DNA of 35,708 nucleotides from Armatimonadota bacterium (lineage in GTDB: Bacteria > Sysuimicrobiota > Sysuimicrobiia > Sysuimicrobiales > Kaftiobacteriaceae). The translations under genes and the position numbers were made by a program. Below, piece after piece: positions 1 through 35,708 of this stretch. The notes below the pieces were generated by a model, which ran no database searches, was not told the origin of the DNA, and saw only the letters and a list, made by a program, of their open reading frames with translations. The stretch spans positions 1 to 35,708 of the forward strand of contig JACPRY010000011.1 in the NCBI GenBank assembly GCA_016193565.1, in the 5' to 3' direction. How positions within the stretch are numbered: the stretch's first letter is position 1; the number at the start of each line of letters is the position of its first letter.

Positions 1-194
1 GTGTGCTTCCCAGAGCCGGTATCTTCCCGATCGAACATGCTCCCGAGGGCTGCAATCGCATCGTTAACATTGCCGCCGATCCGGATCCCCGCGACGGACT
101 GCCCTGCGACAATCGTGGTATTCGTCTGCCCACCGGCGGTTGCCAGCAAGAGCAGCACCACCGCTGATGTCAGCACGGCGATCTGTCTCATCAT
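1..194 (-). CDS. Secreted protein of unknown function (N-terminal part only)
   Basis: Reading the minus strand from an ATG at 194 (or a second ATG at 191) gives MMRQIAVLTSAVVLLLLATAGGQ followed by about 40 more residues, open to the window edge, so the C-terminus is missing. A basic start, a hydrophobic core of about 15 residues and an Ala/Gly-rich end look like a Sec signal peptide. The segment SVAGIRIGGNVNDAIAALG resembles the short G-I-R-I-G repeats of secreted proteins of unknown role, but I do not recognise a family. A GAGGTGG Shine-Dalgarno ends 3 nt before the first ATG and 6 nt before the second, so the second ATG may be the true start. The plus-strand ORF listed over this stretch is a shadow. 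Confidence 0.6.
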   Translation of the reverse strand, partial: MMRQIAVLTSAVVLLLLATAGGQTNTTIVAGQSVAGIRIGGNVNDAIAALGSMFDREDTGSGKH

Positions 195-327
195 TTCCAC
201 CTCGATCCTGCCACGGCGCCCGCGACTCACTATTATCGTACCCTTGAGACCGTGTCCCCAGCCATTCACCGACTCTAGCACACTGAATGGCAAACGACGC
301 GCTGCGGGCGCCGGGCAGATGACGAGG

Positions 328-720
328 TTAAGCGGCGTTGGGATCATCCTGCCAGATCCCGAACACGTTCATCTCGGGATCAGTTACCAGCGCAAACCAG
401 CCCATCTTGGGGACCGAGCTCTTCTCCCGCACCACCTTGCCCCCATACCGCTGCACGATCCCGAGGGTCTCCTCGAGAGACTTGACCGTCACGTAGTTCA
501 GCCAGGACCGGGCATCGGGCATGGGTCGCTTCATCAGGCCGCCGTTAATCCCGCCTGACTCAGTCGGCGCGCCCTTCTCGTTCGTCGCGACGGTGTGTAC
601 GGTCCAGTAATTCATTCCCGGGATCTCCTGGATCTTCCACTCGAAGACGTTCTGATAAAATTCCCCAAGTTTCTGGGGATCGTCACCGTAGATCTCAAAG
701 TGAGCAACAGGATTTACCAT
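328..720 (-). CDS. VOC-fold (glyoxalase/bleomycin-resistance-like) protein
   Basis: A 130-residue protein with the opening FEIYGDDPQKLGEFYQNVFEW and the closing GWFALVTDPEMNVFGIWQ. These are the two half-motifs of a single vicinal-oxygen-chelate (VOC) module pair, and the length is normal for this cytoplasmic family. Such proteins bind a metal or small hydrophobic ligand; the substrate cannot be told from sequence. His7 and the late Glu/Asp residues are candidate ligands. The start is well supported by GAGGAGAG a few bases upstream of the ATG. It stands alone, on the minus strand, next to the tRNA-Arg repeat region. Confidence 0.85.
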   Translation of the reverse strand: MVNPVAHFEIYGDDPQKLGEFYQNVFEWKIQEIPGMNYWTVHTVATNEKGAPTESGGINGGLMKRPMPDARSWLNYVTVKSLEETLGIVQRYGGKVVREKSSVPKMGWFALVTDPEMNVFGIWQDDPNAA

Positions 721-751
721 CGTCTCTCCTCCTCTGGAGTTTTACCGAAGT

Positions 752-778
752 GTGGCGCGCCCGGCGGGACTTGAACCC
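752..778 (-). repeat. Second copy of the tRNA-Arg(GCG) 3' end (att-like direct repeat)
   Basis: 27 bp here are identical, in the same orientation, to the 3' end of the tRNA-Arg at 978-1053 (977-1003), including T-arm, acceptor strand, CCA and the next base. Similarity extends to about 35 bp with two mismatches. The two copies bracket about 200 bp without a believable gene. Full tRNA, filler, then 3' end repeat is the footprint of site-specific integration at a tRNA, here reduced to a remnant; a local duplication is the alternative. Confidence 0.75.
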
Positions 779-976
779 CCGGCCGTCGCTCGCTCTCGCC
801 CTATCGGGCGGCTCGCTCCTCAGGAGGGAATAATCCCCCCTGATCGCTCGCGCGATAGATAGGGTACGTCTCCACGGCTTTGGGTTGCGCTCGCTGCCCC
901 CCTTTACTGCGCAGGGGAGATACCTCCCCCGCACCCCCTCAGGCCGTGGCTTCAAGTCGGGCTGCTTCGAAATAGA
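779..976. other. Gene-free filler between the tRNA-Arg repeats
   Basis: No credible gene: the ORF in the track contains GRGFKSRRARH twice, which is simply the tRNA 3' end translated. The stretch holds an imperfect hairpin (TCAGGAGGG / CCCCCCTGA, about 819-842), a CGCGCGATAG motif, and around 931-955 a degenerate inverted copy of the T-arm (GGCCGTGGCTTCAAGTC). It may be a decayed integrated element or a tRNA-derived repeat. Confidence 0.5.
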
Positions 977-977
977 G

Positions 978-1053
978 TGGCGCGCCCGGCGGGACTTGAA
1001 CCCACGGCCTTTGGCTCCGCAGGCCAACGCTCTATCCACTGAGCTACGGGCGC
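978..1053 (-). tRNA. tRNA-Arg, anticodon GCG
   Basis: A complete 76-nt cloverleaf: acceptor GCGCCCG/CGGGCGC, D-arm GCTC/GAGC with A20 (an Arg identity base), anticodon stem TTGGC/GCCAA around CTGCGGA, T-arm GTGGG-TTCAAGT-CCCGC, discriminator G and encoded CCA. The loop gives anticodon GCG, which reads CGC (Arg). Most bacteria use ACG, edited to ICG by TadA, for this box, so a genomic G34 is unusual. It is transcribed away from the secreted protein at 1222. Confidence 0.93.
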
Positions 1054-1067
1054 GCGTGTGCAGGCAG

Positions 1068-1076
1068 ATTATAGCA
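1068..1076 (-). promoter_or_regulatory. Extended -10 of the tRNA-Arg(GCG) promoter
   Basis: On the minus strand TGCTATAAT lies 14 nt upstream of the tRNA 5' end, an extended -10 element (TGN-TATAAT). No strong -35 hexamer was seen at 17-18 bp. Confidence 0.6.
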
Positions 1077-1120
1077 CACCACTTTTAGGCGAAGCCACAG
1101 TGCTGAAATGGCACTCCCTC

Positions 1121-1180
1121 TGTTAGAATGGCGCTGGTCGGCCCGTAGCCGGATTGAACCGAGCAGCCGAGTCTAAGCGT
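1121..1180 (+). pseudogene. Relic of the 5' part of a tRNA-Arg(CCT)-like gene with its promoter
   Basis: TGTTAGAAT followed by GGCCCGTAGC, GAGCAG and GAGTCTAAGC runs in the same order and near-identical spacing as TGCTAGAAT, GGCCCGTAGC, GAGCAG and GACTCCTAAGC in the intact tRNA-Arg(CCT) at 1859. The D-arm is broken and there is no T-arm or 3' acceptor strand, so it cannot be a functional tRNA. Its -10-like TAGAAT (1124-1129) is a plausible promoter for the secreted protein that starts at 1222. An unknown structured leader is the alternative reading. Confidence 0.4.
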
Positions 1181-1221
1181 CCGCTGGCGGATTTCATCTT
1201 ACTTCAAGGGGGGATGGCAAC

Positions 1222-1806
1222 ATGAAGCGCATTGCGATTGCGGCACCTGCACTCATCGTCTTACTGGCATCATCGTTGATGCTGAACTCAGCGGCTCCGG
1301 CGACAGCCCAGGTTGTTCCTCCGAATAGAAACGCCGTGAGCTTCTCGTTTGCTGGATTCAGCGGAGCTCCCGTGTATTCGCTAGGGGCCTCTCTTATCGT
1401 CGGCCGTCGGCTCGATGCAACCCTGGGCTACAGCTTCCAATCCGTGGGCGGCGTCTCGGCCAGTCTGCTGAGCGTGGGCGTTCGGTACCATTTCCCGGTC
1501 ACAGCTCCCGGGACTGACGTCTTTGCTGGAGTAGGCCTTGCCAGCAGCAGCGCGACTTTCTCTGGCTTCGGCACCGTGAATGCGTCAGGCTTGTTCGTGA
1601 GTGGCGGCGCGTCAATAAGACTTGCCGAGAGATTCACGGGGTACGTGAGCGGCAGTCTATATTCCCTGGGCGGGACGTCAACATCGGTGATCGATCTTGG
1701 CGTGCAAGTCCCACTTGCGGATAGGGCTTGGGCACAGGTGGGATACGTCAATTTCGGCGGCAGCGGAGCGCCATATCTCGGGGTCAGTCTGAGCTTTCCT
1801 CCCTAG
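1222..1806 (+). CDS. Secreted beta-rich (outer-membrane-barrel-like) protein
   Basis: A 194-residue protein with a clear signal peptide (MKRIAIAAPALIVLLASSLML, likely cleaved after an ATA site near residue 29). The mature part alternates Ser/Gly/aromatic residues in short strands (GASLIVGRRLDATLGYSF, GVRYHFPV, FAGVGLASSSATF, TGYVSGSLYSLGG, WAQVGYVNFGG) and ends LGVSLSFPP. That is the pattern of small outer-membrane beta-barrels of the OmpA-like/opacity type, but I cannot name a family. If it is a barrel it implies a diderm envelope, which other hints in the window do not settle. AAGGGGGG lies about 8 nt before the ATG. The upstream leader contains the tRNA-like relic. Confidence 0.75.
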   Translation: MKRIAIAAPALIVLLASSLMLNSAAPATAQVVPPNRNAVSFSFAGFSGAPVYSLGASLIVGRRLDATLGYSFQSVGGVSASLLSVGVRYHFPVTAPGTDVFAGVGLASSSATFSGFGTVNASGLFVSGGASIRLAERFTGYVSGSLYSLGGTSTSVIDLGVQVPLADRAWAQVGYVNFGGSGAPYLGVSLSFPP

Positions 1807-1820
1807 CTCGCGGCTCATCT

Positions 1821-1850
1821 TTGTGACGGCTCTTTCGGGTCTGCTAGAAT
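1821..1850 (+). promoter_or_regulatory. Promoter of tRNA-Arg(CCT)
   Basis: TTGTGA, 18 bp, then TAGAAT preceded by TGC (extended -10), ending 8 nt before the tRNA. The same TAGAAT hexamer is seen before the SRP RNA and the tRNA relic, so it may be the local -10 preference for stable RNAs. Confidence 0.6.
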
Positions 1851-1858
1851 AGCCCTGC

Positions 1859-1934
1859 GGGCCCGTAGCTCAGTGGACAGAGCAGGGGACTCCTAAGCCT
1901 CAGGTCGGGGGTTCGATTCCCTCCGGGCCCGCCA
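1859..1934 (+). tRNA. tRNA-Arg, anticodon CCT
   Basis: A 76-nt cloverleaf with acceptor GGGCCCG/CGGGCCC, D-arm GCTC-AGTGGACA-GAGC, anticodon loop CTCCTAA (anticodon CCT, codon AGG), T-arm GGGGG-TTCGATT-CCCTC, discriminator G and encoded CCA. The anticodon stem has one A-G mismatch next to the loop. It reads the rare AGG codon. Confidence 0.92.
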
Positions 1935-2251
1935 GTCGCTAGCCTCGCCCGTTGCCTCTTCGCCTAACCCGACTCACATAGCCAATTTGGGTCATGCCAT
2001 TCGGGCACTCCCCGTGGTTGAATCACCCCACGACCACCTCTCGCGTGCCAGGCACGCTGACAGGAGGTCTAGTCGACCATGCCCCCACGGATGGGTAGCA
2101 TGGCGAACCCGTTCTGGCACTGATCAGTTCGGACGGGACGCGCAGTCGGCAAGCGTACAGGCAGTTTGTCGAAGCGGATGTCGTCACCGAGGTCTTGGGG
2201 TCTTGGTAAGTCAGCTTTCGGGCATGGGCCTTTGGAAAGAGACGAGCGCCC
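1935..2251. other. Intergenic stretch, no gene seen
   Basis: About 317 bp between tRNA-Arg(CCT) and the protease gene. Overlapping ORFs on both strands (1987-2550, 2023-2346, 2069-2488) have no family features and cross the protease frame, so I take them as shadows. No terminator, promoter or repeat was convincing. Confidence 0.5.
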
Positions 2252-2818
2252 GTGTTCAACGTGGCAGAATGGCGAACAATAAGGCAGCGGGTCCACGTCG
2301 AGATACGCTGGTCGACACTGCTCCGGCCCGCTGCAGTTTCTCTCATCCTCTGCGTGTGCCTGTTCGCAGGGACGACCAGCCTTCCATTTGTCCTGGCAAG
2401 GCTCGGTCTCTCCCTTCCGGTCCGGATCTACTCCATGGGAACAATCGCTGCGGTGGCCCTCGAGCCGGACGGCCGGCTGGTCATCCACATGACTTCACGC
2501 CTGCTGCGGTACGAGAACGCCGACATGCTGGCTTTCATTTATCTGCATGAACTGGGCCATGTGCGGCTGGGCCACCTCCTCCCGCAGGGAAGCCATCAGA
2601 CGCAGTACTTTGCCCCGTCCATGTGGCGAACCCGAGTCTGGCGGATGGAGTACGACGCCGATGAGTGGGCGGCCCGGCAGTTGCGCCGCATCGGGTACGA
2701 TCCGGTGCAAGGGATCGGTCTGACATTTGGCGTCTTCGGCGACGGAGGCGGTTTCACGCATCCGCCGGACAAGGTCAGGATCGACCGGGTCCGCCGGCTC
2801 CTTCCATTGGATCGCTGA
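2252..2818 (+). CDS. Membrane-anchored M48-like zinc metallopeptidase
   Basis: 188 residues. An N-terminal amphipathic stretch is followed by one hydrophobic segment (about residues 25-55) and then a compact peptidase domain. HELGH (99-103) gives the two zinc His and the catalytic Glu; EYDAD (133-137) matches the ExxxD motif carrying the third zinc ligand in M48-type gluzincins, and EWAARQL continues that helix as in the family. It is shorter than HtpX or Ste24-type enzymes, so it is a minimal M48-like protease with its active site on one membrane face. The start is GTG at 2252; GGAAAGAGACGAG upstream is only a fair ribosome site and no ATG is available in frame. It precedes the PAS operon, with a LexA-like box between them. 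Confidence 0.75.
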   Translation: MFNVAEWRTIRQRVHVEIRWSTLLRPAAVSLILCVCLFAGTTSLPFVLARLGLSLPVRIYSMGTIAAVALEPDGRLVIHMTSRLLRYENADMLAFIYLHELGHVRLGHLLPQGSHQTQYFAPSMWRTRVWRMEYDADEWAARQLRRIGYDPVQGIGLTFGVFGDGGGFTHPPDKVRIDRVRRLLPLDR

Positions 2819-2838
2819 CCGCGACTCTCCCGTAAGGA

Positions 2839-2852
2839 CGAACATACGTTCG
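2839..2852. promoter_or_regulatory. LexA-type SOS box candidate
   Basis: CGAACATACGTTCG is a near-perfect palindrome that fits CGAAC-N4-GTTCG, the LexA operator of Firmicutes and Actinobacteria (published Bacillus consensus CGAACRNRYGTTYC, 13 of 14 positions). It lies 20 bp after the protease stop and about 97 bp before the PAS gene, so the PAS operon is the likely target. No lexA gene is in the window. Confidence 0.45.
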
Positions 2853-2948
2853 AATAGGGACTTCCGCCTCGTAGCCCTTCAAATGTTTGGGTGCAGGTGT
2901 CACTGGGTAAAAGCACCCCAAATCGCATAGCGTAAGGGGGCTCCCCAG

Positions 2949-4325
2949 ATGACCAAACGGCGAGGCACTCTGGAGCACAATCGTCTTTCCACGCGGGCTC
3001 CGGAGACTGTTTCAAACAAGAGAGTGGTGACGGACGGCGACCGGCCGCCCGCGACAGCCATTGCCGACCTCGACAAGGCGGCCCGCGCCTATTCGGAAAG
3101 CCTCATCAAGAACGCGCCGGACCCGGTCTTCGTCTCCGACCTCGAAGGCAAGATCCTCCAGGTCAACGACGCGGCCTCCGAACTGTTGGGGTTCCGCCCG
3201 GATGAACTGATCGAGCAGTCCCTGTCGCGGTTTATTTCTCCGGATGAAACCCGTGAGTTCCTCGCCGCCCTTCGCGAGGTTGTCGAAAAAGGCGTCACCC
3301 GCAACGCCCGGCTCAACCCGCGCAGCGCCAGCGGTGAAGTCATCCCGACGACGCTCAACGCGTCGGCGCTCCGCGACCAGGACGGGAAGGTCATCGGCGC
3401 CATCGGCATCCTCCGCGACATGCGCGAACTCGACAAAGCCCGCGCCTATGCGGAGTCTCTCATCAAAAACGCCCCGGACCCGGTCTTCGTCTCCGACCTG
3501 GAAGGCAAGATCCTCCAGGCCAACGAGGCGGTTTACAAACTCCTGGGGTTCCGCCCGGATGAGGTCATCGAACAGTCGGTGTCCCGGTTCATCTCCCCTG
3601 AAGAGACCCGCGAGTTCACCGCGGCCTTGCGCGAGGTTGTCGAAAAGGGCGTCACCAGGAACGCCCGGCTCAACCCCCGCAGTGCCACCGGCGAGGTCAT
3701 CCCAACGAGTCTGAACGCCTCCGCGCTGCGCGATCAGGACGGCAAGGTCATCGGGGCCATCGGCGTCCTCCGCGACATGCGCGAACTCGACAAAGCCCGC
3801 GCCTATGCGGAGTCTCTCATCAAAAACGCCCCGGACCCGGTCTTCGTCTCCGACCTGGAAGGCAAGATCCTCCAGGCCAACGACGCGGTCTTCTCCCTGC
3901 TTGGATTTCGCCTCGATGAACTCATTGAGCAATCGCTGCTCCGGTTCATCAGCCCTGAAGAGGTGCGCGAGTTCACGGCGGCCCTGCGCGAGGTCGTGAA
4001 GAAGGGTGTGAGCCGCAACGTTCGTCTCAATCCGCGGAGCGCCACCGGCGAGGTCATTCCCACGACGCTGAACGCCTCCGCGCTGCGCGACCCCGACGGC
4101 AAGGTCATCGGCGCCATCGGCATCCTCCGCGACATGCGCGAGTACGAGCAGGTGGTACGAGACTTGGAAAAATCCAAGGGCGAACTTCAAGAGAAGATCC
4201 TCGACCTGGAGAAGTTCGAAGAAGTTGTCGTCGGACGCGAACTCAAGATGATCGCCCTCGAAAAGGAGCTCGAAAGCCTGCGCCGAGAAATCGAGCGGTT
4301 CCGCGCCGACAGGGTCGGACAGTGA
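2949..4325 (+). CDS. Triple-PAS sensor protein with C-terminal coiled coil
   Basis: 458 residues with no catalytic domain. After about 46 residues come three PAS domains of 119 residues each (about 47-165, 166-284, 285-400), each with SLIKNAPDPVFVSDLEGKIL, a LLGFRPDELIEQS-type turn and GKVIGAIGILRDMRE. The end (about 400-458) is a charged coiled coil containing LEKFEEVVVGRELKMIALEKEL, a linker typical of PAS-kinase chains. No ligand-specific residues (heme His, flavin Cys) are evident, so the signal is unknown; the protein appears cytoplasmic. Its stop overlaps the kinase start by 4 bp (GTGA), so it probably is the sensory subunit of the following kinase, split from it rather than fused. The three repeats are nearly identical in DNA as well. 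Confidence 0.9.
   Translation: MTKRRGTLEHNRLSTRAPETVSNKRVVTDGDRPPATAIADLDKAARAYSESLIKNAPDPVFVSDLEGKILQVNDAASELLGFRPDELIEQSLSRFISPDETREFLAALREVVEKGVTRNARLNPRSASGEVIPTTLNASALRDQDGKVIGAIGILRDMRELDKARAYAESLIKNAPDPVFVSDLEGKILQANEAVYKLLGFRPDEVIEQSVSRFISPEETREFTAALREVVEKGVTRNARLNPRSATGEVIPTSLNASALRDQDGKVIGAIGVLRDMRELDKARAYAESLIKNAPDPVFVSDLEGKILQANDAVFSLLGFRLDELIEQSLLRFISPEEVREFTAALREVVKKGVSRNVRLNPRSATGEVIPTTLNASALRDPDGKVIGAIGILRDMREYEQVVRDLEKSKGELQEKILDLEKFEEVVVGRELKMIALEKELESLRREIERFRADRVGQ
3087..4145 (+). repeat. Three in-frame tandem PAS-coding repeats, period 357 bp
   Basis: Units start near 3087, 3444 and 3801, exactly 357 bp (119 codons) apart. Units 2 and 3 share 118 identical bases in a row (3409-3526 and 3766-3883), including third codon positions, which points to recent duplication or gene conversion. 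Confidence 0.9.
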
Positions 4326-5476
4326 GGTCCATCGATTACCGAGCGGCCGTCACTTCAGTGCCCGGCGCCGATGACAGCACGCACCCTGCGGAGGAGATCA
4401 CCCGGCTGCGGGAGCGGGTCGCCCTCCTCGAGCATCGCCTCCGCAAGGGAGAAGAACAGCGCCGTGCGCTGCTCCATATCTTCAGCGACCTCCACGAGAT
4501 GAACCAGCGGCTGAGCAGCCAGCGCAGAGCGACGCTCCATATTCTGGTCGACTATGAGGAAGACCGCCGGCGACTTGGCCGTCAGGCAGACCGACTTGAC
4601 AACTCGCGTCGGGCGCTGCTGCATATCCTGCAGGATGCCCATCACTCCAACCTCCGGCTGGAAGACAGCCGGAAGGCAATGATCCACATCATGGGCGACC
4701 TCCACGAGACGACGGAAGAGATCAAACGGCGCGAGCAAGAGTTACGGGATAAGCAGGGGCAGCTCGTGCAGGCCGGCAAACTGGCCACCCTGGGCGAGCT
4801 GACCACCGGCGTGGCCCATGAGCTCAACAATCCCCTGAACAACATCGGCCTGTACCTGGGGAACTGCATCGACCTGATCGACATGGGCCAGATCGATACG
4901 CGGCAGATGCTCCGTGATTTGCGCAGCGCGTCCCAGCAGGTCCGCAAGGCCACCGAGATCATCGGCCACCTCCGGACCTTCGGCCGCGCCGCGCCGGTCG
5001 GCCAGGAGTCAGTCGCCGTGAACCAGGTCATCCGAAGGGCGCTGTCTTTGGTGCAGGAGCAGTTCCGCATCCGCCAGATCACGGTGGACCTGGACCTCGA
5101 TCCGGCGGACCCGCTGGTCGCTGGCAGTTCCATCCAACTCGAGCAGGTGTTCATCAACCTGCTCACCAATGCCCGCGACGCGCTCGCCGACGCGCCGCGG
5201 AAGCTGATCCGGATCGCGTCGACAATGTCGCACGACCTCGTGACCGTCATCTTCAGCGACACCGGTCCTGGGATTCCGAATGGATTCGAGCAGCGGATCT
5301 TCGACCCGTTCTTCACGACCAAGGAAGTCGGGAAGGGCACCGGGCTGGGACTCTCGATCACGTACGGCATCCTCAAGGATCACAAGGGCACGATTACCGT
5401 CGACACGAGCGTGAAGGAGGGCGCGACGTTCCGGATCGAACTGCCGCTCGCCTCCGCCGGGGCGGTTGCCTCGTAA
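4322..5476 (+). CDS. Soluble sensor histidine kinase with histidine-bearing coiled coil
   Basis: 384 residues, no membrane segment. Residues 20-155 are a long coiled coil with four copies of a motif [RK][RK]A-x-[LI]HI-xx-D; the His fall at 52, 73, 101 and 122, so spacings of 21, 28 and 21 stay in heptad phase. Then HisKA with phospho-acceptor His166 in GVAHELNNPLN, and HATPase with N-box FINLLTNARDAL, DTGPGIP, FDPFFTTK and GTGLGLSITYGI. The set is complete, so an active kinase is expected. It overlaps the PAS gene by GTGA and is followed one base after its stop by the receiver gene; phosphotransfer from His166 to the receiver Asp of that neighbour is the natural inference, with the PAS protein as input. 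Confidence 0.92.
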   Translation: MRSIDYRAAVTSVPGADDSTHPAEEITRLRERVALLEHRLRKGEEQRRALLHIFSDLHEMNQRLSSQRRATLHILVDYEEDRRRLGRQADRLDNSRRALLHILQDAHHSNLRLEDSRKAMIHIMGDLHETTEEIKRREQELRDKQGQLVQAGKLATLGELTTGVAHELNNPLNNIGLYLGNCIDLIDMGQIDTRQMLRDLRSASQQVRKATEIIGHLRTFGRAAPVGQESVAVNQVIRRALSLVQEQFRIRQITVDLDLDPADPLVAGSSIQLEQVFINLLTNARDALADAPRKLIRIASTMSHDLVTVIFSDTGPGIPNGFEQRIFDPFFTTKEVGKGTGLGLSITYGILKDHKGTITVDTSVKEGATFRIELPLASAGAVAS

Positions 5477-5477
5477 G

Positions 5478-7025
5478 ATGGTGCCCAGCTCCCGCGTGCT
5501 CATTGTCGACGACGATCCTGCGTTGCTGCAGGCGCTGCCGGAAGCGGTCCGCCTGCGCATGGAGGACATCGCGGTCGATACCGCGGATTCCGCCGCGTCG
5601 GCGCTTGAGCGCATCGCCGCCACCGACTATGACGCCGTCATCACCGACATCAAGATGCCCGGGATGGACGGGCTGGCGCTGCTCAGCGAGATCCGGTCGC
5701 TCCGTCCCGACACGCCGACGCTCCTCATCACCGGCCACGGCGAGCACGACCTCGCCGTGCAGGCGCTGCGCGGCGGCGCCTACGATTTCATTGCCAAGCC
5801 GATCGACCGCGACTATTTCATCGCCTCGCTCAACCGGGCCCTCCGGACGCGTCAGCTGAAGCGCGAGCTGGACGCGCAGAAGGACGCACTGCAGCAACAC
5901 GCAGAGCAGCTTGAGCGCACGCTGCAGATGTACGAACGCGAGCACAACATCTCGGAAACGTTGCAGCGCAGCCTCCTCCCCCGCCGCCTGCCGGACATCC
6001 CCGGGATCACCGCCGCGGCGCGGTACCTGCCCGCCAAGCCGGAAGCGGTGGGGGGCGACTGGTATGACATGTTTTCAGTCCCCGGCGGGCGCGTGGGGAT
6101 CGTGATGGGCGACGTCGCCGGCCGTGGGATTCAAGTCGCTTCCCTGATGGGCCAGCTGCGGAATGCCGCGCGCGTGTACGCCGGAGAAGGGTATCCACCT
6201 TCGGTGGTGCTGGCGCGGCTCATGACGATCATCGAGCCCACGGAGATGGCGACCGTGCTGTTCATGATCTTCGATCCGGCGGCGTGGCGGATTGAGTTTG
6301 CCAGCGCCGGCCATCCCCCGCCGCTGCTGGCGACGCCTGACGGCACCGTGACATTCCTGGAGGGCGGCTCGCTCCCGCTTGGTCCCATGCTGAATCAGAC
6401 GTATCGGGATATGACGGTGGACGTCGTCCCGGGATCGCTGCTGCTGCTCTTTACCGATGGGCTCGTGGATGATCGGAACACCACGCTGGAGGAAGGACTG
6501 CGCCGCCTGCGCGACGTCGTCGCCCGCGCAAACGGTGCAGACGCGGAAACACTCGCCGACAGGATCGTGAGCGAAATCCGCACTGACGCGACGAGCAGCG
6601 ATGACGTCGCGCTGCTCGTGCTGCGCCTTGCGGCACTTGATCCGGAACGCATCCACCTGCACCTCCCCGCCATTCCATCCTCGCTCCCGACCATCCGGCA
6701 CGCGATCCGCCGGTGGCTGGCCCAGACAAGGATGACCGAAGAGGATATCTACGGCGTGATGGTGGCCTGCTGCGAGGCGTGCTCCAACGTCATCGAACAC
6801 GCGTACGGCCTGGCCAGCGGCGACGTGGATGTGCAGGCCGCCTTCCGAGAGCATCGAATCGAGCTGACCATTCGCGACAGCGGTACCTGGACGCCGCCGC
6901 GAGGCCTGTACCGCGGCCGCGGACTGCAGATGATCCAGGCCTTAATGGATGACGTCGAGGTGCTGCACGGCGATCGCGGCACCACAATCCGCATGCAGTA
7001 TCAGCCCCAGGAGGTTGCACGGTGA
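5478..7025 (+). CDS. Receiver - PP2C (SpoIIE/RsbU) phosphatase - HATPase (RsbW-like) fusion
   Basis: 515 residues from the ATG at 5478; the ORF track starts four codons earlier at a TTG that would overlap the kinase. Residues 5-120 are a receiver with acidic DDD, phospho-acceptor D57 (ITDIKMPG) and Lys in IAKPIDR. A short coiled coil leads into a SpoIIE-type PP2C domain (about 155-375): LQRSLLPRRLP, GGDWYDMF, GDVAGRGIQVA, FTDGLVDDR and SSDDVALLVL supply the metal aspartates. About 385-512 is an RsbW/SpoIIAB-type HATPase with EACSNVIEHAYG and DSGTWTPPRGLYRGRGLQMI. It therefore joins a phosphatase and an anti-sigma-like kinase, opposite activities on a STAS antagonist, which is the next gene. 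Inference: phosphorylation at D57 shifts the balance between them. Confidence 0.93.
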   Translation: MVPSSRVLIVDDDPALLQALPEAVRLRMEDIAVDTADSAASALERIAATDYDAVITDIKMPGMDGLALLSEIRSLRPDTPTLLITGHGEHDLAVQALRGGAYDFIAKPIDRDYFIASLNRALRTRQLKRELDAQKDALQQHAEQLERTLQMYEREHNISETLQRSLLPRRLPDIPGITAAARYLPAKPEAVGGDWYDMFSVPGGRVGIVMGDVAGRGIQVASLMGQLRNAARVYAGEGYPPSVVLARLMTIIEPTEMATVLFMIFDPAAWRIEFASAGHPPPLLATPDGTVTFLEGGSLPLGPMLNQTYRDMTVDVVPGSLLLLFTDGLVDDRNTTLEEGLRRLRDVVARANGADAETLADRIVSEIRTDATSSDDVALLVLRLAALDPERIHLHLPAIPSSLPTIRHAIRRWLAQTRMTEEDIYGVMVACCEACSNVIEHAYGLASGDVDVQAAFREHRIELTIRDSGTWTPPRGLYRGRGLQMIQALMDDVEVLHGDRGTTIRMQYQPQEVAR

Positions 7026-7378
7026 TGTTGACAGGCCAGATCAGGGTCCAGCATCTGAACGGGGTCCTTGTCGCCTCACTCGAAGGCGAAGTTGACATCG
7101 CCAACGCCGCGCAACTGGGGGCGCAACTCACCGCGGCGGTCCCCAATACCGTCTCCGGCTTCGTGCTGGACCTGACACCCACGACGTACATGGACAGCCG
7201 TGGTATCCATCTGATTCTCGACCTCGCCGAGCGCGGGCAGCGGGGACAGCAGCAGATGCGGCTCGTGGTCCCAGAACAGTCGCACATCCGCCGCATTCTC
7301 TTCCTCTCCCGCGTGCAAGATGCGGTGCCGATCGACACGGCCGTGGACGAGGCCGTGGCCGCGATGACGACCCGCTGA
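7022..7378 (+). CDS. STAS-domain anti-sigma factor antagonist (RsbV/SpoIIAA type)
   Basis: 118 residues covering a single STAS domain: VLVASLEGEVDIANAAQLG, then LDLTPTTYMDSRGIHLILDLAERG, where the Ser in MDSRG is the usual phosphorylation site, then LRLVV..VQDAVPIDTAVDEAV. Such proteins bind an RsbW-type kinase when unphosphorylated and release its partner. AGGAGG lies 7 nt before the GTG at 7022 and 10 nt before an in-frame ATG at 7025; either start overlaps the stop of the fusion gene (GTGATG), so translation is coupled. No sigma factor gene is nearby, so the output target is unknown and may be encoded elsewhere or not be a sigma factor. Confidence 0.93.
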   Translation: MMLTGQIRVQHLNGVLVASLEGEVDIANAAQLGAQLTAAVPNTVSGFVLDLTPTTYMDSRGIHLILDLAERGQRGQQQMRLVVPEQSHIRRILFLSRVQDAVPIDTAVDEAVAAMTTR

Positions 7379-7401
7379 GACCGGTCTCGGGCCACTCAAC
7401 T

Positions 7402-7438
7402 TTCCGCAAAACAAGGGCCGTGCGGAACTCTCGCGGAA
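7402..7438. promoter_or_regulatory. Inverted repeat (operator candidate) before the XRE-TPR gene
   Basis: TTCCGCA - 12 bp - TGCGGAA is a perfect 7-bp inverted repeat, and a third half-site GCGGAA follows at 7433-7438. It fills the 73-bp gap between the STAS gene and the XRE-TPR start. Spacing of half-sites by about one to two helix turns suits a dimeric regulator, possibly autoregulation by the XRE protein; a weak hairpin is the alternative. Confidence 0.4.
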
Positions 7439-7451
7439 ACGAACGGTCACC

Positions 7452-8777
7452 GTGGCAGAGTCCAAGCCAGCGAAAGCGCCGGTATGGCTAAAGCGGCTCG
7501 GGAATCGGATCCGGCAAGTCCGCAGGATCCGGGGCCTCACCCAGACCGACCTCGCACAGCCAAGTCTCACGAAGAGTTTCATCAGCCTGCTCGAATCGGG
7601 TCGTACCTACCCCTCGGTCGGTACGCTCGTCGCGCTCGCAAACCGGCTCCAGACCTCCCTGGCCCTGCTGCTGCTCGAAGACGCCGATCTCCCGCGGGAA
7701 ACGACGTTGACGCTATTGAACCTCTCGCGCGCGCTGGCGGCTCGCGGTCTAGACTCAGTTGATGATCTCCTCGCCGCGGCCGAGGCGCTCTCAACCCAGG
7801 CCGATGATCTGCGAGCCGAAATCATCCTGACGCGCGGCGACATCGCGGCTGCTCAGGGCCGGGTGACCGAGGCGGGGAAGATCCTCACCGACGCGCTGTC
7901 TTGGGTGCGCAAGCGCCGGCTGCGGGCCTACGAACCCCGCATCATCGCACGCCTCGCCTTGTACGCGCAGCAACAGAGTGACACCGGCGCCGCGCGCACG
8001 CATCTCGAAGAGGCTCTGAACCAGTTCAGGGCGACGCGAACGCTGCGTTCCGTCGACGGCTGTGACGCCATGCTTGCCTATGCGGGAATGTTGACCGAAG
8101 GAGGCCGGCCCGCGCGCGCGCTGCGCGTCCTGCTGGATGTCGCGCGAGTCGCGGAGCGGCAGGATCTGCCCCTGATCCGAGGCCGGGCCTACATCGGCAT
8201 GGCGCGCGCACACCTGCAGGCCGGTCGTGCGCACGACGCGTCCGATGCGCTCCGCCACGCGAAGGACGCCCTGGAAGACGTGACCGATTCTGTCGAGCTG
8301 GTCCGCACCCTGCGAGCGCTCGCTGATCTGCAGGCTGCCGCAGGCCACCACCAGGATGCGCACGCCTCCTTGCAGCAGGCGGTGCGCCTCGTTGAGAAAT
8401 CTCCCGACGCACGGCTGCGCGCCGCGGTGCTGGCGGATCTGGCCAGGGTCCTGGCCCAGCTGAACAAGTACGACGACGCGTTGAGGGCCGCGAGGGCTGG
8501 GCTCGATCTGCTTCGCGCGCACCCTGATGCCCATCAGCGCGGGCGGTTGCTCGTGACGATGGCCCGCGTGACCCGAGCACTGAAACGGCCCAAACAGGCG
8601 GTAGAGCATTTCCGGGACGCCATCGCGATTTTCAAAAAGGGCAGACACCAGGCCGATCTCGCAGAGACGGCGCGGGAATTGGGAATGTATCTCAAGGAGC
8701 GCGGGGAGAACGCCGACGCGGCGGAGTATCTAGCGATGGCGATCACGGCGGAGCGCTCTGGGCCTCGAAGAGGATAG
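7452..8777 (+). CDS. XRE-family DNA-binding protein with TPR domain
   Basis: 441 residues. Residues 13-70 form a Cro/CI-type helix-turn-helix (LGNRIRQVRRIRGLTQTDLAQPSLTKSFISLLESGRTYPSVGTLVALANRL). The rest is alpha-helical with about eight TPR-like pairs (for example GDIAAAQGRVTEAGKILTDALSWV, AYIGMARAHLQAGRAHDASDALRHA, ALRAARAGLDLL). This is the arrangement of Rgg/PlcR/NprR-like or antibiotic-cluster regulators, in which the TPR part binds a peptide or protein. No peptide gene was seen beside it. The GTG at 7452 is used; the ATG at 7484 is out of frame and no strong Shine-Dalgarno is present. It follows the partner-switch operon on the same strand after 73 bp, with an operator-like repeat in between, so it may be a separate unit. 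Confidence 0.88.
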   Translation: MAESKPAKAPVWLKRLGNRIRQVRRIRGLTQTDLAQPSLTKSFISLLESGRTYPSVGTLVALANRLQTSLALLLLEDADLPRETTLTLLNLSRALAARGLDSVDDLLAAAEALSTQADDLRAEIILTRGDIAAAQGRVTEAGKILTDALSWVRKRRLRAYEPRIIARLALYAQQQSDTGAARTHLEEALNQFRATRTLRSVDGCDAMLAYAGMLTEGGRPARALRVLLDVARVAERQDLPLIRGRAYIGMARAHLQAGRAHDASDALRHAKDALEDVTDSVELVRTLRALADLQAAAGHHQDAHASLQQAVRLVEKSPDARLRAAVLADLARVLAQLNKYDDALRAARAGLDLLRAHPDAHQRGRLLVTMARVTRALKRPKQAVEHFRDAIAIFKKGRHQADLAETARELGMYLKERGENADAAEYLAMAITAERSGPRRG

Positions 8778-8783
8778 TCTTCA

Positions 8784-8791
8784 GGTATAAT
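8784..8791 (+). promoter_or_regulatory. -10 element probably belonging to tRNA-Ser(CGA)
   Basis: GGTATAAT right after the XRE-TPR stop. It is 107 nt from the tRNA, but 92 of these are the palindromic repeat at 8801-8892; without that insert the gap would be about 15 nt, the same as at the other tRNAs here. No good -35 was seen. Confidence 0.45.
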
Positions 8792-8800
8792 CGGCAAGGA

Positions 8801-8892
8801 CCCATTCGACTCGCCCAGCTCGTTGGGCTCGCTCACGGTCTTCGACCGGCTCGCGAGCGAATGCCCTGAGCGAACGAAGTGAGTCGAAGGGC
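8801..8892 (-). repeat. Dispersed palindromic repeat, copy 1
   Basis: Read on the minus strand: GCCCTTCGACTC...GCTCAGGGCATTCG...GGTCGAAGACC...GAGCGAGCCC...GGGCGAGTCGAATG. It matches copy 2 at 15858-15966 over its whole length apart from an internal gap of about 17 bp and some substitutions. Each copy can fold into several hairpins. No ORF. It sits between a -10 box and tRNA-Ser(CGA), seemingly inserted there. Confidence 0.8.
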
Positions 8893-8898
8893 TGCCGC

Positions 8899-8987
8899 GG
8901 AGGGGTGCCCCGAACTGGAAAGGGACCGGTCTCGAAAACCGGCGGGGGGAAACCCCCTTGTGGGTTCGAGTCCCACCCCCTCCGCCA
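8899..8987 (+). tRNA. tRNA-Ser, anticodon CGA
   Basis: An 89-nt class II tRNA: acceptor GGAGGGG/CCCCTCC, anticodon stem CCGGT/ACCGG around CTCGAAA (anticodon CGA, codon TCG), long variable arm CGGGGGGAAACCCCCTT, T-arm GTGGG-TTCGAGT-CCCAC, discriminator G, CCA encoded. The long variable arm is the Ser identity feature read by the SerS encoded at 22271. Confidence 0.95.
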
Positions 8988-9097
8988 TAAACCAAAACGT
9001 TCGGACGATTAGGTATCCACGATCACCGCCCCCATGTAACACCCGCATCACGGAGCCCCAGGAATGACGCGGCCGGCGTCAAAATGTGCCTCACCGA

Positions 9098-12000
9098 ATG
9101 ACAACAGCGACCACCTGCTGGAACTGCGGATTCGAGAACCAGTCCGGGGCGAAGTTTTGCGCCAACTGCGGCAAATCCCAGCGGCAGCCGTGCCCGGAAT
9201 GCGGCGCCGACGTGCCGGAGGGATCGCGGTTTTGCCCGAACTGCGGGATTCCACTGGCCTCCCGGCCGCAGCCCGCCGCCGGATCCTCCGGACCCGTGCT
9301 CACCGCCGAGACCCGGCGCGTGATCACCGTGCTGTTCGCCGATCTCGTCGGATCGACTGGTCTCACGGAACGCCTCGACCCCGAAGAAGCTCGTGATGTC
9401 ATCAAGAAATTCTACGACGTTGCCCAGCACATCGTTGAACGCTGGTACGAGGGCTCGATCGCCAACTACCTCGGCGACGGGGTGCTGGCCGTCTTCGGTC
9501 TGCCTGCCGCCCACGAAAACGACCCAGAGCGCGCGGTCCGGGCAGGGCTCGCGATCCGCGACGCCATGCCGAACCTCAACGACCACCTCCGCACCACGCA
9601 CGGGATCCAGTTGTCGGTCCGCGTCGGGATCAATACGGGTGAAGTCGTCGCGGCATCGGGATCCACGTTCGACCGTGACTTCCTCATCTCAGACGCGGTC
9701 ACAACGGCGGCCCGCCTGCAGCAAGCCGTGCCCGCAGGAACGGTCGTCATCGGAGAGCGCACCTACCGCCTGACCAAAGACAGCATCGAGTACCGCGAAC
9801 TCCCGCCGCTCGAGGTGAAAGGCAAAGATGCGCCACTGCCCGTGTGGGCGGGCGTCGCCCCGCTCCCCGAAACTGTCGACGTGCGCCGGATCACGGCCCC
9901 GCTCGTCGGCCGCCATGCCGAGCTCGGGCTCCTGCGCCATCTTTACGAACGCAGCCGCGACGCGAACCTTGTGCAACTCGTCACCATCCTCGGACAGACA
10001 GGCGTCGGGAAGAGCCGACTCCTGCGAGAATTCCTGGCTGTCGTTCGGGAGACCGACAACCCGCCGATGGTGCTTCGGGGCCGCAGCATCGCGTTCGGCA
10101 GCCAGATCGGCTACCACGCGCTGCTCGACATTCTGCGGGGACAGGCCGGATTACTCGATACCGATTCGCCCGACCTCGTGCGGAGCAAGATCCGCGACTG
10201 GCTGCATGAGTTGCTGCCCGGCAGAGATGATCTTGTGGATGGAATGCTTCTCACCTTTGGAACCGGCGAAATTGCGGACGATCCGAGTCTCGTCCGCCAG
10301 CGCCTGTTTAGTAGCTGGAAGGACCTCGTGGTCGGGCTCGCGGATGCGCGCCCCGTCGTCCTGGCGCTCGAGGACCTTCACTGGGCGGACGACGGAGTTC
10401 TGGATCTCATCCAGTTGTTCGCAGAGGCGTCGGAAGGCAGCTCGCTGTTCATCATCTGCCTGGCGCGGCCAGAACTTCTCGAACGCCGTCCCACCTGGCC
10501 GGGGGCGCGGCGCGACAGTACGAACATCGAACTCCCGCCGCTCCGCCAGCACGAGGCCGAGCAGCTGGCCGCAGCGTTGAGCAGCGAGGCCCTCACGTCG
10601 GAGGTTCGCCAGACCGTGGCGCTGCGCGCCGGCGGGAACCCCCTGTTTGTCGAGGAGCTCGTGCGCATGCTCCTCGAAGGCAGCGCACCTGGTGCCGCGA
10701 TCCCCGAGACCGTGCAGGCGGTTATCACAGCCAGACTCGACCGGCTTCCAGCCAATGAGCGCAGGACGCTGCAGGCGGCCGCCGTGATCGGCCGCGCCTT
10801 CTGGCCGTCGGCGGTCGCACCCATCGCGGGATTACCGGTCGAAGAGGTGCCGAAGACGGTTGAAGCGCTCATCAGCAAGGAGCTGGTGATCTCCCGACCC
10901 CGCTCTGCTGTGTCTGGAGAGCGGGAGTTCGCGTTTCGCCACATCCTTACCCGCGATATCGCGTACGCGATGCTGCCGAAGGCGCAACGGCAGCGGGCGC
11001 ACGCGGAAGCGGCACGGTGGCTCGAAGCCCGGGCCGGTGAGCGATCAGAAGAAGTTGTCGAGATTCTCGCCGAGCACCTGCATCTGGCCGGCGACGCTGC
11101 TCGCGCCGCGATCTACTTCCACCGTGCGGCAAACAAGGCCAGGCGGCTGTATGCCAACGCAGACGCGATCAGTCTGTTCGAACGGGCACTGGGGGCTGCT
11201 GAAGCGGCGGGACGCCCCGCCCAGCAGCTGGCGGAGATCTCTCGCGATCGCGGGGATGTGCACCAGCTGCTCGGTCACTACGATTTGGCGATGACCGACT
11301 TCCAGCGCGGGCTGGTGGCGGCGCGGCAGGCAGGTGATCTCCGGCAGGAAGCCGGACTTGAGAATCGCATCGGCCTCATCTTCCACCGGCAGTTGGAGCT
11401 GGATGAAGCCGAGCGGCACTTCACCAGCGCCATCGCCCTGGCGCGGGAGGCCGGCGAGCGCCTGACGCTGGGCCGGTCGCTGGTCGATCTCGCCAACATC
11501 GCCTGGGATCGCGGACGGATGGATCCAACGCATCCCGCACTCGTGGAGGGGCTGACGCTTCTGCGCGAGGACAACGATCTGTCGGGCCTGGCGCGCGCGC
11601 TGAACCTCATGTGCATGGGACAGACCGGTGCGGGGAACGGCGAGCTCGCCATCGCTGCGGCCCAACAGGCGCTGGAGGCCGCCCGGGCGGCCGGGGACAA
11701 GTCAAGAACGGCGACCAGCCTGAGCTATCTCTCTGTCGTCCACGGCTTCTTGGGACGGTACGCCGAAGCGCTCCCCTACGCCGAGGACGCGATCCGCCTC
11801 GCCGAAGAGATCGGCGACCGCCGGCGCATCACGTACACGCATTTCTTCATCGGCCGGGTTCTGGTCAACTGGGGACACTGGGGGGATGCCGTACAGCATC
11901 TGGAGCTCGGCCGGAGGATGGGAATGGCCCGCATCACGGAGCCATGGTCGTACTACTTCCTGGGCCTCGCTTACCACATGCTCGGGGACTCGGAGCGCGC

Positions 12001-12583
12001 GAAGACGATCTGGACCGAGGGGTCGCATCTGGAAGCACGCTCGCCGGCCTGGAAGGCGATGGCCCTGCTCTCGGGGATCGGAGCAGCACGGCTGAGTCAG
12101 GAGACCGCGACGCTGGATCGGTTGCTCGGCGAGATGCTGGCGATGCCCTTCGGCATCTTCATCCCATCCGATGCGGAAACGCTGCTCCCGGCCGGCGAGG
12201 CGCTGCTGGACCTGGGGCGCGCGCACGACGCCCAGGGCTTCCTGGATGCCCGCCGGGCCGGTGTCCAGAAACTTGACGCTCCGCCGCATCTTGCTTCGAT
12301 GGCGATCCTCGATGCTCAGCTGGCGGTCCGGCGCGGAGACAAGGCAAAGGCTCTCCAGAATCTCGACCGCGCGGTGCAGTGGAGCCTTCGCAGTGAAGAT
12401 GCGATCCGCGAGTGGCGGGCGCGCGAACTGCGCCTGACGCTGAGCAACCGCAACGACGACCGTGACGCACTCCGTACGCTGATTCAGCGCATCGCATCGG
12501 GCCTGACCGATGAGCACCGCCGCATCTTCATGGTCAGTCCGCGGACGGTGGCAGCACTCGGCGAAGAACAACACTCAAATTGA
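9098..12583 (+). CDS. Zinc-ribbon / class III nucleotidyl cyclase-like / AAA ATPase / TPR protein
   Basis: 1161 residues from ATG 9098 (a GTG four codons upstream is the track start; neither has a good ribosome site). Order: two zinc ribbons (CWNCG..CANCG, CPECG..CPNCG, residues 7-50); a class III cyclase domain (about 73-260) with metal Asp82 in FADLVGST and Asp127 in YLGDGVLAVFG; an AAA/STAND-like ATPase with P-loop GQTGVGKS and Walker B VVLALEDLHWADD; then helical TPR repeats to the end. This is the architecture of large cyclase-ATPase regulators common in soil and GC-rich bacteria. The Lys that selects adenine (usual EKF-x-GD) is Asn here (ANYLGD), and the usual VN-x-AAR Asn is Thr (VTTAARL), so cyclase activity may be lost or altered. 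A Crp-type protein with an intact ligand pocket is encoded 1.7 kb away. It is cytoplasmic and stands alone. Confidence 0.88.
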   Translation: MTTATTCWNCGFENQSGAKFCANCGKSQRQPCPECGADVPEGSRFCPNCGIPLASRPQPAAGSSGPVLTAETRRVITVLFADLVGSTGLTERLDPEEARDVIKKFYDVAQHIVERWYEGSIANYLGDGVLAVFGLPAAHENDPERAVRAGLAIRDAMPNLNDHLRTTHGIQLSVRVGINTGEVVAASGSTFDRDFLISDAVTTAARLQQAVPAGTVVIGERTYRLTKDSIEYRELPPLEVKGKDAPLPVWAGVAPLPETVDVRRITAPLVGRHAELGLLRHLYERSRDANLVQLVTILGQTGVGKSRLLREFLAVVRETDNPPMVLRGRSIAFGSQIGYHALLDILRGQAGLLDTDSPDLVRSKIRDWLHELLPGRDDLVDGMLLTFGTGEIADDPSLVRQRLFSSWKDLVVGLADARPVVLALEDLHWADDGVLDLIQLFAEASEGSSLFIICLARPELLERRPTWPGARRDSTNIELPPLRQHEAEQLAAALSSEALTSEVRQTVALRAGGNPLFVEELVRMLLEGSAPGAAIPETVQAVITARLDRLPANERRTLQAAAVIGRAFWPSAVAPIAGLPVEEVPKTVEALISKELVISRPRSAVSGEREFAFRHILTRDIAYAMLPKAQRQRAHAEAARWLEARAGERSEEVVEILAEHLHLAGDAARAAIYFHRAANKARRLYANADAISLFERALGAAEAAGRPAQQLAEISRDRGDVHQLLGHYDLAMTDFQRGLVAARQAGDLRQEAGLENRIGLIFHRQLELDEAERHFTSAIALAREAGERLTLGRSLVDLANIAWDRGRMDPTHPALVEGLTLLREDNDLSGLARALNLMCMGQTGAGNGELAIAAAQQALEAARAAGDKSRTATSLSYLSVVHGFLGRYAEALPYAEDAIRLAEEIGDRRRITYTHFFIGRVLVNWGHWGDAVQHLELGRRMGMARITEPWSYYFLGLAYHMLGDSERAKTIWTEGSHLEARSPAWKAMALLSGIGAARLSQETATLDRLLGEMLAMPFGIFIPSDAETLLPAGEALLDLGRAHDAQGFLDARRAGVQKLDAPPHLASMAILDAQLAVRRGDKAKALQNLDRAVQWSLRSEDAIREWRARELRLTLSNRNDDRDALRTLIQRIASGLTDEHRRIFMVSPRTVAALGEEQHSN

Positions 12584-12608
12584 CACGCTCGAGAGCGTCT
12601 CCTATCAT
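12580..12608 (+). promoter_or_regulatory. Sigma70-type promoter of tRNA-Ser(GGA)
   Basis: TTGACA - 17 bp - TATCAT, with the -10 ending 21 nt before the tRNA. The -35 overlaps the stop codon of the cyclase/TPR gene. It is one of the best promoter matches in the window. Confidence 0.8.
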
Positions 12609-12629
12609 GAAGTCGCCCCGTTCCCTCGC

Positions 12630-12719
12630 GGTGGGGTGCGAGAGCGGACGATTCGGCGCGCCTGGAGAGCGCGTAGGCGGGGAACCGTCTCGTGGGTTCA
12701 AATCCCACCCCCACCGCCA
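12630..12719 (+). tRNA. tRNA-Ser, anticodon GGA
   Basis: A 90-nt class II tRNA: acceptor GGTGGGG/CCCCACC, anticodon stem CGCGC/GCGCG around CTGGAGA (anticodon GGA, codons TCC/TCT), long variable arm TAGGCGGGGAACCGTCT, T-arm GTGGG-TTCAAAT-CCCAC, discriminator G, CCA encoded. Confidence 0.95.
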
Positions 12720-12801
12720 TTTGCGCGTGAATCCACATGGTCAAACGTCAACAGAAATTCCGCACCTGGTCGCACCACTGCGGTGTTGCGCTACTCTGCG
12801 G

Positions 12802-14004
12802 TCAAGACGCAGCACCTTGCCCGCTCGCTGTAGTCTGCACGGGCCCAACCGGCAGTTCATCTTCCTTCTCTTCGAACAATGCCAAATATGGAGCGTAACG
12901 GAAACGACGATTCCGGCGACCTCCTGTCGTCTCTTCGAGAAGGCCGATGGCTTCGAGCTTGTCAACAAGGTTGTTGGCGGTTACAAAGGCTACATCGAGA
13001 TGGCGAGTAACAAAATTCACAGTAACAATCGGACTCTGGAACAATAAGTCGAGAAGGCGCAGCCCATTCGCCCCGACACGATTTTGCTGGAGCGATGCTC
13101 GATGTCGCTCACGGAGATTCACAATCGCACGCGCGGTCCTGGTTGCCTCCTCTGCTGTTTCTGCCACCCCTCCCAGGAAGAAGGTCAACCACCCTTCCCA
13201 GTCTCCTGCATCGCGCACCCTCATTAGGCGCGCATAATATTCATCACGATGGCGTTTCAAATAGTGGCTTAAGTAGAGCAACGGACGACTGAGGACAGCT
13301 TTTCGAACGAGCAGGAATGTGATGAGAAGCCGGCCGATGCGCCCGTTCCCATCCAGAAATGGATGGATTGTCTCGAACTGGGCATGCGCCAGACCGCAAA
13401 GAATTAACGCGGGTAGATCGCTCTCGGCATTGAGAAACTGCTCGAGGTTGTTGAGTGCCTCATTCATCTCGTTCGGCGGCGGAGGGACAAACGTAGCCTG
13501 AGCGATCGGTGTATTCGGCGGGCCAATCCAGTTTTGGTTCTTCCTAAACTCCCCCGGCTGACGAGTACCTCCCCGGACTCCACGGAGAAGTTCGGCGTGG
13601 ATTTCACGGATAAGCCGAAGTGAAAGCGGAAGGGTTTCCAAGCGCCCCAGTCCGTAGTTCATTGCCCGGACGTATCTGACGACTTCCTGCACGTCGTACG
13701 GAACACGGGACGCCTTGGGATCAGCCTCAAAGGTCAACAGGTCTTCAAGAGTGCTCTGGGTACCCTCAATTTGGGAGCTAAGGACTGCCTCACGCCGAAC
13801 GTAGAGTGCGACAAAAAAGTCAGGGTTCGGTAGAATCAGGCTGACGCCGTCCAGCCTACCCAACGCTTGGTCCGCACGAGAGAGGATCCCACTGAGGGGT
13901 TCAATTTCAACCGGCGGAAGGGGCGGCAATGGCTCAGGAACAAACGCCTGATAGCCCTGAGGCTGCAACATATAGCGTCCAGCGCGCGAAGTTCGTACAG
14001 CCAT
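12802..14004 (-). CDS. Fic-domain protein (probable AMP transferase), class II with built-in inhibitor
   Basis: 400 residues. An N-terminal helical part carries SSQIEG (residues 76-81), which fits the (S/T)xxxE(G/N) inhibitory helix; its Glu80 would block the ATP gamma-phosphate. The Fic core motif HPFLDGNGRIGR starts at His214 and is intact. The C-terminal 100 residues look like a winged helix (LRLLDLLFQSPIVTVNFVTRHLDVAFVTANNLVDKLEAIGLLEE). Fic enzymes usually transfer AMP to protein hydroxyls; this inhibitor-helix-before-Fic layout is that of stand-alone class II proteins, so no separate antitoxin gene is needed and none is seen. The coding strand and the upstream 110 bp are richer in A+T than the neighbours, and the gene lies just after tRNA-Ser(GGA), which hints at transfer, but no flanking repeat was found. 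Confidence 0.92.
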   Translation of the reverse strand: MAVRTSRAGRYMLQPQGYQAFVPEPLPPLPPVEIEPLSGILSRADQALGRLDGVSLILPNPDFFVALYVRREAVLSSQIEGTQSTLEDLLTFEADPKASRVPYDVQEVVRYVRAMNYGLGRLETLPLSLRLIREIHAELLRGVRGGTRQPGEFRKNQNWIGPPNTPIAQATFVPPPPNEMNEALNNLEQFLNAESDLPALILCGLAHAQFETIHPFLDGNGRIGRLLITFLLVRKAVLSRPLLYLSHYLKRHRDEYYARLMRVRDAGDWEGWLTFFLGGVAETAEEATRTARAIVNLRERHRASLQQNRVGANGLRLLDLLFQSPIVTVNFVTRHLDVAFVTANNLVDKLEAIGLLEETTGGRRNRRFRYAPYLALFEEKEDELPVGPVQTTASGQGAAS

Positions 14005-14123
14005 CTCTAATCGGTACCTGTATTTAAGCGAAATATGATAGCCACAAGTCTTATTTTAGCATAGAGGTATTTTCCAAAACAAGAGGAATTCTACAGACCA
14101 TCGGTATAAAGTTTATGCACGAT

Positions 14124-14147
14124 ACACAAACAGACGTCTGTAAGTGT
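14124..14147. promoter_or_regulatory. Palindrome upstream of the Crp-type gene
   Basis: ACAC-AA-ACAGACGTCTGT-AA-GTGT: a perfect 12-bp palindrome inside a 24-bp interrupted one, in the AT-rich gap between the divergent Fic and Crp-type genes. It is not a Crp consensus site. It could be an operator for either gene. Confidence 0.4.
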
Positions 14148-14267
14148 GCCTCCGGGGCCGCCTTCTTCACTAAGTTCGTTCGCTGCAGGAACCTGCGTTC
14201 CACTCTGCAACCAAGACGAGTCCACGTCGCAGGAGCTTCTTTCGGTCCCCCGAAGGGCCTTCCCACG

Positions 14268-14954
14268 ATGTCCGCGGACGTGCGGGAACTGCTGAGGAAA
14301 ATCTCAATCTTTGGGGACCTGGACGATCGCGCGCTCACGGGGCTGGCCGAGCACCTGCGCCGGCGCACCTTCCGCAAGAACACGATGATCTTCCATAAAG
14401 AGCAGGCCGGCGACGCGCTGTACCTTGTCGAATCCGGCCACGTGCGGATCTTCCTGCCGACCGAGAGCGGCGAAGAGCTCACGGTCGACGTCGCGGGACC
14501 CGGCGATGTCTTCGGCGAGCTCGCACTCCTCGACGGGCGGCCCCGGTCAGCGAGCGCGGAGACAGTCGAGGATGCCTCGATTTATGTGCTTAGCCGCGAG
14601 GACTTCCAGCGATTCCTAGTGGCGACATCGCAGTTCGCCGCCTCGCTTATCGCGCTGCTCAGCACCCGCATCCGCCAGATCACGGAATACGCGGAAAGTC
14701 TCGCCTTCCTCGATATCCACGGCCGTGTCGCGCGCACGCTGCTGCAGATGGCAGAGCGGTACGGCATGCGGAGCAACGGCGGGATCGAAATCGACTTCGA
14801 CATGACCCAGGCGGAACTTGCCAGTATGGTCGGCGCCACTCGAGAACGAGTAAACCGTGCGCTGGCTTCCTTCCGCACCCAGGGACTCGTCGAACTCCGC
14901 GGCAAGAAGATTGTGCTGCTGGACGCGACTCGACTGAAGCAGCGTATCTACTAG
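14268..14954 (+). CDS. Crp/Fnr-family transcription regulator
   Basis: 228 residues from ATG 14268. The track ORF begins 51 codons earlier, but that extension (MHDTQTDVCKC...) has no family likeness, and from 14268 the length equals that of Crp. Residues 12-115 form the cyclic-nucleotide beta-roll, with GELALLDGRPRSAS matching the GE...RS ligand pocket of E. coli CRP. A dimer helix follows (about 120-145). The HTH near the end has ATRERVNRAL: R192, E193 and R197 line up with CRP R180, E181 and R185, which read GTGA. No Cys cluster for an iron-sulfur centre as in Fnr. Inference: a cAMP-type Crp; a GTGA-N6-TCAC site lies about 300 bp downstream, before lepB. It converges with a small ORF one base after its stop. 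Confidence 0.92.
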   Translation: MSADVRELLRKISIFGDLDDRALTGLAEHLRRRTFRKNTMIFHKEQAGDALYLVESGHVRIFLPTESGEELTVDVAGPGDVFGELALLDGRPRSASAETVEDASIYVLSREDFQRFLVATSQFAASLIALLSTRIRQITEYAESLAFLDIHGRVARTLLQMAERYGMRSNGGIEIDFDMTQAELASMVGATRERVNRALASFRTQGLVELRGKKIVLLDATRLKQRIY

Positions 14955-14955
14955 G

Positions 14956-15171
14956 CTACAGCACGAGCGCGACGGCCTTGTCTTTGCCCGTCCGATCCGG
15001 CTCGCGCCTTATGATCCTGACTCGCCCAGACGCCTGCCTATCATGACCCTGATTGCGCATGGCCCGCATCAACCGGTCTCCCTCGGCGTTGTAGTGAGGA
15101 ATCCGGCCGAATTCACGCGCAATTAACCCTATCAGTTCCGCTCCGCGCTCCCAGACCTGTCGCCACTGCAT
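14956..15171 (-). CDS. Small hypothetical protein
   Basis: 71 residues (MQWRQVWERGAELIGLIAREFG...) with ATG 15171 preceded by GGGAGGCGGC at a good distance, the strongest reason to call it. The sequence is charged and partly helical, with a very basic C-terminal third (ASGRVRIIRREPDRTGKDKAVALVL); I recognise no family. The track extends the frame to 15561, but that part lies opposite lepB and is a shadow. It is convergent with the Crp-type gene and divergent from lepB, sharing the Crp-like site with it. Confidence 0.5.
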   Translation of the reverse strand: MQWRQVWERGAELIGLIAREFGRIPHYNAEGDRLMRAMRNQGHDRQASGRVRIIRREPDRTGKDKAVALVL

Positions 15172-15252
15172 GATGCCGCCTCCCAGCCACGGTATGGTGA
15201 CACTGTACGGACTGGGGGTCTGAGTCGCGATTTCTGTGGTCACAGAGCGGGG

Positions 15253-15266
15253 GTGACGTACGTCAC
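15253..15266. promoter_or_regulatory. Crp-type binding site
   Basis: GTGACGTACGTCAC is a perfect 14-bp palindrome and matches GTGA-N6-TCAC. Its centre (15259.5) is about 60 bp upstream of the predicted lepB transcription start, the class I Crp activation position (-61.5). The Crp-type protein encoded 300 bp away keeps the three GTGA-reading residues. Confidence 0.6.
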
Positions 15267-15281
15267 ATGGGCCGGGTTGGG

Positions 15282-15311
15282 TTGACGTTGTTACAAAGGA
15301 ATGTCTATCAT
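15282..15311 (+). promoter_or_regulatory. lepB promoter
   Basis: TTGACG - 18 bp - TATCAT. The -10 lies downstream of the ATG at 15301 that opens the track ORF, so a transcript from here (start about 15318) would begin just before the second ATG at 15322. Confidence 0.65.
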
Positions 15312-15321
15312 AGACACGCCC

Positions 15322-15852
15322 ATGACCGACTGGCAGAAACTCGGCAGGAGCGCCTGGGAGTTCCTCAAGACCCTGATCGTCGCCTTTGTCCTGGCGCAGT
15401 TGATCATGGTATCGGTGGCGCAGGCGTTCCAGGTGGAGCAGTACTCCATGGAGCCCACGCTGCTGCCACGAGACCGCGTCCTGGTGGACAAGGTCACGTA
15501 TCGCTTCCGGCAGCCGCACCGCGGCGATATCGTGGTGTTGAAGTACCCGCTGAACGAGCAAAGGAACTACATCAAGCGGATCGTTGCGCTTCCGGGAGAC
15601 CGCGTGCAGGTGAAAGAAGGGAAGCTCTACATCAACGGCAGGCGGTCGCAGGAGTCGTACCTGAATGGCTCACCCCAGGGGAACTACGGGCCGGTCACAG
15701 TCCCGAGGGGTTCTGTGTTCGTGATGGGCGACAACAGGAACAACAGTGAGGACAGCCGCGCCTTCGGCGCGCTGAAGAAGGACCTGCTCGTTGGACAAGC
15801 CCTCTTGATCTACTGGCCGCCGATCCGGCTCCGCCTACTCGTCACTCGATAG
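15322..15852 (+). CDS. lepB: Signal peptidase I
   Basis: 176 residues from ATG 15322; the track uses ATG 15301 (183 aa), but the promoter overlaps that codon. One transmembrane helix (about residues 13-36), then the extracytoplasmic serine-lysine protease: SMEPTL with nucleophile Ser42, RGDIVVLKYP, general-base Lys85 in YIKRIVALPGD, and GDNRNNSEDSRAFG. All boxes B-E are present. It removes signal peptides from Sec- and Tat-exported proteins at the outer face of the cytoplasmic membrane; secreted proteins at 1 and 1222 would be substrates. The single N-terminal anchor and short length are the Gram-positive type. Monocistronic, followed 5 bp later by a palindromic repeat. Confidence 0.95.
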   Translation: MTDWQKLGRSAWEFLKTLIVAFVLAQLIMVSVAQAFQVEQYSMEPTLLPRDRVLVDKVTYRFRQPHRGDIVVLKYPLNEQRNYIKRIVALPGDRVQVKEGKLYINGRRSQESYLNGSPQGNYGPVTVPRGSVFVMGDNRNNSEDSRAFGALKKDLLVGQALLIYWPPIRLRLLVTR

Positions 15853-15857
15853 CCAGT

Positions 15858-15966
15858 GCCCTTCGACTCGCTGCGCTCGCTCAGGGCATTCGACTCACAA
15901 GTTGTGCCAAAGGGAATAGGTCGAAGACCATGAGCGAGCCCGCTGAAGGCGGGCGAGTCGAATGGG
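15858..15966 (+). repeat. Dispersed palindromic repeat, copy 2
   Basis: GCCCTTCGACTCGCTGCGCTCGCTCAGGGCATTCGACTC... to ...GGGCGAGTCGAATG. It is the same family as 8801-8892, in opposite orientation, with about 17 extra internal bases. It begins 5 bp after the lepB stop and its last bases touch the 3' end of the SRP RNA. The hairpins could end transcription from both sides. Confidence 0.8.
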
Positions 15967-16236
15967 CCGTGCACCCATCGTCGGCGGTCATCCTCCAGGC
16001 GGTGTCGACGCCGCCGGCTCAGACCAGGTGTCCCTGCGGCACACGAGAGCACTGACGTACCGTTGCTTCCTTCCGGACCTGGCGGGTTTGGTCAGATCTC
16101 GTTGCGCAGGACCCGGCCGTCGTCGCCCACGCACGCCGGCCTGACCCTGAAAGATGGCGTCTCGGACGGGAATTCCGTCCCGCTATAGCGGATTGCGGGT
16201 ACAGGGAACCGCTAGCTCCCCACCTAGCACGACCCA
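15963..16236 (-). ncRNA. ffs: Large bacterial SRP RNA (Alu-domain type, scRNA-like)
   Basis: The minus strand has the invariant S-domain tetraloop/asymmetric-loop sequence AGGTCCGGAAGGAAGCA, flanked by CTGCGCAACGAGA pairing with TCTCGTGTGCCGCAG. About 150 nt upstream is the Alu-domain block GTGCTAGGTGGGGAGCTAGCGGTTCCCTGTACCCGCAATCCGCTATAGCGGG, close to the B. subtilis scRNA. The ends TGGGTCGTGC (5') and GCACGGCCCA (3') pair perfectly over 10 bp and close the 274-nt molecule. It is the RNA scaffold of the signal recognition particle with Ffh, which targets membrane and secreted proteins. The Alu domain is known from Firmicutes and some deep lineages and argues against a proteobacterial host. 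Confidence 0.93.
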
Positions 16237-16240
16237 CTTC

Positions 16241-16246
16241 ATTCTA
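16241..16246 (-). promoter_or_regulatory. -10 element of the SRP RNA
   Basis: TAGAAT on the minus strand, ending 4 nt before the predicted RNA 5' end; identical to the -10 of tRNA-Arg(CCT). No clear -35. Confidence 0.45.
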
Positions 16247-16283
16247 CTACGGACGCTCGGGGCTCCGAGTGCTGCGCGCGGGG

Positions 16284-17297
16284 TCAGATGTTCCAGTGGT
16301 ATAGGGTGGTCAGAACGGCAACAACATTGTTGACCCCATGGATCACGATGGCCGGAACGAGGGACTGCGTGCGCTCAACGGTATAGGCCAGTACTACCCC
16401 AAGGACGAAGATCGGCAGGAAGTGGACGAGTTCGAGGTGCACCGCTCCGAAGAACACCGCTGACGCCAGGGCGGCGGTGAGCGCACCCCAGCGCGCGCGC
16501 AGACCCCGGAAGACGAGCCCGCGGAAGAAGATCTCTTCGGCGACCGGCACCACCACGCACAACAGGACAAGAATCCATAGCAGTTCGGCCGGCGTCACTC
16601 CGGAGATCAGGACCTCCGTCACTGGGTTCCTCATGTGCTCCGCTTCCGCCATCCGCTGCGCTTCCGCGCGGCCCACGACGGCACCGACGAGGGCGATCGC
16701 GCCTGCCTCAACCTGGGTGCTGATGAACACCATCGCGCCCCCGAGCAGCACGCCGGCCCCAGCCCTCGCGGCGGCACGGTCGCTGCGCACTCCCAGGAGT
16801 TGTGCCGGCTGATGGTAGCGCCGCCTGACGACATACAACGACAGCACTGCCAGCAACACGCTTTGCAGCACGGCGTACGAAGAGAACTCCGCGAACTCCG
16901 GAGTGCCGCCGACGCCAACCGATCCGGCAATCAGCGGCAGCGTGAGGCCGAAAACGATCGAGATGCCGATGATTTCTCCCAGTCCCCACATTGACGGCGG
17001 GGAGTCAAATGGAATGGGCCGCTCGCAGTGCCGGCACACGGCCCGGTGGCTCAACGTCGCCCGACCGCACGACGGACAGCGCATCACGCCTCCGGGCGGC
17101 CGTGAAACCACCAGGTAGAAGGGCAGCACCAGGAACGGTAGCACCAGCGTGCCGACCGCCCACATCCACGCCTCGCTCGAGCGGCGCCCAAGACGCGCAC
17201 GGCTGTCGCGAAAAACCCACACTCCGCTCGCGACGACGAACAATCCTGCAACGCCGATGAAAAAGATCTGGGGGCCGTTCTCAGCGGAGAACATCAC
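16284..17297 (-). CDS. CPBP-family intramembrane metalloprotease with zinc ribbon
   Basis: 337 residues (a GTG at 17297 followed directly by ATG; either could start). Two N-terminal membrane helices, a zinc ribbon CPSC..CRHC (about residues 74-96), then six or so helices. The last third holds the CPBP (Abi/Rce1) motifs: EEIFFRGLVFRGL, GAVHLELVHFLP and IHGVNNVV, which together supply the Glu/His residues of the membrane-embedded active site. Family members act on prenylated proteins or bacteriocins, but most bacterial ones have unknown substrates. It is divergent from dnaX. Confidence 0.9.
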   Translation of the reverse strand: MMFSAENGPQIFFIGVAGLFVVASGVWVFRDSRARLGRRSSEAWMWAVGTLVLPFLVLPFYLVVSRPPGGVMRCPSCGRATLSHRAVCRHCERPIPFDSPPSMWGLGEIIGISIVFGLTLPLIAGSVGVGGTPEFAEFSSYAVLQSVLLAVLSLYVVRRRYHQPAQLLGVRSDRAAARAGAGVLLGGAMVFISTQVEAGAIALVGAVVGRAEAQRMAEAEHMRNPVTEVLISGVTPAELLWILVLLCVVVPVAEEIFFRGLVFRGLRARWGALTAALASAVFFGAVHLELVHFLPIFVLGVVLAYTVERTQSLVPAIVIHGVNNVVAVLTTLYHWNI

Positions 17298-17410
17298 CCT
17301 GGGCTTCGGCAGCTTGCAAGCACGCTCCTCGCCTTACCGAACACGTGGCAAGGATAGCGTTTGCGTTCGGCGAAATCAGATCTCGCGAGTGTGATCCCAC
17401 GGAGGCATCG

Positions 17411-19042
17411 ATGTCCCACGTGTCGTTCTACCGGAAGTGGCGCCCAAAGACATTCGACGAAGTGATCGGCCAGGAACGGGTCACTCGGACTCTCCAGAAC
17501 GCCATCCGAGCCAACCGCGTCGTTCATGCCTACCTGTTCGCCGGCCACCGTGGAACGGGGAAGACCACCACCGCGCGCATCCTCGCGAAAGCGCTGAACT
17601 GCGCGCAGGGCCCCACGCCGACCCCGGACAATACGTGCCCTAACTGCGAGGCCATCACCGCAGGCTATTCCGTTGATGTGATTGAAATCGACGCGGCGAG
17701 CAACCGCGGGATCGAGGAGATCCGGGAACTCCGCGACCGAATCCGGCTGGCGCCGACCGAAGGCCGCTACAAGGTCTACATCATTGACGAAGCGCACATG
17801 CTCACCACGGAAGCGGCCAATGCGCTCCTGAAGACGCTTGAAGAGCCTCCCGAGCATGCGGTGCTGATCCTCGTCACCACCGAACCGCACCGGCTTCCGC
17901 CGACGATTCTCTCGCGCTGCCAGCGCTTCGATTTCCGGCGCGTCTCTCAGAAGGAGTTGATTGCCCGGCTCCGCCGCATCGCGACCACCGAAGGTTTCTC
18001 CATCGACGACAGGGCGCTCGCGATCATTACGGCCAGCGCCGACGGATCCGTGCGCGATGCGGAATCCGTCCTCGATCAACTCGCGGCCTTCGCTGAGGGT
18101 CCGATCACAGCGCAGGATGTCCTCACCGTCCTGGGCATCCTCGAGGAGGAGACTGCGCTCAGATTCGCCGATGCGATCATCGCACGGGGCGTGATCGACT
18201 GTCTGAGTCTGGTGAATCAGGTCGTGAGTGAAGGGAAAGACGTCAGGCAGGTCATCCGGACAATCCTCGACCACTTCCGCGATCTCCTGGTCGCGAAAAC
18301 GGGGGACCGCTCCGAGGAGTTGCTCGATACCACCGAGGCACGCCTGAAGGCGCTACAGGCTCAGGCGGCCCGGGCTCCGCTCGAGGACATCCTGAGAGCG
18401 CTCAACATGCTGGTTGCGACAGAGGCCGAGGCGCGCTGGAGCCCTCAGCCGAGACTGCTGCTGGAAATCGCGCTCATCCGGTTGTGCCGCCCGGAGATGG
18501 ATCCGACGCTTGAGGGGCTGCGCGCTCGGCTGCAGGCGCTCGAGCAGCGGCTCGGGAGCGAACCGGTCACAGATCAGCCGCAGCTCTCTCCCAGGACGCC
18601 GACACGAGATGAGCCCAAGGCCGAGGCGGCCACTACTCCGATGGTCGCCGTGGTCGAAGATGATCCCCCGTCGTTATCAATCGCGATCGACGAGGTCCGG
18701 CGTTCCTGGGCCCGGGTGCTGGCAGAAGTGAAACGCACCAAGATGTTCTGCCATGCGCTGTTGATTGAAGGCACGCCGCTCGAACTGAACGGCTCCACGC
18801 TCGTCGTCGGGCTGCGGACGGGCTTCAACTTTCACGTCGAGAACCTGCATAAGCCGGAAAACCGGACGGTGGTGGAAGGGGCGCTCAAACGCGTGTTCCA
18901 GCAGCCTCTCCGGCTTCAGTGCACCATCCACAACGGAGAATCGAAGCCCGCCCCTGCGCCTGTTGCCCTCGAAGATCCCGTGGTGAACGCCGCGGTCCAG
19001 CTGTTCGGCGCCCAGGTCGTTGAAGTGAGAAAAGCCAAATGA
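17411..19042 (+). CDS. dnaX: DNA polymerase III subunit gamma/tau
   Basis: 543 residues; ATG 17411 is preceded by GGAGG at 5 nt, so the 22-codon extension in the track is dropped. SFYRKWRPKTFDEVIGQ opens the AAA+ clamp-loader domain; P-loop GHRGTGKT (about 45-52), Walker B YIIDEAHML, sensor 1 LVTTEPHRLPPTILSRCQRF (arginine finger SRC) are intact. Domain III follows, then a Pro-rich linker (about 390-430) and a tau-like C-terminal domain. The zinc module is atypical: of the usual C64, C73, C76 and C79, position 73 is Asp (PDNTCPNC). The protein loads the sliding clamp and organises the replisome. It heads the conserved dnaX-ybaB-recR order. Confidence 0.96.
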   Translation: MSHVSFYRKWRPKTFDEVIGQERVTRTLQNAIRANRVVHAYLFAGHRGTGKTTTARILAKALNCAQGPTPTPDNTCPNCEAITAGYSVDVIEIDAASNRGIEEIRELRDRIRLAPTEGRYKVYIIDEAHMLTTEAANALLKTLEEPPEHAVLILVTTEPHRLPPTILSRCQRFDFRRVSQKELIARLRRIATTEGFSIDDRALAIITASADGSVRDAESVLDQLAAFAEGPITAQDVLTVLGILEEETALRFADAIIARGVIDCLSLVNQVVSEGKDVRQVIRTILDHFRDLLVAKTGDRSEELLDTTEARLKALQAQAARAPLEDILRALNMLVATEAEARWSPQPRLLLEIALIRLCRPEMDPTLEGLRARLQALEQRLGSEPVTDQPQLSPRTPTRDEPKAEAATTPMVAVVEDDPPSLSIAIDEVRRSWARVLAEVKRTKMFCHALLIEGTPLELNGSTLVVGLRTGFNFHVENLHKPENRTVVEGALKRVFQQPLRLQCTIHNGESKPAPAPVALEDPVVNAAVQLFGAQVVEVRKAK

Positions 19043-19043
19043 G

Positions 19044-19123
19044 GTTCGTCGTTTGTCGTTGGTCGTTGGTCGTTGTCAATTGCACTGCAGTAACGACATA
19101 CGACAAACGACCAACGACAAACG
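19044..19123. repeat. Heptad-word inverted repeat A (word GTCGTTG)
   Basis: Left arm: about four 7-bp words GTCGTTT/GTCGTTG/GTCGTTG/GTCGTTG; loop about 14 bp; right arm the complementary words in reverse. It fills the gap between dnaX and ybaB and would form a long hairpin in RNA. No gene. Confidence 0.85.
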
Positions 19124-19141
19124 CAGGCTGAGGGATTGAAG

Positions 19142-19456
19142 ATGCGCGATCTCGGCAAGATGATGAAGCAGGTCCAGAAGCTGCAGCAGGACGTTGCCCG
19201 CTTGCAGGAAGAGTTGAAAGACGAACGCGTCGAGGCCACCGCGGGCGGCGGTGTCGTGAGAGCCGTCGCGAACGGTCACGGGGAGATGCAGGAGATCATG
19301 ATCGATCCCTCGGTCGTCGATCCCGGCGATGTCGGGATGCTTCAAGACCTCATCCTCGCTGCCGTCAACGAAGTCCAACGCCTGGCCAAGCAGACAGAGG
19401 AAGGGCGGATGAAAGCGCTCACAGGCGGGTTGGGGTTGCCACCTGGCCTCGTGTAA
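19142..19456 (+). CDS. ybaB: YbaB/EbfC-family nucleoid-associated protein
   Basis: 104 residues from ATG 19142 (GAGGG upstream; the TTG two codons earlier in the track is not needed). MRDLGKMMKQVQKLQQDVARLQEEL is the N-terminal helix, then ATAGGGVVRAVANGHGEMQEIMIDPSVVDPGDVGMLQDLILAAVNEV is the family core, and a Gly-rich tail follows. A dimeric DNA-binding protein, usually between dnaX and recR as here. The gap on each side is filled by a heptad-word inverted repeat. Confidence 0.95.
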   Translation: MRDLGKMMKQVQKLQQDVARLQEELKDERVEATAGGGVVRAVANGHGEMQEIMIDPSVVDPGDVGMLQDLILAAVNEVQRLAKQTEEGRMKALTGGLGLPPGLV

Positions 19457-19545
19457 CTAACGAAAGTCGAAGGTCGAAAGTCGAAAAAGACAACTCATCT
19501 TCTGTTCCGACCTTCGACGTACGACCTTCGACCTACGGTAGTTAG
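19457..19545. repeat. Heptad-word inverted repeat B (word GTCGAAG)
   Basis: Left arm CTAACG-AAAGTCGA-AGGTCGA-AAGTCGAA, loop about 18 bp, right arm TTCCGACCTTCGACGTACGACCTTCGACCTACGGTAGTTAG; the outer ends CTAAC/GTTAG also pair. It starts at the first base after the ybaB stop and ends 5 bp before the recR ATG. Confidence 0.85.
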
Positions 19546-19550
19546 CGTTT

Positions 19551-20144
19551 ATGTACGCCGAACCTCTCGCGCGACTGATCGAGGAATTGTCGAAGATGCC
19601 CACCGTGGGTCCGAAAACGGCCCAGCGGCTGGCATTCTACATCCTCCGCATGCCAAAGGAAGACGCGGAGCGGCTCAGCCAGGCGATCCTCGACGCGAAG
19701 GCCCGGATCCACTACTGCAGCATCTGCTTTCACATCACCGACGTCGACCCTTGCGCTACCTGCACTCACCCCACCCGCAACCGTTCGATGATCTGTGTGG
19801 TTGAGGATCCTCGTGACGTGCTGGCCATGGAACGCACCCGTGAGTACCGGGGGCTCTACCATGTCCTCCACGGTGCGATATCCCCGCTCGACGGTGTCGG
19901 CCCGGATGACCTCAAGATCAAGGAACTGCTCGACCGAGTGAAGACCGGTGAGGTCCAGGAAGTGATCGTCGCCACCAACCCACGGGTCGAAGGCGAAGCG
20001 ACGGCGATCTACCTCGCCAAGATCATCAAGCCCCTCGGCGTGAAAGTCACCCGGATCGCGCACGGGGTCCCGGTCGGGGGCGATCTGGAGTACGCGGATG
20101 AGGTGACGCTGGCAAAGGCGCTGGAGGGGCGGAGGGAGATGTGA
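19551..20144 (+). CDS. recR: Recombination mediator RecR
   Basis: 197 residues, standard length. HhH at the N-terminus ([20 protein letters not shown]), C4 zinc finger with C56, C59, C68 and C71 ([16 protein letters not shown]), then a Toprim domain beginning [16 protein letters not shown] and ending [45 protein letters not shown]. It works with RecO (and RecF) to load RecA on gapped DNA. ATG 19551 is immediately after repeat B with no obvious Shine-Dalgarno, so translation may depend on the hairpin or on coupling. Confidence 0.97.
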
Positions 20145-20151
20145 ATGGGCA

Positions 20152-20160
20152 TGGTATACT
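20152..20160 (+). promoter_or_regulatory. Extended -10 before ykuK
   Basis: TGGTATACT, an extended -10, ends 11 nt before the ykuK ATG. If used, the 5' leader would be about 5 nt. AGGA in between could instead be a ribosome site on a longer transcript. Confidence 0.4.
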
Positions 20161-20171
20161 AGGAAACTGCG

Positions 20172-20642
20172 ATGGAGTTCGTCAGTCCGACTGTAGGGAA
20201 ATTAAGCTTCCGGCAGATGTTCGAGCAGCTGGTCGGCTATATGAGCGCGGTCCCCGATCAGCAGTACCACGTCATTATCGGGACAGACTCGCTGCTGAGC
20301 GACAAAACGACCTTCGTCACCGCTATCATCGTCCACCGCGTGGGGCACGGCGGCCGGTACTTCTACCGCAAGCAGTTGAACCGCAAGATGGAAAGCCTCC
20401 GCCAGAGGATCCTGTTTGAGACCGCGTTGAGCCTGGATATCGCCGGACAGTTGAGCGCCGAGCTCTCCCGCAACGGGCACTCGGAGCTGCCGGTGGAGAT
20501 TCACCTGGACGTCGGCCCGAACGGGGATACGAAGCGGATCATCCGCGAGGTCGTCGGCATGGTGACCGGCTCAGGCTATACGGCCGTCACGAAACCCGAC
20601 GCCTACGGGGCCTCGAAGGTCGCGGATAAACACTCTAAATAA
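20172..20642 (+). CDS. ykuK: YkuK-type ribonuclease H-like protein (DUF458)
   Basis: 156 residues. VIIGTDSLLSDKTTFVTAIIVHRVGHGGRYFYRK is the first beta-hairpin of the family, with the acidic Asp of the RNase H-like fold; EIHLDVGPNGDTKRIIREVVGMVTGSGYTAVTKPDAYGASKVADKHSK is the second half, with a further Asp and a conserved C-terminal A-x-x-AD-K-x-S/T-K. Known mainly from spore-forming Firmicutes and relatives; cellular role unknown. It follows recR after 27 bp and converges with the MFS/spermidine synthase gene across repeat C. Confidence 0.85.
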   Translation: MEFVSPTVGKLSFRQMFEQLVGYMSAVPDQQYHVIIGTDSLLSDKTTFVTAIIVHRVGHGGRYFYRKQLNRKMESLRQRILFETALSLDIAGQLSAELSRNGHSELPVEIHLDVGPNGDTKRIIREVVGMVTGSGYTAVTKPDAYGASKVADKHSK

Positions 20643-20720
20643 CGGGAACAGGAACGGGGAACAGGGAACGGTAACTACAAATCATTGACCGTTCCCCGTT
20701 TCCCGGTTGCCGGTTCCCGG
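20643..20720. repeat. Heptad-word inverted repeat C (word GGGAACG)
   Basis: CGGGAACAGGAACGGGGAACAGGGAACGG, a loop of about 17 bp, then ACCGTTCCCCGTTTCCCGGTTGCCGGTTCCCGG. It fills the whole gap between two convergent genes and could serve as a two-way terminator, although there is no U-tract. Confidence 0.85.
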
Positions 20721-20723
20721 CAG

Positions 20724-22253
20724 TTAGCGGCGCTCGGGTTCCCATCCCCACACCGGTAGGATGTCCGTGAACGAGTGGTCGTCTGTCATCACGGGCACAT
20801 CCGCCGTTGAGATCGGTTTATCGTAGTAATCGCCCAGGTAGTCGGCCTTCAGCGCGGGGGGAACCCTTTTCTCCTTCCGCAGCCGCCCGAGCGTACCCGT
20901 CAGATCTCGCTTCGTGATCCCCGGCTTCCCCGCTGCGAACAGGATGATGGTGCGGACGTCCTCCTCGTCTCGTTCGTATTGGAAGGTCACGGGAAACAGG
21001 TACAGGCCCGAGAACTCCTCGGCATACGTCTTGTAGATGGCCTTGAAGAGCTTGCTGTTTGCTCCCCCGAGAAACCCCACAATGTTAGCCGCAACGATCC
21101 CGCCCGGCCTCAACTTCGTCTTCACCTGCTGGAAGAACTCACGAGTGACGAGGTGGAACGGAACGCCCTCCGCGTGATAGGCATCCATGACGATCAGGTC
21201 GTAGGCCTCGCCGGTTCTCTTGATGTACTGCCGCCCGTCCTGGACGAAGATGCGGTGCCGCGGATCGTCGCGGAGCGAGAAGTACCGCTTCGCGACGTCG
21301 ACGACCACGGGATCCAGCTCAACAGAATCGATCTGGACGCCGGGGAAGTCGCTGATGAGCCGCTTGGGCACAGACCCGGACCCCAACCCGACCACCAACA
21401 CCTTCTTGATGCCGGGGTGGAAGAGCCACGCCAGGAGGAAGTAGTCGGGATACCGGAGCGGGCTCTCCAGCGGATTGCTGATGAACATCCCGCCCTGACG
21501 CGAGCGATCAAAGTGCAGCCACCGGTAGCACCGGTCCTCCGCCACCTTGATTCGGTGGTACACGGTATCCTTCTCGAAGACGATGCGAGTTTCACCGCAC
21601 GAGATCTGAGCCGGCACCGGGCCCGAAAGGAAGATCAGCGCCAGGGCAGCCGTGGCGACCGGCCGCAGCACACGGGCACGCGCGGCCTTGACGGCAAGGA
21701 GACCCGCAAACACGAGCAGCGATGCCCCCAGCGTATAGAGGATCGCCCGCACACCCATCGCCGGTATGAGAACGAACGCCGTGAGCAGCGTGCCGACGAT
21801 GCTGCCTGCTGTGGAAATCGCGTACAGGATCCCCGCCGTGTGGCCGACTGTGGCCAGATCCGTCGCTGCGAGCTTGATCGCAAACGGCGACGTCGCCCCC
21901 ATCAAGATGGAGGGCAGGACGAAGAGCACGATGGACGCGAGCAGCGGGCTCATCCGCGGGCCGAAGTCCCAGTTTGAAAACGCTTCCAGTACCGGCCGCG
22001 AGATCACCGGCAGCAGCAGGATGAGCACCCCGGCCACGCTCAGCGTGGCGGCCAGCATGCCGGGCTTCGGCCAGCGGTCGGCCGTCATACCGCCCAGATA
22101 GTAGCCGAGGCTCAGAGCGGCCAGGAAGATGCTGATCAGGCTGCCCCACACGTACACCGAACTGCCGAAGTACGGGGCAAGGATGCGGCTGCCGACGATC
22201 TCCAACCCCATCAACACTGCACCCGATCCAAAGACCACCAACCGAAGAACCAC
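20724..22253 (-). CDS. Fused membrane (MFS-like) / spermidine synthase-like protein
   Basis: 509 residues; GTG start with GGGAGG 7 nt upstream. Residues 1-205 are about seven transmembrane helices with MGLEIVGSRILAPYFGSSVYVWGSLI, the signature of this fused family. The rest is a spermidine-synthase-type Rossmann domain: VLVVGLGSGSVPKRL (motif I), VELDPVVVDVAKRYF, VQDGRQYIKRTGEAYDLIVMDAY, and ADVPVMTDDHSFTDILPV. The aminopropyl-transfer Asp is in the MDAY loop. Polyamine synthesis is therefore possible but most fused members are uncharacterised. Transcribed behind serS (17-bp gap), so archease-serS-this gene is a probable operon. Confidence 0.9.
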   Translation of the reverse strand: MVLRLVVFGSGAVLMGLEIVGSRILAPYFGSSVYVWGSLISIFLAALSLGYYLGGMTADRWPKPGMLAATLSVAGVLILLLPVISRPVLEAFSNWDFGPRMSPLLASIVLFVLPSILMGATSPFAIKLAATDLATVGHTAGILYAISTAGSIVGTLLTAFVLIPAMGVRAILYTLGASLLVFAGLLAVKAARARVLRPVATAALALIFLSGPVPAQISCGETRIVFEKDTVYHRIKVAEDRCYRWLHFDRSRQGGMFISNPLESPLRYPDYFLLAWLFHPGIKKVLVVGLGSGSVPKRLISDFPGVQIDSVELDPVVVDVAKRYFSLRDDPRHRIFVQDGRQYIKRTGEAYDLIVMDAYHAEGVPFHLVTREFFQQVKTKLRPGGIVAANIVGFLGGANSKLFKAIYKTYAEEFSGLYLFPVTFQYERDEEDVRTIILFAAGKPGITKRDLTGTLGRLRKEKRVPPALKADYLGDYYDKPISTADVPVMTDDHSFTDILPVWGWEPERR

Positions 22254-22270
22254 GTGACCCTCCCGAGCCG

Positions 22271-23539
22271 CTACCGCGGCGCGATCTCTGTCATCCCGTT
22301 CACATACGGAACGAGGATCTGTGGAATCCGCACCGTCCCGTCCTTCTGCTGATAGTTCTCCAGCACGGCGATCAACGCGCGACTCGTAGCCACGAGCGTG
22401 CCGTTCAGCGTGTGCGCGTACTCCGTGCCCTTTCCCCGGCGCACCCGGATGCCCAGGCGGCGCGCTTGAAAGTCGGTACAGTTGCTGCAGGACTGCGTCT
22501 CGCCGAACTCACCACGACCGGGCATCCATGTCTCGACGTCATACGTTTTCGCGGAGGGAGCACTGATATCACCGCCACAGATCGCGACAACACGGTGATG
22601 CAGTCCGAGGCGCTGCAGAAAACGTTCCTCCAGCGACACGAGATATTCATGCTCGTCCCAAGACTTCTCGGGAAGCACGACCGAGAACATCTCCAGCTTG
22701 TCAAACTGATGCACGCGGTACAACCCGCGCACGTCCCGCCCGTAGCTGCCGGCTTCGCGGCGGAAGTTCCACGAGATCCCCGCCAGACGCATCGGCAGCC
22801 GCCCGTCATCGAGCGCCTCATCTTTGTACATGCCGGCAAGGCTCTGTTCTGATGTCCCGATCAGGGCGAGGTCTTCGCCCTCGATCCGATACACTTGCTG
22901 CACGTCGAGGTCGGCCCCGCCCCAGGCACCGGTGATAATCTCGGGCCGGACCATGAAGGGCGTGATCACCGGCGTGAAGCCTTCAGTCATCAGCTCATCT
23001 AACCCGAACCGCATCAACGCCTGTTCGAGCAGCACACCCCCGCCCTTCAAGTAGTAGAACCGCGAACCGGCGACCTTCGCGCCGCGCTCCATGTCGATGA
23101 TGCCGAGGCGGGTTCCGAGATCGAGGTGGTCCAGCGGCTGGAAGTCGAACGCTGGTGGCGTACCCCAGTGCCGGATGGGGACATTCTCCCGAGGATCTTT
23201 GCCGGGCGGCACGCTGTCATGAGGGAGGTTGGGCAGCTCGAGGACGGCACGTTCGAGTTCCTCCTCCAGCCGTTTCAGCTCAGGCTCCAGTGACTTGATA
23301 CGGGTTGACACCTCCCGCATCTCCGCGATGCGCCGTTCCCTGGCGTCGCCGGTCAGCCTGGCAATCTCTCCGGAGACTTTGTTCTGCTCTGCACGCAGCC
23401 GCTCGACTTCCTGAATCAGCTCGCGGCGGCGGCGATCGGTCTCAAGGACGCGGTCGACGATGGCGACATCTCGGTGCTTCTTGCGTACACCGGCGCGCAC
23501 GAGATCGGGGTTGTCGCGGATGAGCTTCAGATCCAGCAT
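22271..23539 (-). CDS. serS: Serine--tRNA ligase
   Basis: 422 residues. MLDLKLIRDNPDLVRAGVRKKH and the following 100 residues are the antiparallel coiled-coil arm that recognises the long variable arm of tRNA-Ser (two such tRNAs are in this window) and tRNA-Sec. The class II core has motif 2 WNFRREAGSYGRDVRGLYRVHQFDKLEMF and motif 3 NGTLVATSRALIAVLENYQ, with TSEQSL and ETQSCSNCTDFQARRL as in normal bacterial enzymes. It also charges tRNA-Sec with serine, the first step of selenocysteine synthesis, relevant to the Sec-containing SelD next door. A TAGAAT hexamer ends 6 nt before the ATG and there is no Shine-Dalgarno. Confidence 0.97.
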   Translation of the reverse strand: MLDLKLIRDNPDLVRAGVRKKHRDVAIVDRVLETDRRRRELIQEVERLRAEQNKVSGEIARLTGDARERRIAEMREVSTRIKSLEPELKRLEEELERAVLELPNLPHDSVPPGKDPRENVPIRHWGTPPAFDFQPLDHLDLGTRLGIIDMERGAKVAGSRFYYLKGGGVLLEQALMRFGLDELMTEGFTPVITPFMVRPEIITGAWGGADLDVQQVYRIEGEDLALIGTSEQSLAGMYKDEALDDGRLPMRLAGISWNFRREAGSYGRDVRGLYRVHQFDKLEMFSVVLPEKSWDEHEYLVSLEERFLQRLGLHHRVVAICGGDISAPSAKTYDVETWMPGRGEFGETQSCSNCTDFQARRLGIRVRRGKGTEYAHTLNGTLVATSRALIAVLENYQQKDGTVRIPQILVPYVNGMTEIAPR

Positions 23540-23576
23540 AGAGATATTCTAAGGCGTCCCTGGTCCCGTCGTTCGG

Positions 23577-23993
23577 TCAAACATCAAAAATGATTCTTGC
23601 ATGCCAGACCTCGTTCTTGCCGATCTCCAGGCTATGGTAGGTGGCAGCCTTCACGTCCAGTTTGAACGCGTGTCGCCCAGGGGCGACAGGCTCTCCTGCC
23701 ACGTCAGCACGCAACGTCGTGTCCTTCATCTCCCGGACGGTGAAACGCACGGGAACAAACCCGTCGGCATTGAGGAGAACCAACAAGTCGTTGAGCCAGT
23801 TGATCAGCAGTCCTTCACGATCATCGGCTTCGACCGTCATCGTACGCTGTTCGGCGGGCCGCACGACAGCCGGGTCGATCAGGAAGTGCATCATCCCGGC
23901 CGCTGCATTGGCGAACAGTTCTTCGAGGGACCGGCCGTAGGCGATAATGCCGACATCGGCCGTGTGCTCGATGACTTCGAACGGAGCCTCCAT
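23577..23993 (-). CDS. Archease
   Basis: 138 residues with the complete archease pattern: FEVIEHTADVGIIAYGRSLEELFANAAAGMMHFL, DREGLLINWLNDLLVLLNADGFVPVRF, and the end FKLDVKAATYHSLEIGKNEVWHARIIFDV. The Asp in HTADVG and the terminal Asp form the metal site. Archease activates the RNA ligase RtcB (tRNA splicing or RNA repair). No rtcB is in the window, so its partner must be elsewhere. It sits 37 bp upstream of serS on the same strand and is separated from the LysR gene by repeat D. Confidence 0.93.
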   Translation of the reverse strand: MEAPFEVIEHTADVGIIAYGRSLEELFANAAAGMMHFLIDPAVVRPAEQRTMTVEADDREGLLINWLNDLLVLLNADGFVPVRFTVREMKDTTLRADVAGEPVAPGRHAFKLDVKAATYHSLEIGKNEVWHARIIFDV

Positions 23994-24001
23994 CGTAATG
24001 A

Positions 24002-24048
24002 GGGAACCGGGAACGGTTGAGTCAGTGACGGTTCCCCGTTCCCGGTTC
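24002..24048. repeat. Heptad-word inverted repeat D (word GGGAACG)
   Basis: GGGAACCGGGAACGGTT, an 11-bp loop (GAGTCAGTGAC), then GGTTCCCCGTTCCCGGTTC. Same word as repeats C and F. It lies between the LysR stop and the archease start. Confidence 0.85.
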
Positions 24049-24053
24049 GCGAG

Positions 24054-24947
24054 TCAGGCGGGAGTTTGCATCCACGCCTGCAGCATGTCGAGGAAGGTGC
24101 GGAGAGCCTTCCCGATCCGCTTGTCGCGATGGTAGACGACGCGGAACGAGCGGCGGATCGTCACGTCATTCATCGGAACGATGACGAGTCTTTGAGCCGC
24201 CACCTCCGTCGCGATGGCCAGGCGCGAGAGAATCGTCACGCCCAGCCCGGACGCCACGGCCTCCTTGATCGCCTCATTGCTGCTCAACTCCATCACGGGC
24301 GTGAACACCACGCCACTGTCGCGCAGCGCGGCTTCGGCCGCTTCACGCGTGCCCGATCCCCGCTCCCGCATGATGACGCGCTGATCGCGGAGGACCTTCG
24401 CCGGCACGGACTCGGCCTGCGCCAGCGGATGCCCGGATGGAACGACGAGCACCAACTCGTCTTCAAGCAGCGGCTGCACCTCGAGGTTGTACGAACTGAC
24501 TTCCCAGCCGACGACACCGACGTCGATCTCATTCCGCAGGATCCGCTCCTGAATGCGGCGCGTATGGGAGATGTCCAGCGTGACCGTGACCTGCGGGTAT
24601 CGCTCCTGAAATGCACCGATGACGCGCGGGAGGATGTACGTCCCGGGCGTGGTGCTCGCCCCAATGGTGAGACGCCCCTTGTATTCGCCGGTGACTTCTG
24701 CCAGCGCGGAGTTGGCTTCCTCGACCAGGTTGAGAATCCGGCGCGCATAGTCCTCGAGGACGCGGCCGGCATCAGTCAGATAGATGCGCTTCCCGAGCTG
24801 CTCGAACAGGTCCACGCCGAGCGAACGTTCAAGATCGGCTACCTGGATGCTGACCGACGGCTGGCTGATCCGCAGTTCCTCGGCCGCGCGCGAGAAGCTC
24901 CCGAGTTTGGCCACCGTGTAGAAGATTCGCAGCTGATGCAGGTTCAC
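24054..24947 (-). CDS. LysR-family transcription regulator (CysL/CbbR-like)
   Basis: 297 residues from GTG 24947, where the family begins (MNLHQLRIFYTVAKLGSFSRAAEELRISQPSVSIQVADLERSLG, winged HTH); GGGGAA lies about 8 nt upstream. The 44 extra residues in the track come from the heptad repeat and are not protein-like. The periplasmic-binding-fold effector domain starts GRLTIGASTTPGTYILPRVIGAFQERYP, closest in flavour to CysL/CbbR/selenium-associated LysR proteins. It is divergent from selD, the classic position for a LysR target, so control of selenium or sulfur metabolism is a reasonable inference only. Confidence 0.9.
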   Translation of the reverse strand: MNLHQLRIFYTVAKLGSFSRAAEELRISQPSVSIQVADLERSLGVDLFEQLGKRIYLTDAGRVLEDYARRILNLVEEANSALAEVTGEYKGRLTIGASTTPGTYILPRVIGAFQERYPQVTVTLDISHTRRIQERILRNEIDVGVVGWEVSSYNLEVQPLLEDELVLVVPSGHPLAQAESVPAKVLRDQRVIMRERGSGTREAAEAALRDSGVVFTPVMELSSNEAIKEAVASGLGVTILSRLAIATEVAAQRLVIVPMNDVTIRRSFRVVYHRDKRIGKALRTFLDMLQAWMQTPA

Positions 24948-25006
24948 AGAACGTTCCCCGTGGCAGAAGACTTCGGATGGAGACGGAAACACCCCTTCCG
25001 CAACTA

Positions 25007-25101
25007 GTGAATGGTGAATCGTGAATGGTGAATGGTTAATGCTACAATAGGCCCGATATTGAGGGATTTGACCATTCACTATTCACCATTCACCATTCAC
25101 G
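25007..25101. repeat. Heptad-word inverted repeat E (word GTGAATG)
   Basis: Left arm GTGAATG-GTGAATC-GTGAATG-GTGAATGG, loop of about 28 bp, right arm CCATTCACTATTCACCATTCACCATTCAC. It fills the gap between the divergent LysR and selD genes, and its loop contains the selD -10 candidate. Confidence 0.88.
25040..25048 (+). promoter_or_regulatory. Extended -10 candidate for selD in the loop of repeat E
   Basis: TGCTACAAT, an extended -10; the matching -35 region would lie in the left arm of the repeat, and the transcript would carry the right arm in its leader. Confidence 0.4.
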
Positions 25102-25118
25102 GAAAGGAGGTGAGTGTT

Positions 25119-26165
25119 GTGACGGAGCGTGAGCGTATCAGGCTCACTTCGATGGTCGCCTGCGCTGGGTGAGCGTCAAAACTGAGTCCTGAGGACCTGG
25201 CGCAGGTCCTGCGCCAGCTCCCACAACCTAGCGACCCCAACCTCCTCGTCGGTACGAACACCGTCGACGACGCCGCCGTCTACCGGCTCACGGATGAGCT
25301 GGCTCTCGTGCAGACCGTCGACGTGTTCACGCCGGTAGTGGACGATCCGTATCACTACGGGGCCATCTCCGCGGCGAACGCGCTCTCGGATATCTACGCC
25401 ATGGGGGCAAGGCCGCTGCTTGCGTTGAACATCGTCGGCTTCCCACGTGGGAAGCTGCCGATGTCGGTACTCGAGCAGATCCTGCGCGGCGGCGCGGACA
25501 AGGCGGGCGAGGCGGGCGTCATCATCGCCGGCGGCCACAGCATCGACGACCCCGAGCCGAAGTACGGGCTCGCCGTCACAGGATTAGCGCATCCCGACCG
25601 CATCGTGAAAAACGTCGGGGCGCGGCCCGGGGATCAACTCGTGCTTACAAAACCGCTCGGCATCGGTATCATCACTACCGGCATCAAGCAGGAAAAGACT
25701 TCACCGGCCGCGGCTGAGGAGGCAATTACGGTGATGGAGCGGCTGAACCGCGATGCGGCCGAGGCGATGGTTGAGGTCGGCGTACACGCGGCGACCGATG
25801 TGACCGGATACGGTCTGCTTGGCCATCTGCACGAGATGACTTCGGGAAGCCGCGTGACGGCCCGCGTCCGGTACTCGCGCGTGCCGGTCCTGGAGGAAGC
25901 GCGCGCGCTCGTCCGGCACGGTGCGATCGCCTCCGGCACCTCGCGGAACTACGAGTATCTCCGGCCCCGCGTCACCTTCACCGGCCTGGACGAGTTTGAC
26001 GAGATCATCCTCTGCGACGCCCAGACGTCTGGCGGACTACTGATGGCTGTACCCGAGGAAAAACTTGACACGCTGACCGCAACGCTTCGCCAGCGCAGCG
26101 TCGAACCAGCCCACGTCGGCGAGATTACCGGCCCCGGAGACGGCCGGATCGAGATAACGCGTTAG
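25119..26165 (+). CDS. selD: Selenide, water dikinase (selenophosphate synthetase), selenocysteine-containing
   Basis: 348 residues with an in-frame UGA (25170-25172) read as selenocysteine at codon 18. GTG 25119 is preceded by AAAGGAGGTGA (25103-25113), a full anti-16S match, at 8 nt. The N-terminus reads MTERERIRLTSMVACAGU-ASKLSPEDL; Sec18 and Lys21 fall exactly where E. coli SelD has Cys17 and Lys20. Then VGTNTVDDAAVYRL, VQTVDVFTPVVDDPYHYGAISAANALSDIYAMGA, GGHSIDDPEPKYGLAVTGLAHP and TDVTGYGLLGHLHEM, all SelD motifs with the ATP/metal Asp residues. It makes selenophosphate from selenide and ATP, the selenium donor for Sec and for modified tRNA. The ORF track begins at 25308 only because UGA was treated as stop. 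The 3' end overlaps the convergent ogg frame by 41 bp. Confidence 0.95.
25170..25217 (+). promoter_or_regulatory. Sec UGA codon with downstream bacterial SECIS hairpin
   Basis: After the UGA comes CTGGCGCAG-GTC-CTGCGCCAG (25197-25217), a perfect 9-bp stem with GU in the apical loop. The loop starts 33 nt after the UGA, inside the 16-37 nt window known for bacterial SECIS elements that recruit SelB. Confidence 0.85.
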
Positions 26166-27015
26166 CGTCAGGAGTCTTTCGCCGTTCCCCGTTCCCGGTT
26201 CCCCGTTCCCGAATGTAGTAGTACAAATGCTGCTGGGCATACCCAGCCAGCGCCCCGAATCGATCTCGTGCGAAGGTCCGTATCTGCCGCTCCGTCTTTC
26301 GCTGTCCGCCAAAGTACCAGCGCTCCACCGCCCGCTTGACCCATATGTCGACGGGAAACGCCTCTCCCTTCCCATAGGCGAACAGCAAAAGGCAGTCGGC
26401 AACCTTGTCGCCCACCCCCGGAAGCGCCAGGAGCCGGCGGCGCGCATCGTCGTAGGAAAGCTCAGCCAGAGCCGCCAGATCAACATCCCTCCTGGCGATC
26501 TGTCTGGCTACAGCCGCGACGTACGGCGCACGGTACCCGAGCAGGCACAGGCGGAGTTCGCGCCTCGTCGCAGATGCGAGCCGCACCGCCGAAGGAAACA
26601 TCCAGCCGCCCTCCTGGCGCGTCCCGAAACGCCGGCTCAGCCGGTCGAGGGTGAGTTCAATCTTAGGAATGTTGTTGAACGCGGAGACAATAAAACTGAT
26701 CATGCATTCCCATGGGTCCTGCCGCATGAGTGCGATTCCGCTGGTGTGCGGAAGGATCCGGCGAATGATCCGGTCACTCCGCAACGCCTCCTCAATTTCC
26801 GCCAGAGGCTCGTTGATTCCGAGGTACCGACCGAGCGCTTCGAGATCCCTGGCATCGGCAAGGCCCTGGACTCGGATGCGGCCGGTCCCCTGGACCAGCC
26901 GCACAGAGCGACCTGCAAAGACGCCCGACGCCGCTTCACCGTCCCATCGCCAGCGAAAGGCCTGACCGCATGAGAGCGTCTTTCGCAGGCTGTACGGTGG
27001 AGAGGCCTTGAGCAT
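26125..27015 (-). CDS. OGG-type 8-oxoguanine DNA glycosylase/lyase
   Basis: 296 residues from ATG 27015, five bases after the antiporter stop; the longer track start lies inside that gene. The N-terminal domain has SCGQAFRWRW, the OGG1 CGQ-FRW motif. HhH-GPD: LPGVGDKVADCLLLFAYGKGEAFPVDIWVKRAVERWYF, where the Lys of GDKVAD is the Schiff-base nucleophile and Asp of VDIW the catalytic acid. It excises 8-oxoG opposite C. The natural end is near YAQQHLYYYIRE; the last 25 residues (RGTGNGERRKTPDANALSR...) are translated from heptad repeat F and intergenic DNA, so the tail is probably acquired. Encoded with the Kef-type antiporter. Confidence 0.9.
   Translation of the reverse strand: MLKASPPYSLRKTLSCGQAFRWRWDGEAASGVFAGRSVRLVQGTGRIRVQGLADARDLEALGRYLGINEPLAEIEEALRSDRIIRRILPHTSGIALMRQDPWECMISFIVSAFNNIPKIELTLDRLSRRFGTRQEGGWMFPSAVRLASATRRELRLCLLGYRAPYVAAVARQIARRDVDLAALAELSYDDARRRLLALPGVGDKVADCLLLFAYGKGEAFPVDIWVKRAVERWYFGGQRKTERQIRTFARDRFGALAGYAQQHLYYYIRERGTGNGERRKTPDANALSRSGRLRGR
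26183..26211. repeat. Heptad-word repeat F (word CGTTCCC), single arm, inside ogg
   Basis: CGTTCCC-CGTTCCC-GGTTCCC-CGTTCCC: four 7-bp words of the same type as repeats C and D but with no complementary arm nearby. On the minus strand it is translated as RERGTGNGER at the end of the glycosylase. Confidence 0.8.
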
Positions 27016-27019
27016 GTTT

Positions 27020-28975
27020 CTATCCGGGATAGTCGGGATCGCCTTCTGCCCCGCAGATGTGGCGCAGCAGGTCGAGCTGCTCCTTGCTCCCAATTGCCAG
27101 CAGGCGGTCTCCAGCCTGCAGTCTTTCATCAGATCTTGGATTGACGATCTCGTGCCCGTCGGCCCGGGTAATGCTGACGATGGCAACTCCGCTGCGCTCT
27201 CGAATGTGGGTCTGCTCTATCGACTGCCCGCCGAGGGCCCGGCTTCGGATGTCGACTTCCTGGGCCTGTAGCGCCTCCCCGGACATGCCTTCGGTCCTCA
27301 TCGCCTCGGGCCAGTACGCTCGTGCTCCCTCCAGGTACCTTCGTGCAAGACGGTGATCCACACCGAGTAGATCGAGGCTGTGTCTCACAATGGTCAGGGC
27401 GGCCTCGACCTCCGGCTGGATGACCTCTGTCGCGCCAGCTTCGCCGAGTGTCGCGCGGTGACGCTGCTGATGCACGCGCGCAAGGATCGGCAGATCCCCC
27501 CTGATGCCTCGCATGGTTGCGACGCAACGGCGGACTGCCTCAAACTCGGGAATCGCGACCACCGCGAGGCGTGCCCGACCCACACCGGCATGCTGCAGGA
27601 TTAGCTCTTTTCCTGCATCCCCGAAAACCGACCCCGCTCCTCGTCCCAAGGCAGCGCGGGTGGCTTCCGGATCGAGGTCGACGACAGTGTATGGGACGTG
27701 AAACGCGTCCAGCGCGTCGGCGACCTCTCGCCCCACACGGCCGAATCCGCAGATGATTACATGTCCCTCTGGCAAGACCGCAGGGCTCGTGGGTGGTGGT
27801 GGTTCCTTTCTACTCAATAAACGCTCCAGCCACGCGGGCGTCCGGCGGAAGATCAACGCATTGAGAAGAATCGTTATCAACGAGGTCGCAAGCACCGCAT
27901 CGTAGATCGTGCGGGTGAGGAGCCCGTGATCCCTCGCCACTCCCGCCAGGATATACGAAAATTCTCCGATCTGCGTCAGCCCCAGCGCCGCGGTCACAGC
28001 CGTGAATGCGGGATAGCCGGCGCCGCGGATGACCAGCGCCCACACGGCAAACTTTCCCGCCACAACCAAGAGGACCAGCGCCACCACCGCAGGCAACTCC
28101 GAAAGAACCGATGCGGGCCGGATCAGGGTGCCAACAGAGATGAAGAAGATCGCCACAAAGATGTCCCGGATCGGCAGCACACGGGCTAACGCCTCATGCG
28201 CAAATTCCGATTCGCTGATGATCAGCCCCGCAAGGAACGCCCCCAGTGCAATCGACAACCCCAGGCTCGCCGTCAACGCCGCGGTACCGATCGCGATCGA
28301 CAGAGCCACGAGCAGAAATAGCTCCATGCTGCGGGTATGAGCCACCTTCGCTAGAAATCGCGGAACCACGCGACGAGCGAGCCACAGCAACGGGCCGAGC
28401 AGCACCAGGGCCTGCAGGAACGACCTCCCTAACGCGGCCACGCGGGTCTCCCCGGGCGAGGCAAGGGCCGGAATCAACACGGTCATCGCCACGACCGCGA
28501 GGTCTTCGGCCAGAGTGATGCCCACCACCACGCGGCCGTGAAGCGTCGCGAGCTCGCCACGTTCCAGAAGGAACTTCAGCAGCACCATCGTACTCGCCAC
28601 GCTGATGGCGGCACCGACAAGCAGACTCTGGGCGATCGTCCAGCCCAGCAGCTTCCCTAGGGGGATCGTCAAGAACACGATCAGCGCGATTCCCACCGGT
28701 GCTCCCAGCAGGGCTACCTTGCGCACCTGCAGTAACTCCTCCAGCGAAAACTCGACTCCGATGGAAAACATCAATAGCACGACGCCGATCTCTGCGAACA
28801 GTTGGAAGGTGTGGGGATCGGAGAGTGTAGGACCGGGCGTGAAAGGACCGATCAGCACCCCCGCAAGGATGTAGCCTACAATCAACGGCTGGCGTAGCCA
28901 ATGTGCGAGCAACCCTCCTCCCAGGGCTGCAAGAAAGAGTAGGCCTAGGTCCGTGAAGAACCCTGTCTCAGGCAT
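27020..28975 (-). CDS. Kef-type monovalent cation:proton antiporter with RCK domains
   Basis: 651 residues. Residues 1-385 are about 12 transmembrane helices of the CPA2 family (LIVGYILAGVLIGPFTPGP, EIGVVLLMFSIGVEFSLEEL, ASLGLSIALGAFLAGLIISESEFAHE). About 415-530 is an RCK-N (TrkA-N) domain with the NAD/AMP-binding GFGRVGREVADAL and acidic VVDLD, and about 560-650 is an RCK-C (TrkA-C) domain ending in the usual LLAIGSKEQLDLL. Such proteins export K+ or Na+ in exchange for H+ in the cytoplasmic membrane, gated by nucleotide. ATG 28975 has GGGAG upstream and a promoter at 29011-29039. It probably is co-transcribed with ogg. Confidence 0.94.
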   Translation of the reverse strand: MPETGFFTDLGLLFLAALGGGLLAHWLRQPLIVGYILAGVLIGPFTPGPTLSDPHTFQLFAEIGVVLLMFSIGVEFSLEELLQVRKVALLGAPVGIALIVFLTIPLGKLLGWTIAQSLLVGAAISVASTMVLLKFLLERGELATLHGRVVVGITLAEDLAVVAMTVLIPALASPGETRVAALGRSFLQALVLLGPLLWLARRVVPRFLAKVAHTRSMELFLLVALSIAIGTAALTASLGLSIALGAFLAGLIISESEFAHEALARVLPIRDIFVAIFFISVGTLIRPASVLSELPAVVALVLLVVAGKFAVWALVIRGAGYPAFTAVTAALGLTQIGEFSYILAGVARDHGLLTRTIYDAVLATSLITILLNALIFRRTPAWLERLLSRKEPPPPTSPAVLPEGHVIICGFGRVGREVADALDAFHVPYTVVDLDPEATRAALGRGAGSVFGDAGKELILQHAGVGRARLAVVAIPEFEAVRRCVATMRGIRGDLPILARVHQQRHRATLGEAGATEVIQPEVEAALTIVRHSLDLLGVDHRLARRYLEGARAYWPEAMRTEGMSGEALQAQEVDIRSRALGGQSIEQTHIRERSGVAIVSITRADGHEIVNPRSDERLQAGDRLLAIGSKEQLDLLRHICGAEGDPDYPG

Positions 28976-29010
28976 CAGGCTCCCGATAACGCAGGGTGAA
29001 TCGCGACCCC

Positions 29011-29039
29011 ATTATGCCGACCTGGCTATCTCCGTCCAA
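29011..29039 (-). promoter_or_regulatory. Promoter of the antiporter-ogg unit
   Basis: On the minus strand TTGGAC - 17 bp - CATAAT, with the -10 ending 35 nt before the ATG at 28975, in a 72-bp gap. Confidence 0.55.
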
Positions 29040-29047
29040 TCAGCCGT

Positions 29048-29683
29048 TCACAAGGCTGCTGGATCGGCCACATCCAGGATCAGCTGCGACCAGGTTTCCA
29101 TGTGGTCGCGAAGACCGTCCAGTTCATCCGAGTCCATCAGGCGGCCTTCCAGGCTGTGTGACTCTCGCACGACGACATCGGACGTGTCCACGTCTACGAC
29201 GTGTACCAGCCCAAAATGAACCTGGCCGACCCGAGTGGTGTCATCGTTCAGCACGCCCACGAGCCGGGCGCGCCAGTTTCCGAAAATGACGAGTTCCTCC
29301 AGCAGCTCGCGCCGCATCCCCGCATCCACGATGTCCGACGCGCCCTCGACATCGACACGGTTGATATGTCCGCCCACCCCGATACTATACTTACCGTGCA
29401 GCCGGCTCTCTCCACCGGCGGCCAACCGCCGGAATGCAAAGATGCGCGAGCCGTATCGCACAATGAGATACGGAATGATCTGCTTCATTGAGGAATCATG
29501 CTCCATCTGGCTCCGCAGGCGAAACTCGCCGTATTCCAGGATGCGCGACCGGTAAGCTGGAGCGCCGTCTCTGATGAACCCATGCACGATTCCTGGAAGA
29601 AGCAGGTGCCGCGCTACGACGAGAATCTCTTCCATGGACACTCCGATCACTTCAAATCCCGGCGGAAACGTCGCTTCACTCAT
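29048..29683 (-). CDS. Nudix-fold protein (COG4112-like predicted phosphoesterase)
   Basis: 211 residues. After about 70 residues, IIPYLIVRYGSRIFAFRRLAAGGESRLHGKYSIGVGGHINRVD leads into a Nudix-like box, GGHINRVDVEGASDIVDAGMRRELLEELVI, where REL-x-EEL is intact but the spacing from GG is longer than the canonical GX5EX7REUXEEXGU. This fits the MutT-like COG4112 group of unknown substrate. The first residues overlap the end of the preceding SRPBCC-like gene by 8 bp, so the two are coupled. Confidence 0.8.
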   Translation of the reverse strand: MSEATFPPGFEVIGVSMEEILVVARHLLLPGIVHGFIRDGAPAYRSRILEYGEFRLRSQMEHDSSMKQIIPYLIVRYGSRIFAFRRLAAGGESRLHGKYSIGVGGHINRVDVEGASDIVDAGMRRELLEELVIFGNWRARLVGVLNDDTTRVGQVHFGLVHVVDVDTSDVVVRESHSLEGRLMDSDELDGLRDHMETWSQLILDVADPAAL

Positions 29684-30257
29684 CGTCGCCCGTGCCCGCT
29701 ACGCCTTGGACGCGCCGCTCAATCGCACGTAACCACATTCTTCGGATCAGCGCACTTCCAGGATAGATCAACCGCCAGTAGCGGGCGAACTTTTTCCGGG
29801 ATTGCGTATCGAGTGCCAGGATTCTCGTCTCGGTGCGCACCTGCACTCCCGCCGGAACGGCCATCAGCAAGAAGTTCATAGCCGCCTTTGCGAACCCTGG
29901 CTGCTTGAACGCGACAAACTCCTCCACGCTGTTGATCACCGGCGACGGACCACCGCGGATCGACCAAAACTGTCCGATCGTGCCCAGCACGATCTCACGA
30001 CCCGGATCTTCCGCGAGTAGGACAAAACCGCCGCTAAGCGCCTGATCCAGGATCGGGCGCCCTTCCCCGACACGAAGGCTGTCCCTACCGAGCAGTCGGG
30101 CGGGCAGCGCCCTCAGAGCAAACAGGAAGCCAACAAACGGCATCTCCGCCGGCGTGACCTCCTTGATCGCTTCGAACACGCGCCCAGGGGAGGACGCAAC
30201 GCCGACGGAGTGAACTTCGTGGAAATCGTAGACGGGCAAAAACCGGTCGAGCTGCAT
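29676..30257 (-). CDS. SRPBCC/START-like protein of unknown function
   Basis: 193 residues, soluble. The opening FHEVHSVGVASSPGRVFEAIKEVTPAEMPFVGFLFALRALPARL, central GGFVLLAEDPGREIVLGTIGQFW and closing VRTETRILALDTQSRKKFARYWRLIYPGSALIRRMWLRAIERR give the strand-helix-strand layout of a START-like hydrophobic-pocket protein; the last motif recurs in uncharacterised bacterial proteins. The ligand is unknown. It starts 3 bp after the methyltransferase stop and overlaps the Nudix-like gene by 8 bp. Confidence 0.7.
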   Translation of the reverse strand: MQLDRFLPVYDFHEVHSVGVASSPGRVFEAIKEVTPAEMPFVGFLFALRALPARLLGRDSLRVGEGRPILDQALSGGFVLLAEDPGREIVLGTIGQFWSIRGGPSPVINSVEEFVAFKQPGFAKAAMNFLLMAVPAGVQVRTETRILALDTQSRKKFARYWRLIYPGSALIRRMWLRAIERRVQGVAGTGDDE

Positions 30258-30260
30258 CGC

Positions 30261-31055
30261 TTAGCGGCCCGTCTTGACGCCCAGCCGATCTCCCATCCTC
30301 ACCCCCAGGCCGTAAAGGACGCGGAAACGGCGGTGGTAGCCGTCAAGCGCCTTCAGCGGCTGCATTCGCTTGAAGACATCCTGTTTGAAGCGTTCCACAG
30401 CCGTTGGATCGAGACGCTCGAGCGAAGCGCGACTGCCGTGCGACCATTGCGTGGCCCACCATTCCTCTTCGTCCGCATAGACGAACTCTGCGTTCTCCTC
30501 CACGACCTGGACCCTTGCGAACCCGGCGCCTCGAACGGCCGCCTCCAATTCACTCGCAGTGTCCAGGGCTTTCGTGCTCAGATCCACCGGCGTCATGTAT
30601 GCCTTGAGTACTTCGCGCACCCATGACCACTTCGGGTCCGTTCCACCCCACGTGCTGACAGCCAGCCGGCCGCCGGGCCGCAGCACGCGATGAAACTCCC
30701 TAAGCGCCCGCTCCACGCGGGGGAAGAAAAAGAGGGCGAATCCACACAACACGGCATCGAACGAGGCATCTGGAAACGTCAGGTGCTCGGCGTCCATGAC
30801 GCGGACCTCAGCATTGCTGAGGCGCTGTCTCGTGAGCTCACGCGCGGTCTCGGCCACCATCGCCTCCGAGAGATCGACCCCGACGACGTGCCCTTTCATC
30901 CCGACCCGAGCGGCCGCGCCCGGCCGGAGGCCGGCGTGTTTCGCCAACAGGCGGCCGAAGAAAGTGAAGAAACGCGGACCGACGCGATCGTACGCCGGAG
31001 CGGCGCGGCCAAACACGCCAGCAATCAGATTCTTCTTCGAACGGTCGAGATCCAT
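30261..31055 (-). CDS. SAM-methyltransferase-like protein lacking motif I (probably inactive)
   Basis: 264 residues from ATG 31055; the upstream part of the track ORF lies in the neighbouring frame. SKKNLIAGVFGRAAPAYDRVGPRFFTFFG is the UbiE/class I opening, GHVVGVDLSEAMV is motif II (acidic end of beta2), then VMDAEHLTFPDASFDAVLCGFALFFFPRVERALREFHRVLRPGGRLAVSTWG follow as in UbiE-like enzymes. Between LRPGAA and ARVGMKGHV the Gly-rich SAM loop (usual VLDVGCGTG...) is missing: about 20 residues are gone with the frame kept. Without it SAM binding is doubtful, so this may be a recent pseudogene, a variant using another ligand, or an assembly collapse. Confidence 0.75.
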   Translation of the reverse strand: MDLDRSKKNLIAGVFGRAAPAYDRVGPRFFTFFGRLLAKHAGLRPGAAARVGMKGHVVGVDLSEAMVAETARELTRQRLSNAEVRVMDAEHLTFPDASFDAVLCGFALFFFPRVERALREFHRVLRPGGRLAVSTWGGTDPKWSWVREVLKAYMTPVDLSTKALDTASELEAAVRGAGFARVQVVEENAEFVYADEEEWWATQWSHGSRASLERLDPTAVERFKQDVFKRMQPLKALDGYHRRFRVLYGLGVRMGDRLGVKTGR

Positions 31056-31060
31056 GTCCC

Positions 31061-32089
31061 CTAGAATAGGAAGAGGACGGCAAAGTACAGGACCATGAGA
31101 ATGAGTCCCAGCGGCACGCCGACGCGCGCCCACGTCCTGCTGCGGATGCCGAGCTTGTTCGCGGAAATGATGTTCGGGATATTGCCCGGGATGAGCATGC
31201 CCCCGCTGACCAGGAGAGCCATGAGCACCGCTCGGATCTGAAATGCCGTCATCTGCGGGCTTATCTCCGCGGCCGTCAGTGTGGCGTTGTCCAGGATAGC
31301 CGAAACTGTATTGATCCAATACAGGATTCTGGCGTCAAGATGAATGATGAACCGATCGATCACCGGCTTGAATCCTTCGCCGAGTAACGTCAGCGCCATC
31401 ACGAACAGATACACCCGCGCCGCCCGCCCCACGACGCCGCGGTAGGTCTCTTCCGCTGCCTCTGTCAGGGTCTCACCTGCATAGCGCAAGGGCTGCAGCG
31501 CCGCCCAGATCCCCATGAGGACGACTCCAGGGACCACCCACGGACTAAGCAGGCGCATCAAGTACCAGAAGTCCTCGCCCAGTTTTGCCGTCGCGATGGT
31601 CGACAGCGGCTCACCGATCGGGGTCAGTGCGGCGCCCAACCCGATCGACATGCACGCGATCACCACCAGCCGGGCTTCGTCCTCTTGCCGGAAGCGCATC
31701 ACGCTGATCAGCTCTACTAAGACCAGCGATGCGATGATCGCCGTGATCACGCTGCTGAGAATCCCGAGGAGGACCACCAGTACAAAGACCAGGACGCGGA
31801 GAGATACGAGCAGCCGCAGCCTGATCAGCCCCGGACCGAGATAGCGCCGAAGCCACTTAAAGAGCAGGCCGAACGCCAGCACGGCAAGCGTGATTGCCAC
31901 GGGGTGGGTCAGCGCGTCCCTGATGAGATGCGGCGAGAGAACGCCCGCAACGATCGCGGACGCCAGGCCCATAAAAAAAAGGAAAGCCTCGAGGTTCTGC
32001 TCCACCCGGTGAGAAAGCAACGGCAGCGCGAGGACCAGAAGGAGGATGATGAGATCGGCGATGATGACGAAATCCACGACGCTGTTCAT
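31061..32089 (-). CDS. DUF1646-like membrane transporter (ion-transporter superfamily)
   Basis: 342 residues with about ten transmembrane helices. GLGAALTPIGEPLSTIATAKLG and SAILDNATLTAAEISPQMTAFQIRAVLMALLVSGGMLIPGNIPNIISANKLGI are two re-entrant-loop type motifs in inverted order, as in NhaD/ArsB-like transporters and DUF1646 proteins. Substrate unknown; Na+ or an anion is plausible. A TATAAT overlaps the start codon (TATAATG), so the real start could be a GTG four codons later on a leaderless transcript. A damaged copy of the gene end lies directly upstream. Confidence 0.85.
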   Translation of the reverse strand: MNSVVDFVIIADLIILLLVLALPLLSHRVEQNLEAFLFFMGLASAIVAGVLSPHLIRDALTHPVAITLAVLAFGLLFKWLRRYLGPGLIRLRLLVSLRVLVFVLVVLLGILSSVITAIIASLVLVELISVMRFRQEDEARLVVIACMSIGLGAALTPIGEPLSTIATAKLGEDFWYLMRLLSPWVVPGVVLMGIWAALQPLRYAGETLTEAAEETYRGVVGRAARVYLFVMALTLLGEGFKPVIDRFIIHLDARILYWINTVSAILDNATLTAAEISPQMTAFQIRAVLMALLVSGGMLIPGNIPNIISANKLGIRSRTWARVGVPLGLILMVLYFAVLFLF

Positions 32090-32111
32090 TATAGCGGGCG
32101 TGAACAGGGAG

Positions 32112-32222
32112 CGTCTCGCTTCCGGATACTGAGTTTGTTCGCTGAGATGATGTTGGGATATTCCCCGGGATGAGCATGCCGCTGCTGATCATCAGCCCCA
32201 TTGGGACGGCGCGAACCTAAAT
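32112..32222 (-). pseudogene. Relic of a second DUF1646-like gene (3' part)
   Basis: Minus-strand translation gives VRAVPMGLMISSGMLIPGNIP and, after a one-base frameshift, NIISANKLSIRK, matching IRAVLMALLVSGGMLIPGNIPNIISANKLGIRS of the neighbour. A Gln codon has become TAG just before, and the rest of the gene is gone. It shows a former tandem pair. Confidence 0.85.
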
Positions 32223-32249
32223 CCCCAGGCCTGATCTAGCTCAAATGGG

Positions 32250-32672
32250 TCAATTTGGTGGAGTAAAGGTCTGGGTCCGTGTGACCGAGGCCGCGTCGTC
32301 GGTCTCATATTCCTGACGGATGACGGCGACCTTGTCGCGGTCCAGATACGACAGTAGCATTGGCAGGTCGGCCACGACGGGCAAGGTGTTGATCTGGTCA
32401 ATCCCCACCCAGGCCAGCTCCCCCTCATCAGACGGCGTCAGCGTACCCTGCGGCGCCTGTGCAGAAAAGACGAAGATCAGCCACAGCTCATCTGTAGACT
32501 TGACGCTGATGACCAGCAGGGTACGCAGGCGAGGAGCAGTGATGGCCAGGCCGGTCTCTTCCCGCACCTCGCGGAGGCAGGCCGTGAATGGATCTTCGTC
32601 CGGCTCGAGTCTGCCGCCGATTCCATCCCACTGGCCGGCGTGGGGAGCATTACGCCGCTTGATGAGCAGCAC
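32250..32672 (-). CDS. Nudix hydrolase
   Basis: 140 residues from the GTG in the track. The Nudix box GGRLEPDEDPFTACLREVREETGLAI is complete (G-x5-E-x7-REVxEETG), and LIKRRNAPHAGQWDGIGG is the usual lead-in. It hydrolyses a nucleoside-diphosphate derivative, identity unknown. The frame is open further upstream (PRALCFIRDGDRVLLIKR), which is the natural first beta-strand, so the GTG start would truncate it; an ATC just before the trpA stop is the only other candidate. The gene follows trpA on the same strand and probably overlaps it. It faces the DUF1646 relic. Confidence 0.85.
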   Translation of the reverse strand: MLLIKRRNAPHAGQWDGIGGRLEPDEDPFTACLREVREETGLAITAPRLRTLLVISVKSTDELWLIFVFSAQAPQGTLTPSDEGELAWVGIDQINTLPVVADLPMLLSYLDRDKVAVIRQEYETDDAASVTRTQTFTPPN

Positions 32673-32713
32673 GCGATCGCCGTCGCGGATGAAACAGAGC
32701 GCTCGGGGCGAGA

Positions 32714-33529
32714 CTACGATGGACGGACTTCTCCGACCTGAACGGTATCGATGGCCCGGCGCAAATCTCCAACGAAGGCCTCGAGGCGTTCCAGACGCCG
32801 CTCCGGTGTCTCCAGTAGGGATACGATCGCGCTACCGACGATCACACCGTCGGCGATCTCGGCGATCTGCCTGGCATGATCAGGGGTCGAGATGCCAAAA
32901 CCGACGCATACCGGCAGCGGTGTCACGCTCTTGATCCGCCGCACCAGGTCGCGAATGTCTTCCGGCAGCCGGTCGCGGGTGCCGGTCACGCCGGTGAGCG
33001 ACACGCAATAGACAAAGCCGGTAGATCGTTCGGCCACGAAGCGGATCCGATCGCCGGTACTGGTCGGAGCGAGCAAGAAGATGGTGTCGAGTTTCCGCGG
33101 CCGTGCAGCAGCGAGCAACTCCTCAGACTCATCGGGAGGCAGATCGGGAATCACGACTCCATCTACCCCCGACGACGACGCATCGATACAGAATCGTCGC
33201 AGTCCGTACTGCAGGATCGGGTTGTAGTAGGACAGCAACACCACGGGCTGCCGGACATCTGCCCGCGCTTTCCCGACCAGCGCGAGCACATCCGTCAGAC
33301 CCACGCCCATCGTCAGGGCGCGCTGCGCCGCCCGCTGATTAATTGGGCCATCTGCGATCGGGTCGGAAAACGGCACACCAAGCTCAATGAGGTCGGCGCC
33401 CACGCGCGCAAGCGTTCGCAGGATTTCTAAGGTGGTATCAAGATCGGGGTCGCCGGCGACGACGAACGGGATCAGCGCCCGCTGCCGTTCGGCCCGGAGC
33501 CGCGCGAACGTCTCCGCAATCCGGCTCAT
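32714..33529 (-). CDS. trpA: Tryptophan synthase alpha subunit
   Basis: 271 residues, standard length. [47 protein letters not shown] (catalytic Glu and Asp), [18 protein letters not shown] and [27 protein letters not shown] cover the TIM barrel. It splits indole-3-glycerol phosphate to indole, which passes to TrpB. Its start overlaps the trpB stop by 4 bp (ATGA), so the two are translationally coupled. Confidence 0.97.
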
Positions 33530-34707
33530 GGAGAAAGCAGGCGCGACGCGTGCTGGACGTCCTTGTCGCCGCGACCGGAAAGCCCGAGGATGAGGCTCCT
33601 TTCCGGACGCAAGGTGGGCGCGAGGGTCCTCAGGTACGCGACGGCGTGAGCCGGCTCGAGGGCCGGGATGATGCCTTCGGTCTGCGCCAGCAGGCGGAAT
33701 CCCTCGAGTGCTTCCTGGTCGGTCACACTCACATACTCCGCGCGGCCGGAGTCCTTGTAGAAACTATGCTCGGGACCGACGCCGGGATAGTCGAGTCCCG
33801 CGGAGACCGAATGCGTTGGATGCACCTGACCGCCCACATCCTGAAGCAAGTAAGAATACGCACCGTGCAGGACCCCGGGCGCGCCGGCGACGAGCGTCGC
33901 CGCATGCTGGCCGGTCGAGATCCCAAGGCCGCCTGCCTCGACTCCGACCATGCGCACGCCGGCGTCTCTAAATGGATGGAACAGGCCCATGGCGTTGCTG
34001 CCGCCCCCGACGCAGGCGACCAGGCAGTCGGGCAACCGACCGGTTTCCTCGAAAATCTGGGCGCGGGCCTCGCGGCCGATGACCGACTGAAAGTCGCGGA
34101 CCATCGAGGGGTAGGGGTGAGGACCGACGACGGAGCCGATAACGTAAAACGTCGTCCGCACGTTCGTGACCCAGTCGCGCATCGCCTCGTTGATCGCATC
34201 CTTCAACGTCTTGCTGCCAGTCTCCACGGGAATGACCTGGGCGCCCAGCAGCCGCATGCGGAAGACGTTGAGTTCTTGGCGGACCATGTCTTCCGAACCC
34301 ATGTAGACCTCGCACTCCATGCCGAACATCGCCGCCGCCGTCGCGGTGGCCACGCCGTGCTGGCCGGCGCCGGTCTCCGCAATGATCCGGCGCTTGCCCA
34401 TGCGGCGAGCCAGCAGCACCTGCCCCATGGTGTTGTTGATCTTGTGAGCGCCGGTGTGGAGGAGATCTTCCCGTTTGAGGTAGATTTTGGCGCCGCCGAG
34501 CGTCTGGGTAAGACGATGGGCGAAGTACAGTGGCGTTGGGCGGCCGCAATAGCGCTTGAGATAATACGCAAGTTCTGACTGGAACTCCGCATCACCCACG
34601 TACCGCTCGTACGCAGCCTCGAGCTCCTCCAGCGCCGGGACAAGCGTCTCGGGGACGTAGCGCCCACCATACTCACCAAAGCGGCCCTTACGCGTCTCGA
34701 TACTCAT
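33526..34707 (-). CDS. trpB: Tryptophan synthase beta chain
   Basis: 393 residues from ATG 34707; the 18 extra residues in the track run into trp[23 protein letters not shown] starts the protein; [24 protein letters not shown] has the PLP Lys, and [13 protein letters not shown] and SGRGDKD complete the PLP fold. It is the TrpB1 type that pairs with TrpA. It condenses indole with serine. The stop overlaps the trpA start and the start overlaps the trpF stop (both ATGA). Confidence 0.97.
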
Positions 34708-35360
34708 CTGATCGCGCTTCCGCGTTCCTGCGCTTCTGCGCTCCCGTACGTAACGTCCCACTCGCGAACTCGGCGAATGAACCCGCGAATCTTGGCATGA
34801 TCCTTGCGCCCGTCCGTCTCCACTCCACTGCTGACGTCCACGCCGAAGGGCCGGACCCGCTCCAACCCTTCGACAACATTGCCGGGATTGAGACCCCCGG
34901 AGAGAATCACCGGGTGGCCGCGGCGGGCCTCAGCGGCCAGGCTCCAGTCAAACGGCCGACCTGTACCTCCCATAACCTCGGGGTCGTATGTGTCCAGTAG
35001 AAACGCTGCAACACGATAGCCGGCCAGCACGCTCAGCGATGCCGCATTTTTCACGCGAATCGCCTTGACGACCGGCACCGGCATTGCGGCGCAGTAGTCC
35101 GGAGACTCCTGGCCATGTAGCTGCACCGTGTCCAGGCCTGCGGCCTCGACGATCTCTGTTACTCGGCCGCGATCTTCGTCCACGAACACGCCTACCTTTG
35201 CCACAAATGGCGGGAGCGACGCGGTGATCTCGCGGGCGCGCTCGAGGGTCACTTGCCGGCGGCTCTTCGCGAAGATCAGGCCGATGGCGTGTGCGCCCGC
35301 CTCGGCAGCGACGAGGGCCGAGGCGATGTCTGAGATGCCGCAGATCTTGACGCGCGTCAA
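34704..35360 (-). CDS. trpF: Phosphoribosylanthranilate isomerase
   Basis: 218 residues; TTG start with AAGGTG upstream, overlapping the trpS stop (TTGA). [34 protein letters not shown] carries the catalytic Cys; [32 protein letters not shown] (catalytic Asp) and [30 protein letters not shown] complete the barrel. It catalyses the isomerisation before indole-glycerol-phosphate synthase. Other trp genes (trpE, trpG, trpD, trpC) are not in the window and may lie elsewhere. Confidence 0.96.
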
Positions 35361-35708
35361 TGAAACACCTTAGCAGCGAAATAGTTCATCTTCATCGCGG
35401 TCCTTACCATGTCCAGCGTTTCATCAGCGAGACTGCGAGCCCGCTTGCTGCCTTCAAGCAAAATATCATCTACATCGTGCGCCAATTCGCTTAACGCTCG
35501 CCGTGCTCGAATCGGATCTAGAAAAGCGTTTAACGCGTCAGCAAGCTTTCGTTTAACTTCAACATCTCCCACCTTGCCAATGCGGTAACGACGCTTAAGC
35601 TCTTCTACTTCATCCTTATTCGGATTGAAAGCATCATGGTAGATGAAAACGGGATTGCCTTCGACCGTCCCAACATCGGTCGGATGTATTCTCTTCGGAT
35701 CGGTATAC
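35357..35708 (-). CDS. trpS: Tryptophan--tRNA ligase (C-terminal part)
   Basis: The frame is open to the window edge; 116 residues reading [70 protein letters not shown]..., which is the end of the TrpS catalytic fold and its C-terminal helical anticodon domain. The N-terminal HIGH and KMSKS part lies beyond the window. Base composition is clearly more A+T-rich than the trpF-B-A genes behind it, which suggests a separate origin. It overlaps trpF by 4 bp, so the tRNA charging and biosynthesis genes share one transcript. Confidence 0.93.

Follow-up and report, generated by a model that had tools for sequence, protein, structure and literature searches.

Comparison of a perfect GTGA-N6-TCAC palindrome with its counterparts in related genomes indicated that it is very probably the distal site of a tandem Crp promoter whose two sites, predicted at -64.5 and -41.5, serve the divergent small-protein gene (14956–15171). 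The palindrome lies in a 35,708-nucleotide stretch (the window), contig C137 of a draft genome of 1.74 Mb (G000). The pair of sites, the constant 23 bp from one to the other, the fixed -10 and the recurrence of this arrangement in the phylum were directly observed in the sequences; the second Crp-like site had previously gone unnoticed, and the two-site module is a variant of known Crp promoter types. In our best reading, a Crp-family protein would activate small-protein genes from tandem sites, with lepB chiefly a neighbor; its binding, its ligand and the direction of control are what we infer. An earlier note on this DNA had proposed lepB as a class I Crp target and the divergent small ORF as an alternative. 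A genuine conserved Crp-type operator beside a probable regulator was borne out and the small ORF was supported, with two sites instead of one, whereas the lepB proposal was not sustained. The relatives of lepB were found in MAGs filed under Armatimonadetes CSP1-3, since named Sysuimicrobiota, a phylum of worldwide distribution that is described as uncultivated; the paper on this phylum makes no mention of Crp, cAMP or regulators (PMC11604079). All relative sequences came from MAGs, and our conclusions rest on sequence comparison.

Table 1. Features of the interval between the regulator gene and lepB (window coordinates).
Feature	Position	Strand	Remarks
Crp/Fnr-family regulator gene, presumed reader of the element	14268..14954	+	228 aa; Pfam and PDB matches; orthologues near lepB in relatives
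Small ORF, 71 aa (MQWRQVWERGAELIGLIAREFGRIPHYNAEGDRL...), best-supported target	14956..15171	-	SD GGAGGCGG before ATG; homologues and in-register conservation
-10 TACAGT of small ORF	15202..15207	-	44 bp past main site; predicted TSS ~15195
Whole composite element	15202..15267	-	Profile score 35.3 vs 7.0 for next best in window
Second Crp-type site TGTGACCACAGAAATC	15229..15244	-	Center 15236.5, at -41.5; 23 bp from main site in six aligned genomes
Main Crp-type site TGTGACGTACGTCACC (read on -)	15252..15267	-	Center 15259.5; -64.5 from predicted small-ORF TSS
lepB promoter TTGACG-18-TATCAT	15282..15311	+	-35/-10 conserved in relatives, at varying distance to Crp site
lepB, type I signal peptidase	15322..15852	+	Pfam Peptidase_S26 8e-52; TIGR02227; neighbor, possible secondary target

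The palindrome GTGACGTACGTCAC was exact at 15253–15266, as described earlier, and was the sole exact GTGA-N6-TCAC in the window. Because chance gives 0.48 matches per shuffled window, the palindrome taken alone lacked significance at this window length. The composite pattern matched once in the window and never in 100 shuffles, and the site is beyond chance because it is conserved in relatives and is part of this composite element. A chance palindrome, which the shuffle expectation and the mainly coding location of the other genomic copies would favor, is refuted by that conservation and retains practically no probability. Genome-wide, GTGA-N6-TCAC occurred 56 times versus 8 for the reversed control; operator enrichment was rejected as the explanation of this excess in favor of coding bias, because 45 of the 49 other copies retrieved fell within predicted ORFs. 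The exact TGTGA-N6-TCACA form was dropped as a regulon-defining motif because it was too rare (only 0–2 copies per genome).

Nine genomes (G001–G009) belong to the same family as the window genome (f1), and the lepB orthologues of f1 were 72–78% identical to the window lepB. The refuting condition named in the earlier note, no conservation of the palindrome upstream of lepB in relatives, did not hold: the site was exact in G007 (TGTGACGCGCGTCACA), G009 (TGTGACGCAGGTCACA) and G005 (TGTGACGCAGATCACA) and matched at 9 of 10 positions in G004, G006 and G003. There was no site upstream of lepB in G002, the G008 contig ended at the site region, and G001 was without an orthologue of the window lepB. 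The exact TGTGA-N6-TCACA was this lepB-adjacent site, as a single copy in G007 and G009 and as one of two copies in G005. The crp–lepB gene order was also conserved, with Crp orthologues (65–68% identical) adjoining lepB in G003, G004 and G009; the orthologue was partial in G005 and G006, at a contig end in G008, and absent from G001 and G002. At 8175–8701 of the reversed locus in G005 (C1, L155), the crp orthologue was interrupted by an internal deletion and a frame change, and the adjacent element was intact.

Gapless alignment on the palindrome, read toward the small ORF (G000, G003, G005, G006, G007 and G009), showed GTGAC at +8 in all six genomes, ATCG at +20 (GTCG in G003), and a -10 at +44 (TACAGT in G000, G006 and G003; TAGGCT in G005; TAACCT in G009) or, in G007, at +45 (TACTGT), that is, a gap from site to -10 of 44 bp in five genomes and 45 bp in the sixth. 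On this side, 18 columns were conserved in at least five of the six genomes and 8 in all six, which none of 5000 random shifts equaled. The second Crp-like site was exactly 23 bp closer to the small gene in every aligned genome, and its proximal half ran into the -35 region ATCG; in several f7 genomes, it was a GTGA-N6-TCAT palindrome. The centers of -64.5 and -41.5 were computed with the -10 placed at -12 to -7 and thus refer to a predicted TSS. With this placement, the small ORF would have the geometry of a class II promoter (a site centered at -41.5 from that predicted TSS, fixed in relatives) and of a tandem, class III promoter (two conserved predicted sites 23 bp apart upstream of one promoter). 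The divergent TACAGT that had been offered as an alternative, with the site at about -63, is real (15207–15202) and has the site at -64.5. G004, where the small ORF has been lost, retained the first site together with a degenerate second one. A second palindrome-44-TACAGT unit, which is a local duplication of the module, was present in the same crp–lepB interval of G009 (C209, L158, 1264–1328, minus strand) before another 65-aa ORF.

On the lepB side, the gene product carried the Ser motif (QYSMEP) and Lys motif (IKRIVALPGD) of S26 signal peptidases. The predicted promoter was confirmed, and the palindrome was indeed about 60 bp before the predicted lepB start (center at about -58.5 from a TSS set 7 nt past the -10). 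However, the proposed class I control did not survive comparison among six genomes: the distance from site center to lepB promoter drifted (-58.5 in G000, -86.5 in G005, -52.5 in G009, -51.5 in G007, -161.5 in G006 and -72.5 in G004) with no common helical phase, and thus without the conserved, phased spacing of a class I promoter, and in-register conservation in the six genomes was not beyond chance (one column in at least five of six, none in all six). Activation of lepB by cAMP-Crp as a class I activator is therefore highly improbable, even though most family members have the site upstream of lepB, crp and lepB adjoin, and G004, without the small ORF, retains a site that matches at 9/10 positions and stands at -72.5 from lepB. 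In addition to the unphased distances, the lepB promoter is already near consensus, and in f5 the element stands elsewhere in the genome, not ahead of lepB; at the order-level lepB loci examined (f5 and f7), no site preceded lepB. The genome also has a second lepB (G000:C23:16100-16606), which weakens the notion that control of "the" housekeeping signal peptidase was at stake. The three papers found to mention cyclic AMP receptor protein alongside lepB and signal peptidase use each term once, and, judging from title and abstract, none concerns Crp control of lepB. lepB is probably mainly a bystander with its own strong, consensus-like promoter, although in some species the gene may respond to the site. 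The lepB start codon was 10 nt past the -10 in the window, and 8–12 nt past a -10 of the form TATxAT across the family (window 15282–15325, plus strand), in each case without an SD, so the lepB mRNA would be leaderless or near-leaderless, as a conserved trait of the family. Immediately past the lepB end, and encoded on the other strand, lay a bacterial large SRP RNA (192 bits; 15967–16232, minus strand), so that an RNA of the secretion pathway adjoins a signal peptidase gene in the window.

With one mismatch allowed, the composite pattern TGTG-N7-TCAC-N9-GTGA-N8-ATCG matched 24 times across 43 Sysuimicrobiota genomes, 18 of which had at least one copy, and its reversed control gave no match in the 43. 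A TAnnnT -10, which is independent of a search pattern containing no -10, occurred at one exact offset in 21 of the 24 elements and at no other offset more than once (binomial 2e-44, treating the elements as independent). The three deviants were G018, where the element lay within a coding stretch, and G007 and G016, where the -10 was shifted by one base. The downstream genes were mostly short and often encoded secreted proteins, as judged by eye from their N-termini. Besides the small ORFs of f1, there were a secreted protein of 79 aa in G040 and signal-peptide proteins of 36–106 aa in G015, G027, G030 and G037. Elements also preceded genes for a sigma factor (G024), a response regulator (G027) and a secreted protein of 436 aa (G021). 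The two-site Crp-type promoter design, as defined by these sequence patterns, recurs across the phylum, often beside a Crp-type regulator gene. These targets bear on the idea of dual control, in which the tandem sites would activate the small gene and the upstream dimer would also tune lepB, by activation or repression, linking export capacity to the cyclic nucleotide level. The site is common to the divergent promoters in G000, G007, G009 and G005, and the many short secreted proteins behind elements elsewhere would need signal peptidase; however, the lepB side has no conserved geometry, and 150 bp separate the site from the lepB -10 in G006. We regard dual control as unlikely, though a conceivable addition.

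The small ORF preferred here as the target was homologous to small ORFs that follow the element in G006, G003, G040 and G007 (pairwise z of 3 to 10 in the homologue set), with the segment RIPxYxAEAxRL common to the window ORF and those of G006, G003, G040 (f5) and G007:C24. The homologues in G040, away from lepB, and in G007:C24 stood behind the element at unlinked loci. In G012 (family f4), which has no close Crp, a homologue was present and the element was absent. A Pfam search of the small ORFs returned nothing significant. A first small-ORF profile (A1) failed to reach the window ORF; a second (A2, RIPxY motif) reached it, with the window ORF in its training set.

The regulator combines an N-terminal cNMP-binding domain (Pfam PF00027, 5e-26) and a C-terminal Crp-type HTH (HTH_Crp_2, PF13545, 3e-21), both above cut-off, and is thus a member of the Crp/Fnr superfamily. 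Its nearest solved structures were mycobacterial Crp (Rv3676) and corynebacterial GlxR (~1e-42), and its 109 bits against the NCBIfam PRK11753 equivalog (E. coli-type cAMP-CRP) fell below the cut-off of 266. As stated earlier, the GTGA-reading residues are retained: the recognition helix GATRERVNRAL, aligned to CSRETVGRIL, has R, E and R at these positions, and this RE...R pattern was kept in the f1 and f5 orthologues. The ligand pocket (GELALLDGRPRS), previously called intact, keeps Glu, Arg and Ser in its phosphate-binding cassette but is not fully of the E. coli type, as the adenine contacts T127 and S128 are replaced by Ile (V/I in most close homologues) and Thr. Retention of the phosphate-binding residues, together with seven cyclase-domain matches in the genome, one of them inside the window (9086–12583), makes a cyclic nucleotide the probable ligand; cAMP is likely but not certain, because I/V replaces Thr at 127. 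The gene at 9086–12583 (plus strand) encodes a zinc-ribbon/class III cyclase/AAA/TPR protein of doubtful cyclase activity, because inspection by eye shows N in place of the substrate Lys (IANYLGDG) and T in place of the transition-state Asn (DAVTTAAR). In G005 and G008, genes related to this one lie ahead of crp. Between the window's cyclase-like gene and crp lies a gene for a Fic/DOC-like protein, named by eye (12802–14004, minus strand), which tblastn did not find at the corresponding place in relatives.

A Crp homologue adjoined the element in four families: f1 (G000, G003, G005, G006 and G009), f5 (G040), f7 (G024, G027 and G030) and f3 (G019, with G025 weak). A 22-column profile was scanned over the flanks of crp homologues, and new elements that had not been used in building it scored 32.7 (G037), 31.2 (G033) and 27.5 (G035), all in f7, and 23.8 (G019) and 17.4 (G025, weak); control DNA totaling 1.6 million strand-bases gave a single hit above 15, which scored 18.1. 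A close Crp (E < 1e-40) was present in 12 of 18 genomes with the element versus 5 of 25 without it (Fisher P 0.004, uncorrected for kinship). In G024, G035 and G033 (L332, L335 and L336), divergent tandem elements lay between a short ORF and a sigma factor–crp gene pair. Because one element precedes this pair, in the order element, sigma factor gene, crp, and the second faces the opposite way, the arrangement suggests a likely autoregulated sigma/Crp operon.

The pairing was imperfect in G004 (crp kept, with only a single site beside lepB, at -72.5), G007 (element present, Crp orthologue not found in a genome 80% complete with a contig break) and G014 and G036 (element without close Crp, both genomes incomplete), partly through incompleteness. 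Against our explanation, crp is broken in G005 by the internal deletion and frame change although the element is perfect. This persistence, like that in G007, and the several cNMP-domain proteins per genome would fit reading of the sites by another Crp/Fnr paralogue (e.g., G000:C136), or their use as a repressor operator. We consider this improbable: the other HTH-bearing group occurs in G001 and G002, both without the element, elements are physically linked to the Crp orthologue in four families, and the -41.5/-64.5 geometry fits activation.

Under the preferred tandem activation of the small gene, the neighboring Crp-family protein with a cyclic nucleotide would bind both sites. The -41.5 dimer would sit as in class II promoters, overlapping a poor -35 (ATCGCG; ATCG, spacer 18), and would contact and recruit RNA polymerase, and the -64.5 dimer, on the better palindrome, would anchor or assist and stabilize the complex. 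More tentatively, and at somewhat below even confidence, we envisage a dedicated Crp circuit in Sysuimicrobiota, in which the regulator, whose gene in some families follows one tandem element together with that of a sigma factor, would turn on short, mostly uncharacterized, often secreted proteins through a rigid two-dimer module, such that the cyclic nucleotide level would control a small-protein program. The analysis provides Sysuimicrobiota with a defined regulatory element and a predicted regulator and targets. The element appears to mark a small-protein family (RIPxYxAEAxRL; short secreted peptides) as jointly regulated, and its fixed geometry offers a ready test of cooperation between Crp dimers at -64.5 and -41.5. 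It also illustrates that a lone palindrome before a housekeeping gene can mislead about the target.

In class II CRP-dependent promoters of E. coli, a site at -41.5 overlaps a poor -35. The window promoter shares this arrangement and adds a better site at -64.5, whereas the proximal half of its -41.5 site is degenerate. Paired Crp sites are also found at whiB1 of M. tuberculosis. The mycobacterial Crp (Rv3676, MSMEG_6189) and GlxR systems resemble the window in such pairs and are those of its closest solved relatives. At cydA of M. smegmatis, the two Crp sites are at -65.5 and -93.5 (PMC7739888), the former close in position to the -64.5 site. In contrast to these pairs, that of the window is always 23 bp apart, has its second site at -41.5 and forms a fixed module over the phylum; the targets are short proteins, and regulator residue 127 is V/I. 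Clr of Sinorhizobium, which binds cAMP and cGMP, has Thr at the E. coli S128 position, as does the window Crp (PMC10127613). Clr, however, has Thr at 127 too, where the window Crp has Ile, and the regulons differ. Class III promoters of E. coli carry two Crp dimers per promoter, as predicted for the window. In deoC, which is regulated with CytR, the Crp sites are near -40 and -90 (PMC5957442). Unlike those of deoC, which are ~50 bp apart with a second regulator, of which none was seen at the window promoter, the sites of the window are 23 bp apart.
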